Origin: Berberis thunbergii
Taxonomy: Eukaryota > Streptophyta > Magnoliopsida > Ranunculales > Berberidaceae
Assembly (NCBI GenBank): GCA_003290165.1
Contig: QNQO01000653.1
Span: forward strand, 434,001 to 498,000
DNA: 64,000 nt
Direction of reading: 5' to 3'
The notes beneath the pieces were generated by a model. The model was not told the origin of the DNA, did no database searches, and saw only the letters and a program-made list of their open reading frames with translations. Position numbers and translations under genes: made by a program. Positions 1 through 64,000 of the stretch are shown piece after piece (the stretch's first letter is position 1; the number at the start of each line of letters is the position of its first letter).

Positions 1-56
1 CAATATAAGCACCAAAAGTCATTTCATTAAAGAAAAAACATATTACCATTAAAATT

Positions 57-400
57 TATATGTGAAGACAATACAACATTGTCGAATTCAAAGAGTTCCC
101 TTGGAACATTAGGCTCGTTCTCATAAACATCCAAACTAGCACCTCCAATCTCTCCTTCCAGCAAACACTGCACCAATTCCTTATCATTGACGAGGGAACC
201 ACGTCTCACATTAATCAAAATTCTATCCTTTCCCAGTGCAGACAAGACATCCTTGTCTATGATGTTGTATGTTTCACCAGTCAACTTCCACCAAACAACT
301 AGAATGTCACTATTAGCAGCAAGATCATGGACATATGTATAGTAAGGAAAAGAAACATGTGGTTTCTTATTTCTTGAGTTGTAGCAACTAGTGCCACCAT
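57..400 (-). pseudogene. Hydroxyphenylpyruvate/hydroxypyruvate reductase fragment
   Basis: About 110 codons match the catalytic-domain end of plant D-2-hydroxyacid dehydrogenases (HPR2/HPPR type, NAD(P)H reduction of hydroxypyruvate or hydroxyphenylpyruvate). Recognisable pieces in order are FPYYTYVHDLAANSDILVV, the IIDKDVLSALGK helix, LINVRRGSLVNDKELVQ carrying the catalytic-arginine region, GEIGGASLDVYENEPNVP, and the start of the strand with the catalytic His (VVLSSH). The Rossmann GxGxxG loop and both ends of the enzyme are absent. G-to-R and WW substitutions at conserved sites also argue against function. It is open in the same frame as the preceding Gly-rich RNA-binding tail, so the two form a chimera. 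Family assignment is confident; the exact junction (about 385-400) is my estimate. Confidence 0.75.
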
Positions 401-1357
401 TACCAATAGCACCCCTAGGAGCAGTCCCATAGCCGGTATTAGCACCAAGATCATGGGCGCCCCAAGGGATCCTTACAGCACTAGGTGGGCCACTTGCATA
501 AACAATATTAGGGGCATTGGGGTTTCCATATCCTGCTACTCCATTGTAACCACCACTTGCATTAGTGCATCCACCATACTCACCATAGCCATTATTTGCT
601 ACACCATATCCATCCAGGGTTGTCATAGCCTGAAGAACCATATCCTGAAAAATTACCTCCAGCTGCTTGAGGTTGCATGTATCCGTTAGAATCCATCCGC
701 CCATCATATGAACCATCATTGGCTCCAAAAACACCATAGCCTTGATAATTTCCACCACCCATTGAACAACCACCACTTCCGCCACTACCACCAGGGTTTG
801 CATCCTTTGGAAGAACATGTTTAACTTCAACAAGTTTACCATTCAAGTCATGGAAACACTTGTGCAGAACCCTGTCAACTACATATTCAGTATCAAAGGA
901 TATGACCCCAAAACCACGAGGACGTTGGGTACTTTGATCATACGTAACTACTACATCTTTTACATGACCATAGATCTCAAAGTACTAACAAACCCTTCTT
1001 CAGTCAAAGTTGGAGGCAAACCTACGACAAATATCTTTTTCGTCTTCATATTACCCCTACCTCTACCTGCATTAGGGTTTCCACATCTAGTAGTGGTGTG
1101 TTGTTCTTCTTTGGACAAAGCCCTTTTGGCCTCTACCGTTCTCCCATCAGTTGTATGTTTGTCCTAAAGGACCCCATCGAGCACAAAGGATCTGAAAGAC
1201 AACAAATCCGAACCCATGAGGCCTTCCAGTGACCTTATCATGCATAATTGCATACTGCATCACTTCTCCATATTGCCCAAAATGCTCATTAAGCTTCTCA
1301 TCTGATGTCTCCTATGAAATCCCCCCAAATGGATAGCTTCCCCTAATCTGAATCCAT
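400..1357 (-). pseudogene. hnRNP-type two-RRM, glycine-rich RNA-binding protein pseudogene
   Basis: Reading the minus strand from an ATG at 1357 gives a plant hnRNP1/Musashi-like protein. RRM1 contains SDEKLNEHFGQYGEV and the RNP1-like HGFGFVVF (about 1340-1140). A linker follows, then RRM2 with KIFVVGLPPTLTEE, an RNP1 reading RGFGVISF and HKCFHDLNGKLVEVKHVLPK (about 1045-815), then a Gly/Tyr/Asn-rich tail (about 815-400). Living relatives bind RNA in nucleus or cytoplasm. It is disabled: codon 5 is TAG (1345-1343), a frameshift lies in the RRM1-RRM2 linker, another falls near 985 in RRM2, and another near 620 in the tail. No introns are visible, which suggests a processed copy, though I see no poly(A) tail or target duplication. 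Its tail runs in frame into the reductase fragment. Confidence 0.75.
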
Positions 1358-1450
1358 CTCTTCTCAATGGGTTTTCTTTGCAGATCCCAAAGTTTCTCTT
1401 ATCTCTCTCTATCGATCTAATTCTCTCTCACAATATCACATTGCAAATCA

Positions 1451-1635
1451 ATAGGGATGGCAATGGGGCGGATTTGAGCAAATCCATCCCTGCCCCGACA
1501 GAGATTACAGATCTCTGAATCTGCCCCGAATAACCATTTAATGTTTTTTGTCAAACCCGTCCTCGCTCCGTCTCGGATGGCGGATATCCACCATGCCCCA
1601 ACTAATCCATTAAAAAAATAAACTATTAAACCCAA
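1451..1635. repeat. GC-rich hAT-like terminal repeat fragment (GGGATGGCAATGGGGCGG type)
   Basis: The stretch opens with TAGGGATGGCAATGGGGCGG and alternates CCCCG/CGGGG blocks with short AT spacers. This is the pattern of a very common noncoding plant repeat with self-complementary GC-rich ends. Related pieces occur at 7590-7750 and, more loosely, at 34670-34800 and 36880-36915. The right terminus is degraded and no target duplication is visible, so assignment to hAT rests on pattern only. A 72-codon open frame here is a by-product of the GC-rich repeat, not a gene. Confidence 0.4.
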
Positions 1636-1673
1636 TCCACAAAACTATAAGAGAAAAATCAAAACTCTAGCTG

Positions 1674-1913
1674 ATGAATTCTTCTCCCCCATGGCACGAA
1701 CCACCACCATCCCTCTTCACATCAAACAAACCTTCACCTTCGAACCCCCAATCTAAAAAATGCTTCTTTCATCAACCCTACAAGACCCCCACCTCCCAAA
1801 ATTGGCAAAAACTTGCCTTTCAGTTGACTTCTAAGACAGAGAGCAGATTTGGGGGCAAAACGAGCCTTGATTGATGCTAATGACATGAAGGGATTGAAGT
1901 TTCGTCGATTCAA
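1674..1913 (+). other. Unidentified coding-like remnant flanking the copia element
   Basis: Between the GC-rich repeat and the 5' LTR the sequence has coding-like composition in shifting frames. It starts with an ATG in a Ser/Pro-rich, plastid-transit-like context (1691 onward) and ends with a stretch reading ALIDANDMKGLKFRRFN just before the LTR. I do not recognise the protein. It may be a host gene remnant interrupted by the retrotransposon; the acidic stretch at about 7000-7070 beyond the 3' LTR could be its continuation, but no target duplication supports that. Confidence 0.25.
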
Positions 1914-1916
1914 TAT

Positions 1917-2198
1917 TGAGAATATTCTCATGATTATGCTATTGAATATGGTATTGAGAATATTCTCATGATTATGCTCTCAATTATGCTATTGTGAAGA
2001 TTGTCTTGATTATGTGAATATTGTATTTTAGGATGATTGCATATTCGGTCAAATTTGTATAAGGAAGTTAGCAGATTGTTAGGGTGATTAGGAGTTGCCC
2101 ATATTGGCAAAATAGCTTGTATATAAACAGCAATAGAACAATGAAAAGATCATAGCATGGTTCTCACATAATTATTTCTTTTGTCCTGTTATTTGTTA
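1917..2198 (+). repeat. 5' LTR of Ty1/copia retrotransposon
   Basis: This region matches 6699-6968 nearly base for base. It carries the same TATATAAACAG promoter-like motif (2118-2128) and the same ending before TGGTATCAGAGC. The 5' copy has a roughly 12-bp extra segment near 1945 relative to the 3' copy, and I count about ten substitutions between the two by eye. It begins TGAG and ends TTA; the 3' copy ends TCA, so the canonical CA end is mutated here. The primer-binding site follows immediately. Confidence 0.85.
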
Positions 2199-2210
2199 TG
2201 GTATCAGAGC
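2199..2210 (+). promoter_or_regulatory. Primer-binding site, initiator tRNA-Met type
   Basis: TGGTATCAGAGC directly follows the 5' LTR and is complementary to the 3' end of plant initiator methionine tRNA. This is the standard minus-strand primer site of Ty1/copia elements and fixes the LTR boundary. Confidence 0.85.
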
Positions 2211-2231
2211 CATAGCCATTAAACACAGATC

Positions 2232-3149
2232 ATGGCTGGCGGTGACGTTCCTACCGGCGAGACTCGGAAGACGATTTCACCTTACGAGTAGTCACGAGAC
2301 CTCCAACTCACCACCACCACAGACGTTGAGAACTTCCCTGGCTTCCCTGATGGAATTCTAGGGTACGAACTTATGGATCGGTGTCGCAACCAGTCGATTC
2401 GTTTCAAGACTCAAGTGTTCACCAAAACTGTGAACAAGGTCAAATTCTCTTCGAATCCTTTCAAGATCTTCGCGGATGAGAAAACTGTCGAGGCCGATAT
2501 GGTAATCGTCGCCACTGGTGTAGTCGCCAAGAAACTGAGTTTCGCTGGATCAACCGAGTTCTGGAATTGGGGAATTTTTATTTGTGCGGTGTGTGATGAT
2601 GTTGCTCCAATCTTTAGGAACAAGCCCTTGGTGGTGATTGGCAGCGGAGATTCAGCCATGGAAGAGGCTAATTTCTTGACCAAGTATGGTTCTAGGGTTT
2701 ATATTGTTCATTGTCGTGATATGTTTAGGGCATTCAAGATTATGCAGAATAGGGCTTTGACTAATCCCAAGATTGAAGTGATGTGGAATTCTATGGTCGA
2801 GGAAGCTTATGGCGAAGGGGCTTTGCAAGGGTTGAAGGTCAAGAATGTTGTAAGTGGGGATGTTACTGATTTGAAGGTGTCCGGTTTGTTTTTCGCCATT
2901 GAACATGAACCAGCAACCAAATTCTTGGATGGACCATTGGAGCTTGATTCTAATGGGTATGTTGTGACTAAGCCTGGAAGTATGCAGACGAGTGTTCATG
3001 GGGAAATTATGGCCCTCGCCACACGAACTCGTCTTGACGAAAGAGATAAATCTAGTACGGTGTGTTTCCACTGTAAAAGGACGGGGCATGAATATAACAA
3101 TTGTTTTGCCTTGTACGGATATCCAAAGTGGTGGGGTGACCGACCCTGA
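2232..3149 (+). pseudogene. Chimeric Gag: copia Gag N-terminus, thioredoxin reductase insert, Gag zinc knuckle
   Basis: One frame runs from an ATG at 2232 to 3149, broken only by a TAG at 2289-2291. Residues 1-19 (MAGGDVPTGETRKTISPYE) are a copia Gag start. From about 2301 to 3002 the protein is a plant NADPH-dependent thioredoxin reductase (NTRA/NTRB type). It shows the [16 protein letters not shown] segment, the VIVATG strand, the redox CAVC pair, the NADPH loop [12 protein letters not shown], and [16 protein letters not shown]. From about 3003 it returns to Gag and ends in a CCHC knuckle (C-x2-C-x4-H-x4-C, 3064-3105). The reductase lacks its N-terminal FAD GxGxxG region and its C-terminal GVFAAGD region, has lost several residues before CAVC, and reads HCRD where HRRD is usual. 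It therefore cannot work as a reductase. No intron is seen in the captured part, consistent with capture of an mRNA copy. Confidence 0.85.
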
Positions 3150-6100
3150 AGAGATGGGAAAGGTGTTGGTACTGGTTGCGGTAGAGGGCAGTCAAGCGTT
3201 CGAGGCAGTGGTCGAGGAACCAAGGGTATGCATCGTGCCAACGCTGCTCAGACAGGTTTTGCTGGGGAAGGAGTGCCCGAGACAGATGCATCTCCACTGC
3301 CCGGGCTGAATACCGATCAGTGGCAGACACTTCTCCAAATGTTGGGCGGGTCAAAATCCGCAACGACCGATAAGATGACTGGTGAGCCTTGGATTATTGA
3401 CACGGGTGCTTCGAATCACATGACTGGCATGATCGGGGATCTCCGTGACTTAAGGGCAATTGCTCAATGTCCCATGGGATTGCCAGATGGGAGTAGCACT
3501 ATCGCCACTAAAAAGGGGACGGTCATTCTTGAAAGAAATTTCTGTTTGAAAAATGGTCTTTATGTGCCAGGGCTAACTTGAAATTTAATTTATGTGTCGC
3601 AATTGACTGATCACTATAACTGTTTTGTCCAATTCACTAATGATCTGTGTGTTATACATGACCGCACTTCGAGGATGTTGATTGGTGCGGGTGAACGACG
3701 CGATGTACTCTATTACTTCTGGGGGCTGCCACAGGTTCACGCAATAAAGGGCAATAGTATGGTGTCTCTTGATCTATAGCACCAGCGATTGGGTCATCCA
3801 TCTCTACAAGTAACAAAGTTAGTTCCCGAAATAAGTTTTAGTGAAACGAAAAATCGCTTGAATAAAAATTGTGATGTCTGCCAGAGGGCAAAGCAAAGTA
3901 GAGATAAGTTTCCTGTTAGTGAACATAAAGCTTCGACTATTTTTGAACTTATTCACACTGATTTATGGGGACCTTATAGAACAACTTCTTATTGTGGTGC
4001 TTCTTATTTTTTGACCATTGTTGATGATTTTTCCCGTGCTGTATGGATTTATTTACTTGTTGATAAGAAAAAGGTCTCCCATACTCTTCAAATGTTTTTC
4101 TCGATGGTTAAGAGACAATTTGATAAAGAGGTAAAAATTTTGCGAAGTGATAACGGCACTGAATTCACTTGCTTGCGACAATATTTTCTTGATCATGGGA
4201 TTGTTTTTCAAATGCCTTGTGTGGGAACACCTCAACAAAATGGGCGGGTTGAACGGAAACACCAACATATTTTGAACGTAGCTCGGGTGCTGCGTTTTCA
4301 GGGCTCTCTTCCTATTGAGTTTTGGGGAGAATGTGTGTTGACGACTGGATACTTAAAAATAGAACTCCCTCCTTGGTCTTGAATGGGAAAACACCTTATA
4401 GTGTCTTATATAACAACACAGCCACTTACGATCACTTGCGCATTTTGGGGTCCTTATGTTATGCGCATGTGCAGACGGGGGATAAGTTTGCCAGTAGAAG
4501 TCGAAGGTGCATCTTTGTTTGGTACCCTTATGGAAAAAAGGGGTGGCGTTTGTATGACTTGGAGAAACGAGATTTCTTTGTTTCTCGTAATGTTGTATTC
4601 TCGGAATGAGTTTTTCCCTTTGCAGATAATTTTAATTTAGACCACGATGATCTGCCTAATATCGAGGCAGTTCACGAGGACTTTGAGGAGACATCTACGC
4701 CTGTTTTGAGGGGGTGTCGAGGAGTTTGTACAGCCGGATGGGGCTGCTGGCAGTTGCCATGTGCCGAGGAGTTTGTTCAGCCAAATAGGGCTGCTGAGCA
4801 GTCGGCTTGTGCCGAGGAGTTTGTTCAGCCAAATAGGGCTGCTGAGCAGTCGGCTTGTGCCGAGGCGTTTGTACAGCCGGATGAGTCTGGTGGACAGCCG
4901 GTTTATGCGAACCAGGAGGACAACCCGGACGCAAGTCGGGAAGATGTGTTGGGTAGGGGTCAACGCAGAAGGCAAGCTCGGTACGACTCCGTGATTATGT
5001 TACTCATACCATTCGAAAAATGAGTCCATCTGTACTAGCATCACCCGTGCCACGACATTCCTCAGGTACACTCTATCCTATCGCACATTATGTGAATTGT
5101 GATAATTTTTCTGTGCGACATAGACATTTTCTTGCAGCCTTGACAACAAATCGAGAACCTGTGTGCTATTCTGAGGCCGCGAAAGACAGCCGCTGGAGGG
5201 ATGCCATCCGACGAGAAATTGAGGCTCTTGAGATTAATGAAACCTGGGTTGTAGCAGAATTGCCACCAGGAAAGAAAGCTCTAGGATGCAAGTGGGTATA
5301 CAAGATCAAGTATAATTCTGATGGTACCATTGAGCGATTGAAGGCTCGACTGGTTATTCTTGGGAATCATCAAATTGAAGGAATTGATTATACAGAGACA
5401 TTTGCTCCAGTAGCTAAGATGGTTACAGTGAGGGTATTTCTTGCCGTTGCGGCTGCCATGAATTGGGAAGTTCATCAGATGGATATTCATAATGCATTTC
5501 TACATGGTGACCTTACGGAGGAGGTATACATGAAATTACCACCCGATTTTCAGGTGGGGACTTACGAGAAGGTGTGCAAGCTTAGAAATATTATATGGGC
5601 TGAAGCAGGCACCCTGGTGCTGGTTCGCTAAACTGTCAACTGCTTTGAAGAATTATGGTTTTCAACAATCTTATTCAGATTATTCTTTGTTTACTCTACA
5701 GAGAGGTGCGGTTCAGATTAGTGTTCTTGTTTATGTCGACGATCTTATCATCTCTGGGAGTAATCCGGGTTATATACAGAAATTCAAGGGTTACCTCAGT
5801 GCTTGTTTCCACATGAAAGATCTGGGTCCTTTAAAGTATTTATTGGGGGTAGAAGTGACATGCGAACCAGATGGGTTTGTACTTTGTTAACGCAAATATG
5901 CTCTTGACATCATTTCTAAGGCTGGATTGCTAGGGGCAAGGCTTGCGGCGGTGCCACTGGAACAGAATCACCGACTCCCCTTGCCTACGAGTCAAGAGCT
6001 CGCTGATCCAGAGCCTTACCGTCGCTTGGTGGGGCGGCTAATTTATTTGTGTTTTACTTGACCCGAATTATCTTACAGTGTTCATGTTTTATCTCAATCT

Positions 6101-6688
6101 ATGCAACGTCCTCGGGCAGACCACTGGGAAGCTGCTTTGCGGGTGGTCCAGTACTTAAAAGGTAATTCGGGTCAAGGTATACATTTGAGTAGTAAATGTG
6201 ACATGCAGTTACATGGGTGGTGTGACGCTGATTGGGCCGGATGCCCATTGACTAGATGGTCCCTCACTGGGTGGTTAGTGTTTCTTGGGAACTCGCCAGT
6301 ATCTTGGTAGACGAAGAATCAACATATAGTATCCCGTTCCTCCGCAGAGGCGGAATACCGGTCTATGGTTATGACTACATGTGAGTTGAAATGGCTAAAA
6401 GCTATTTTAGCTAGCCTCGGGATGCCCCATACACGTCCTATGTCTCTTCATTGTGATAGTCAGGCGGCTCTCCATATATCTCAAAATCATGTATTTCATG
6501 AACGGACAAAACACATTGAGGTCGATTGTCACTTTGTCCATAATGACATTGTTGTCAGAAATATCAACCCCACCTTTGTCCCGTCCAATGCGCAACTCGC
6601 TGACATTTTCACAAAAGTATTGGGCAAGCGACAATATGAGTATCTATCTCGCAAGTTGGGCATACGTGATCTCCATGCACCAACTTGA
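3150..6688 (+). pseudogene. Ty1/copia Pol polyprotein (protease, integrase, RT, RNase H), degenerate
   Basis: Copia domain order is intact. The protease has DTGAS (about 3400). A GAG-pre-integrase region contains LGHPS and the CDVCQRAK zinc motif. The integrase shows HTDLWGP, SDNGTEF and the E of GRVERKH (3955-4260). The reverse transcriptase has KWVYKIKYNSDGT, FAPVAK, the QMDIHNAFLHGDL catalytic region (5170-5600), then YVDD (5735). RNase H has CDADWAGC, SSAEAEY, the HIEVDCHFV region and ADIFTK, to the stop near 6688. It is dead: stops at about 3580, 3777, 5888 and 6308, with frame changes near 4350, 4610, 5010, 5615 and 6055. Integrase preceding RT identifies copia, not Gypsy. Confidence 0.9.
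4716..4906 (+). repeat. Four-unit 48-bp minisatellite within copia pol
   Basis: Four tandem units begin at 4716, 4763, 4811 and 4859. Units 2 and 3 are identical over 48 bp; unit 1 is 47 bp and so shifts frame; unit 4 is diverged. In frame they encode a 16-residue repeat of the AEEFVQPNRAAEQSAC type in the linker between integrase and reverse transcriptase, a region normally variable in copia elements. Confidence 0.9.
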
Positions 6689-6698
6689 GGGGGGGTAT
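6685..6698 (+). promoter_or_regulatory. Polypurine tract before the 3' LTR
   Basis: A TGAGGGGGGG run lies immediately upstream of the 3' LTR, in the position and composition expected of the plus-strand priming site of the copia element. Confidence 0.7.
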
Positions 6699-6968
6699 TG
6701 AAAATATTCTCTTGATTATGCTATTGAGAATATTCTCATGATTATGCTCTCAATTATGCTATTGTGAAAATTGTCTTGATTATGTGAATATTGTATTTTA
6801 AGATGATTGCATATTCGGTCAAATTTGTATAAGGAAGTTAGCAGATTGTTAGGGTGATTAGGAATTGCCTATATTGGCAGAATAGCTTGTATATAAACAG
6901 CAATAGAACAATGAAAAGATTAGAGCATGGTTCTCACATAATTATTTCTTTTGTCCTGTTATTTGTCA
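6699..6968 (+). repeat. 3' LTR of Ty1/copia retrotransposon
   Basis: This copy of the 5' LTR begins TGAAAATATTC and ends TTTGTCA. It contains TATATAAACAG at 6890-6900. The 5-bp sequences outside the two LTRs (around 1912-1916 and 6969-6973) do not match, so no target-site duplication is preserved. Confidence 0.85.
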
Positions 6969-7313
6969 TCCAAAGTCGTTTTTTTTTTGTTGGTTTGATG
7001 AAAATGTTTCAAAACAATGAAGAAAAAGATGCTCCTCCTGATGAAGATGAAGAAGACGAAGAAATTGCAAATCATTTTTTTTTCTTCTTTCTATTATCCT
7101 CCTTCCTGTTTGATCTTCTTGAAGGACGAGAGAGAACTTACTGGAGAATTTTGGGGATAAGGTCATAAGGGTTAAAACTTATGTTTCATTTTTCTTTGAA
7201 TGTGATGTGACTTTTTCTTACAGAGAATTGAATGTGATGTGACTTCTTGATAAGGGTTGTTCTCTTGGTACAGCCAGAGAACAACCAGAGATAATAATGA
7301 GACTTTTTATGTA

Positions 7314-7498
7314 GAATTGTTCTACACAGCGAGGAAGCGGGAGAGGAAATCAGCCAGGGAGGGAGAGAGGGGACCACCCATCCCCCTAGGGATGCGTGAC
7401 ATCATTTTTCATGCTCGCATCCCAAGGGGGATGGGCGATCCCCTCTCTCCCTCCCTCGCTGATTTCCTCGCCCACTTCCTCGCCATTTAGAATTTCTC
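7314..7498. mobile_element. Mutator-like hairpin MITE with 9-bp target duplication
   Basis: The element is an almost perfect inverted repeat. The left arm GCGAGGAAGCGGGAGAGG.. (7329-7395) is mirrored by ..CCCACTTCCTCGC (7416-7483) around a loop of about 20 bases. It is flanked by identical 9-bp direct repeats TTTTATGTA (7305-7313 and 7499-7507), the target size typical of Mutator-type transposition. Related hairpins with the same GAAATTCTAATTGGCGAGG-like end lie at about 17412-17595 and 27990-28135. There is no coding capacity. Confidence 0.8.
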
Positions 7499-7589
7499 TT
7501 TTATGTATGGATGATGAAAATGCCCTTATGTGTAAGATAGGATTTATGTTTTTTTAATACCATATGGGTATTTCAGTAATATCTATATA

Positions 7590-7750
7590 AACGGATATAT
7601 GTGGGGCGGATATGGCCAAATCTGTATCCGCCCCGAATCTCTATCAGATATATTTTGGATCCCCGTATCCGCCCCAAAATCCTTAAAGATAAATCCAATC
7701 CGTCCTACTCAGGGCGGGGCGGGCGGATATCCGTCAAAATTCGCCCAAAA
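7590..7750. repeat. GC-rich hAT-like repeat fragment
   Basis: Alternating GGGGCGGATATGG / CCGCCCCGAAT blocks with ATATCC spacers, related in style to the repeat at 1451-1635. Termini are not defined. Confidence 0.35.
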
Positions 7751-9165
7751 CACTACAAATCAAACACCATAATCAAATGAATAAACAATGTAAATTGAAA
7801 TATCCACTACACTCACCTAAGATGCAAAGTAAGCTCACCTCTTGCTGTCCTCTACCAGCCGTTTTAGAGAGACTGTGAGATTAAAGAAAATTTCACTATT
7901 AAAATTTTAGGGAAATAAGCTTAACTGTGGTTTAACCCATGGTAAGGGCAAAAGGATCCGAAAAATATTTTTGACCAATCATTGACGCGGACTTAACGAT
8001 TCCCTCAGAAAACGTAGGGTAAACTCAATTAGTTTTCAAAACAAGGGTCAAACTCTAATGTTATAAACTAATGAGTGTCAAACTCAAAAAACCCCTTATT
8101 TATTAACAATATATATAATCAATTAAATTTTTTGGTGAACAATTAGCAAATTATGTAGCATATTATGAAAATTTATAGAATTTGGAAAATATAAATTTTT
8201 TTTCACAATTATGTATAGGTTTTGATATATCAAAATCTACATAAAATTATTGTTTTTACCTTCTTTGTACATTTTCTTAGTACAAAATTTTCCAAAGAAT
8301 TACGAGAAAATATATCTACTAAATTATAATAGCAATAGGAGGATTTTTTTTTTTGAAATGCGAGCGTGCAGTCGGTGAGTATATAACCCAAGACGTGAGG
8401 GTTAAACCACCACAATCTTAACCATCCAACCAGGTTACTATTGGCAATAACAATAGGAATTAAGAATAATTAAAAATTGTGACAAGTTATCTATGTTGAA
8501 GAACTAAAAACCGTGACAAATTATCTATATTGAACTCCTTGTTAAGTAGTTTGAAATTTTGAACATTAAAATCAAGAGGAGTTACATTAGAAAATTGGAT
8601 TGAAACATGGGTTGGATTATAGCTTTAAAGATTTAAAGTGAGAAGTAAACATTGGGCCCCACTTATATTTGTATACTTTAAAAAGATATTTAAAAAAATT
8701 AGTGGTCAAGAAATAACTTGTTGAATACAATAATTTTTTTGAATTGAGCGGGCAGAAAATAATTGTAGGTGATTTAATAGGGGGCAAAAGCTAACAGAGA
8801 ACATAAAATTCGAATATCTCACAATGGTAGTATAAAGAAATCTTTAATTTGACGGAGAAAATTGCCCCCTTACCGCGGTAGTGGCTTCGCCCTTGCTGGT
8901 GACATGGACACAAAGATATCATTTTTCACACAAAAATAAAATAAAACAAAATGAATCAAAGTTTCAATCATAAGTACACATTTAAGCCTCATGTTTAAGT
9001 CAAAATGGTGAGTTTTTATCTTGAGATTTTTTAAATTAACCAAATTTAGATATTTTGGGATCAATTTGTCACTTCCATTTGAATTTAATGTAAGAATTAA
9101 TTAGATATTTGACTTTGATATAGTGTATGTTATAGAGAACTCTCAACTGAATGGTTTGTGAGTTC
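7751..9165. other. Intergenic AT-rich DNA
   Basis: No coding-like frame or conserved motif is visible apart from the SINE-like piece at 8341-8445. Composition is AT-rich with short homopolymers. Confidence 0.5.
8341..8445 (-). repeat. tRNA-derived SINE-like fragment
   Basis: On the minus strand the segment reads an A-box-like TGGTTGGATGGTTAAG, then a B-box-like GGTTTAACCC about 10-15 bases later, and ends in an A-rich tail (T run at 8345-8355 on the plus strand). This is the layout of a plant Pol III SINE. Box matches are imperfect and no target duplication was found. Confidence 0.35.
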
Positions 9166-9169
9166 CCTG

Positions 9170-12100
9170 GTCAATCGTTTTCAGTGATTTTGATTCATCG
9201 GTTTCTTGCTTCATCGGTTTCTTACTTCGGTGGACTGGCTTGAAAATTTTGGAAATAAAGTGGAATGGCTCAAGGAAGCTGCAGGGTCTAATCATCATGC
9301 AGTTTTATTGACCAACTCTTCAATTTGTTGTCACACCCCGATTTTCGAAGAAAATGAAAATCCTAAAATTCAAGTAGGATTATCTGTTTCCCCCAAAACT
9401 CGGGACGTGAAAATTTAATAACAACATAAACAAATAGCAGCAACAACGAAACATGATTTAATTACTAAAACAAATAAAACTCTAACCCGGAAAGGACTGG
9501 CGTGGCTAGCTTAGTAGCGAAACTCCAGTAACGCAGCTCAAAATCTCTAAACCTGAAAGGCTAATCGACTACATTCCAAAAGGAATGTACCCAAGAAACA
9601 AAAACTCACTTGGGTTAGCAATAAAGCTGGTGTGAGAAATCTTCATCCCAAAATCAATAAAATCGCATGTGATAAACATCAAGCTAAACACAAACAATAC
9701 ACGAACACACCAACAGGTAGTTCCTCAACGAGGCAAAGGTTTCACGCAAGAAAACACAGTCCAAAGAATTTAGTTCCTCATCGAGACCATCATATCATCA
9801 TCCTAATTAAGTAAAAATACATTTACTTATACTTACCCTATAGAAGTCAACTATGACAAGTCTGGCCTGCAGAAAAATTAGTGGACTTGCCATCCTGCAT
9901 GAAAAGAATCAGAAACCAATATAAACGTAATCTATTCATTTTTATTTGAATTTATTTCATCTTTTAACGGATTGATCACTTAGACGATACCACATTCGCA
10001 CCACCTCCGTGCCAAACATACATGCTCGTATGCCTTTCTCATATAAAGGAGGACTACTCCGTCATCCATGCCCAAGTGGGGACATCACATACATGCATGC
10101 ATCGCGGATACTCCTAACTATATGAGTACCAAAAGCCACCCTTGGGCTATCAATGCGCATAAACTCACGTCACATTTTTTACGGATAAATATCAAAGTCT
10201 ATCTTAGGCATAACAATTCACCTCTTTTTTGCAAGACTAACCTGAAGGTTATTTTAGTTTCTCTAGTAAGAAATGGGCGCCCCAACTCCGCAAGATGACC
10301 CGCAGGTTATTTAGTTTCTCTAGTAAGAGAGGGGAAATAATAAACAAAAAAGGTGTGGTAGTTCTAAGTGATACAAGTCCAAGTGGTTTATATTTTCAGA
10401 AATCAAGGTTTACCAATATCATTTATTTTTGATAATTCAGAATTCTTCCACAATGACATTTTTGTCATACATAAGTCGATTCACAATCGTATCCACCCAC
10501 ATTTTTGGGGAAAACATAGCATATTCATAAATCATGTTTTATAATAACACGGTGATAAGGTGACATTTTGTCATTCATAATGAAATCCACCCCTTCCTTT
10601 GGAAGAACATAACCAGTTCAAGATGCATACATACAGAGGAACACCATTAATCTTAAATGGTCTTACATCAATAGAATCAACGAGGACATCAAAACAAAAC
10701 AAACCATAGTGCAAAATCAAACACTACTACACATAGTACTCTCCATATGAATGTAATTTTAGGGATAAACACATACATCCTAGTTTGGCAGAAAGTATCT
10801 CAAATGCTGAATCCAACCAAGCCACTACATGCAATCTTCGAAAAGACAATTTCAACACAAACATGAAAGTGCATGACAATCATGGGTGAACACTAACTTA
10901 CACCAAAGCAACCATCCAAATCCCAGTACAACACACATAACTTAAGTTGTTTGAAAACACCCACAAATTTCTAGTTAACACCAAATTTGATTCAATCTAC
11001 ATTTTATGAACTCACACTTAACACCGAGAAAGGGCTTTTGCACACAAAACTGCAGATAAGAGAGATTATGAAGCACACCTACCCATCCATATATTCCAAA
11101 ATCTTGACTGCCTCACATATAGTCCCCTTGGCATTCCTAATCAATATTTCAAGATAGACCTTCCCCACTGCTTAGTGAATCATGTCCTGAACTGCACCTA
11201 TTTGACTAAGAGAGCTTGACTGATTGACTCCTAAACTAATTTATTTTTACCTTTGAGTCTCTCTAGATGAAAATGCAAGGGCTTCTCTAAATAAAGCCCA
11301 AAATAGCAATCAAGTAAGAAAAACGATGAGGATGTGGCATCAAAGAACAAGATTTCAACTTTAGTTCAGTAATCTGAGTTTATCTTTTCTCACAGTCCCC
11401 ATTTAAACAAGCCAATGTAAATGGTATGCATTCCTAGCAATCCCAACATTCAAACTTCACCCACTTGATAAAATGCTTAGAAATTGGCTTTTGCCTTGCT
11501 AATCAGTCACATTCCACATCAAGCTGATTGTGTCCAATCTATTTTCCTTATTACCTTCGTTGCCTAAATCCACGATGAATCAAGCGGACGTACTCGCTTT
11601 TCTTAACAAAATCGACTTTTACCAAGTACATTCATCAGAGCATAATTACCTAAACCTTAGTCAACCAACATAACGTTAATCAAAACAGTAGAACAAACAA
11701 AAAGGGATTAAAAGTTTCTTAATTTACCACCATCCCTACAAAATTCAAGATTCCAATCCAAGTAAATTCAACTTATTAAACCCCAGTTTAACTCTACAGA
11801 GCAGAAACATTCAGCACTGAAAGTCCTTTCTAGTCAAAAGGTATTCTGGTAGGCAAACTTCCACTAGACACCGAATTCCCAATGGATACAAACAAGCCAT
11901 AAACAAATTTAGAAATAGTAAAATTAATACTTCATGAACAAAGAAAACAAACCCATTCTCACAGACAAAATCCACTCTTTTTTTTTTTGTAAATTGGGGA
12001 TATTCTATTTTCAAGAACAACATGAACCAGCCACCCAATCAACAAATCAAACAATCCAACAAACCTCATAAACCCAAATCATCCCAACATCCATATATTT

Positions 12101-14240
12101 GCAAATACGCAAACACACCCAAAATTCAAAAAAGAACAAAAAGAAGGAAGAACTCACAGTAAAGAGAAAGAAATGAAGAAAACTCACCTTTAATCCAAGA
12201 ATCGAAATTCAATCAACACGTGCTAACCATCTCGTCGCGGCAATCATCTCCCCACAACCCATCATCCTCATGCCTTCCTAGCCTTCGTCGCCACCGAAGA
12301 GGATAAGAAATCGTGAAGAAGGGAACAAGAAAGAAGAAAAGAGGAAAGGGAAAAGGAAAGATGTTTTCTTCCTCTTTATAGGGTGGGTGGTTATTCGCCC
12401 CCACTGGACTTCTGAAAACACCCGCCTTCTAAACTCACCAAATAAAACACTAAATTTCAAAATTCACATTCAATTTAATATAACCCTATTTTATTTAATT
12501 AATAATAAAATAAATTATCTTTATAAAATTTAGGGGTGTTACATTAGTGGTGGCTCTCGTCCTTTATGTTTGATAACAATTGGTTTGATAATTCAAATCT
12601 TTTGGAGGAGATTAGATCTTGGTGGAGAGATGTTTCGATATTCGGGCACCCAGGTTACTGTCTTTGGTGGAAATTGAAGGCTATCAAGCAGAAGCTCAAG
12701 ATTTGGAGGAAAAATGTTTGGGGTAAGATCAAATTACTTATTCAAAATATTTCTTCAAATATTTCTATGCTTGATACAGAAGAAGAAATTAGAGATTTGC
12801 ATGTGGGCGAAAGGTCCAATAGAGTGGAGCTTCAGAAAGAATGGGATGGAAAATGGGCTGGCTTCTTGGAAGCGTAAATTTCTATCTAAAGCTGGAAGGC
12901 TAACTTTAATCAAATCGACTTTGGCATCCATCCCCGTTTATCTTCTTTCACTCATTAAAGTGCAAATTTTGATCACAAATAAAATGGAACGAATTATGCG
13001 TGACTTTCTTTGGGGTTCAACTGCAAACTCTATAAAGTTGCATCTTGTTGGGTGGGAAAAATTTGTTGCCCGAAGTCTTACGGAGGTTTACGCATTCGTC
13101 AAGTCAACATCTTTAATTTTGCTCTTCTTTCGAAGTGGCTCTGGAGATTTTCTGAGGAAGAAGGCAATCTGCGGAGATCAGTTATTTTAGAAAAATATGG
13201 TAAGAACAGGTGGGATTGGGGAGCAAAAACTAAGTATGCCCCTTTTGGGTGCACCATGTGGAAAACTATTTCTCTCTGTGCAAATTATTTCTTTCCTCAC
13301 ACATCATTAAAATGTGCTAACAGGGAGCTGATTTCTTTTTGGAATGACTGTTGGTGTACCACTCAACCTTTAAAGGTGTTGTTCTCGAGCATCTTTAATA
13401 TTTGCACTGAAAAAGGGTGTGTTAGCAACTTTTGGGTTAATGGAGCAAATTGAGATTTCTTTCTATGCAGACATTTCAATGATGGGGATGTTGATAAGGC
13501 TGCAAGCTTTATTCATTTGTTGGACAATCGGGTTCTCACCAATGGCTCAGATGAGCTGATATGGAATGACAAATCGGTTGGGTTTTCGGTCAAAGAGTTG
13601 TCAGATTTGTTGGCAACTCCTTTTAATGAAAATCATTCAAATTTTTTTATTGCAACTCAAGAAATCTGGTTTGGGTGAAGAATGTGCAACCTCGTATCAA
13701 CATCTTTTGTTGGACAATTTTTCAAGGGATGATCATGACCAAATATAACCTTAGGCAAAGAGGCATCAACAAGGGAAATGTGTGTCAGTTTTGCAACGAA
13801 AGTGATGAAACAACAGATCACTTGCTTTTATACTGCAGTTTCACCAAGCCCATTTGGAGAAGCTTCATTGCAGAATTTGGGATAAGTACGATGTTCCAGG
13901 GATCAATTTTGGAGTGGTTAAGCTGGTGGTCTCGTGCCAAAATTTTGAAGCGTGCAAAGTGGCTTTGGATTAGGGTCCCTCTTGTGTTGATGTGGTGCGT
14001 GTGGAAGGAAAGAAATAAAAAGGATTTTTGAAGGGCTTAAAAGGTCGAACCATTTGATCACTTTGGGTATTAGAGAGTTGTTGTGGGGAATGGGTTCGGC
14101 TTGTAATCAATTTAGAGGGGTTAGTTTTGACACATTTATGGTGTCTTGGTTCTCTTTGTAATTTGAGTGAGTTGTTTGGAGTGTCTCGCTCTCTTTTCCC
14201 CTTCTTAATACAATTTATTGTTTGACCTTGGAAAAAAAAA
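9170..14240 (+). mobile_element. L1-type LINE remnant, split by a solo LTR
   Basis: Before 9329 the sequence encodes the end of a LINE endonuclease (HRFLTSVDWLENFG, then HHAVLLTNSSI). After 12543 it resumes (SGGSRPLCFDNNWFDN, then YCLWWKLKAIKQKLKIW). The joined codons match plant L1 ORF2. From about 12850 it jumps straight to post-catalytic sequence (KRKFLSKAGRLTLIKSTLASIPVYLLSL), so the reverse-transcriptase core with its YADD motif is deleted. The C-terminal zf-RVT domain is present (PRINIFCW, CQFCNESDETTDHLLLYC, 13680-13860). Several stops and frameshifts are present. The 3' end is an A-run at 14231-14240. The 5' end is truncated. Confidence 0.8.
9329..12543 (-). mobile_element. Solo LTR, probably Gypsy type, about 3.2 kb
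   Basis: The segment begins TGTCACACCCC and ends GGGGTGTTACA, matching inverted termini typical of large plant Gypsy LTRs. It is flanked by TTTGT (9324-9328) and TTAGT (12544-12548), a 5-bp target duplication with one mismatch. Removing it plus one duplicate restores the LINE reading TNSSISGGSRP, which confirms the borders. A TATAAAG motif on the minus strand near 12380 followed by a pyrimidine-rich leader suggests minus-strand orientation. No internal gag/pol sequence is seen, so it is a solo LTR. Length is long but within the range of plant Gypsy LTRs. Confidence 0.7.
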
Positions 14241-14284
14241 CAATAGAGGTAAGCATTAATTTGACAATAGTTAGTTATTTAGTT

Positions 14285-15569
14285 GGGTTAGTTGCAGTTT
14301 CCCTTTATGATATACGCCATATTCAACATTGCCCCCAATTAACATTCATATCGCACTTTCCCCCTAAAACTAACAATCAACGTGTCTTGACCGTCTACTT
14401 TCAAAGTAGATTACCAAAATACCTTTGAGAAATCAAAGGTTGAGATTAAATCTTTTGTATCTCGAACATCTCATCTCAAGGAAAATCCTAAGACCTAATT
14501 GAAATCGTAATCGTATCTCGAGAAAAATCCAACAGTTGATTTGTAAAATCTTTCATCTTAAAGAACTCATCTCAAGGAAAATCTAACGGTCCAAATTTAA
14601 TTATGCATGCATCTCGAGAAAAATCTAACGATTCAGCACACATCTCAAAAAAATCTGACAGTCTATCACACATCTCAATAAAGATCTAACAATTTTGCAC
14701 GTGTTTCAATGAAATCTAGAAATCCATCGCACATCTTAAAAAAATTGTCGGTTCAACACACATCTCAGGGAAAATCTAACGTTTGGCACACATCTCGATA
14801 AATTTTGATGGCTCATATTTATTTGCGCACGACTCTTAAGGAAATCTGAAGTTTGAATAAATGACCCTTATATAATAAATTACTGTCAAATTTTTGAATT
14901 TAATTTTGCCCCCTGAAACAGAACAGATCTGAGAGATGATCAAATTTTTTTTGATTATCTTCCTCATTCTCCCTCATCTTCCTCCTATTCTTCCTCTTCT
15001 ATCTTGCAGCCTCGCCACCACCTCCCCTTTCATCCTCATTCCTTCACTTCCTCCTTCCTCCTTCTCCACTCTCCTATGTTTCACAACCCATATAATAAAA
15101 GTTATGGCTTCATTCCTCCCCCTTCATCTCTCTGGTCTGTTTTGTTTCAGGGGGCAAAATAAAATAAAAAATTTCAAACTTTAGATTTCCTCGAGATGCA
15201 TACAAGAATAAATATGAACCATCAGATATCATCGAGATACGTTTTGAATTGTCAGATTCTTCCTCAAGATGTGTGCCAGACCATCAGATTTCCTCGAGGT
15301 GCATGTTGAATAATCATATTTGCCTCGAGATGCACTCTGAATCGTTAGATTTTTTGAGATGTGTGCATAATTAAATTTGGACTGTTAGATTTACTAAGAG
15401 ATGTGTGCGATTAAATTTGGACCGTTAGATTTTCCTCGATATGAGTTCTTTTAGATGAAATATATGATTAAATTTGAACTGTTAGTCTTAGAGAAAAGTG
15501 CAATATGAATGTTAATTGAGGGCAAAGTTGAATATGACATATATTATTGAGGAAAATTGCAGTTAACTT
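14285..15569. mobile_element. Mutator-like foldback element, copy A
   Basis: The left end GGGTTAGTTGCAGTTTCCC and the right end (reverse complement starting AAGTTAACTGCAATTTTCC) are inverted repeats that continue for at least 90 bp, through CATATTCAAC and AACATTCATATYGCACTTT. Both arms then dissolve into many degenerate units of about 30-40 bp reading CATCTCGAGGAAAATCTGACGGTCCAAATTTA, in opposite orientation on each side. A roughly 230-bp C/T-rich core (about 14910-15150) separates them. A 9-bp direct repeat TATTTAGTT flanks the element (14276-14284, 15570-15578), as for MULEs. No transposase frame is present. Confidence 0.75.
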
Positions 15570-15867
15570 TATTTAGTTTGATTAATTGATTTCCTCCACT
15601 AATCCATTAAAATTGATTAAAGTTGGCTGCCATTTAGATAACTATTCATACATTTTTTTGTATATTACAAAATTTGCCATTATAGTGTAAGAAAAACACA
15701 CACCCATATTTATGTTCCTTCTTCCATGTAAAAACAATTATATACATTACAATATAATCATATAAGAATGCACATATAAGGGTATTTCTTTTTCTTTTAA
15801 ATACATTTTCACTCAAAGCATCAACAATAAGCAATGCACTTCAACTAATAGAATGTCAAAAGATTAA
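15570..15867. repeat. Flank duplicated together with foldback element (copy A)
   Basis: The 300 bases right of copy A recur right of copy B (17386-17868): TTTGATTAATTGATTTCC, AAAGTTGGCTGCCATTTAGATAA, then CACACCCATATTTAT and CTCAAAGCATCAACAATAAGCAATG. The match shows that element and flank were duplicated as a unit. Confidence 0.85.
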
Positions 15868-17385
15868 GGGTAATTTGTAATTTGCCCCCTTTTATACATA
15901 GGTAATTAATAAGTAGACTTATTATTAATCACTATTACAATTACCCTTCTTGACCAGCGGTCAGCTTCCATTGATCGTAAAATTTTAAGGCAGATTACCA
16001 AAATCCCCCTAAAAAATCAAAGTTTGAGATTGAATCTTTCGTATCTTGAACATTTCATCTCGAGAAAAATCTTAAGGCCCAACTGAAATCGTAATCGTAT
16101 TTCGAGAAAAATCCAACTATTGATAAAAAAAAAAAATATTTCATCTTAAACAACTAATCTCAAGGAAAATCTAATGGTCCAAATTTAATTATGCACGCAT
16201 CTCGAGAAAACTGACATGCCAACACATATCCCGATAAAACTGATAGTTCGACACACATCTCGAGAAAATTTGACTGTCCAGCACACATATCGAGAAATCT
16301 ATATTACAACTCAGATTTATTCATGCACGTTCTCGAGAAAAATCTGTCGAGTCAAATTTATCAATACACACATCTCGATAAATTTTAGCGATCCAATACG
16401 CATCCTGAGGAAATCTGACGATCTGACATGCATCTCGAGGAAATCTGGCTACTCAAATTTATTTGTGCGACATCTCGAGGAAATCTGACGTCTGAATAAA
16501 TTTTAATTTACTTTTTCATCCTAAAATAATTTTGAATTTAATTTTACTCCCTTGAAACATAACAGAGACCTGAGAAATGAAGGGGGAGGAAGAGGGAATG
16601 AGAAAGGAGGAAATGAAAGAATGAATAATGAAGCCCTAACTTTATTATAGGGGTTGTGAAACAGAGGAGGAAAGAAGAAATGGATGAATGAGGAAGTGGA
16701 AGAATGAGGAAGATGAGGGAAGATGAAAGGGGAGGTGGTGGCGAGGCTGCAAAATAGAGGAGGGAGGATTGAGATAATCAATATTTTCTTGATCATCTGT
16801 TTTATGAGTAAAACTAAATTCAATTTTATTTTATGTGGTTAATGGCAAAATTTTATTAAAATTTATTAAAACGTCAATTTTTCTCGAGATGTGTGCACCA
16901 AATAAATTTAATCCGTCAATTTTTCTCGAAAATATGTACATGAATAAATCTGAGTCATCATATTGTCATTGAGATACGCACATGAATAAATCCGAGACGT
17001 CTTATTTTTCTGAAGATGCGTACATAACTAAATTTGGACTTTAAGACTTATTTAGAGATGTGTGAACGATTAAATTTGGACCGTTAGACTTTTCTCGAGA
17101 TGAATTATTTTAGATGAAATATTTTAAAAATCAAAAGTTAGATTTTCCTTGAGATATGATTACGATTTCAATTGGGCCTTAGGATTTTCCTCGATATGAG
17201 ATTTTCTACATACAAAAGATTCAATCTCAGCCTTTGACTTCTCAATGGTATTTTGGTAATCTACTTTGAAAACAGACGGTCAAGGCATGTTGACTGTTAG
17301 TCTTAGGGGGAAAGTGCAATATGAATGTTAATTGGAAACAAAGTTGAATATGCCATATATTATAGGGGGAAATTGCAGTTAACCC
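15868..17385. mobile_element. Mutator-like foldback element, copy B, core inverted
   Basis: This is a second copy of the 14285-15569 element with the same CATCTCGAG-type subrepeat arms. Its right end is clean (reverse complement GGGTTAACTGCAATTTCCCCC, ending 17385), followed by TATTTAGTT and the same flank as copy A. The left end is rearranged: GGGTAATTTGTAATTTGCCCCC at 15868 looks like a diverged terminus, and homology to copy A resumes near 15948. The central C/T-rich core of copy A appears here on the opposite strand (about 16550-16790), so the core is inverted relative to the flanks. Confidence 0.7.
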
Positions 17386-17868
17386 TATTTAGTTTGATTA
17401 ATTGATTTCCTAAACCTTTCTTATTGTCGAGGAAAGGGGCGAGGAAATTGAGGCGGAGGGGTTTTAGTGTTTTACCACTCACCCCCTCGAGATTCGCGTT
17501 GTTGCACATCTCAATGTTGTTGGCGCACATCTCGAGGGGGTGAAAGGTCACACCCTCCCCCTGGCTGGTTTCCTCGCCAATTAGAATTTCTGTAGGCTAA
17601 TACATTAAAAATGATAAAAGTTGGCTGCCATTTAGATAATTATTCATACATTTTTTTTATATATTTACAATATTTGCCATTATAGTGTTAGAAAAACGCA
17701 CACACCCATATTTATATTCCTTCTTCTATGAAAAAAAAACATATTACAATATAATTATATAAGAATGCACGATATAAGTGTATTTCTTTTTCTTTTAAAT
17801 ATATTTTCACTCAAAGCATCAACAATAAGCAATGTACTTTAACTAATAGAATGTCAATAGATTAAAAA
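17386..17868. repeat. Flank duplicated together with foldback element (copy B, with MITE insertion)
   Basis: Homologous to 15570-15867 but interrupted after ATTGATTTCCT by about 185 bp of hairpin MITE (about 17412-17595). It then continues with TAATACATTAAAAATGATAAAAGTTGGC as in copy A. Confidence 0.85.
17412..17595. mobile_element. Hairpin MITE inserted in duplicated flank
   Basis: Inverted ends GTCGAGGAAAGGGGCGAGGAA and GTTTCCTCGCCAATTAGAATTTC bracket a palindromic centre with CACCCCCTCGAG and CTCGAGGGGGTG. It is the same family as the hairpin at 7314-7498. The paralogous empty site at about 15593-15602 gives its limits to within a few bases. Confidence 0.7.
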
Positions 17869-17939
17869 CTTTTGCATTTTTTTCTTATTTTTAAATTTCA
17901 TAAAAAAAATAGTAGTCAATCGTCTTCTTGCATTAGCAT

Positions 17940-18310
17940 TAGGGCTGAACAAAAAACCGTTCAAACCGACCGAACTGATTGGTTCGATTTAAATTCGGTT
18001 CAGATCGGTTTCAGTTTTAAAAAATTCAAAACCGAAATGGTCGGTTTGATTTTCGGTTTCTATGTGATTTTAACCGACCAAACGAACCGACCGAATATAT
18101 AATAAATAATATATATTTTATATATAAATAATACAATATGTTTAAAATAGTCGGTCGGTTCGATTTTATTTCAATTTTGGTTCGATTTTAGTCGGTTCGA
18201 TTTGGTTACGAATTGCATAAACTAGAATCGGTTCAATTTTGTTAATGGTCAGTTTGATTTTGATTTGATAATTTTAAAACTGACCTAAGTCGGTTGGATT
18301 TTCAACCCTA
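17940..18310. mobile_element. Nonautonomous hAT element with perfect 8-bp target duplication
   Basis: Terminal inverted repeats are TAGGGCTGAACAAAA on the left and, reading the right end inward, TAGGGTTGAAAATCC. The element is filled with alternating AACCGACCGAAC / GGTTCGGTT blocks. ATTAGCAT occurs immediately on both sides (17932-17939, 18311-18318). The 8-bp target duplication and TAGGG ends identify the hAT superfamily. It has no coding capacity. Confidence 0.85.
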
Positions 18311-18489
18311 ATTAGCATGTATCTAAATTCTGATTAAAAGGTAATCAACCACAAAAAATGCTGAACGCTGATTCGCTCAATCTTAGGGACTTGAGAACAA
18401 AGAATTGATCAAACGAGGGTGTGCAGCAGAATAATCCAACTTCAGCCTGGTTACGTGGAGCCCATAGCTGCCCCACTGCTTTGCTGGCT

Positions 18490-19379
18490 TTAACCTCTCT
18501 CTCGTTGGTCTTTATGGGTTTTGTCTGCTGAGAGAGACGAGAGAGAGATATAGAGAGAAAAGAGAGAGAGAGAGAGAGTTTTGAGTTCGCCCAATCGATT
18601 CCACTCTTCGTCTCTCCCTTTATTATTCTCCACTTTGTTTTCAGTTCTCTTCTCTTCAATCCTCTCTTCTTCTATACCCTCTCTCTCTCTTTCACACTCT
18701 CTCGCCAAAACCCAAAATCTCTCCGCTACAAACAGGGAGTAGAAGAGGAACCCAAACACCCAGCCTCATCAACTCATCGTCTCTTGATTCGATTTGAGTG
18801 GCTTGTTGTAGATCTAAAGGTTTGAGAATCATAGGGATTTGTGTTTTGGGTGTTTAGATCTCTGGGTGTGGAGTTTGGTGTAACTGATCAGAGAGCAAAA
18901 GCCGAAGAACCCGGTGAGTTTTTATGTGTTTTGTGGATTTCTGATTTCTGGGGTTGTTTTGTTTGTGATTTTAATTTCTGGGTTTTGCTTGAATTTGTGA
19001 AATAAAAATGGATTTATTTATTTTAGGTCTATTGTAGATCTTTTCAATACCCAAAGTTGATACTTGATTAGGTTTTGGTTTCAAGCTGATATTTTTATGA
19101 ATTTTTTAGTGATTTCATTGGATATTGTGATTCTTGTAGACAATAGAGTTGTTGGATGCCAAATTTCAGGCTTTAATTTATTCTATATTAGAATGATTTA
19201 TAGATGGGATTTTCTTCATGTCGATGATGTTAGTGTTGATGCAAGGCTGTAGTGATAGTTGGCTTAATTTGTTATGCAGTGAAGGACATAGGGAGTTTGG
19301 GGGAGTTCATGAAGTTGGGGTTGTGTTGCATTCATCGTAGATGTTGAAATACCAGAAATTTGTTTGGGTGACATGAGGG
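18490..19379 (+). promoter_or_regulatory. PP2C gene 5' leader with leader intron and upstream ORFs
   Basis: A GA/CT-rich leader (about 18525-18720) precedes a donor at 18913 (CCG/GTGAGT) and an acceptor at 19277-19279, giving a leader intron of about 367 bp. The second leader exon (19280-19379) holds three upstream ATGs: a 12-residue ORF (19309-19347), an 11-residue ORF (19341-19376), and an ATG at 19373 whose frame overlaps the main start and runs to 19549. The transcription start is not determined. Confidence 0.55.
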
Positions 19380-22300
19380 ATGTTATCAGAATTGATGAAC
19401 TTTCTGAAGGCTTGTTGGTGTCCCACATCAGATCAATATGTTCAAGCAGGTCCAGACGCTGTGGGTCGACAGGATGGGCTTCTTTGGTACAAAGACACCG
19501 GCCAGCACATGAATGGCGAGTTCTCGATGGCTGTTGTCCAGGCCAATAATTTACTTGAGGATCAAAGTCAAGTAGAGTCGGGGCCTCTGAGCTCACATGA
19601 GTCCGGACCATATGGGACGTTTGTTGGAATATATGATGGGCATGGTGGGCCTGAAACATCGCGATACATTAATGATCACCTCTTCCCCCATCTCAAGAGT
19701 AAGGATCATAATTTGTGGAAAATTGGATTTTCTATTGTACATGTGGTTTTAAGTTTGAATGCACTTAAGTTTCGTTCAATTCAGATCTTGTATTTTACTA
19801 GTAATTGAGAACATATCTAAATAGTTGGGGTAGTGCGATGATTGGCATCTAGTTTGTGATTCTAATTATTTTATTGCAGGATTCACTTCTGAGCAGCAAT
19901 CTATGTCGGGGGATGTGATTAGGAAAGCATTTCAGGCAACTGAAGAGGGGTTTCTCTCTGTTGTCACAAAACAGTGGTCGGTGAAACCTCAGATTGCAGC
20001 AGTTGGATCTTGTTGCTTAATTGGGATCATCTGTGGTGGGATCCTCTACATTGCTAATGCTGGTGACTCTCGTGCTGTTTTGGGGAGACTTGTCAAGGCA
20101 ACTGGTGAGGTTTTATCTGTTCAGCTCTCATCAGAGCATAATGCCAGTATAGACTCAGTAAGACAGGAATTACACTCTTTGCACCCCGATGACTCGCAGA
20201 TTGTAGTTTTGAAGCATAATGTGTGGCGTGTGAAGGGAATTATTCAGGTCAGTTTTTTTTAGGACTGTACAGTGTACATTTACTTAGCAAGCTAGGCATG
20301 TAAGATCCAAGTTAGCTATGCAGAACAAAATTTATTATTAACACCAGAATCTTACCTGTAAAAACATAGTTACAAATATTTTCCTGAGTACATATACTGC
20401 AATTATGTGAGAGAATGTTTCGTCAACATATTCTGACCTGACATGACAGAGAACATGTATGAAAAGTTCATGAATTGATGAAGGTTTCTCTTAAATGGTT
20501 AAATGGTAGATAGACGCTTTGTGTTCCTATTGGCAGCGAGGAAAAGTGTGGAGAAATGTCAGTAAGGCTATTATATTATGCGTTTTGAGACAACTAAAAT
20601 GACAATGCACTACCCCTATTCTTTTAGCTTCCTTGCCTAGGAAGGAAAGGGGGACAACTAAGGAACAGGATAAGATTGTTACTTACATATGTACTCTTGA
20701 TAATTGGGTTGTTAACACTTGATGGTTCTTAAAGGTAGAAGGGGTAACAAGCACCTAACCCTTTGGACTGGGTAAGCCATGGCGACACAGTCAATGCACA
20801 GCTAAACGTTCTGGATGGACATTTTATCTTAAGATAAAAAATTTGGCTAAAGAGGAGGAAAAATCGCTACTTCTATTCGGGGAGTGAGTCAAGTGAAGGA
20901 TTAAAAGTCATTAAATCATATAAAAGTAGAAGATGGTGATCAAACCAAGAGGAATTTTTTTGTTATGGGTAATGGACTACATTAGACCCAAAAGAGGGTG
21001 AGCTTCAGGTGTCTGATTTTAATGTTCTGGGAGGAAGATCAAGGCTGGCAATCAGCAAATGAGATTTCTGGTGCATCACATCAGTGCAAGGATTTATTAG
21101 AAAATGGAAAAAGCAAAGGGTGATTGATCGTGAAAGTGGTCGAGAAGTCAAGTGTGAGATTCGTGAAGATGTGCCATTTTCAGAAATAGTTGGTCAACCA
21201 AACATTATAATGATATACTTGTATAGAAAATCGGTTGCAAAAATCATTTGTAGTGGAAATATAATTCCACAAACCTAAAATGTAGCCTTTTTTTCCCCTT
21301 TTCAATCCATGCATGTCTTTTCCGGAAAAAGTGGACATTATTGCATCTCGTCCCTTCTTTTGTTTAGTTTGTGTAAGGCATTTTTGTCATATTTTGTTTC
21401 TATCAAATGGCCAGTACAAACTTCCTTTACTTGGACCAATATTTGTATTAATAACTTTTTTTTTTTCTGTGAATTTCATTTCTGAAGTAACCCTTTAATT
21501 ATTGATTCGCCAAACAATGGTTGCTGTCGATCCTTTTGAAAAAATTCAGTTTTTGTTATCACTGTGAGTTATCTTGGGGTTTTTTCACTTTCTGAATTTT
21601 ATATTGTTGCTTTCACAAATGGTGTTTAATTGTACATATATTTGACTAGTGGGTGATACATTGAGCAATGACTATGGGATAAGATATACTTCCTTACTTG
21701 TGGGTGATGAGAATATAGAGCTAGTATGGAACTATTTCTAGTTAGTCAGACCTCAACTCTATAGCTAGTATGGAATTATTTCTAGTTAGTCAGACCTCAA
21801 CTCCCTAGTAATTTGTTGGCACAAGAGTTGATAACATAGAGATATATGATTACAGTGACAGTTTGTGTATTTGCTTATTTAAATGAAGCAGGTATTATCC
21901 CAAGTTTTGGGTGCATCTGTACAGTGACATAGTTTTATGATACCTTCAATTATTAACAGACAATCTTTGATTTACAGGTTTCTAGATCCATAGGTGATGT
22001 TTATTTGAAGAAGGCCGAGTTTAACAGGGAACCTCTGTACTCAAAATTTCGTGTCCGTGAACCTTTCCGAAAGCCAATATTGAGTGCTGAACCAGCAATC
22101 ACTGAGCACCAATTGCAACCGCATGACCAATTTGTTATATTTGCATCAGATGGGCTTTGGGAGCACCTTAGTAATCAGGAGGCTGTCGATATAGTTCAGA
22201 ATCATCCACGAAGTGTAAGACTTACATATCCCTGTAAATACCTAGTTATCTAAGCAGGTTTTATTTTGTACTCGTTAGGCTAGCTAAAATGAGTTAGTTC

Positions 22301-23096
22301 AAGAACTAGTTCTCAATTTAGTTTGAAGTTTACGTTGTTGATGGGGCATTGTCGATTAATTACCTTTTCATGTCAAATCCATGTACGAATCAGACGTGAC
22401 ATTATCAGATGGTTCAATACACATGTATCTTTGTTACCGTTTTCTTTGACTTAAAGCGCATATTTTCAATTGCATATTTACAAGAGTGAGTTGTTTTGTC
22501 TGATTTGGATTCTTTTAATCCATTTGTGTAAAATTCAATACCAAACTGAAAATTGGGATAAATACATTTAAGCTCTGTGCAAGATACCCATTAAATATTA
22601 TGCTTCTAAAGATTGTTTCTTTTCTTATTGTTTATCATATTATTCATATTAGAAGATACCATTCTGAGCATGTATTCCATTCAAGGTAGTGTGTCTCATG
22701 GTTTCATTGTATGAATAGATGGAAACACATGCACTTAGATCTGTGGAACATGCTTCCATCATGGGCACCAGATTCTAGCCCTTCAAAAAAAATGAAAAAC
22801 TGCTTTATTTGCTGATGTTTATGCAGGGAAGTGCTCGGAGGCTCGTGAAAGCTGCATTGCAGGAAGCAGCAAAGAAAAGAGAAATGAGGTATTCGGACTT
22901 GAAGAAGATTGATCGTGGAGTCCGTCGGCATTTCCACGATGACATCACTGTTATCGTCGTGTTTCTTGATTTATATCTCGTGAGTAGGGCCAGTTCAGTA
23001 AGGGGCCCTACACTATCTGTTAGAGGGGCTGGGGTCAACTTACCTGCAAACATTCTTGCCCCTTGTACCACGCCCATGGAACCAGCTAACACCTGA
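19380..23096 (+). CDS. Protein phosphatase 2C, clade D (spliced, four coding exons)
   Basis: Exons 19380-19698, 19880-20247, 21978-22214 and 22827-23096 join in frame (1194 nt, 397 aa) with GT..AG introns. The product is a Mn/Mg-dependent Ser/Thr phosphatase of the plant PP2C.D group. Members of this group dephosphorylate plasma-membrane H+-ATPases and counter SAUR/auxin-driven growth. Metal-binding motifs are all present: VEDQ-equivalent [67 protein letters not shown] and [14 protein letters not shown]. The start [13 protein letters not shown] matches the family N-terminus, and [25 protein letters not shown] follows. The NH2-terminal stretch is short, with no transit peptide. No disabling mutation is visible. 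A non-phosphatase function is very unlikely; the exact clade-D member is not decided. Confidence 0.92.
21714..21803. repeat. 46-bp tandem duplication in PP2C intron
   Basis: TATAGCTAGTATGGAA..TTTCTAGTTAGTCAGACCTCAACT occurs twice in tandem with three small differences, inside the third coding-gene intron (20248-21977). Confidence 0.85.
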
Positions 23097-24343
23097 TGAA
23101 GCACTCAATGTACTCAATTTGTTGTACTAATACACAGATCCACTTGGATCTTCTGCATGACTAATCAGGTGCTATCCATCCAAGAAAGAGAGAAGAGAAG
23201 GAGCAGGCCTTCAATTCCTTTTATATACACTGTAACACTTAACTGAGGGCCAGATATTTTAATTTCTAAACAAAAGAAGCAGAGAAGAGAACGTCAAGGT
23301 GACACATTAAATTAGTTCTTTCTATTTATTTATTTTGCCTCTTTTTTGTCCCACTCTGTCTACTTCTGTAAATCGTGTGAAACATCATCCTTGCGGAACC
23401 AAGTTTATCCTTACCATTTCACTTGTTTATCCTTTCATTACCTGTGGTGTGTTAACACAAGGGAAAGTGCAAATTTTCAGCTCCAGATTGGGGTCAGATC
23501 AATTCATGGACAGACTTGGGGTATGGTTCAAGAGCTTCTGAAGAACAGGCTTGTTTCAAGGTAATAATATAGACGTGTTCTTGTTTCCATCTTATATCCC
23601 TGATCAAATGTTATTTATATTTTGATTTATGTCTTAACTCCATAAATTATTGAAGCACACAGTTTAAATGCTTAAAAATGAGAACCTTCTCTCCTTAGCT
23701 TGTTTTGATGGGATGTTGGCTTATATGTTACTATTTGTTGGGGATCACCCACCAAGTATGTGTTGATATGTCAACCCTATTAGATCACTGACATCCATTT
23801 GTTTTGGGCCTTCCCTGCTACTGTTAGTAGGTTTCTATAGTTTCAAGTATAATATACAGGTGTGATCCCAGTTTTCAGTCGGTTAATCCTTTTTTTTCTT
23901 GAATTGGATATGCAGGAATATATATACAAGTTATTTTCTGTTACTTTTCTAGTTTCAGAAAGGTAGAACTATACTTATGTTAAAACCTTCCCACCTTCCT
24001 TTGCCTCTATTGTCTAATTCTTCTTTCCGCTGGACCCTACTTGATGAAACATGATCAGATAGAGGTTGGTTAAGTGGCTTAAGCCTCAATTTTGGAGAGC
24101 TTAAATTTGTATAAGCTCCTTTTTCATTGAGTACATATAGAATTATCAAACAACTCGTAGTACATTCTTGAATGTACTAAACTCTCTCATACTAAGCCAC
24201 TCGCCACCCTTTTTCACGTTTTAACATTGTGTGATGGATTATATGCTATAAACTGACAATCTAAGCTGTTCCAAAATGGGCACGAGTATCCAACTTTATA
24301 GAATGTAAGCAAGCTCATGCAATTCAACGCTAGTTCATGGACT

Positions 24344-24541
24344 CAAAAGTATGGTAATTAGCTTGCAACTGCCCTATCTATACTGTAGTTATTATTCTTA
24401 TCTGAAACAATTGTGCGAAATATGTAAGTTCCCATACCCAGTCTCAGTTATATCAAAAGTATGGTAATTAGCCTGCAACTGCCCCTCCCTATACTGTTGT
24501 TATTATTCTTATTTGAAACAATTGTGTGAAATATGTAAGTT
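24344..24541. repeat. 110-bp tandem duplication
   Basis: CAAAAGTATGGTAATTAGC..TGCAACTGCCC..TATACTG..GTTATTATTCTTAT..GAAACAATTGTG starts at 24344 and again at 24454, with a handful of substitutions. Confidence 0.9.
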
Positions 24542-24812
24542 ATTCTCAGCCGAAGTGATTACTTTGATAGGGTATGTAATAATGTGTCAGGAAGCGCTTA
24601 TTTCCTGTTTAAACAAGTTAACAAGTTAAGTGTGTTTTCTCCTAAACTTCTGAAACTGTCTGTGTTGCTTGCAAGCGGGACGTAGTAATTTGCTTATGTA
24701 ATAGTGGCTGCCAAATTACAACTTTGGTTAAGCTTATTACTTTGCTAATGTAGTGACGCAATAGCCATCATATTGCTTCAGTACGCTGACTGGATCAATG
24801 ATGGTAATGGTT

Positions 24813-24926
24813 TCAATTATTCACTGGTATAGAATTTCGCCTGCCATTCTGTTTTTCATTCATGAATATTCAATTATTCACTGGTATAGAATTTCACCTG
24901 CCATTCTGTTTTTCATTCATGAATAT
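24813..24926. repeat. 57-bp tandem duplication
   Basis: TCAATTATTCACTGGTATAG through TTCATTCATGAATAT occurs at 24813 and at 24870. The two copies differ at one base, so the duplication is recent. Confidence 0.92.
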
Positions 24927-26673
24927 TGGTTTCATTTTTTTATTGTTATTGTGTTCATCAGTCGTTCTTGTTTCTGTTTATTTTAATTTCAAGTACTGAG
25001 ATTAAGCAAACATTTACTTACAGAAGTATCTATATACATTTAGTTTGGTGGGAGGTGGTCCCTTTTTTTTTTTTTTTTTTTTTTATAGATTATCTCTATA
25101 AGAGAGACTCTTTGGTAGGGATTGATGAACATGTGCAATGTTCCTCCAAAACCACCAAGGAGTCCTCACTTCAAGGAAGGAAATGCATGTGAGTGTTACA
25201 TTATCTGTTTGGTATTTTGACATAATGACAGGCATTTTCAGACTATTGATAATGCACCAAGGTTGAACTAGAAAACAATAGTTTGTTTTTTCCAGAGCTC
25301 AAGATCATCCGAAAGTCAATAATACCTGTTGGTTTGCAAGCTCTCTAGGCCCATGTATGGGGCTTTTTCATTCCAGTCCCCCGTGGCGTTTCCTTGATGG
25401 CCCGAGGTAGAGATGGAATTAAATTATACGCTGCTACTCCGTAATCGTCCCTTTTCTCATCTTTCAGTCTCTTTGCTACTGCTACAAGCCTCCTCTAATC
25501 CTCCAACCAATTATCAGATAATAAGTTCATCAAAGCTTGTGGAGATCTCAACGATATCAGGGTAGTTGGCTCCCCTGGTTCAAATGCGCCAACTCCATGT
25601 AGTTTTGAGCGTTGTTGTCAAGTCGAATTGCATAACTTTGGTTCGGGCTTTCTTTAATCAAATTTTGAGTGATTGTATGCAGTAAAACAAGAGGGGAGGA
25701 TGATGAGTTTGATTGTTTCTTTTCTTTAATTTAAAAGGGCCGGATCATGGCCATTAATTTCTTTACATCGTGATGGATATTATGGTATCAAGACAGTTTA
25801 GAGGAGTTTGTATTAATGGACCTTGCTAAATGTGTGATGGCTTAGTGGTTGAGTAGTGGTGGATGGTATCATTCGGTTATGGGGTTAAATTTAGTCAGTG
25901 ATATTTGGAGTGGGAGAGGTCAAAGATAAAGATATCATTTTGAAAAGATACACATTCTCTAAAGTTGTACTTCTTGGGCAAAGTCTAAATAATCCAATAA
26001 TTATTATAAAAGGATAAAGGAATTTTAACTGTAAATCTAGCTATTCGGAAAATTCAAAAACACAACTTATGCAAATACGAGCTAGGATTGTGATTTCATT
26101 TTTCATGTTAATTCCGGTTCGCTGATTTTAAGAAATATTTAGTTTTGTGTAAGAAAAAAAAACGTAAAATGTTCTATTGAAAATTTGAATTTAACAATAT
26201 ATGTTGTGCACTTTATACAATTAGATACTAAATAAAAAAAACACTCGCACGACTTATAATGTCATAAAGAATACATATTACATTATAATCACTTAGATAA
26301 CAAAATTTTGATATTAAAATAATATTATATCATATAGAGATTGAAATTTTGAAAGCTTTTTCCAAAAAAACAAACAAACCGGATAAACTAGTTTTAAATG
26401 GTGAAAAGTATCTATTGGTGCAGTATGCATTATTACATATTGTAGCAAAGTAAAACAGTTCACAGAAATTGCTTGACATAAAAATGCTAGTAACAAAAAT
26501 ACATTTGAGGGTGGCTTAGCATACTCTTCTAGAAAATGATAGGTAAATGTCATTATTTGATTTTTTGAGAAGGTAATTTGGGTGTGCATATTTTGATTAT
26601 GTTATTTTGGCTTTGAAATGATGTTATTTTTGGCTTTGAAAATGTAAACTTGATCCATTTAAAATCAGAAATT

Positions 26674-26858
26674 CTAGCTAGTCTGGTTTGCTTGCTTGGC
26701 TGGCTAGAGTTGCTCTTTTGACCCTCATCTTTAAAGTATTTGTGATTGTGTTTTTGTCCCTCCTATTTAAAGTGTTTGTGGTTGTGTTTTAAATAGGAGG
26801 GACAAAAAGTGTAAATAAGCCCGTCAGGCAAGCAAATCAGGCCGACTAGACTTGCTCA
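26674..26858. mobile_element. Foldback MITE
   Basis: The ends CTAGTCTGGTTTGCTTGCTTGGC and GTCAGGCAAGCAAATCAGGCCGACTAG are inverted copies. The interior is also palindromic: TTTTTGTCCCTCCTATTTAAA against TTTAAATAGGAGGGACAAAAA. A sister element with the same internal layout lies at 27166-27312. Confidence 0.7.
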
Positions 26859-27165
26859 TTTAAAATATGTACTTTTCTTCCATGCATCCCACAAAAATAT
26901 GATTCATAAATGAAAAAATCGCATGAAAATATATATACTCCATGAAAAAAAAATACTTGAAAAGCAAATCAATGATTGAAAGCAAGACCTTATAAAGAGC
27001 TCATTCAATTAAAAGTGGGAGCTCAACACTAATATGAGCACTCAGATAAATTCATGCACTCGTTCAAATCTCTCGAAATGAGGTCTGAGTGTGTTGAATG
27101 TTGATAATAATTGTGTTGGGGGTTCATGTTTTGCACTATGTATAATAAACAATTTTAATCAGTCA

Positions 27166-27312
27166 TGTTTATGAGTATTTTTTGACATTTTTTTAGTATT
27201 TTTACACTTTACCTCTTTTATAAATAGTGTTTATGATTGTGTTTTAAATATAAAAGGTAAAAAGTATAAAAATGTTTTAAAAAAAAAAACATGACTAGCT
27301 AGACTTACTATT
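27166..27312. mobile_element. Foldback MITE, degraded sister copy
   Basis: It opens AGTCATGTTTATGAG and closes AAACATGACTAGC. TACACTTTACCTCTTTTATA..AATAGTG is mirrored by ..ATATAAAAGGTAAAAAGTATA. Structure resembles the element at 26674-26858, with AT-richer arms. Confidence 0.55.
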
Positions 27313-27989
27313 TCATAATGTTTGATATACATGTTTTGTCACTCAAAATTCCAGCCCTACAAATGGTGAGGAAATCATGTTTACAACTAAACTCTCTTTC
27401 TTTGTTTTTGTTTTGTTGTTATAATTTTTATTTCATAATTTTTATTGTGATGATACTGATAAATAACCTATATAATGAGATTCACCACACGACTAATCTC
27501 TTTGCAGATTCAAGTTGATCTGCAGAAATGTAAAACAGAGTCTCACTCATTTCCTATAACAAGTTAAAGTACCACTAATGACTAATTAGGGTTAATGATT
27601 AGGAACCCAAGCCAGAAAGTCCCTCCATTCTCCAGGTTCCACTTCCAGTACAGAAAAACAAGAAGAGGGGAGGGATTTCCGAGGGCAAAGGACTGATTTT
27701 CTTCTTTCTTTTCTCCTCCTCACCTGGCAGTGCAGGCATACTCACACAACCCCATGACCATGAGCTGCCCATTCATCTCTCCCCTTAAATCATTTAAAAA
27801 ATCTTCTTGTCATTTACACTTCTGCCCTTTTATCCCCCTCTCTCTCTCTCGCTCTCTCACACACACACAAAAAGGCGAAGGTTTCTATACCAACAAAACT
27901 TCTCACAGATAACATAGTAAACAGCATAAATTAAACCATTTTACGGTGGTAAAAGTGTTCCAAAGAGAGTCAAAATTAATGCATTTGTT

Positions 27990-28135
27990 TATCAGAAATT
28001 CTAGGGAGCAAAGGATGAGTGTTTATAATCGAAACCACTTTGAGATGTGTAACATTGCTCATCTCGAGGGAAATGGACAATTACACCAGTCACTTGTCCC
28101 TTACCCTCGCTCCCTAGAAGGGCTCTTTGTTTATG
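27990..28135. repeat. Hairpin MITE fragment of the CGAGG family
   Basis: Left AGAAATTCTAGGGAGCAAAGG and right CCCTTACCCTCGCTCCCTAGAAGG are inverted, with an inner GAGATGTGTAACATTGCTCATCTCGAG palindrome. It resembles the 17412-17595 element but with weaker ends. Confidence 0.5.
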
Positions 28136-28890
28136 AGCTAGAAAACTCTATAAATTTGTATAAAACAATATTTGATTGCATGTCTGGCCTCTATCATACA
28201 TTAATTAGTGGTGCACACGTGTTAGTTCATTGATTATTGTTATCAAATGCTTAATTTTAGCATGATGTGGCCAAGCCTTATGAAAGAATATCTTTATCGA
28301 GCATGCTAATGAGGGTATAGACAATTTGAAGCTCAACATAGCAAAAAATGCTTGGGCAAGTTGCCTCGCAGCAAAGGCCGAAGGGTACATAATCGCAAGA
28401 AAACGATCAGCAAAGGGTTCATGCAAATAAGGAAAAGTCAACGAAGTCAGACAACTTCAAATGAATCTGTAGGATTCACATGTACAATCATCTTCCCCTT
28501 CGTGTACCAAATGCATGAGTGCCGCGTGTAGTATGAAAGAAGCGTATCTAGCATTAACTACGTATCAGTGGTGTAGTATAAAAGGGCTCTCGCTAATGTT
28601 TAAGTGAGCCTGGATGAGGCCCAGAAAATTTCATGTGTTAGCAATGTGCGATGCTTCACTTCTCGTATCTAAATGTAGTCAAATAAAAACATAAATGCAC
28701 CCTTTCTCTTCGTCACACTTTATGTGTAAACAATTTTTAGCTCATAGAACGCAAAGATTTAGTCTTGTAGAAAGGGTGGTTGCTATTTATTTTTTTATTT
28801 TTTATTTTTAACAATCCACTATTATACCCCATTTCATTCGAAATTCATAAATTGTGTAATCTTGCCTGACATCGGTATTGGATGCTCTTA
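28136..28890. other. Intergenic region without visible genes
   Basis: No coding-like frame, RNA gene or repeat with clear ends was recognised here. Confidence 0.4.
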
Positions 28891-29218
28891 GGGTGTGTTT
28901 GGTTGCATGAAATCTTATGCCATGAGAATTCATGAGGGGACCACTACATTTTAGGCTAAATTGATATATCACTCCACATTTACCATTTGACCACCATTTG
29001 ATTTTGTAATCAATGGTAGGAATGGAAGTCCCATAAACATGAGAATCTCACTCCTTGGCCCTCAAGGCATGTGATTCTCATGTTCATGGGACTTTCATTC
29101 CCACCATTGATCACAAAACCAAATGGTGGATGTGGAGTGATATATCAATTTAGCCTAAAATATAGTGGTCCCCTCATGAATTTCCATGGCATAGAATTTC
29201 ATGCAACCAAACACACCC
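28891..29218. mobile_element. Tourist-like (PIF/Harbinger) MITE with TTA target duplication
   Basis: Terminal repeats GGGTGTGTTTGGTTGCATGAAAT and ATTTCATGCAACCAAACACACCC are near-perfect inverted copies. TTA sits on both sides (28888-28890, 29219-29221). The whole 328 bp folds on itself (CCATTTGATTTTGT.. against ..ACAAAACCAAATGG). The 3-bp TTA target and G-start termini indicate PIF/Harbinger. A second member is at 50461-50779. Confidence 0.85.
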
Positions 29219-29221
29219 TTA

Positions 29222-29657
29222 GCGTCAGGCAGTTGTTTAGGTTTCACATTCAAACAACTAAATAATTGCTCAACATGCTAGCACGGGTTAAAAATGGGTG
29301 AGCGAGTTCCTTCACATTTTCATTTTAGTAAAATGGAAGTGGGCCTAATGTTAAAGTTTAAAGTAATGGCGCGTAAAGAGTAAAAAACTACAAACTAATT
29401 GGGACCCAATGTAAAAAAAAAATTTGTTTGTTAAAGTTTAAATTATACTTATATTACTTTAGAATTATCTATTATGTTGTAGTTTTTGGTATTGTAGAAT
29501 CTCTGAGATTACATCCAACAATACTTCCCTCAAGATTTACAGGTTTTACCATGAGTTGAACTCAAGCTTGTTACATCGCTATTCTTTTTCAAATTCGACG
29601 GCAATGCAATCATATTTTACCTAAAGCGTGAAGATAATTTCAATTTTGTATTATTGT
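29222..29657. other. Intergenic region without visible genes
   Basis: AT-rich sequence with no recognisable coding frame or repeat termini. Confidence 0.4.
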
Positions 29658-30761
29658 TACGGGTGTTAATCGGCTTGGTTGGTTCAAAGTTAGATAAAAA
29701 CCAAATCGAATCAAACCAAGAAATTGGTTTTCGGTTCGGTTCGGTTTTTACATTTGTCAAATAATTAAACCAAACCCGAACCAAACTGCTCGGTTCAGTT
29801 ATTTTAGGATTTTTCCCAATTTATTCTTTATTTATTTATTTATTTTTCGCTCCTATATACAACTGAACTGGCTCCAGCACAAAATGAATAAGTCAAAACT
29901 ACAAAGAATGAAAATAAGGAAATGAAGTTTGGTTTGCAAAGGAGAAAACCCAAAGACAAAGAGAGTGTACAAATAAAATAAAAGAGAAAGAAAAGGGGAA
30001 ACAGTAAAGGAAAAACAAATGCCAGATGAACAAAGATAGTTTCAAGACTCCAACTATTCATTTATAAGGAATTCTTTCAATTTTTTCTTGTCTGTTTTTC
30101 TTGATAATTCCATAAGATTAAATTTTATTTGCCCAGTCTCTCATATACACAATACTATAACATCATACAAAAAATATAACCATAACTACATTGTTTGCAT
30201 CTTAATCTATCTCCAGCACACCCATGTGTTGATCTGAACAAGATTGAAACCTTCTATGACGATTCCACAAGTCTCGTAATTTCATCCTGCTAGAAGTTTT
30301 TTTTTTACCAAATACGAAGTGTCAGTTGTCGCCATCACCATTGCTCATCTTTGCTGCAAATAAGCAAGTGAATTTTTTGGTTTTCTTCAACAAGATTGAG
30401 TCAAACTTTGTCTTTTTACTTCAACTTGCAAGTGGTTGGATAGAGAGAGAGAGAGAGTTAAAAAAAGAAAGAAAAAAAGACATTGAGGGTGGGGACGTAG
30501 AGTGCATTAGAATGATGTGACATTTTAAATAAGAGTGGATTAGTAGGAGATTAAATAAGAGAGAAAGAGGATTTGGGGATTAAAAACAAGATAAGGGAAA
30601 ATATTCGATTCGATTGTTTTGGATGTGTGAAAAACAAAAATCGAAATCGAACCAAATCAACTCGGTTTGATTTTCAATTGTTCAATTTCAGTTTTTCTCA
30701 GTTATATTTCGGTTTGATTCGGCCGGTTCGATCGATTTTCAGTAACCAATTAACACCCCTA
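29658..30761. mobile_element. Nonautonomous hAT-like element, about 1.1 kb
   Basis: Ends TACGGGTGTTAATCGG and, reading inward from the right, TAGGGGTGTTAATTGG are inverted. AACCGAACC/GGTTCGGTTT blocks lie inside both ends. Flanking octamers ATTATTGT (29650-29657) and ATTATCGC (30762-30769) agree at six of eight positions, consistent with an old hAT target duplication. The 770-bp middle carries a GA-microsatellite (30440-30457) and no transposase frame. Confidence 0.6.
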
Positions 30762-30769
30762 ATTATCGC

Positions 30770-31653
30770 GAAGCTTGAAAGAGTTGTACGAAACTTCTAA
30801 ATTGGCTGCCAAATTTAGTATGAAAGGATTTTATGGAGTGTTTGTATTATTTTCTACAAATATCGAGTGATGAACATGGTCTATACTTCCTTGGATATAA
30901 AAAAATCTTTTGGATTTTGTTTGATAAGAAGATGATTATTCTAATATGATTTCCAAAAGTGTTTAAGTCACCATGGTTTGATTCTCTAGCGCCAGATTTC
31001 CAAGCACTTCCAAAATTTATAAGATGTTATATGTTTGAAGAATTCCCTCCATAGAAAACCAGTGTATCCATGATCATGTCCATTCACGAGTTTTCGCAAA
31101 CGAATGTGGATGCTCTAATCATTAAGGTGGTTAGACATTAGAGTTTGATGTCTCCCCACACTAGAGCTTTTTTTCCCTCCCCAAGGTTGCAAGAAGAACT
31201 CACATGTCAAAGCCAGCATTCAGTCCCAATCCAATGATCTAAAAGGCCAAACCTCAGCCCCATCCCAGTGTCCCGCAGAAAGATCCTTGTGTGAAAATCA
31301 CCCAAATATCTTGCATGATATTAACAAGTGGTCAAGGGGTGAATGATTCGCTTACATCTTCTCGAGAAAAATAGGGACATGACAATGGCCACTTCTGAAA
31401 TTCCAAATTCCAAGCCCCACTAAATCCCCCATTTCATCCTCACAGGTGATGAGTGTTCGCAGGTTCACAACAAGCAAACCTACATTATTAAATTATCATT
31501 ATTACAAGGTTAGAACATCAAACAGAACAAGTACACCCACTAAAGACACAAGCATCTTCTCCCAAAGCCTTTTAACAACATTTGACTCCTCTGTTCTCTC
31601 ACTTCAACAGTTCCTCACTCAACCCACTACACAACCACTCTCTCTCTCTCTCT

Positions 31654-31684
<31 letters not shown>

Positions 31685-32284
31685 TCTCTGTTTTGCTCAT
31701 AATCTCTGCTAAATTTTAATCTCTGCTAAGATTCTTTGTTTTAGGAAGAAATGGTGTAATGGGGTGTTTTGCATTTGGTTGTAAACTAGAACTAGTGATT
31801 CTGGCCTTCAACATCCTCCCATACTTTCTCAATTTACTAAATTTGTTCTGCTTTCTCTCTTTGCTTCTCATTTGTTGCAGAAGAAGAGCAACACAACACA
31901 AGACAAAAGACATGTCTTTCTTTCTAGTTTACCTGCATTTTACCTCATTTGTTCTTGCTTTCTTTCCCTCAAAGAGCTTCAAAAGTGAAACCTTTTTCTT
32001 CTTTTCTTTCTCAAAGACAATAAGTCATCTTTCCTACTCTCCTATCCCCGAAACCTTTGCTAAAACTACCAAATCTTCCATTTTAGCAGGATCCCATTTT
32101 TGAGCTTGTCTAGACATGAAATGGGTTTCACTGGAGCTTCTACTAGAACTTCATTTCTCTAGAGACTTGCAAAAGTTAGCCAAACCCAAACTGAGTTTCG
32201 TGAGGAAAAGAAATGGGGTTCCTTAAAGTTTCCCTTTTTACACCATTTTAGCAGAACTAATTCTGCATTTAGCAGAAAAGAGAG
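30770..32284. other. Upstream region and leader of the NRG2-like gene
   Basis: No gene is visible up to about 31600. A (TC)n tract then a 29-base C run (31654-31682) lies about 600 bp before the start codon. The rest (31690-32284) is T/C-rich, leader-like sequence with a possible leader intron, but no splice pair could be fixed. Confidence 0.45.
31638..31690. repeat. (TC)n-(C)29-(TC)n microsatellite
   Basis: CT dinucleotides pass into a run of 29 C residues (31654-31682) and back to CT. Long C runs are rare and length-unstable, and also prone to sequencing error. Confidence 0.95.
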
Positions 32285-35200
32285 ATGGGTTGTGCTGTGT
32301 CTAAGCTAGAAGAGGAAGAAGAGGTAGTTTCGTTGTGTAAGGAGAGGAAGCGCCTCTTGAAATCAGCTGTGGACAGGAGATATGCTCTTGCTGATGCTCA
32401 TTGTAAGTATATTCACTCTTTGAATGCAGTAGCTGCAGCTCTAAGGTTCTTTGTTGCTAGACACTCTTCACCTTCTTCACCATTTCTCATCACCTTCCCA
32501 CCTGCTTGTCCTGAGTCACCCCCACCAGCTGAAATTGAGAACACTATCTCCAACCCTTTGTTCCTTCAGCAAACACCCACAAAACCCACTCAAGAAGCGG
32601 TGACTTGTCAGTTGCCAAGTTCCTCAATTTCTTCTGATTCTTCAGAGGGGGAGAGGGTTGATGATAGAGTGGTGAGGGAAAGAGAAAGAGAAAGGGAAAG
32701 ACAAGAACAAGAAGCTATACAAATGCAACAAGCTTGTGGGTATTTTTATTCAAGTATGCCACTACCAATGCCATCACCCCAGAGAGAGTTTGGGTGGGAT
32801 TTCTTCAACCCATTTAATGGAATGAAGCCTGGAGTGATTGGTGGGTTTAGTAGGAACTCTGATGAGGACTTGAGAGTGGTGAGGGAGGAGGAAGGGATTC
32901 CAAAGCTAGAAGAGGTAGAGGTGAGAGGAAGAGGAGAAAGTAAGGTTATGTTAGAAGACAATCATCATGTTCATCATTTAAAGAAGGAAGATGAAGATGA
33001 AGATGAAGATGATGATGATGATTATGATGAGGAGGAAGAGGAGAGGGGGGAAGAGGTTGTGAAGGTAGGGGTTGTGGTAATGTGAGCCAAGGGGAGCATA
33101 AAGGCTTGATTGATACACCGGTAAGGGGTAGGGAGTTACTAGAAGCATTGAAAGATGTAGAGGACCATTTCATTAGGGCATATGATTCTGGTATAGATGT
33201 CTCTAAAATGCTGGAGGTTAACAGAGTTCATCTCCAATCTGGTTTGGAGGAAATAAAAGGTGATGTATCTTTTCTTCATTCTTTCTCCTTTATCTCTTTT
33301 GAAGTCTTTCTTCTTTATTCCTTTGAAGAAGTAAATTCATCATCATCTTCAAAGCCCATTTCCGATATTTGAAGAAGTTTCATCATCATCTTCAAAGCCC
33401 ATTTCCGATATTTGAAGAAGTAAATATAATATTTTAATTGGGTTCGGTTTTAGATCAAATTTTTTGTTTGGGTTTTGATTTGGTTTCATATTGGTTGAAC
33501 ATAACAAAGGTGCAATAAGGTATTCTGTTTCATTTCATTGTGAGGAAGATGCAAAAATGGAAATTTATTTTATGGGTTTTTTTTTTAGATTGACTGGGTT
33601 TCATAAAAATCATCATCAGTTGAAGTGGGAAGGAAAAGCTTTATTTTTCCAATTTTCTCTATTGATTGTAGTTTGGATGTGTATTTTATTGTAATACATA
33701 CAATGCAATCATAATTACTGATCAAAGAAAGTAATTTTCCATTCGCTTTCCTTGATCAACTTATATGTCTTAGCTTAAGGAGAAAATGAAGATGCTACTT
33801 AGAATTATTTACAAAGTTCACTTGCATGATTTCCTTAACTTTTAATTGATTTTACCTCTTTCCCAATTAGATTCTATTATTGCGAATTGCCTTGTGTACA
33901 TTTATCTCATTGTGTTAGTTGCATAGTCAACACACTCACTCCCTTTCTCATGCATTGATTCCACTTGGAATGCAGAGAACTCGACAAAACTCATCCAATC
34001 TATCACATGGCATAGGTCCACCTCATCTCAGTCTTTGTCCTGTAAAACTTTTCTTGCATCTAGCTCAAAAAGTTCCTCTACATGGACCGAATTCAAAAAT
34101 GACCTATTTGATGAACATGGAGGAATGGACTCAGGAAGCCATTCTTCGACACTTGGAAGATTATATGCTTGGGAAAAAAAGCTCTATGAAGAAGTTAAGG
34201 TAGGCACATTCAAGGTGTTTTATCACAAGCATCTCATTCTTGCGTACATTATAATGGTGTTTTTGTCACATTTGAATGTTGATCCGTGATAAAGTAATTT
34301 ATAAGGTCAAAATGTGGTTTTGTTGCTATTCATTTCATGTTCATACTCCATACTATGTAGTATACTTGCTCTTCTTTCATTGGTGCAGAGCTTTGTGCAT
34401 TCATTGGTGCAGAGCTTTGTGCATAAGATGCAGCTTATGTTCTATTGCCTTGTTTCTGTTTCTTCTTTTGTGTTTCTTCTGGAGTGATTTAGGAGGTGTT
34501 TGTTTGAGGAAGAGGTCTAAAAGGAACCTCATAACTCTTAATAAGAGATTCTAACGGTAGGATTAAAGTGTTTGCATAACTTCTCTAGTTAGACTCTAAC
34601 TAGAAAGGTGAAATAAAGTCAAATGACTATTTTGCACAATGGAGAACACATTTGTAAACCCTCTATGTGGGCATCCCAGCCTGCGATTCTGATCCCATCC
34701 AATCCCCCTTTTTCTGGGTCCTTTTGGGATTGATCAAATCCATCCCGATTTAGAGTGGGATGGGATTGGGTTGGAGATTTTCAATCCCGCCCATTCCGAA
34801 CTAATTTATTTAATATTTATTATTATTAATTTTAATATTTTAATTAAGTCTGACTTGATTCTCAGACTTGATTTTGATTATTTATGTTGTTGATGTCATG
34901 TACTTGTAGTATTAACTATTTAAGACTTGATTATTGATGTAGTTGATGTGTAAGACTTGAATCATGTAGTATTATGTTGTAGAATCATGTTTGGTATGAA
35001 TTTTAGACTTATATAGATTTGCTGATACAAATAATTTTTTTTAGTACCATATAGTCTTGTTTTGAACTCGTACCCGTTTGGGATGAAATGAGGTCTATCT
35101 CGTTCATCATCGAAGCCCATTCCCGAGATTTTCGGGGTCGGCTACATGGATTTTGGTTCTCCAAGCAATGCGATCTTTCCACATTTCCTCGCCTAATCCA

Positions 35201-38200
35201 AGCTCAATGATATCTTCATTCACCGTCTTCATCCAAGTTTTCAACGGTCGTCCCCTCCGTCTACAACCTCCATTAACTTGCCAATCTAAACATTTTCTAA
35301 TTGGCGCCGTGCTTGGTCTCCTCCGCACATGATCAAACCAAGTTAAACGTCTTTCTCTAATTTTGTCCACTATGGGCGCTACACCTAAGTATATCCTAAT
35401 TTTTTCATTTCTAATTTTATCCTTACGAGTTTTACCACACATCCACCTTAACATACGCATTTCTGATACTGCCATCCTATGCGTATGTTGTCCCATAATA
35501 GCCAAACATTCTGAACAGTATAGCATGGCTGGTCGAACAATTGTTTTATAGTATTTCCCTTTTAGCCTTGCAGGCATCCTTCTATCGCATAATACTCCTG
35601 CGCCATTCTCCATTTCAACCACCCAGCTTTAATCCTATGGTCTACATCTTCTCCAATAGCCCCATTCTTTTGAATTATAGATTCTAGTTATCGAAAAGCC
35701 TCACACTCTGGGACCTCGACACCTTCGATCTCAATTGCATTACTTCTCCCTCTTGGTTCACACCCAAAGTTGCACACTAGATACTCCGTCTTTGAACGGC
35801 TAATTCTAAAACCTTTACTCTCTAAAGCCTTCCGCTACTTAACTAATTTTTGACCTAAACCTGCACTAGTTTCATCCATTAAGACAATATCATCTGCAAA
35901 TAACATCTCCAAGGTACATCTTCTTGCAGATGTCTCGTCAACTCATCCATGACCAAAGCAAATAGATGAACTTAACGCCGACCCTTGATGTAATCCTACG
36001 GACACTAAAAATTCACTAGACATCCTACCTACTGAGCGGACACTTGTTACAACCCCTTCATACATATCCTTAATGATATCGACATAACATTGAGACACTT
36101 TCTTCCTTTTCAAGCACCCACCAAATTAACTCCATTTGTTCTTATAAATTGGTACCACAATGCTATGCCTCCATGAATTTGGCATTTTTCTAGTTTTCAA
36201 AATCCTATTAAAGAGCTTAGTTAGCCATTGAATCCCAACGTCTCCCAGACATTTTCATGCTTCAATTGGTATATCATTCGGTCCAACGGCCTTCCCTGTT
36301 TTCATTCTTTTTAAAGCTTCTCTCACCTCTGTGGCACTAACTCTGCGATGGAACACGCGATCTCTCCCTTCCTGTGAAGCATACCCCTCTAAGTTTAACT
36401 CCCCTACACGTGTTCCATTGAGTAGGTTCCAAAAGTAATCATTCCATCTATCTAAAATCGCTTTATCCTGCATTAAAACTTTTTCATCCTCATGCTTAAC
36501 ACACTTAACATGACTCAAAGTCCCTAGTTTTTCGTTCTCTAGCTTTAGCTATCTTGAAAATATTTTTCTCCCCTTCCTTCATACCTAGCCTATTATAAAG
36601 AACATCATACACTCTCTTCTTAGCTTCTCCCACTGCTCTACTACTCAACTTCTTAGCCTGCTTATAAAGCTCATAAGACTCTAGGCATCTATCTTTTTGC
36701 CACACCTTAAAACATTTTTCTTTTCTGCAATGGTTTGTTACACATCAGCGTTCCACCACCATGTCTCCTTACCATAGAAACCTCCTCTTTTGGCCTGTCC
36801 TAGCTCTTCCTTCGCACATCGTCTTATTCGGTTTGTCAAATGTTCAAAAAGATCCGCGCTACTAGTTTTATCCCGTTATGAAGATAAAACAACGGGATGA
36901 CATCCCGTGCCCACCCCTAATGGAAAAGGGCAGTCTAATAAACCATATTTAGTAAAAAAAAACTTGGTTGATGAATGTCTAACCAAAACTAAAGATTGGG
37001 GAGCACATCTTATTAAGATGTTCAAAGTAAACACCAATATGGGGTGCCTCGTCTGATCGTCTACCTCCTCGTAATCAGTTGTGGTTACCCCCTAACATCT
37101 AGTTCTTTTGGTTGGAGATTCTTCTACCTCTTAATCATGAGTTTTTATAACATAATTACATTGAGGTGCCAGTCATATGAGTTTGCATTGTGGGCAAAAT
37201 AGTCATGTACCTTTTTATCGCCTGCTAGTTGGTGGCTGTAATTAGAGCTTAAATAAACACTTTAACTTTAAATTAGAGCCTCATTTCTATCTTAATAAGA
37301 AGTTAGACCTCTTAATCAAACAAACACCCCCTTAGGGAGACTCGAGTGAGGAAAGCTTCATATTTGGCCAATGGAATACTTTGATTTATATGATAAACTA
37401 GATCTTAAGGAGACTTGTTCCTCTCACCATAATACTGGGACAAGTACAACATTTCTTGTTGCATATAGGATCTGATTTGAGTTACCACTCAACATTTTTC
37501 TAAGTTATTATTCTCAATGAAGATGGTGCATTCAAAACTTTGCTTTGGCATCTCTGGCAAGTTGTTATTCATTTTTCTATTTGATATGGTTAGTTTAAGT
37601 GGATATTAGTGTATGCCTTTTTCGTTTGTTTCATCTATGTACCTATCTAGCAGGAACGTGAATTTGGCTAAAAGGCCGAACATTTTTTTGTTCATCTAGA
37701 TCCTCTTACATTATAGCGACTGAATTATCTGATTATAGTAAAAAACAGAGTCCAATGCCCCAGCCACATGTTGCAAATATGGGACCTAGACCAAGGGTTA
37801 AGTGGTTCAATTGGGAGATTTTCCAATCTTCTGGTCTGACACATTGGACTGCAGTCAAGAAGTTGCTGAAGGCTTTTCCTGGTCTTGATTGGTCTTCTTT
37901 TGCCTTCGAATATATAGTGAGTTCATGTAGCCAAAGACGTAGCTCTCATTGGGCGATCCACATGAAGTTTTTATTTTTGCTGGTTTGTGGCATATGAGCC
38001 TGGAATTCATATAATGACGAGTGTCACCTCCGTTTTTGCCTTTGTTTATTTTTTTTATGTTTTAAATGTGTGATTTATCTCAGCATGACATGTTTCTTGA
38101 TCTGCTATTTTTAGGCTGGAAATGATACTCGCAAAGCCTATGAACGCAAGTGCTCCCAACTGAGAAATCATGATGTCAGAGGCGATGACAGAAAATCCAC

Positions 38201-39284
38201 TGACAAAACCAAATCTGCAGTAAGGGATTTATATACAAGGATATTAGTTGCCATCAAAACAGCAGAGTCAATTTCAAAACAAATTGAGAAATTGAGAGAT
38301 GAAGAGTTGCACCCACAGCTTATTGAGCTTCTTAAAGGGTAAGGAAGCAAAAAACACATGCATTAATTGAGAGGAGTGGAACTGAAGTACGACAAAATCT
38401 AACTGTGTTTTTCTCCTTGCATTCTCTTTTGCAGGATGATGAGAAACTGGAAGGTTATGTTGGAATCCCATGAAACCCAGAACAAGATAATGGTTGAAGT
38501 GGCATCATTTACTTGCCCCAGTTTTGGAAAATTCTGCAACGACTCTCATCGCCTTGCCACACTACAGCTTGAAGCTGAGCTTCATAATTGGCGTACATGC
38601 TTTGGTGGATACATTACTGCATTAAAAGCTTATGTCGAAGCTCTCAATGGATGGCTATCTAAGTTTGTTGTCCCAGAAGTTGAATTCTGCTCCAGGGGCA
38701 GGTCTTCAGCTCCACCTTACCGAGTAAGTGGACCCCCATTACTTATAATATGCCACGACTGGTTAGCCTCACTGGAGAAATTACCAGATAAAGGAGTCAC
38801 ATATGCAATGAAGAGCTTTGGCAAGGATGTCAGAGCATTGTGGGTTCAGCTAGGAGAGGAGCAGCATCAGAAAAGAAAGGTAGAAAGCCTTGCAAAAGAG
38901 TTCGATAGGAGGGTTGTTGCATTTCAGAAGACAGAGAACAGGTTATTAGAGCCTAGTAAGCTGTCAGAACAGAAATCTGACATGGATATGCAGCAACGAT
39001 TCGAGTACTTGGGAGAGAGGAAGGACTTGTTGGACACATTTAGAAAAAGGCTTGATACCGAGAAAGACAAACACCAAAACCACATGGAGGAGACACAACG
39101 GATTGCATTAAATGGGTTTCAAACGGGGTTTTCTTCTATTTTTGAGTCTCTTATTGACTTCTCAAAGGCTTCTCTCAAAATGTGTGATGAGTTAATGCAG
39201 TACAATGAGAAGGCTAGGATATGTGATGAGAAGGGCGGGAACCCAACCTACATTGAGGTCTCTGGGGACATCAAGTTTCAGTAA
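32285..39284 (+). CDS. NRG2-like DUF630/DUF632 protein (four coding exons, one-base frameshift in exon 1)
   Basis: Exons 32285-33259, 33976-34199, 38115-38338 and 38435-39284 encode a plant DUF630/DUF632 protein of the NITRATE REGULATORY GENE2 / ROLLED AND ERECT LEAF family. Residues 1-60 are DUF630, [22 protein letters not shown], with Gly2/Cys3 suited to N-myristoylation and palmitoylation. A Pro/Ser-rich then acidic linker follows. DUF632 begins near [30 protein letters not shown] and continues through [59 protein letters not shown] and [15 protein letters not shown], with long coiled-coil stretches. Exon lengths total 2273 nt. As written the frame stops at 33083-33085; homology resumes one frame over at about 33082. 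A single missing base, plausibly in the G6 run at 33045-33050, would give 757 aa. All splice sites are canonical. It may be a sequencing error or a recent pseudogenising deletion. Confidence 0.85.
33329..33420. repeat. 47-bp tandem duplication in NRG2-like intron 1
   Basis: TCATCATCATCTTCAAAGCC through GATATTTGAAGAAGT occurs twice back to back just inside intron 1 (33260-33975). Confidence 0.9.
34378..34425. repeat. 24-bp perfect tandem duplication in intron 2
   Basis: CATTGGTGCAGAGCTTTGTG plus four bases occurs twice in tandem in the second intron of the NRG2-like gene. Confidence 0.9.
34666..36916. repeat. GC-rich repeat ends bracketing a LINE inside NRG2-like intron 2
   Basis: The left piece (34666-34800) has GGGCATCCCAGCC and repeated GGGATGGGATTGG blocks. 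The right piece (36880-36916) has CGGGATGACATCCCGTGCCCACCCCTA. Both resemble the ends of the GC-rich hAT-like repeat at 1451-1635, suggesting one element split by the RTE LINE. Target duplication is not visible, so this is tentative. Confidence 0.35.
35095..36870 (-). mobile_element. RTE-clade LINE remnant
   Basis: On the minus strand: a pre-RT segment ([20 protein letters not shown], 36700-36510), RT start ([29 protein letters not shown], about 36345-36255), the catalytic ADD motif in [12 protein letters not shown] (about 35925-35885), [14 protein letters not shown] (about 35790), then the C-terminal block [28 protein letters not shown] and [16 protein letters not shown] (35530-35270). The order and motifs are those of plant RTE elements. 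The 3' terminus GGCTACATGGAT/GGTCGG (about 35140) is the sequence shared with Au-type SINEs. Multiple stops and frameshifts, with a truncated 5' end, show it is dead. It lies antisense within the 3.9-kb intron 2 of the NRG2-like gene. Confidence 0.85.
36920..38114. other. Remainder of NRG2-like intron 2
   Basis: No second gene is visible. An open stretch at 37755-37997 ends without splice signals and resembles no family I recognise. Confidence 0.5.
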
Positions 39285-40600
39285 TATTGCAGACTTGCGG
39301 TGGATTTGTACATTAGATGCGACGAAGTGTCTCGCTGAAACGCATCTATTTATAGCACTGGCTCATTGTAGCCTTCACATTTATTTGTTTATTTTCTACA
39401 AATATTTGTAATTGCCTACATTTTTGTGTCAGGTGTTGTATAATCCTGATTTCTACATTATCGTTTTGTTCTAAACCACAAAAGTTGTGTGCAGAGGGGG
39501 AATAGTTGTAGGCAATTATTGTTGTAATTATTGATTAGTGTTGAATGAAGAAATTGACTTCAAGAAATTCAGATACAGTGAAAGCGATTTCATCAATATC
39601 AGCTAGGGGAATTCTTAAATGCACCGGGAGATTGCCTGGTGGCTACCCTGGTGGCTACCAGACACCACGTCAACGGTGCCTGGTAGCCACCAGGCAAGAT
39701 ACCAGACAATCTCCCGGTGCCCTGTAGTATTACTCTAGTTCATGCATGTCACAGTTCTTGCCGAATTATAGTTTTTGAACAGGATTGCACCATGGGAAGT
39801 TGGCTAAACTGAAGCTAAAAGCAACCCAATCGCAATCCAAAAATTTGCCAATGTGTTTAGAAAATTAAACTGGAGTCTTGAGTCTTGAGTCTTGAGTCTT
39901 AGTAGTCTAAATTGAACTGGGGTCGGAGTCTTAGCAACCTGAATAGGTATGGTATTAGCATTTTGTGAATGTAGAATAGGCCTAACAAACATCTGGTCGC
40001 ACAAGTGTAAATACAAAAAAACCTTGACGGAACCTGCTACCATCCATAAACTCGAATAATGTTAACCTTCTGGTACTTTACTTTGATAAATTTTGATCAA
40101 GTATTCCTTGCTTTTCATCAAGGAGCAACTTGGATGAGCTGAAAATTTCTTAGCCCATGAGTTGATTTGATTGGCTAAACTTACTGGGTTGGTCCTGGTC
40201 AGTGGTCACACTCAGAGTCGTTATATGTGGATGCTCTTACAATTACATTGGCTTTTTTTTAATACCTCTACATTTAGAATCATTTCCTCTTCCAATTACT
40301 TGGAAATTTCTGTTCTTCTTATTCTTCAAATCCATACCAACAAGTTCTCTTCAATGAGAATTTTGGCTTGGGCTTTAGTCTAAACATTTAGAGATAAAAT
40401 GTGGGGCGCATCTTAACCAAACCATCTAAACTTTAGTTATTGAATTGTATTGACATTCCAAATTTACATTTCTATTGGGGAACCTAAATATCTTACTTCA
40501 AATTACACTATCGAGTTGTCATGAGTCATGACGCATAGACAAACTGGCTTCTTGAGTGCTTTTGTTTGCGTTCCGTTCACGGTCCTCGAGATGCGCGACG
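39285..40600. other. Intergenic region between NRG2-like and beta-adaptin genes
   Basis: Probable 3' untranslated sequence of the NRG2-like gene to about 39540, then the hairpin at 39621-39720, a 10-bp GAGTCTTGAG-type tandem repeat (39871-39901), and AT-rich sequence up to the beta-adaptin leader. Confidence 0.5.
39621..39720. repeat. 100-bp hairpin (MITE-like or miRNA-precursor-like)
   Basis: GCACCGGGAGATTG (39621-39634) pairs perfectly with CAATCTCCCGGTGC (39707-39720). CCTGGTGGCTACC (39635-39647) pairs with GGTAGCCACCAGG (39682-39694), leaving a 12-base bulge on the 3' side. The left arm holds a second CTGGTGGCTACCAG (39649-39662) that could pair instead. Size and GC content stand out from the AT-rich surroundings. 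Confidence 0.75.
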
Positions 40601-40711
40601 GTCAAGGTCCTCTAGAAGACGAGTAAACTACTTCTTCTTCTCTTACTCGTGTTCGTTCTGTTCGTTCGATCAAACAAGAGCGAGCGAGCGAGCGAAGAAG
40701 ACGAAGACACG

Positions 40712-43700
40712 ATGAGTGGGCACGATTCAAAATACTTCTCCACTACCAAGAAGGGAGAAATCCCCGAACTCAAAGACGAACTCAACTCCCAATACAAGGT
40801 AAGAAGATCCTTCACTTCTCCTCTCTCGCGGTTTCAGTTCGTACCAATTTTGCCTAATTTACATTCGATCTGCTTCAATTAGGGTTTCTTTTCACTGTTC
40901 GTAACGTTAATGTGATATTAGTTTGAGTAGCGAATGAATGTTTGTGTAGATCGGTAGATCCGATCTTGTATTTCCATGAATCAGATTGAGAGCGGAGTTA
41001 TAGAGTTTCGTTTGATTTCTGTTGGGTTTAGTTTATTTTTCAATAAAAACATTAATGCATTGCTTCTGGACTGAATTTCTGGGAGATTTTTCGAAATTTT
41101 TTGGTTGAATTGCACTGGAACTTTGAAAACTAGGGCATAGTTGTTCTCGTAATTTGAGGAAAAATAGTGAGTTCAATTGGATGGATATTTCAACAAGTGA
41201 ATCGTAAGTAAGGTAAACATTTTATAACATGAAGAGTCTACTAATCTTCACTTGGTGATAGGGAATTTCCCCAATTGAAAGCAATGACCTCAGAAATTAC
41301 ACTTTGTTTCCCATTTCGTTTTTGAGAGCATTGCAATGTGGTCCACTTATGGCTGTCTCATTCTTCCCTAAAAGTGAGCTAATACATGTTGCAATGAAAG
41401 ACGGTGGGTATTGAAGTAAAAAAAAATCCATATTTTTGTGAGGATTGTTGTAAAATTGGCAACTACTATTTCTACGCACCCAATTACAGGATTTTATTTA
41501 GATGGAACCCGACAGGAGACAATTTCCATTTGGGTAAGCTCACTATGGTGATTTTTGTGGTGGGAAAATGCAAAATCAATCAAAAGAACATAAATGGGAT
41601 TGATTAAACTGGGGTTTATTCTTGGATCCTTAAAGAAAAAAGAGTTATCTTTCTCTAGTCTAAGTTACACATTTACACCTCTGAATAAGATACCATTTCT
41701 GAACAGTCAAAAAATGGATGTTAGTGGTCAGAATGATGTATTTTGGTTTCCAACTTCCATGCTCTGAACAGCCTATGAACCAATGGTTTTTATGTGTTAG
41801 AGGTTTTAACTAGACCCTAAACAAACACTTCCCATCCCCACTTATTAAGACATATACCTTTAGTTAGATGTTCATTTTTTATTATTTGATAAATCAAACG
41901 TTCACATTTATCTCTAATTAATTCGATGGCTATAGGTCTTAGATGAAGTGCAAAGCTAGAAATTCTGATCCAAAATGAAATGACTAGAAATAAGTGTGAC
42001 TTGATTTAAATAGCACATGTACGACACGCATCTCGCATCACACTATGGCTGGCATTCCTTTTCAGTACAAGGGTATTGGAGAAATTGTGGTCAACCAACT
42101 ACAGTGATCCAAAGTTTATTATATTTTTACTCTTTATCGACTAGCTGAAATTGAAACTAACACCAATATGATGACAACACAAAATCTTGGACATGGATAC
42201 GGGTACAACAGGTACCGCATGTCTCAACGGTATCTACTTTCCAGTACATAAATTTAATTGTGAGAAATTTTAAAATATAAAATGAAGTTATGAGCATGTG
42301 TTTGTTGTAAATTTGTAATTAATTGTTAGTGTACATAAAGGTAAATAATTATTTGTTGGTGGAATAGGGTTAGTGTGAATTTTGTCCAATGTCCTACATC
42401 CGGCATAATTGAATATGTCATAACATTTGACATATATTAGGTTTATTCAAAATCTATTTTACAGGTTATTATATTTCATTGACCTGCTTACAGAAACAAT
42501 TAACTTATTGGCGACTATGATATTCTGGTAAAGTATTTATTTTCCTTAGATGGAGGCACATTGACTTTATCCATTATTGCCTACATTGGCTTCTATGATT
42601 TCGTGCTAGGGTTTTCACAACGATCTTGTACAATCTGCCAATAAGGCTAACTTCTTTGAAACTGTAATATCACATACCATTCTACTGTAATATCACGTAC
42701 CGTTCTTTCTTTGGTATGAGTGTAATGAACGTGTTATTTTCAATCTCTAATCCCGCAGATGTCTTACTTTGGAGCTGTTTAACCGGCCTTTTGATGTGAT
42801 ATTAAAGGAATCTTTCGTATTTCTTGTAGAAACAAAAGCGGAATTTCCTGGAGTTATGGGCCTTCTCACTTTTGCAGTAATGCCGTGTTTCCTATTCTTC
42901 CTCAAGACCCTAACGTATCTTTCGTCAGCTTCCGTGTTCTTCATTTAAAGCATTGAAAATGATATAGTTCAGATTAAGTCTCCACCCAAACAATTTTTTC
43001 TACCACTTCAATTGCGGACCATCCAAACATATAAGAAAATACAAAGTTAAAAATAAATAAAGAATGACCAATCTTTCAAATTTATGATGCAGTGTCGATT
43101 GGGCTTAGAATTCTGATTGTTCTTTTTTAATTGTCTGCAAGGAGGAGATATACCAACTATCAGATCTTGAATTGACTTCATAGATTCAAAATTTTTGCTG
43201 CTCGATGAAAATACATTGTTCTTTTTTCAACAATTAAAAGGATTATATAATAATTCGAGATATAATAATTCAAGGAGTCATTCAATTTCTGCGTCGATCC
43301 TAGTAGATGGGTATATCGGTGGGGTAGGAAAAGGGCTTACAGGAAGGACTGGATCATGTCATTGTACTAGTAAATATGAGTTCCATATGGAGCAAAAACA
43401 TATTTTTCTTTGTAGAAATATTCTTCTCAGTGTGGAATTATTCATGTAATTCTTATTGCTATTTTTATGAAGTAGTGTTATATGCCATTACGGATAATGT
43501 ATCTTTGTCACTCCTTTTCAGTACCCTTTTATGAATGGACAAGTTTTCCTCGTACATAATTCTTAGATAATTCATTAGTATCTCATTATGGATTCGTGCT
43601 TCCATATGGACTCTTCATAATATACAATTTACTATTTCTTCTAACTGTGTTTCATATCTCACACAGGATAAGAGAAAAGATGCGGTCAAGAAGGTGATTG

Positions 43701-46700
43701 CTGCTATGACTGTCGGGAAGGATGTTTCATCTCTGTTTACAGATGTTGTGAACTGCATGCAAACTGAAAATTTGGAGCTGAAGAAACTCGTATACTTGTA
43801 TCTCATCAACTATGCTAAAAGCCAACCTGACTTAGCGATCCTCGCTGTAAATACATTTGTGAAGGTGAGAGCTAAGTGCATTTGCTATTTTTGTTAAAGA
43901 CTGTCTTTCAGTCTTTTTATATCTTCACCTTAGTATATGACGGTTTTTCCCTTCATGGTCCCGTTTCACAGTGTCCTGTTTTTTTCTGTTATATTCTTTG
44001 AGAATCAGAAAATAGCAAAGCAGTATCCCTCATACCTAAAACCAATCCAGAGCTTCAACAAGATATTGACAATGGAATTTTCTTGACCAATATCCACTCC
44101 TGTCCATGGGATATCATGGTCTGATTTCCAATAGATACCATGAACCTATCGTCTAGTTGTGGCCAGTAGGTAGGTAAGTCTTGTTAATTACCCAACTATC
44201 CACAGATAAACCTCCATTTTTATTTATTGGATAGTTAAGCAATCGACTATGGGAACTGTGAGAAATATATATGTTTCCTTAGTTACTTTTCATTTTGAAC
44301 CATGGAATGCATCATGGTCCAGTTTCACAAAAATCAACTTTACCATACACACATTAATGGAGAAGACTGCAAATAGTGACATCTTCCAAAAGGAGAAATA
44401 TATTGAGCATTGGGATACGAAAGGAGCCCCAAAGCTCCATGACCACCTTTTCCTTCAAATCATTATTGTGGAAGACCGATGGTTTCTTTCAAGCCACTTA
44501 TGTAGTCAGTTTCCAAACCAGTTTTCGAGCTCCCTCGGAGGAAATTTGGGTTTTCCAACTTTCCATTCTCTTGCGAACACCGAAACACCAGTGCCTTCAA
44601 ATTACCAAAAAAATGGTTCCCAGCCACCATAACTAAGGGACAATAAGGAGCAAATGGTTATTGGAGATGTTGATCTAGCAATGATAAATCTCATTATTGT
44701 TGCTTTGGCTAGATTAGGCATTCAATGTATCATAAATCAGAATTTTTATAACTTCTGAAGTTGGTGTTAATTAGGCACATAATGGGATTTAGCTTTCCTG
44801 CTTCCAGCTTGTATTTGTGATCTAGTGTATGCCCCCTACCCCCTGCCACATATTACACATAAATCAATATGGATCCCCATGCTCTACATATGCTATGTTC
44901 TGTTTTATGCAGCTCTGTGCATGAGGTGGAATGATGATGAAAGAAAGACTACTCATGTTTTCTGAAAATGTGAAAGAAACAAGTTTTTCTTTGGAATTGC
45001 TTCTCAAATTAACCATGCCCCCCTCCCCTTATTTGTGTGCATCCTTACTGAGTGTTTTATATTTGTGATTGTCTTTTTCAGGATTCACAGGACCCAAATC
45101 CCTTAATCCGCGCTTTAGCTGTACGGACAATGGGATGCATTCGTGTTGATAAAATTACAGAATATCTTTGTGATCCTCTTCAGAGATGTCTCAAGGTCAT
45201 TGCTCATTTGGGTTCGATTCGATTATTAAAAATTTTCAGCATAGTTTGTTACATTAAATCATGTTGAGCGCATAATTCGTGCTATTCCTTTAGGGCGTTT
45301 TCAATATTAATGACAGAAATGGAGGCTGACAAACAAGATCGTTGTTTTCTTTTTCTGACAGGATGATGATCCCTATGTTCGAAAGACTGCATCTATTTGT
45401 GTTGCTAAGCTTTACGATATAAATGCTGAGCTGGTGGAAGATAGAGGATTTTTGGATACTCTGAAGGATTTGATTTCTGATAATAATCCAATGGTCGTGG
45501 CAAATGCCGTGGCAGCTCTTGCAGAGATCCAAGACAATAGTAACAGACCAATCTTTGAGATCACCAGTCACACTCTTACGAAACTCTTGACTGCTCTGAA
45601 TGAGTGCACAGAGTAAGCTTATGTTAATGTTTATCTCTTTGCAGTCACATCAATGTTTGTTGACATCTCACTCCTAACAAATTTAATTATTATTATTATT
45701 TTTATTATTATTATTATTATTTTTCAAACTTTATAAAATTTCGAATACAATATTGGTTTGTATAGCTCGGTGGTCTCAGTTATTGGATAGATTGCCAATT
45801 TAATAAACATGAATTATATGGTCGAGTTGTAGATGTACCATGGAGTTTCTCCATCTGCCGAGTCATTTTTACCTATGGTTCATGGTTCATAATTCGTCAA
45901 TGCTTCTGTTATGATAATTAAAGAGGCAGCTGACTTTGGATGTTGCAGACAAACATGATACTCTTCCAAGCACCAAGTCACAGCCAATGCTCACCACTTT
46001 CAGTTGGGGTCCACGATCCTGCCAAATTATTCTACCACTGAAAGAAAGAGAATGCAATATGAGATAGTTAAGAAATAAAATTGAAATAATTGCCTCTCCA
46101 CAAAGTTAAATGTAAACTTCTGTTATGTTTAGTTGACACCAGTTACAGCATCTGCTCAGTATGAGTCTATGACATTGCACTGTGAAGAGGTGTTAATGAC
46201 CAACCTGATACCTTTTAGGTTGTTAGCATGAAAATGATTCGGTCACATCCCATGTGTAGCCATGTTTTGTGAGTTCATTGTGGTGGGCACTGATACACGA
46301 TCTCAAACTTGATCCACTTGTCTGGCAGATATTTTTTCTTCTTTCAAGATATGTTGTTATAATTTGAAAATTTTTCTTACGTGTATTTACTTTTTTACAA
46401 CAACCATCTGAGTGACATTTCATATTAAGCAGGTGGGGTCAAGTTTTCATACTGGATGCTCTTTCCAAGTTTAAGGCAGCTGATGCTCGTGAAGCTGAAA
46501 ATATTGTGGAGCGAGTGACTCCTCGATTGCAACATGCTAATTGTGCAGTTGTACTGTCTGCTGTCAAGGTGATATATGTTCCATACTTCTCTTCATTAAT
46601 CTATTAGCAGTAGGCTGTCATTATTGATATGTTTTCAGTCCGTATTTCTATTTATTGATCCAAAATAGATTTCATAATTACATTTACTAAGCTCTTGGTC

Positions 46701-49700
46701 ATGGGCACTAAATTTATTTCACAACCTGGTTTATGTAGATGATTCTTCTACAAATGGAACTCATCACTAGTACGGATGTAGTCCGAAATCTTTGCAAGAA
46801 AATGGCTCCACCTCTTGTAACACTACTATCTGCAGAACCTGAGATACAATATGTTGCATTGAGAAATATCAACCTCATTGTGCAAAGGCGACCAACCATC
46901 CTTGCTCATGAAATCAAGGCAATTATAACTGTTCCATATATGAGTTTACTTGTTATTTTAAGTAGGATTTCGCATGGACTCTGGTTGTGTAACTGTGAAC
47001 TCTCTTTATAGGTTTTCTTTTGCAAATACAATGATCCGATTTATGTGAAGATGGAAAAGTTGGAGATCATGATTAAGCTTGCATCTGATCGGAATATAGA
47101 TCAGGTATAAACTGGAGGATCCAAAACTCAAGTATTATGTTTTTTTTGTGTAAAGGCATATCCTGTAATACATTATTTTGCAGGTTTTGTTAGAGTTTAA
47201 AGAATATGCCACAGAGGTTGATGTAGACTTTGTAAGAAAGGCTGTACGCGCTATTGGTCGTTGTGCCATCAAGCTGGAAAGAGCAGCTGAACGATGCATA
47301 AGTGTTCTGCTAGAGCTGATAAAGATAAAAGTGAACTATGTTGTCCAAGAGGCTATTATAGTTATCAAGGACATATTTAGACGATATCCTAACACGTAAG
47401 TTAGAAGATTTTTGGTAGCTTCAGTTTCTAGTTTTCTTTTGTTTATCTGTAAACCTTACCTTCTTCTGTTATTTTTTTTCACAGTTATGAATCCATCATT
47501 GCTACACTTTGTGAGAGCTTGGACACCTTAGATGAGCCAGAAGCAAAGGTATTGACATGATAACATCCCTTACTTTCTTTCAGCCTTCTTTTGTTTGTAA
47601 TATGTTTAATATTCTCATATCTTGATGAAATTTTTTTTGTTTCCACAGGCTTCAATGATCTGGATAATTGGTGAATATGCAGAAAGAATTGACAATGCTG
47701 ATGAGCTCCTGGAAAGCTTCTTGGAGAGTTTTCCAGAAGAGCCTGCACTTGTTCAGTTGCAATTGCTTACTGCAACTGTCAAATTATTTCTTAAGAAGCC
47801 AACTGAAGGCCCACAACAAATGATTCAGGTTCATTTCTTGATGCATCCTCCTTCATTACCTTTAATACCCCTTCCCATTTACTTACCTGTTTTTCTCTCA
47901 ATGTCTCCGACAATTTTAATATTAATTTCGAGGTTTCAAATAGAATTTTTTTTTCTTTATTGAATGTGGAAATTGATGTTCTAATGCTAACATGAATTAC
48001 TTCTTTACAAAATTTTCGACTTGATTTTTTGTTTGATGTTTTATGCGTGTTCAGTTTGGTATGCCTATTTGATTGATCTGGCATGCAGTATAAAAGTCCT
48101 TGAGACATTTTTATGTAGTAGCTTAGTCCTTTTGTTATCTTTATGTATTTGATAAAGCTCGTATTGTTCAATCTTTATAATCATGTTCTGGTGGTCTCAC
48201 GTTTATACTTGACATTATATGATACTCAAGCTGTTGGGCACAAGGAAACATATTTTGAAACCAGTTTCAGTTCCTCTCTCTCTCTCTGTATATATTTGTT
48301 GTCAGGGTTGTATATCAACTTATCTTTGTCATGTATTAAGTGCCATTCCAGAGTAAAAAGAGACTATTTTGAGTCATAACTTTCTTGCAAGTTAATATAG
48401 TATGGAATGACACATTATTTTTCTTCTTTGAATTGATGAAATGTTAATAAAGTGATATGCTGGTGGGGTTATCTGATATTTTCTGAAGTTAAAGAAACAT
48501 TGAACAAGATGAACCTACCTGAACTATTTCATCTCAAGAAAATCTATCATTGTTCCTTGTATTTATTGAAATACAGAACCATAAACACCATAAGAATAAT
48601 AAAGGAGTGACACGTTCAATTTATTCAATGACCTTGAAGCAAACTAAAGGAAGAGTGATTGAGATGACATAATGAAATTCAGCTGATGATTTGCAAATAC
48701 AGCAAGGTAAAATGCTGAAAGTAGAAGCCTGCCAATTTATTAGCTGTGCATTATTATTACAGTCGGAGTGAAAAAAGCAAGTAGCTTGAACAAAATGTAG
48801 AGGTAGCAAGAAAATTTATTAATGGTTAAGAGCAATAATAGTAGTATCTAAAATGTCAGATTACTATTAAACTTAGGGTGTGTTTCTTCAACCATGCATC
48901 AACAGGTTGTTCTGAATAATGCCACGGTGGAGACAGACAATCCAGATCTGCGTGATCGTGCTTATATATATTGGCGTCTTCTTTCAATGGATCCAGAGGT
49001 ATGATATTTTAGGCTCTTGTAGACCCTCCCTTCAGAGATCTTTTTGCAGAAAGGATCAGTTTACTCATGAAAGGCCATTTTTTATTTTTTATTATTTTCA
49101 GGCGGCAAAAGATGTCGTGTTGGCTGAGAAACCTGTCATCAGTGATGATTCCAACCAGCTTGATCCTTCACTTCTTGACGAGCTTCTTGCAAACATTGCT
49201 ACTCTATCTTCTGTGTATCACAAGCCCCCTGAAGCATTTGTAAGCCGAGTGAAGACCGCAGTACAGAGACCAGAAGATGATGAGTATCCAGATGGGAGCG
49301 AAACCGGATATTCTGAGTCACCTTCTCATGCTGCTGAAAGTGGTGCTTCAGCACCATCTGGTTCAAGCCCTGCTCAATATGCCGCAACAAGGCAGCCAGC
49401 ACCTGCTGCTGTTGCACCTCCAGTTCCAGTGCCCGACTTACTTGGTGATTTGATGGGCCTGGATAATTCTATTGTCCCAGTTGACACACCAGCAGCACCC
49501 ACTGGGTGAGGCTCTACACTTTTCCAAGTGCACTGAATCGTAACTGATTTTGATTTATTTCATTCATTTGAATGGCACTGACTCTATATACTTGTCATGC
49601 AGCCCTCCTTTGCCTGTTGTGCTATCATCATCAACTGGTCAAGGGCTACAAATCAGTGCACAGCTAACGCGGCGTGATGGGCAGATATTTTACAGTATGT

Positions 49701-51845
49701 TGTTTGAGAACAACACTCAGGTTCCTCTTGATGGATTCATGATCCAGTTCAACAAAAATACGTTTGGTCTTGCTGCAGCTGGTCCTCTACAGGTAGTTCT
49801 ACAGTCCTTAATATACGATTATTTACTATCTGTGTAGCCAACTGATATCAAACTGCAAACTTTGTATTGATGTAGGTCCCTCAAGTGCAACCTGGCTCAT
49901 CAGCGAGGACCCTGTTGCCCATGGTGTTATCACAGAATATATCTACTGGTCCTCCAAGCTCACTTTTACAGGTTGCAGTAAAAAATAATCAACAGCCTGT
50001 TTGGTACTTCAATGACCAAATTTCGTTGCTGGTATTCTTATCTGAAGATGGACGTATGGAACGGGCAGACTTCCTTGAGGTAAGATTTTTTTAACTGATC
50101 CTTCATTGTTTTTACATTTCTTATTTCACATTTGTCAAACATTTAGTGCTCCATACGCTTCATTTAGTTTCTAGAGCATTTTATTTGGACATTATTGGTC
50201 TGTCTGTGATTACCATTCTATATGTCATAAAAGAATGTAATTGTGTCCACACGCTATCCAAAATAAACACATGTTGTATCCTGGTGTTATATCCTGTCGA
50301 AAACATTATGTTAGGCATAAATCTTGGGTGATGTTACATTTTGATCAATGTTAGCATGTTAGTGGTAAACATGTCCTCCACTACCCCTGATCCAATGTTC
50401 ATGTTCAGGTGGCATAGGCTTTTACAACTAAACACCCTTGTTGTGATGTATAGCTAGTAAGGGTATGGTTAGTTGCATGGAATCCAATTCCACAAAATCC
50501 TTGGGGAACGATCAAAATGTGGTATACCATTTATCATGGATTCCACTTTTTGATCAAAGGTGGGAATCAAACTCCCATGAAACATGAACTCCCCAACTTT
50601 GATCACACTCTAGAATTCATAATAAGTGGGTGCACTACATTTAATCGAATTTGCCTTTAACGCAACTGGTCAACCATACTTCTATCAAATTTGCCTTAAA
50701 CACAACTGGTCCTCTCATCAATTCAAGTGGTCCTCCCATGGATTCCATGGAATTGAATTCCATGCAACCAAACATACCCTAAGTGTAGTGCAAGGCGGAC
50801 CAATCTAAAAATTATTGGCACATGGCTAGTAAAATTTGAATTTGGATCGTTATGCAATCTGAACAACTTTAACTGTTTGTGGCTGTGAGGAAAGGTCGAT
50901 AAAATTTGAAGAAAAAACATTGCATTTTGGGTAAAGAAGCAACTTAGGCAGGCCAACCATGCCTAGACCACCTGAGTTTGTCCCTATTCCTATGATGAAT
51001 TCTTTTGGACCTCCGTGTCTTTCCCGTTTGTTTATGAAGTTATAATAAATTTATTAGTTTTAAAAAAAAATTTAGATGCCAATTTTTTTCCTATATATTA
51101 TACATACCAGTTAGGTGTAAAAATCTCCAAGTGTAGATCACATGTAGGTCACTTGTAGAGGTATATTGTTCGGTTTGAAGATGGAATTGGGGTACTCCTC
51201 AGGGTTATGATCTGTACATCTTTTGTAATTTTACTTGTCATACTCTTCCACCCCAACACCATTAAAAGAATAAACAATAAAGAAAGAAGAGGACCCTATA
51301 ATCATAATCATGGATTAGTATCCTAAAGTTGCTTTCCCTCTTCTTGAGTCACATATAGGAAATTACTTGTTTTTTTGTACCAAGTGCGATTGTGGAAGTT
51401 GCTGTTTTTCACCAGAAAATGATTTCTTGATTCATGAACAGGAACATACAAGTTTTCAGGCTTTAAAGCTTTGTTGTATGGTTGAAAGTATTTGGTCGGT
51501 ATTTTTGTTGATTCTAATTCTCTTGAGCTGATTTCATCCTTGCAGAAATGGAAGTCCCTCCCGGACTCAAATGAAGTCACCAAGGATTTGCCAGACGTTG
51601 TTGTGAACAGTGTGGAAGCCACCCTTGATCGCTTGGCAGCATTCAATATGTTCTTCATTGCGAAGAGGAGACATGCAAACCAGGAAGTTTTGTATTTATC
51701 GGCCAAGATGTACAGAGGGATTCCATTACTTATTGAACTTACTGCTGTTGTTGGGATCCCAGGCGTCAAGTGCGCAATCAAGATACCAAACCCTGAAATG
51801 GCACCACTCTTCTTCGAATCAATGGATGCTGTGCTAAAGGGTTAA
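40712..51845 (+). CDS. Beta-adaptin, large subunit of AP-1/AP-2 clathrin adaptor complexes (15 exons)
   Basis: Exons: 40712-40798, 43667-43864, 45082-45195, 45362-45612, 46433-46568, 46739-46918, 47012-47104, 47184-47395, 47485-47548, 47649-47828, 48906-48998, 49102-49505, 49603-49792, 49876-50079 and 51546-51845. They total 2706 nt (901 aa), every junction in phase, against about 894 aa for Arabidopsis beta-adaptins B/C. The trunk is an armadillo/HEAT solenoid starting [17 protein letters not shown], with [44 protein letters not shown] and [20 protein letters not shown]. The Pro/Ala/Ser-rich hinge contains a [10 protein letters not shown] clathrin-box-like motif (near residue 640). The C-terminal ear follows ([35 protein letters not shown]) and ends ESMDAVLKG. 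It sorts cargo into clathrin-coated vesicles at the trans-Golgi network or plasma membrane. All introns look GT..AG except intron 6, which has a GC donor at 46919. No disabling change is seen. Confidence 0.95.
40799..43666. other. Beta-adaptin intron 1 (2.9 kb)
   Basis: A long first intron directly after the first 29 codons. It holds AT-rich sequence, with two coding-like stretches (about 42770-42945 and 43195-43410) that I cannot assign to any family. Long first introns in plant housekeeping genes often carry expression-enhancing sequence, but nothing specific is visible. Confidence 0.6.
50461..50779. mobile_element. Tourist-like MITE with TAA target duplication, in beta-adaptin intron 14
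   Basis: Ends GGGTATGGTTAGTTGCATGGAAT and ATTCCATGCAACCAAACATACCC are inverted copies. TAA flanks both sides (50458-50460, 50780-50782). It is the same family as the element at 28891-29218. The interior shows a local duplication of AATTTGCCTTWAACRCAACTGGTC. It lies in the last intron (50080-51545). Confidence 0.85.
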
Positions 51846-53098
51846 GGCCAGTGCATTCATTGTTGGTTGTCGTACTTGTATCATTATCCAATTTGTGGTT
51901 GTTTTCTTTCTTCCATATATTCATTTGTGATTTTTCTTTTTGCTATTCAAGTGACTAGGCTTATGAATTTTGGTGCAAGGCAATTCTAGCTAGTCAATTG
52001 AATGTATTTAGTCGTAATGAGTTTGTGGTTCTAATGTATTTTGGTGCAATGCTCTTCCAGTTTGTCAATTGAGTGTATTTAGTTGCAATGAGTTTGTCAC
52101 AGATCTACTGAGTTGCAGAAAATAGAAAATAGAGACATAAATTTTTCGGTTGGTCAAGGTCAGTTTATTTTGATGCCATTAAATAGAATGAGTTCGTGTT
52201 TATGCTTTCCGAAATTATGACTATTTATCCACCCATTGCCATGAATGTCATCGTTGCTAAAAATGCTCATTTGGACACAACATAATGTCACAGTTTGGCC
52301 CAAATTAATTCAACTTTTATTGTAACATTTGATATAGCTAACAAATGTTGGAATAAACTCAATTTAGTGAGTATTGGTTATCATTAGAGTTGTCCTAAAT
52401 CACTATACTGCTTTTGCATTTTGTACTAAACTCGAATAATAAATTAGAAAACATTGAGGCATTTTATTTATTAAAATTTCAATGGGAACCCTTTTCTCCT
52501 TGTGAAATGATGATATTGTTTTGTGCAAGGTTTTGCAACTCCATGCGCTCGGGTGCAAACAATGTCAATATTCTATTTTTCCTGTCGCAGTTTAGAATTG
52601 GTATGTTTCCGGAAAATCTCTTTTTTAGAATATTTAGTTTTACAATTTAATTGTCGATTTTAATGAATTAACAAAGCTATTCAAAAGCAAAACCCATCAA
52701 AGTCATGAAGGAGATTTCCACATACAATGCCCGTTAATAAAGTAATAAGAAACCAAATAATAAGTATAACAATTTCTTAAATACAAAGTCTGCAAATTAA
52801 GTAATTTAATATGCTTAATTTGACAATTTTTATATTAAAATTTAAAAAAACTAATCAAAAGAAAATGAAATTTTTTCTTCCGAAAACCTATCTTTTGCAT
52901 TTCACTCAATCACCTCTTCATCTTCTTCTCCCAGTCAAGCTCATCTGTGTATCATCTCCAATGACATGATTTTTTTTTAAATTGAAAGTCAAATTCCTCA
53001 TCTTCATGACACTCCATTCATCAATGGGTGGTGCCCCGTCCATCTCACATGCTGCTTAGATGGTGAATCCCCACTACTCTCTTACTATCTACACCTGA
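51846..53098. other. Beta-adaptin 3' region and intergenic DNA
   Basis: The 3' untranslated sequence contains a diverged tandem repeat of about 70 bp (51966-52105: TTTTGGTGCAA.., TAGTCAATTGA..TGTATTTAG.., TAATGAGTTTGT). From about 52150 to 53098 the sequence is AT-rich with no recognisable gene. Confidence 0.55.
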
Positions 53099-53660
53099 CA
53101 CTACAAAAAAAATTGACATCAACAACAACTAAAACCCGTTGCTAATTGTCCCAAAACCGTAGCTAAAAGGATTCAGCGACGGCACAACAACCGTCGCAAT
53201 CTCGTAGCAACAATTATCGTCGTTATTTGAATCAGCGACGGCAAAATAGCCGTGGCTAATTGGCGACAGCTAAACACCGTCCCTGATTTGAAAAGTGTGG
53301 TCGCCAATTTGAAAAACTAGCGACGGTCGCTAACGTGAACAATAGCAACCGCATTTTACCGTGGCTAGTTAGCGACGGCTTCGTGTCGTCGCTAATTTCC
53401 AAATCCAAATACATATTAGCGACGGGCAGATTGCCGTGGCTAGTTAGTGATGGCTTCGTGCCGTCGCTAAGTCCCGAATAGAAATAACCATTAGCGACGA
53501 GCAAATTGTCGTGGCTAGTTAGCTTCATGCCGTCGCTAAGTCCCGAATAGAAATAGCCATTAGCGACGGGCAGATTGCCGTGGCTAGTTAGTGACGGGCA
53601 GATTGCCGTGGCTAATCTTCAAATCAATTCGACAAAACTGTGACGGTTGTTGCCGTCACT
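53099..53660. mobile_element. CACTA transposon terminus with subterminal repeats
   Basis: CACTACAAAAAAAATTGACA at 53099 is the canonical terminal start of En/Spm-type elements. It is followed by about 500 bp packed with TTAGCGACGGC and its inverse GCCGTCGCTAA, alternating in both orientations every 20-40 bp. These are the subterminal repeats bound by CACTA transposase proteins. The partner terminus is not in the window. The Transposase_24-type gene at 62446-64000 is inward-facing and fits as part of the same element. Confidence 0.8.
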
Positions 53661-54607
53661 AACAAAATAAAATTGAAAAACGAATTTTTTATAATAAAAT
53701 TATATTAATTTTAAGATTTGGCATATCCTTTTTTTGTCATTATATTAATTTTATTAGATTTGGCAAATTATAAACATCTTAAACCTGAACAAAATTATAT
53801 TAATTTTCATATACTCAATAAATTATCCATTACAAAAAAATACAATCCCAAATACTTTGTCAACCTCAAATTGAGATATAACTCACTTAAACTTAAATAA
53901 CTACATAAATCATAGTGATCATCTATGGGACATAAAACAAAATTTTTACATACAACAATTCAGGTGATCTTGCACACAGTAATTTCTTTAAGATCTGCAT
54001 CAGCTTGGTCTTCCGACGTGGCTATTATCAGTTCACCAATATCACCAGAACTGGATTAAAATCACAATTTGCACAATCATCAGAGCAATATATCAACAGG
54101 GGCTTTGATCAGAGAGAATTCAAGTAGACAGATTAAGAAAAGTCAATGAAATGCTGGACTGACAGTAACTGACATCACCCTTTCTACAAGTGTACCACAA
54201 AAAGGGAAAAAAAGGTAATTTGATATCACTGGACTAACATTTTTTTTAGGAGATTAGTTACTATGGTTCTGCTTGAGGGTTTCCTATCCTTAAAGGGGTA
54301 AGAATTACAACACCTTCGCTATTTTATAAGTACATATCATTACTGGCTTAAGGCCTCTTCAACATTTCAAGCGGGATAACTGATGGTGTAACTTACTGCT
54401 CAAGTGTACTTGCTTTAGTATTTGACGTTCCAAAATCAGTAAACTGGAAGTAAACTCTATGAAATACCTAATGCAATGCAATAAAAGATGACTATTGTTT
54501 CTCTAGTGAAAAGGAATGTAAGAATATCCCTGGTGTAGGAAAATATGACAAACTACTAACCTAGGGAGCGACTTGTCCAAGTTCAGAAAGAACTCGGGTT
54601 CTAGCTG
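53661..54607. other. Non-coding interior of the CACTA element
   Basis: AT-rich DNA with no clear frame. The part next to 54608 may be untranslated sequence of the captured SPL gene. Confidence 0.4.
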
Positions 54608-54945
54608 TTAGTTCATCTGATTGGAGTAATATCCAGACTCGAGCGGGGATTTGAACAGTTGAAACTCTTGAAATTGGGTGTCCCCATTAAATTGTGGATT
54701 CAATGAAAGCACCTGAAATTCAGTTGGTTGTTCAGCCTGCGAGTATTATGATGAGGCAAATGACCAGCCTTGTTGTACTGCAGGCGTTGTGGAATGCGTC
54801 ATGCTGACATTTGCATGCATGAGTTGGTCCATGGAAGTGGCTTTAGGGTCACCTGGACGCCATGAAGTATTTGACAGAGGAGAGAGAGCATGCCGAAAGT
54901 CCGGAGTTGTATCCAAGTTAGAAGATACGTGTGGTGCTTCTAAAC
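54608..54945 (-). pseudogene. SBP-box factor (SPL) last-exon fragment
   Basis: Read on the minus strand, an intact acceptor (TTTTTGCAG, ending 54946) opens an exon. The exon encodes LEAPHVSSNLDTTPDFRHAL, LSPLSNTSWRPGDP, then QGWSFASS, a stop, YSQAEQPTEFQ, and NGDTQFQEFQLFKSPLESGY ending NQMN. This is the C-terminus of SPL transcription factors of the miR156-regulated SPL12/13/16-like group, whose typical ending is QEFQLFKAPYESGFYS. A TAA at 54748-54746 replaces the usual Glu codon. The intron border shows that genomic DNA, not cDNA, was copied. The family ID is from remembered motif order; the precise SPL member is uncertain. Confidence 0.7.
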
Positions 54946-56395
54946 CTGCAAAAATATAAACATCTTGAAGTTGACAGGAAACTATACTTTCTGATAAACT
55001 TATAGGACTTCAATGCAGAGCAATGTAGTTTGGATTCTGGAAAGTAAAATTTGTACTTGCAAGTCACATTGGGAACTGAATTCCTATCGGCTTATGATAG
55101 TGTGCAATTTGTGAATACTACCTTTTCTAAGTTTTATGATATAAGGCTATCATGTCTATTGCAATGTAGAAAAGTTAGTCTTACATTTTTTTTTTGATAT
55201 GTGGTACTCGCAAACTGCAAACCAAGTAGCTAATTTCTTAACGTTATCCAACCTAATGTACAACTAAGAAGGGCAAAACCATATTCTCAATATGCTAAAC
55301 CTACTAAAATTTAGAATCTTGCGTTTCATTTCACTTTTCGTTTTTATGTGAAAAATGATCATATATTCCCTTAAACTCTTCTTGTCCTACAAAGTATGAA
55401 CTAGATAGTATCACCGTAACACTTGATCCACAGTCATCATATTTTGGAGTCAACTCCAAAGTCAAGGACAGTAAGATGTTGCACACACACTATAATATTT
55501 TAGTTGATTTCACAAAACTTTCCTAATTTTACACACATAATGTAAATAACTTATCATGACTGAGTTTCTTTATAGAGCTCAAGCAATACAAGTTTGTTCC
55601 GTCAAATGAAAGGTGATATCAGGTATTTTGGTAGTCCGACTATTACTGATGAGGATGACCTAAAATGCGAAGTTGTGGCACTTATATGTTGGTGACAGTG
55701 CGTGTGACAGCAATGCATTAATGCAGAGTACCCTAATATTTATTTCTTAAGGTTGATTTCTCTAAATTTTGATTTGGTACGGTAAATAACCCAGTTTACC
55801 CCCTTGTTTTTTCCTTATGCTTAATAGAAATTCCAGAAGATGACCTTTTGGAGGTCATGCTTTGAACTATAAACCAGTCCAATATAACTGTCAAAATACA
55901 AATGGCAATGACATGTAAGAACAAGTTACATGATCTATAGAAATGTCAAATATACATGGCGATGAACTAGTAATTTCCTTTAGATTTAAGTAAATATCTA
56001 TACTAGCTGACTGACAGAAAAATATTGAGTCACGTTCGCACACAGATATACTAAAATAACTGAAGATACTAGGGTATAGTCAACAATCATTCTTGATTAG
56101 CCACAAGAATTTTTCTCCTAGAAGGTAACCAGATCTAAATGAGAAAATTAAAGTTTCTTTAGCACATCTCAATGGTGATCTATCTTGCAACTTCCACGCT
56201 TTTTTTTTTTAATTTTTTTATTTTTATATATATATATATATTTTTAAATTTAATTTAATTTTTTTTAAGGGTAACTTTTTTTTAACAATAGTTGTGATTT
56301 CATTAAGGTATGAGCAAACTATCAGCTATACAGAAAAGGCCAAAGGCCATCTATCAGGTCTTCACAATTAAGGTCCAGTTGAATTTACAATGAAA
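54946..56395. other. Interval between the two SPL fragments
   Basis: I searched the minus strand for the SBP zinc domain (CQQCSRFH, KRSCRRRL) and found none. The interval is AT-rich, including a (TA)n run at about 56226-56240. It is probably intron plus unrelated insertions. Confidence 0.5.
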
Positions 56396-56545
56396 ATATT
56401 GCATCGATGTAAGGGTTCCCCAATGTTGTCACTGGATTAGAGGAGGATGTTGGATTCGTAGCAGTAGCCGAAGGTTTAACAGTGCTCCCACCACAAACAT
56501 CCTCAAAGTAAGTTCGCTTGCCAAGCTCTAAACCAACCAGTGACT
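56396..56545 (-). pseudogene. SPL first-exon fragment
   Basis: The minus strand reads GLELGKRTYFEDVCGGSTVK followed by a Ser/Thr/Pro-rich segment. It matches the SLKLGKRTYFEDVCGG block just before the SBP domain in SPL12-type factors. The SBP domain that should follow is missing. It is co-oriented with the SPL tail at 54608-54945, so both probably come from one captured gene. Confidence 0.6.
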
Positions 56546-56735
56546 ACAATGTATCTAACAGACCCACTTGTATATAGCACCTAACAGACAGCACTACAAT
56601 GTATCTAATAGACCCACTTGTAGATACCACCTAACAGACTTTGTACCCAACCACTTCCAGCCTGCACACCCTGCAATCATCCACGCCAAACTTTGTACCC
56701 AACCACTTCCAGCCTGCAATCATCCACGTTTTCTC
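56541..56735. repeat. Two adjacent short tandem duplications
   Basis: CTACAATGTATCTAAYAGAC..CCACTTGTA repeats with a period of about 50 bp (56543, 56593). Then ACTTTGTACCCAACCACTTCC..AGCCTGCA..CAATCATCCACG repeats with a period near 50 bp (56638, 56689). Confidence 0.8.
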
Positions 56736-56954
56736 CTTGTGTATGTGAACTTGATAGGAGGCCTATCAGAATCTTTAGAGATCTTTAGCAATAACAATTC
56801 TAAAGAATGTTTTGCTTGACTAATAAAGCTTAAAACCAAAATGAAGAAAAAAAGGCACTCAAAACCTATTATCATAATCCATGATATCCATTGAAGATTT
56901 CAAAGAAAAAAAAAGTCATAAAGTACTATTTATGGGATAAAGTAAAATGTCATA

Positions 56955-57070
56955 AATCAATACCTCAGCGTTAGAGATGTATTCTCTAATTATATACCAT
57001 AGTTGAGCATTTGTTAGAGATGTATTCTCTAATTATATACCATAGTCAATATGTCAGCGTTAGAGATGTC
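56955..57070. repeat. Short tandem duplication (GTTAGAGATGTATTCTCTAAT)
   Basis: TTAGAGATGTATTCTCTAATTATATACCATAG occurs at about 56970 and 57015, and GTTAGAGATGTCATAAGT follows at about 57060. Confidence 0.8.
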
Positions 57071-57764
57071 ATAAGTACTGCTGAAAATCATACTAGTCAG
57101 TCAACACTAGTATTTTGAGTATGATAGTTAGTCAGACAACATTGAAAAAGATGGTAAAGCTAAAACTGGACGCTTATGTGTACTTCTTGGAATAACTTCA
57201 AGCCAAGCAACATTGAAAGCAAGCAACAATGAAAGGTTATCATAACAGTCAAGAGTCCCAAATGACATTGCTAAACAAGGAAACAACAACCACTTACTAG
57301 TGCAAACACGTGGTGCAATGGGATTGTGTTGCACACTCGACATACTTAGATAGCTAGTAATCTAAGTTACTCGTTGACCTTAGTGTTTGTGCCGAAAGAT
57401 TAGCTTTAAAAAATTTACAGTATAACAAATCCAAATTGAAGAAATCTAAAGCCCAACCTGGAAAGAACATTAGGATGAGTCCATCAAAAGGACAAGGGCC
57501 AAGGAACATATTGTGACCAACTCAAAAGAGAAGCCATCCCTAGAAATATTCCGTTGCATTCTTTCAAACTTTACAGAAAAAAATAATAATAACAAAAACA
57601 ATAAAAAAACAAAAAATAGAGAATGACATACAGATCTTAGTTGGTATAAGCATCAAGGGGTTGAAATCTAGTGTTATAAGAACACAAGCTCTAGGTGTTT
57701 CGGTTGGTACATTCATAGCTCAAGTAGATGGCATGACGTCACCTTTATCTCTACCTAGCTTAAA

Positions 57765-58110
57765 GGTTATCTTAACAGTCAGTAAAAATGCTGACTATTT
57801 GTAGCAAGCAACAATGAGCAACAAGAACAAACTGACCAACAAACACATATAAAACTTCTGAAATTCTGCTGAGGTTATCTTAACAGTCAGTAAAAATGTT
57901 GATTGTTTGTAGCAAGCAACAATGAGCAAGAAGAACAAACTGACCAACAAACACATATAAAACTGCTGAAAATCTGCTGAGGTTATCTTAACAGTCAGTA
58001 CAAATTCTGACTGTTTGTAGCAAGCAACAATGAATTCCTTCAGTCAGGCAACAAAATGACCAAGAAGAACAAAGTGACCAACAAACACATCTAAAAACTG
58101 CTGAAAATCA
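57765..58110. repeat. 108-bp satellite-like repeat, three units
   Basis: Units begin GGTTATCTTAACAGTCAGTA at 57765, 57873 and 57981. Each contains TTTGTAGCAAGCAACAATGA and GACCAACAAACACATATAAAA. The third unit carries an insertion of about 20 bases. Single-unit relics occur near 57060-57100 and 57230-57260. Confidence 0.9.
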
Positions 58111-58510
58111 TACTAGTAAAAATGAAGTTCTGATTTTTTTTAAACTACAAGTTGGCATTGAAGTAAACTCAGATGTCATCACATATGAAATATTTTGCTG
58201 ATTCAAAGAAGAACCATCAGTTAAGTTGACCACAGAAGAAAATTTTACTCTTGGAAAATTTTAATCTTATTCTAATTATTTCACTAGACTTTTCATGCAT
58301 CTAGACAGTCACAGAAAAACCCTATAAAGAATGCCAACTCCACAAAATTATAGGAGAACTACACATAAAAGACTTCAATAAAAAAAAACAAATTGATCGC
58401 AGCCTACATGGAATAAGAAGCACGATTGATACAAGGGAGGGAGGAACATACTCTGCTGAAAGGAATTGCTAGAATAAAGCTCTAATAAGATCAAGACCCT
58501 GCCTAACTCT
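58111..58510. other. Non-coding CACTA interior
   Basis: AT-rich, without recognisable frame apart from the start of the neighbouring TRS120 fragment. Confidence 0.4.
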
Positions 58511-58544
58511 GCGTAAATTACGAGAAAGGCTCCCCGACATGCAA

Positions 58545-58686
58545 CCAGAGGATCTCCTGCATGAACAGAAGATAGCAATATCTCCTTCAGTACATCCATT
58601 TGCAGGGTGCTCCACTGGGACTCAAATGATGAAATGACTGAATAGGGGTGCATTTTTCCAATGTCAGCGTAACTTGATCCAATATC
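58545..58686 (-). pseudogene. TRS120 (TRAPPII subunit) exon fragment
   Basis: An intact acceptor (GCGTCAG, ending 58687) opens an exon on the minus strand. It reads DIGSSYADIGKMHPYSVISS then FESQWSTLQMDVLKEILLSS and VHAGDPLVA. This matches the plant TRS120/VAN4 protein, a TRAPPII tether acting at the trans-Golgi/early endosome and cell plate (normal continuation WSAAARLLRSYYPL). After VA the homology decays within about 40 bases. It is a captured genomic fragment without coding function. Identification rests on memory of the family sequence. Confidence 0.6.
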
Positions 58687-58752
58687 CTGACGCAAGAAAA
58701 ATTAAATGACATAAGCTCCAAAAATGCAGTTCCATGTCTAGAGAATCAGCTT

Positions 58753-60736
58753 TTTTTTTTTTTTTTGGAAAGGCAAGCGCGGGGTGTAAATGGGCTCCCC
58801 AGACCACAGAAAAAAAACCATTACAAGTTACATTCGAAGGTATGTTCACTCGTTACAGCATCCATAGGACAATACACTTGCTTCAATTCTTCAACAAAGA
58901 ACCTAATTAGTACTAGAATCATCGTCTCCAAGTTGGGGAGTAACCCTGCAAAATGTTCTGCTACTAAAGTAGTTGCATGAGAGACCTGCCGTAACTTTTC
59001 TTCCTCATAAGTAACAATCAATCCTTTAATCACTCTCATGACGTGATTTATACCTATTGTTGGCCCTAGGATGTATGAGAAGTCGTCGTAAGGATACGAA
59101 CCACAATGAATCGTGATATAAAAACCATTGAATGCTAGCACTAATCTAGCATCCATACAAGGTTCTAATAAACATTTGCATTCTACTTGTATTTGCATCA
59201 TCAGTTACCTGAATTTAGGATTTGTCTTCTTGCTTCGAGAGGACCTTCGAGGAACATATGTCGTGGGAGACTGTATTGTGGGAAACTCACGTTCTTCTTC
59301 ACTAGTGTTTTGCCCCACCTGTGGTGCTGCCGCTGCAAGGGAAGCTTGAATTTCAGCGACCCATGCATCCATGCCTAATTTTGCAATTGCTGATTGTACA
59401 GCGTTAACGTCTTGGGGTGTTAGGCGATCCATGATCGTTGTGGGATCTTTCTCCAGTCCTCCTATATCATCGGTTGCGCGAAGCACCTCCACTACCTGCA
59501 TTGGGTTGTCCTCTGAGTTAGCTATGGGGGTAGACAGACCTGGCTCTGCTGCTACTTCAGCGTCTGAATCCGCAGCCTGAATCGTCATTTCAATCCCATT
59601 GGGTGAGTAACCTGCATCCCTACAGTCATCCCTGAATTCTTTTAAGTGTTGCTCCTGAGCAACAGCAACCAAACTTTGTTGCTCTTTGAGTAGTGGCTCC
59701 TGCGTTACGATCATTGAGTCATTGTCATCATGTTCTTGGGTGTTCTGGTCATTGAATGTAGAAGTGCTCGTGCTCACTTGTGGCATACTGGTAGTGGAGT
59801 CCCTAGATTTGAATGTGTGTTTGCCAACGGCTGTAGTCCAGCCTTCCTCTCCGGATGCTTGAGTAGTATCCTTGCCAATGTTACCTTGCTGAACTGGTTT
59901 CCACACCTTAGCGCTTGTCTTGGTTGCTGTCTGTTGCGATGGGCATCTAGCACTCGAATGACCAAATCCCTTACATTGCCCACATAGAGTAGGTTTCCAT
60001 GAGTATTCAACCTCAATAACTATTGTTTTTCCATCATCAATGACAACGGGGATGGAGCTAGGGAATTGACAATTAGGATTGATTTCGATGCAGACCCTGG
60101 CAAAGGAAAGTCGTGATCTGGTGTCGGTAGCCTTGTCTAGCATTAGGGGGTACCAATTGCGCTCGCAATTGCTTGGAGCCCTTCTTTGCTCCATAGGAAT
60201 AGTGGCACCTTCTTGAAGTTTACCCAAATGGGCACAGAGTTAAGCACCTCAACGTCCTCTTCAATATAAGGTTTCCATGGTCTTAGAAGAAACAAACGAC
60301 TTGCTATATGAACAGGCCCAATATCAAGCACCTTCCGCCTGTCGTCCTCATTGATAAATTTGAAATAAACTGGAGGTTTGATGGGCCATTGTCATTCCTT
60401 TTAGCAAAAAGGGACGCCCAACTCGGGGAAGGTCTCTCTGTTTTGTCATTTGCAGTCATAGTGGTTGTTGTTGGAACCACCAAAGGAGCGATGGTGTTAG
60501 CATTCTGCTCGCTAATGAAAGCCTGTGTGGTAGGTTGTTTGCCTGCACGAAGTTGCTCGACGTGTTCTTTCCCCCTCTGACCTTCTTGAATCTCTCCATG
60601 AGGGGGTGGGGAAAGATTCGTTTGAGCCGTGTTCAACATTGAATCAGTCCATGAACAAGAAGATCTCAGACAGAATCGGAGCTCGATTCGCTGCAATAGA
60701 ATCGTGTCCTCAAGGAGATGCTGCCTGAAGCAACAC
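58753..60736 (-). mobile_element. L1-type LINE insertion nested in the CACTA element
   Basis: The 3' end is a T-run on the plus strand (58753-58767). Flanking direct repeats AATCAGCTT occur at 58744-58752 and 60737-60745, as expected for target-primed LINE insertion. The 5' part encodes ORF1 (59205-60735). Only 450 bases separate the ORF1 stop from the tail; most of ORF2 is missing, with at most a degenerate RNase-H-like remnant. The intact target duplication means the internal loss either preceded insertion or spared both ends. Confidence 0.8.
59205..60640 (-). pseudogene. LINE ORF1 (DUF4283 plus CCHC zinc knuckle)
   Basis: The chain reads MLNTAQTNLSPPPHGEIQEG (from about 60640), then a DUF4283 region (WKPYIEEDVEVLNSVPIWVN, KEGLQAIASAIGTP, DKATDTRSRLSFARVCIEIN), a zinc knuckle CGQCKGFGHSSARC (C-x2-C-x4-H-x4-C), and an acidic/Gln-rich tail ending in a basic RRSSRSKKTNPKFR. 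This is the RNA-binding ORF1 of plant L1 elements. Two frame changes, near 60330 and 60165, separate three otherwise open pieces; the longest open piece is 340 codons. Confidence 0.8.
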
Positions 60737-60745
60737 AATCAGCTT

Positions 60746-62180
<1,435 letters not shown>

Positions 62181-62224
62181 ATGCATTCAACAAATTCTTA
62201 CTACTTTTCCAAGCAACCTTTTCC

Positions 62225-62375
62225 AAGCATACAAATAGCATTCAAACAGCATTCAACATACATTTGAGCAATTCAAGCATACGATTCAACATTCAGCATT
62301 CAACATTTAATATTCAACATACATTTCAGCATTCAAGCATTTCATCATTTTAGCATTCAAGCAACATTCAACATT
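62225..62375. repeat. AGCATTCAA/ATTCAACAT low-complexity repeat
   Basis: About 15 degenerate copies of a 9-11-bp motif (CATTCAACAT, AGCATTCAAGC) lie in tandem. Confidence 0.8.
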
Positions 62376-62436
62376 CAAATTAGCTACGGTTAAAGTTTAA
62401 TTACTCATGTATTTAGGTGCGTATGGTTAAAGTTTA

Positions 62437-64000
62437 ATTACTCACCCCGCTTGGCTGCGTCGCGGATCCCATTAGAGGTTGGATGTTTGTCATGAATGCT
62501 CTAATTTCCTCCATATCAATGGACAACGTGTCTACCTTCTGATTGGTTGTCTCCAACTTTACTTTGGTTGTTTCCAGATTTGCTTTCGTTGTCTCCAGAT
62601 TTGCTGTCGTTGTCTCCATATTCGCTTTCGTTGTCTCCAGATTTGCTTCAGTGGTTGCTAGCTTTTCCTTCGTAGCTGCGAGCTCTTGTGCAGTTGCATC
62701 ATGAGCTGCAACCAGCTGTTGCTTAGTACGCTCATGTGATTCCACTAGTTAACGTACTTTGGCATTAGCTTCATCCCCCACTCTCTGAACGACCGCATTC
62801 AATTGCTCATGATTTTGCCCATCTTCATTGCGGAGCATTTTTGGAGTGAAACCCCATACATCTTGGCCCTCCCTTGTCCATCCCCCCCCCCCCCCCCCCA
62901 TCACATCTGTAAACGCCTCCTCCCTATTCATTCCCTCTCAGCCATCTGTTGGTTGTGTTAGTTGTTCCATTTGCTCCTAGATCAAAACAGATGCGCATAC
63001 CCATAAACCATAAATGATCAAATACATTTTATGATGGTTAACAACATTAGAACAACACGTTACCTAGGTACATTCATATAATTCCATAGAATATAACGTA
63101 CATATCTCCTTGCTGCTTCTGGCTGAGGGAATAATCCATCAGATAATGTGTAAGTTGCTTTGAACATTTGCATACGATCTGGTTCTTGTCCATTTGGGTT
63201 TTTTCTCTTTGGAATAATACAAATTACATTAAAAGAATATACATAAGGTAGTACATCTTCATGCATTAAGGGGTAATATATGAGCGGCATGGCACATAAC
63301 ATACATTTTATATAGAAAGCATTGGGAAAAAATTGCTACCTCTTCCTCCCATTTACATGCAAATGACATGGTTCCACATCGATGAATCATCTTCAATCGG
63401 GCGCGATTTGCTTTATTTTGTGCACTGACTTTCTGCATACAAACACAAATTCACAGTTACAATTCCTTTCAATCATATGAACTATGGTACTAGTAAAACT
63501 ACAGTACTTAACATATACACCTTAAAATTTTCGCTCCTCCAGTACTCTACAAGCTTCCGCCACTGAGCCTTATCCACCCCATCATCAGTGTGCTCATATT
63601 GTTGCTCAAGTGGTCGATCATACCTATGATATTCCCTGAACAAATAGTGCTTCCATTGTTTCCAACAATCGCAAGCTTTAGTTTGGACCCATCTCTGTCA
63701 AATTTTATAATAAAGTTTTTTTTAGTATAATATAATCACATGTCGATATATAAAAACACTAATTATCAAATTTGAAACAAAATCACTCGTCAAGATAGAC
63801 AAAGACCTTAGTTATCTCCGGACAGTTTTCGAATGAGAACTTTGCCTGTGACAAAAATGCAGGATTCCAATAATTATCAAGCTATGATACGTAATATAGA
63901 TATACGTTTTGGGAAAATGTGCTATGTCGTATATTATTAAACTTGCAAGACTATTACCGATATGATCTTCCAAATAGTTTCCTTCACATTTGGTGAAATC
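62437..64000 (-). CDS. CACTA (En/Spm) Transposase_24-type protein, partial and degenerate
   Basis: Exons read leftward: from 63960 (ISPNVKETIWKIIS, truncated by the window edge), about 63845-63807 (AKFSFENCPEITK), 63694-63531 (RWVQTKACDCWKQWKHYLFR, KAQWRKLVEYWRSENFK), 63432-63340 (KVSAQNKANRARLKMIHRCG, SFACKWEEE), about 63215-63100 (KNPNGQEPDRMQMFKATYTL), and 62960-62437. Introns between them are GT..AG and phases agree at the junctions I checked. This is the plant Ptta/En/Spm transposase domain. The last exon holds a poly-Gly stretch from a C18 run and a coiled coil of LETTKAN heptads. A TAA at 62748-62746 breaks the last exon, so this copy is probably inactive. Confidence 0.7.
62530..62660. 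repeat. 21-bp repeat encoding LETTKAN heptads
   Basis: Units of the type GTTGTCTCCAGATTTGCTTTC (plus strand) recur about six times. On the minus strand they encode consecutive heptads LETTKAN/METTTAN/LETTKVK, a predicted coiled coil in the transposase-like protein. Confidence 0.85.

What the first reader, a model, noticed from the sequence alone, without database searches (positions are those of the whole stretch)
2232..3149. Copia Gag rebuilt around a captured thioredoxin reductase, all in one frame
The retrotransposon's own Gag start, about 230 codons of an NADPH-thioredoxin reductase and the Gag CCHC knuckle share a single frame, broken only by one TAG at 2289. The captured part keeps the CAVC redox pair but lacks both ends of the enzyme. 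Host-gene capture by LTR elements is known, but an in-frame replacement of the Gag core by a redox enzyme, between LTRs that are still recognisable, is unusual. It could once have been expressed as a Gag-reductase fusion. Capture as spliced mRNA during packaging is my inference from the absence of introns.
Basis: partly seen in the sequence, partly recalled or inferred. Interest (0 to 1): 0.85.

Follow-up and report, generated by a model that had tools for sequence, protein, structure and literature searches.

The report
Jumping gene carrying a reductase fragment
A plant retrotransposon picked up most of one exon of its host's thioredoxin reductase gene in place of the middle of its own Gag gene, jumped to at least two places with it, and then decayed like an unused sequence.

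Summary
A Ty1/copia-type element (1914-6968, with LTRs, a 4-of-5-bp target duplication, PBS and PPT) carries 233 codons of plant NADPH-thioredoxin reductase (2304-3002) between a short Gag start and the Gag zinc knuckle, all in one frame. Close host genes are identified (95.0% and 94.7% DNA identity, no gaps). A second contig carries the same insertion with the same flanks, so an assembly artefact is unlikely. An independent copy with the same junctions sits elsewhere, with its own target duplication and the same LTR divergence (0.037 against 0.038). One capture was therefore followed by at least two insertions. One inference falls: the captured piece lies wholly inside exon 1 of the host gene, so the lack of introns says nothing about mRNA. 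After insertion the piece decayed without visible constraint (29 amino-acid changes seen, 29.9 expected), mostly by C-to-T/G-to-A change (32 of 45). It lacks both FAD-binding ends. It is a well-resolved new member of a known kind: host-gene transduction by a plant LTR element, as in maize Bs1. Copies without the insert could not be sought, because the genome's DNA search did not complete.

The parts
1909..1913 (.). 5' target-site copy TTCAA (3' copy TCCAA, 4 of 5)
   Evidence: same on the allele L010
1914..2198 (+). 5' LTR, 285 bp
   Evidence: 10 differences in 273 aligned bases to the 3' LTR, K2P 0.038, plus a 12-bp indel
2199..2210 (+). primer-binding site, TGGTATCAGAGC (initiator-Met tRNA type, label recalled)
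   Evidence: sequence
2232..2303 (+). Gag start and first ~24 codons, with a TAG at 2289
   Evidence: start conserved in copy 2 (15 of 19 residues)
2304..3002 (+). captured NADPH-thioredoxin reductase, 233 codons, no internal stop or indel
   Evidence: host genes L004/L007 95.0/94.7% identical
3003..3149 (+). Gag C-terminal part with CCHC zinc knuckle, ends at a TGA
3228..3578 (+). Pol piece with Pol_BBD domain (PF22936)
3789..4379 (+). integrase core (PF00665)
5020..5628 (+). reverse transcriptase piece (PF07727); after the integrase = copia order; in another frame than the integrase
6687..6695 (+). polypurine tract GAGGGGGGG
6696..6968 (+). 3' LTR, 273 bp
6969..6973 (.). 3' target-site copy TCCAA

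Best explanation
This is a Ty1/copia-type LTR retrotransposon that acquired, in one event, 699 bp of exon 1 of a host NADPH-thioredoxin reductase gene in place of its Gag core. The most likely route (inferred) is two template switches in a particle: reverse transcriptase left the Gag RNA just 5' of the zinc knuckle, copied a co-packaged reductase transcript, and returned near the Gag start. Both joins kept the frame (1 in 9 by chance for a sense insert, my arithmetic), so a fused Gag-Pol reading frame remained. Because the capsid core was gone, later movement needed Gag from relatives in trans (inferred). LTRs, PBS and PPT were kept, so the chimera still served as a template: shown by two independent insertions with the same junctions and equal LTR divergence. 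Both insertions then decayed without visible constraint, mainly by C-to-T/G-to-A change as expected of methylated, silenced elements (methylation inferred). The reductase part most likely never worked as an enzyme in the element.
For: Reductase identity. Element anatomy and target duplication. Same insertion with the same flanks on C8650. Independent copy on C7980:62434-74965 with the same junctions, target copies AGACG/AGTCG, LTR K2P 0.037, Pol pieces 92-95% identical, split by a 7.6-kb nested insertion. Close host genes and an outgroup pair. Polarised changes: 29 on the fragment side (21 C>T/G>A), 0 on the host-gene side, counted only where the two alleles of the insertion agree and L004 and L007 agree., 674 bp compared with copy 2: 25 private to the window copy, 20 to copy 2, 5 shared, of which I drop one (2351) because host gene L007 has it. 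Neutrality: on the private branches N 29 observed and 29.9 expected (stops left out); in the C>T/G>A class N:S 21:10 against 204:105 opportunities. Residues at least 98% conserved in 120 plant reductases: 11 of 118 changed in the window copy (one of the 11 is not on the allele), against 0 to 5 in each of the 120; 9 of the 10 single-step changes are C>T/G>A, expected share 0.23, p 1.5e-5 at kappa 2.
Against: No copy of the element without the insert was examined: the host-genome DNA searches did not complete, so native Gag and junction microhomology are unknown. The count of copies is a lower bound: one search scored only 10 of 996 candidates and did not even list the window's own copy. Template switching versus a DNA-level event is not decided, because the captured piece has no intron to lose. 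Only four changes fall between capture and the split of the two copies, too few to test constraint in that phase. The non-C>T/G>A private changes taken alone are N:S 8:4 against 1284:351 (ratio 0.55, p 0.30), which leans towards constraint but is far from significant.
Confidence: 0.85

Rival explanations
1. The Gag-reductase fusion was an expressed protein that helped the element, for example an NADPH-binding domain fused to the zinc knuckle, and was kept by selection during its active phase.
For: Both joins are in frame; the central stretch with CAVC is there; the chimera transposed after capture. The small non-C>T/G>A class has N:S ratio 0.55, not significant.
Against: The captured piece corresponds to residues 100-334 of the 378 of P0001; the missing ends carry the FAD-binding segments (family knowledge, recalled). 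Of the four changes before the two copies split, three change amino acids: two at residues at least 98% conserved and one at 94%. Private branches look neutral overall. Copy 2 has a 23-bp deletion that breaks the frame between Gag start and reductase, and two stops.
Confidence: 0.04
2. The insert entered at the DNA level (break repair or gene conversion from the host gene) rather than by template switching.
For: The captured stretch lies inside one exon, so genomic DNA and mRNA would look the same.
Against: Sense orientation and replacement rather than addition suit copy-choice during reverse transcription, and template switching is a described route for chimeric plant LTR elements (PMC13317346, passages). 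This is weak evidence.
Confidence: 0.2
3. LINE-type processed pseudogene that landed in Gag.
For: Intronless sense copy, but the donor stretch has no intron either.
Against: Both ends lie inside the coding sequence, and Gag coding sequence follows directly at 3003 with no poly(A) or 3' UTR.
Confidence: 0.02
4. Assembly chimera.
For: None beyond the assembly being split into 11,732 contigs.
Against: Same junctions on C653, C8650 and C7980; on C7980 a 23-bp deletion starts at the 5' junction and leaves only its Gag side.
Confidence: 0.01

Closest known systems
[quoted passage not shown]
   Same: Plant LTR element carrying partial host coding sequences, explained by transduction, forming a chimeric gene (PMC13317346 passages; PMC7264820 passages).
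   Different: Here one gene, thioredoxin reductase, and replacement of the Gag core; decay looks neutral, whereas Bs1's chimeric gene is reported as transcribed and translated (PMC13317346). Whether Bs1 fuses part of Gag itself is my recollection; the primary papers are not held.
LTR-captured genes of rice, sorghum and maize (672, 1,343 and 424 reported)
   Same: Genes within full-length LTR elements, some copied to new sites by the element (PMC3726574, passages).
   Different: That count takes annotated genes between LTRs; here close host genes, junctions, two dated insertions and a neutrality test are worked out for one case.
Acute transforming retroviruses with Gag-host fusions (recalled, no call)
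   Same: Host coding sequence replaces part of the viral genes and the result depends on helper proteins.
   Different: No sign of a working fusion protein here.
Template-switch chimeras BARE-2 and Veju of Triticeae
   Same: Chimeric LTR elements ascribed to switching between co-packaged RNAs (PMC13317346, passages).
   Different: The acquired sequence there comes from another element or is unknown; here it is a host exon.

Membership tests
Ty1/copia LTR retrotransposon | Two LTRs with target-site duplication | tested here: met
   1914-2198 and 6696-6968, TTCAA/TCCAA 4 of 5
Ty1/copia LTR retrotransposon | PBS and PPT at the inner LTR borders | tested here: met
   2199-2210 and 6687-6695; tRNA type recalled
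Ty1/copia LTR retrotransposon | Integrase before reverse transcriptase | tested here: met
   PF00665 at 3789-4379, PF07727 at 5020-5628
Ty1/copia LTR retrotransposon | Gag with capsid core | tested here: not met
   Reductase stands between Gag start and knuckle in both copies; a chimera, not a complete member. No intact-Gag copy was available for comparison.
Host-gene transduction by LTR element (Bs1 type) | Identifiable host gene elsewhere | tested here: met
   L004/L007, 95.0 and 94.7% over 699 bp
Host-gene transduction by LTR element (Bs1 type) | Captured piece in sense orientation within the element and co-mobilised | tested here: met
   Two independent insertions with the same junctions
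Host-gene transduction by LTR element (Bs1 type) | Introns lost (RNA intermediate) | tested here: inconclusive
   The captured stretch contains no intron in the host gene
Host-gene transduction by LTR element (Bs1 type) | Hybrid ORF transcribed and translated | not testable with these tools
   No RNA or protein data
Functional NADPH-thioredoxin reductase | N-terminal and C-terminal FAD-binding segments | tested here: not met
   Only residues 100-334 of 378 of P0001 are covered (junctions); that the ends bind FAD is recalled family knowledge
Functional NADPH-thioredoxin reductase | CxxC redox pair | tested here: met
   CAVC in the window copy; copy 2 reads CVVC
LINE-processed retropseudogene | Poly(A) and 3' UTR at the insert's end | tested here: not met
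   Gag coding sequence follows directly at 3003

The most novel reading that the evidence does not exclude
During its short active phase the chimera made a Gag-linked NADPH-binding redox domain that took the place of the capsid core and aided its own movement or particle redox state, before both known insertions decayed.
Probability: 0.04. Interest if true: 0.75.

Novelty: new member of a known kind. Interest (0 to 1): 0.38.

Why it matters
It is an unusually complete case history of host-gene capture by a copia element: close host genes, exact junctions, two dated insertions and a neutrality test in one genome. It indicates that losing the Gag core need not stop further movement, and it warns that 'no introns' proves nothing when the donor stretch is a single exon.

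Tried and rejected
Capture from spliced mRNA shown by lack of introns: rejected as an argument. Capture clearly older than the insertion: before the host genes were found, the C/G-site rate ratio reductase/LTR was 2.0 (0.73-5.7, p 0.16, with an estimated LTR site count; 1.9, 0.70-5.5, p 0.17 with counted sites), undecided. With host genes and copy 2, private-branch rates equal LTR rates within error: window ratio 1.18 (0.49-3.1), copy 2 ratio 0.99 (0.37-2.9). LTR transitions were not polarised.

Other genomes: none of the best 120 listed of 6,842 protein hits covered more than 83% of the fusion. A search with residues 212-258 alone found no candidate. Two scans of viral contigs found no relative. 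In a tree of 39 of the 120 reductases the fragment fell among mostly Ranunculales sequences, with one non-member (Cephalotus) inside, support 0.78 and 0.58. A neighbouring DUF632 gene gave no close species (best 69%). No paper in the held library held the terms retrotransposon, thioredoxin reductase and gene capture, or retrotransposon, thioredoxin reductase, LTR and captured gene. Other paper searches were seen as listings only, apart from the papers named in this report; passages of PMC12561512 gave no exon count for the reductase gene.

Rows dropped; 10 sites where L004 and L007 differ and 3 where the two alleles of the insertion differ; the first 25 bp, deleted in copy 2; 2 sites without a clear ancestral base; 3 allele-polymorphic sites set to the ancestral base; site 2351 afterwards, by hand. 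Stops (2, both in copy 2) are left out of the N:S test. In one search the four columns after 3002 that one search had included are left out.

Full report
What is there. The window is G000:C653:434001-498000 of an unnamed 2.24-Gb assembly in 11,732 contigs; that it is a plant follows. At 1914-6968 lies a copia-type element: LTRs of 285 and 273 bp with 10 differences in 273 aligned bases (8 transitions, K2P 0.038) and one 12-bp indel, flanked by TTCAA/TCCAA. PBS and PPT are in place, and integrase comes before reverse transcriptase. Pol is broken by stops and by a change of frame between integrase and reverse transcriptase. Between a short Gag start (2232) and the zinc knuckle (3003-3149) sit 233 codons of NADPH-thioredoxin reductase, 2304-3002, in the frame of both.

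Host genes. A Pyr_redox_2 scan of the host genome scored the best 10 of 996 candidates and returned eight loci. Five of the eight match the fragment by blastn: L008 99.6%, L004 95.0%, L007 94.7%, L005 90.8%, L006 90.3%; L001-L003 do not. L004, L005, L006 and L007 have open frames of 309-380 codons without a stop in the matched stretch. L004 and L007 differ from each other at 10 of 699 bases. On L014 (the L007 gene) exon 1 runs to about residue 356, and the last 24 residues lie about 3.5 kb downstream. The captured stretch is inside exon 1, so it could come from mRNA or from DNA.

Not an artefact. L008/L010 (C8650) carry the same insertion with the same flanks; the first 9,000 bp of the window match with 48 mismatches and 71 gap positions in 9,005 columns. 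It is an allele or haplotype copy, and it also has the TAG at 2289. Its own LTRs give K2P 0.032.

A second insertion. The lowest-ranked of the ten hits, on C7980, is another copy of the chimera. Its 5' LTR begins at the same base as the window's, and the Gag start, reductase, 3' junction and knuckle are shared; a 23-bp deletion begins at the 5' junction, leaving the Gag side of it. The copy is split by a 7.6-kb nested insertion, after which Pol pieces (92-95% identical by blastn) and the 3' LTR follow. Its target copies are AGACG/AGTCG (4 of 5), unlike the window's, so it is an independent insertion. Its LTRs differ at 9 of 248 aligned bases, K2P 0.037. The deletion breaks the frame from the Gag start, and the reductase part has two stops. 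It does not share the stop at 2289.

History. With host genes as parent and outgroup, 29 substitutions fall on the fragment side and none on the host-gene side; 21 are C>T or G>A. With copy 2 included (674 bp), five were scored as shared. One is also in host gene L007 and is dropped, leaving 3 amino-acid-changing and 1 silent. 25 are private to the window copy (17 N, 8 S) and 20 to copy 2 (12 N, 6 S, 2 stops). C>T/G>A rates per site are 5.6% and 4.4% on the two private branches and 0.9% shared, against 4.8% and 4.4% transitions per C/G site per LTR lineage in the window and in copy 2. So capture came shortly before two insertions of similar age. With recalled plant rates of 0.7-1.3e-8 per site per year that is roughly 1.4-2.7 million years; the rate is not from a call.

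No visible constraint. On the private branches 29 N changes were seen and 29.9 are expected from mutational opportunity. In the C>T/G>A class the N:S ratio is 21:10 against 204:105; the remaining class is 8:4 against 1284:351 (ratio 0.55, p 0.30), too small to decide. At residues at least 98% conserved among 120 plant reductases (the best hits) the fragment departs at 11 of 118; the 120 themselves, each left out in turn, depart at 0 (68 of them), 1 (35), 2 (13), 3 (3) or 5 (1). One of the 11, at codon 2901, is not on the allele. The open frame over 233 codons is not evidence of function: about one C>T/G>A stop was expected over both private branches; one was seen, in copy 2, with one stop of another type beside it.

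How it works. Shown: one set of junctions, in-frame joins in the window copy, at least two insertions, decay without visible constraint. Inferred: template switching as the route, Gag supplied in trans, methylation as the cause of the C>T bias. The in-frame joins have a 1-in-9 chance for a sense insert; staying in frame would also have kept Pol translatable, which may be why this chimera moved again (inference).

Comparison. [quoted passage not shown] passages seen). This case belongs to that kind. Its own points are the captured gene, the site (the Gag core) and the resolved history.

Noticed in passing
L011 4614 to L017 2709 (C7980:63613-71209): 7.6-kb nested insertion inside the zinc-knuckle part of copy 2, with CACGG on both sides and internal direct repeats of about 1.0 kb (90.6%) and 0.4 kb (96.6%).
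   Followed up: partly
window 4750-4908: Three tandem units with 48-bp spacing in the Pol spacer between integrase and reverse transcriptase.
   Followed up: no
window 7320-7492: Inverted repeat with 77-bp arms, 88% complementary, 19 bp apart, just outside the 3' LTR; looks like a small MITE.
   Followed up: no
window 6696-6968 vs 1914-2198: The 3' LTR lacks 12 bp that the 5' LTR and both LTRs of copy 2 carry; on the allele L010 the 3' LTR lacks another 12.
   Followed up: partly
window 32285-39281: Pieces of a DUF630/DUF632 plant gene (PF04783, PF04782); nearest named relative of the DUF632 piece 67% identical.
   Followed up: partly
window 19903-20259 and 27-842 (minus): Protein phosphatase 2C fragment (PF00481) and a 2-hydroxyacid dehydrogenase open frame (PF02826).
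   Followed up: no
window 28887-29222: Inverted match of a 336-bp stretch to itself, 84% identical, a long hairpin.
   Followed up: no
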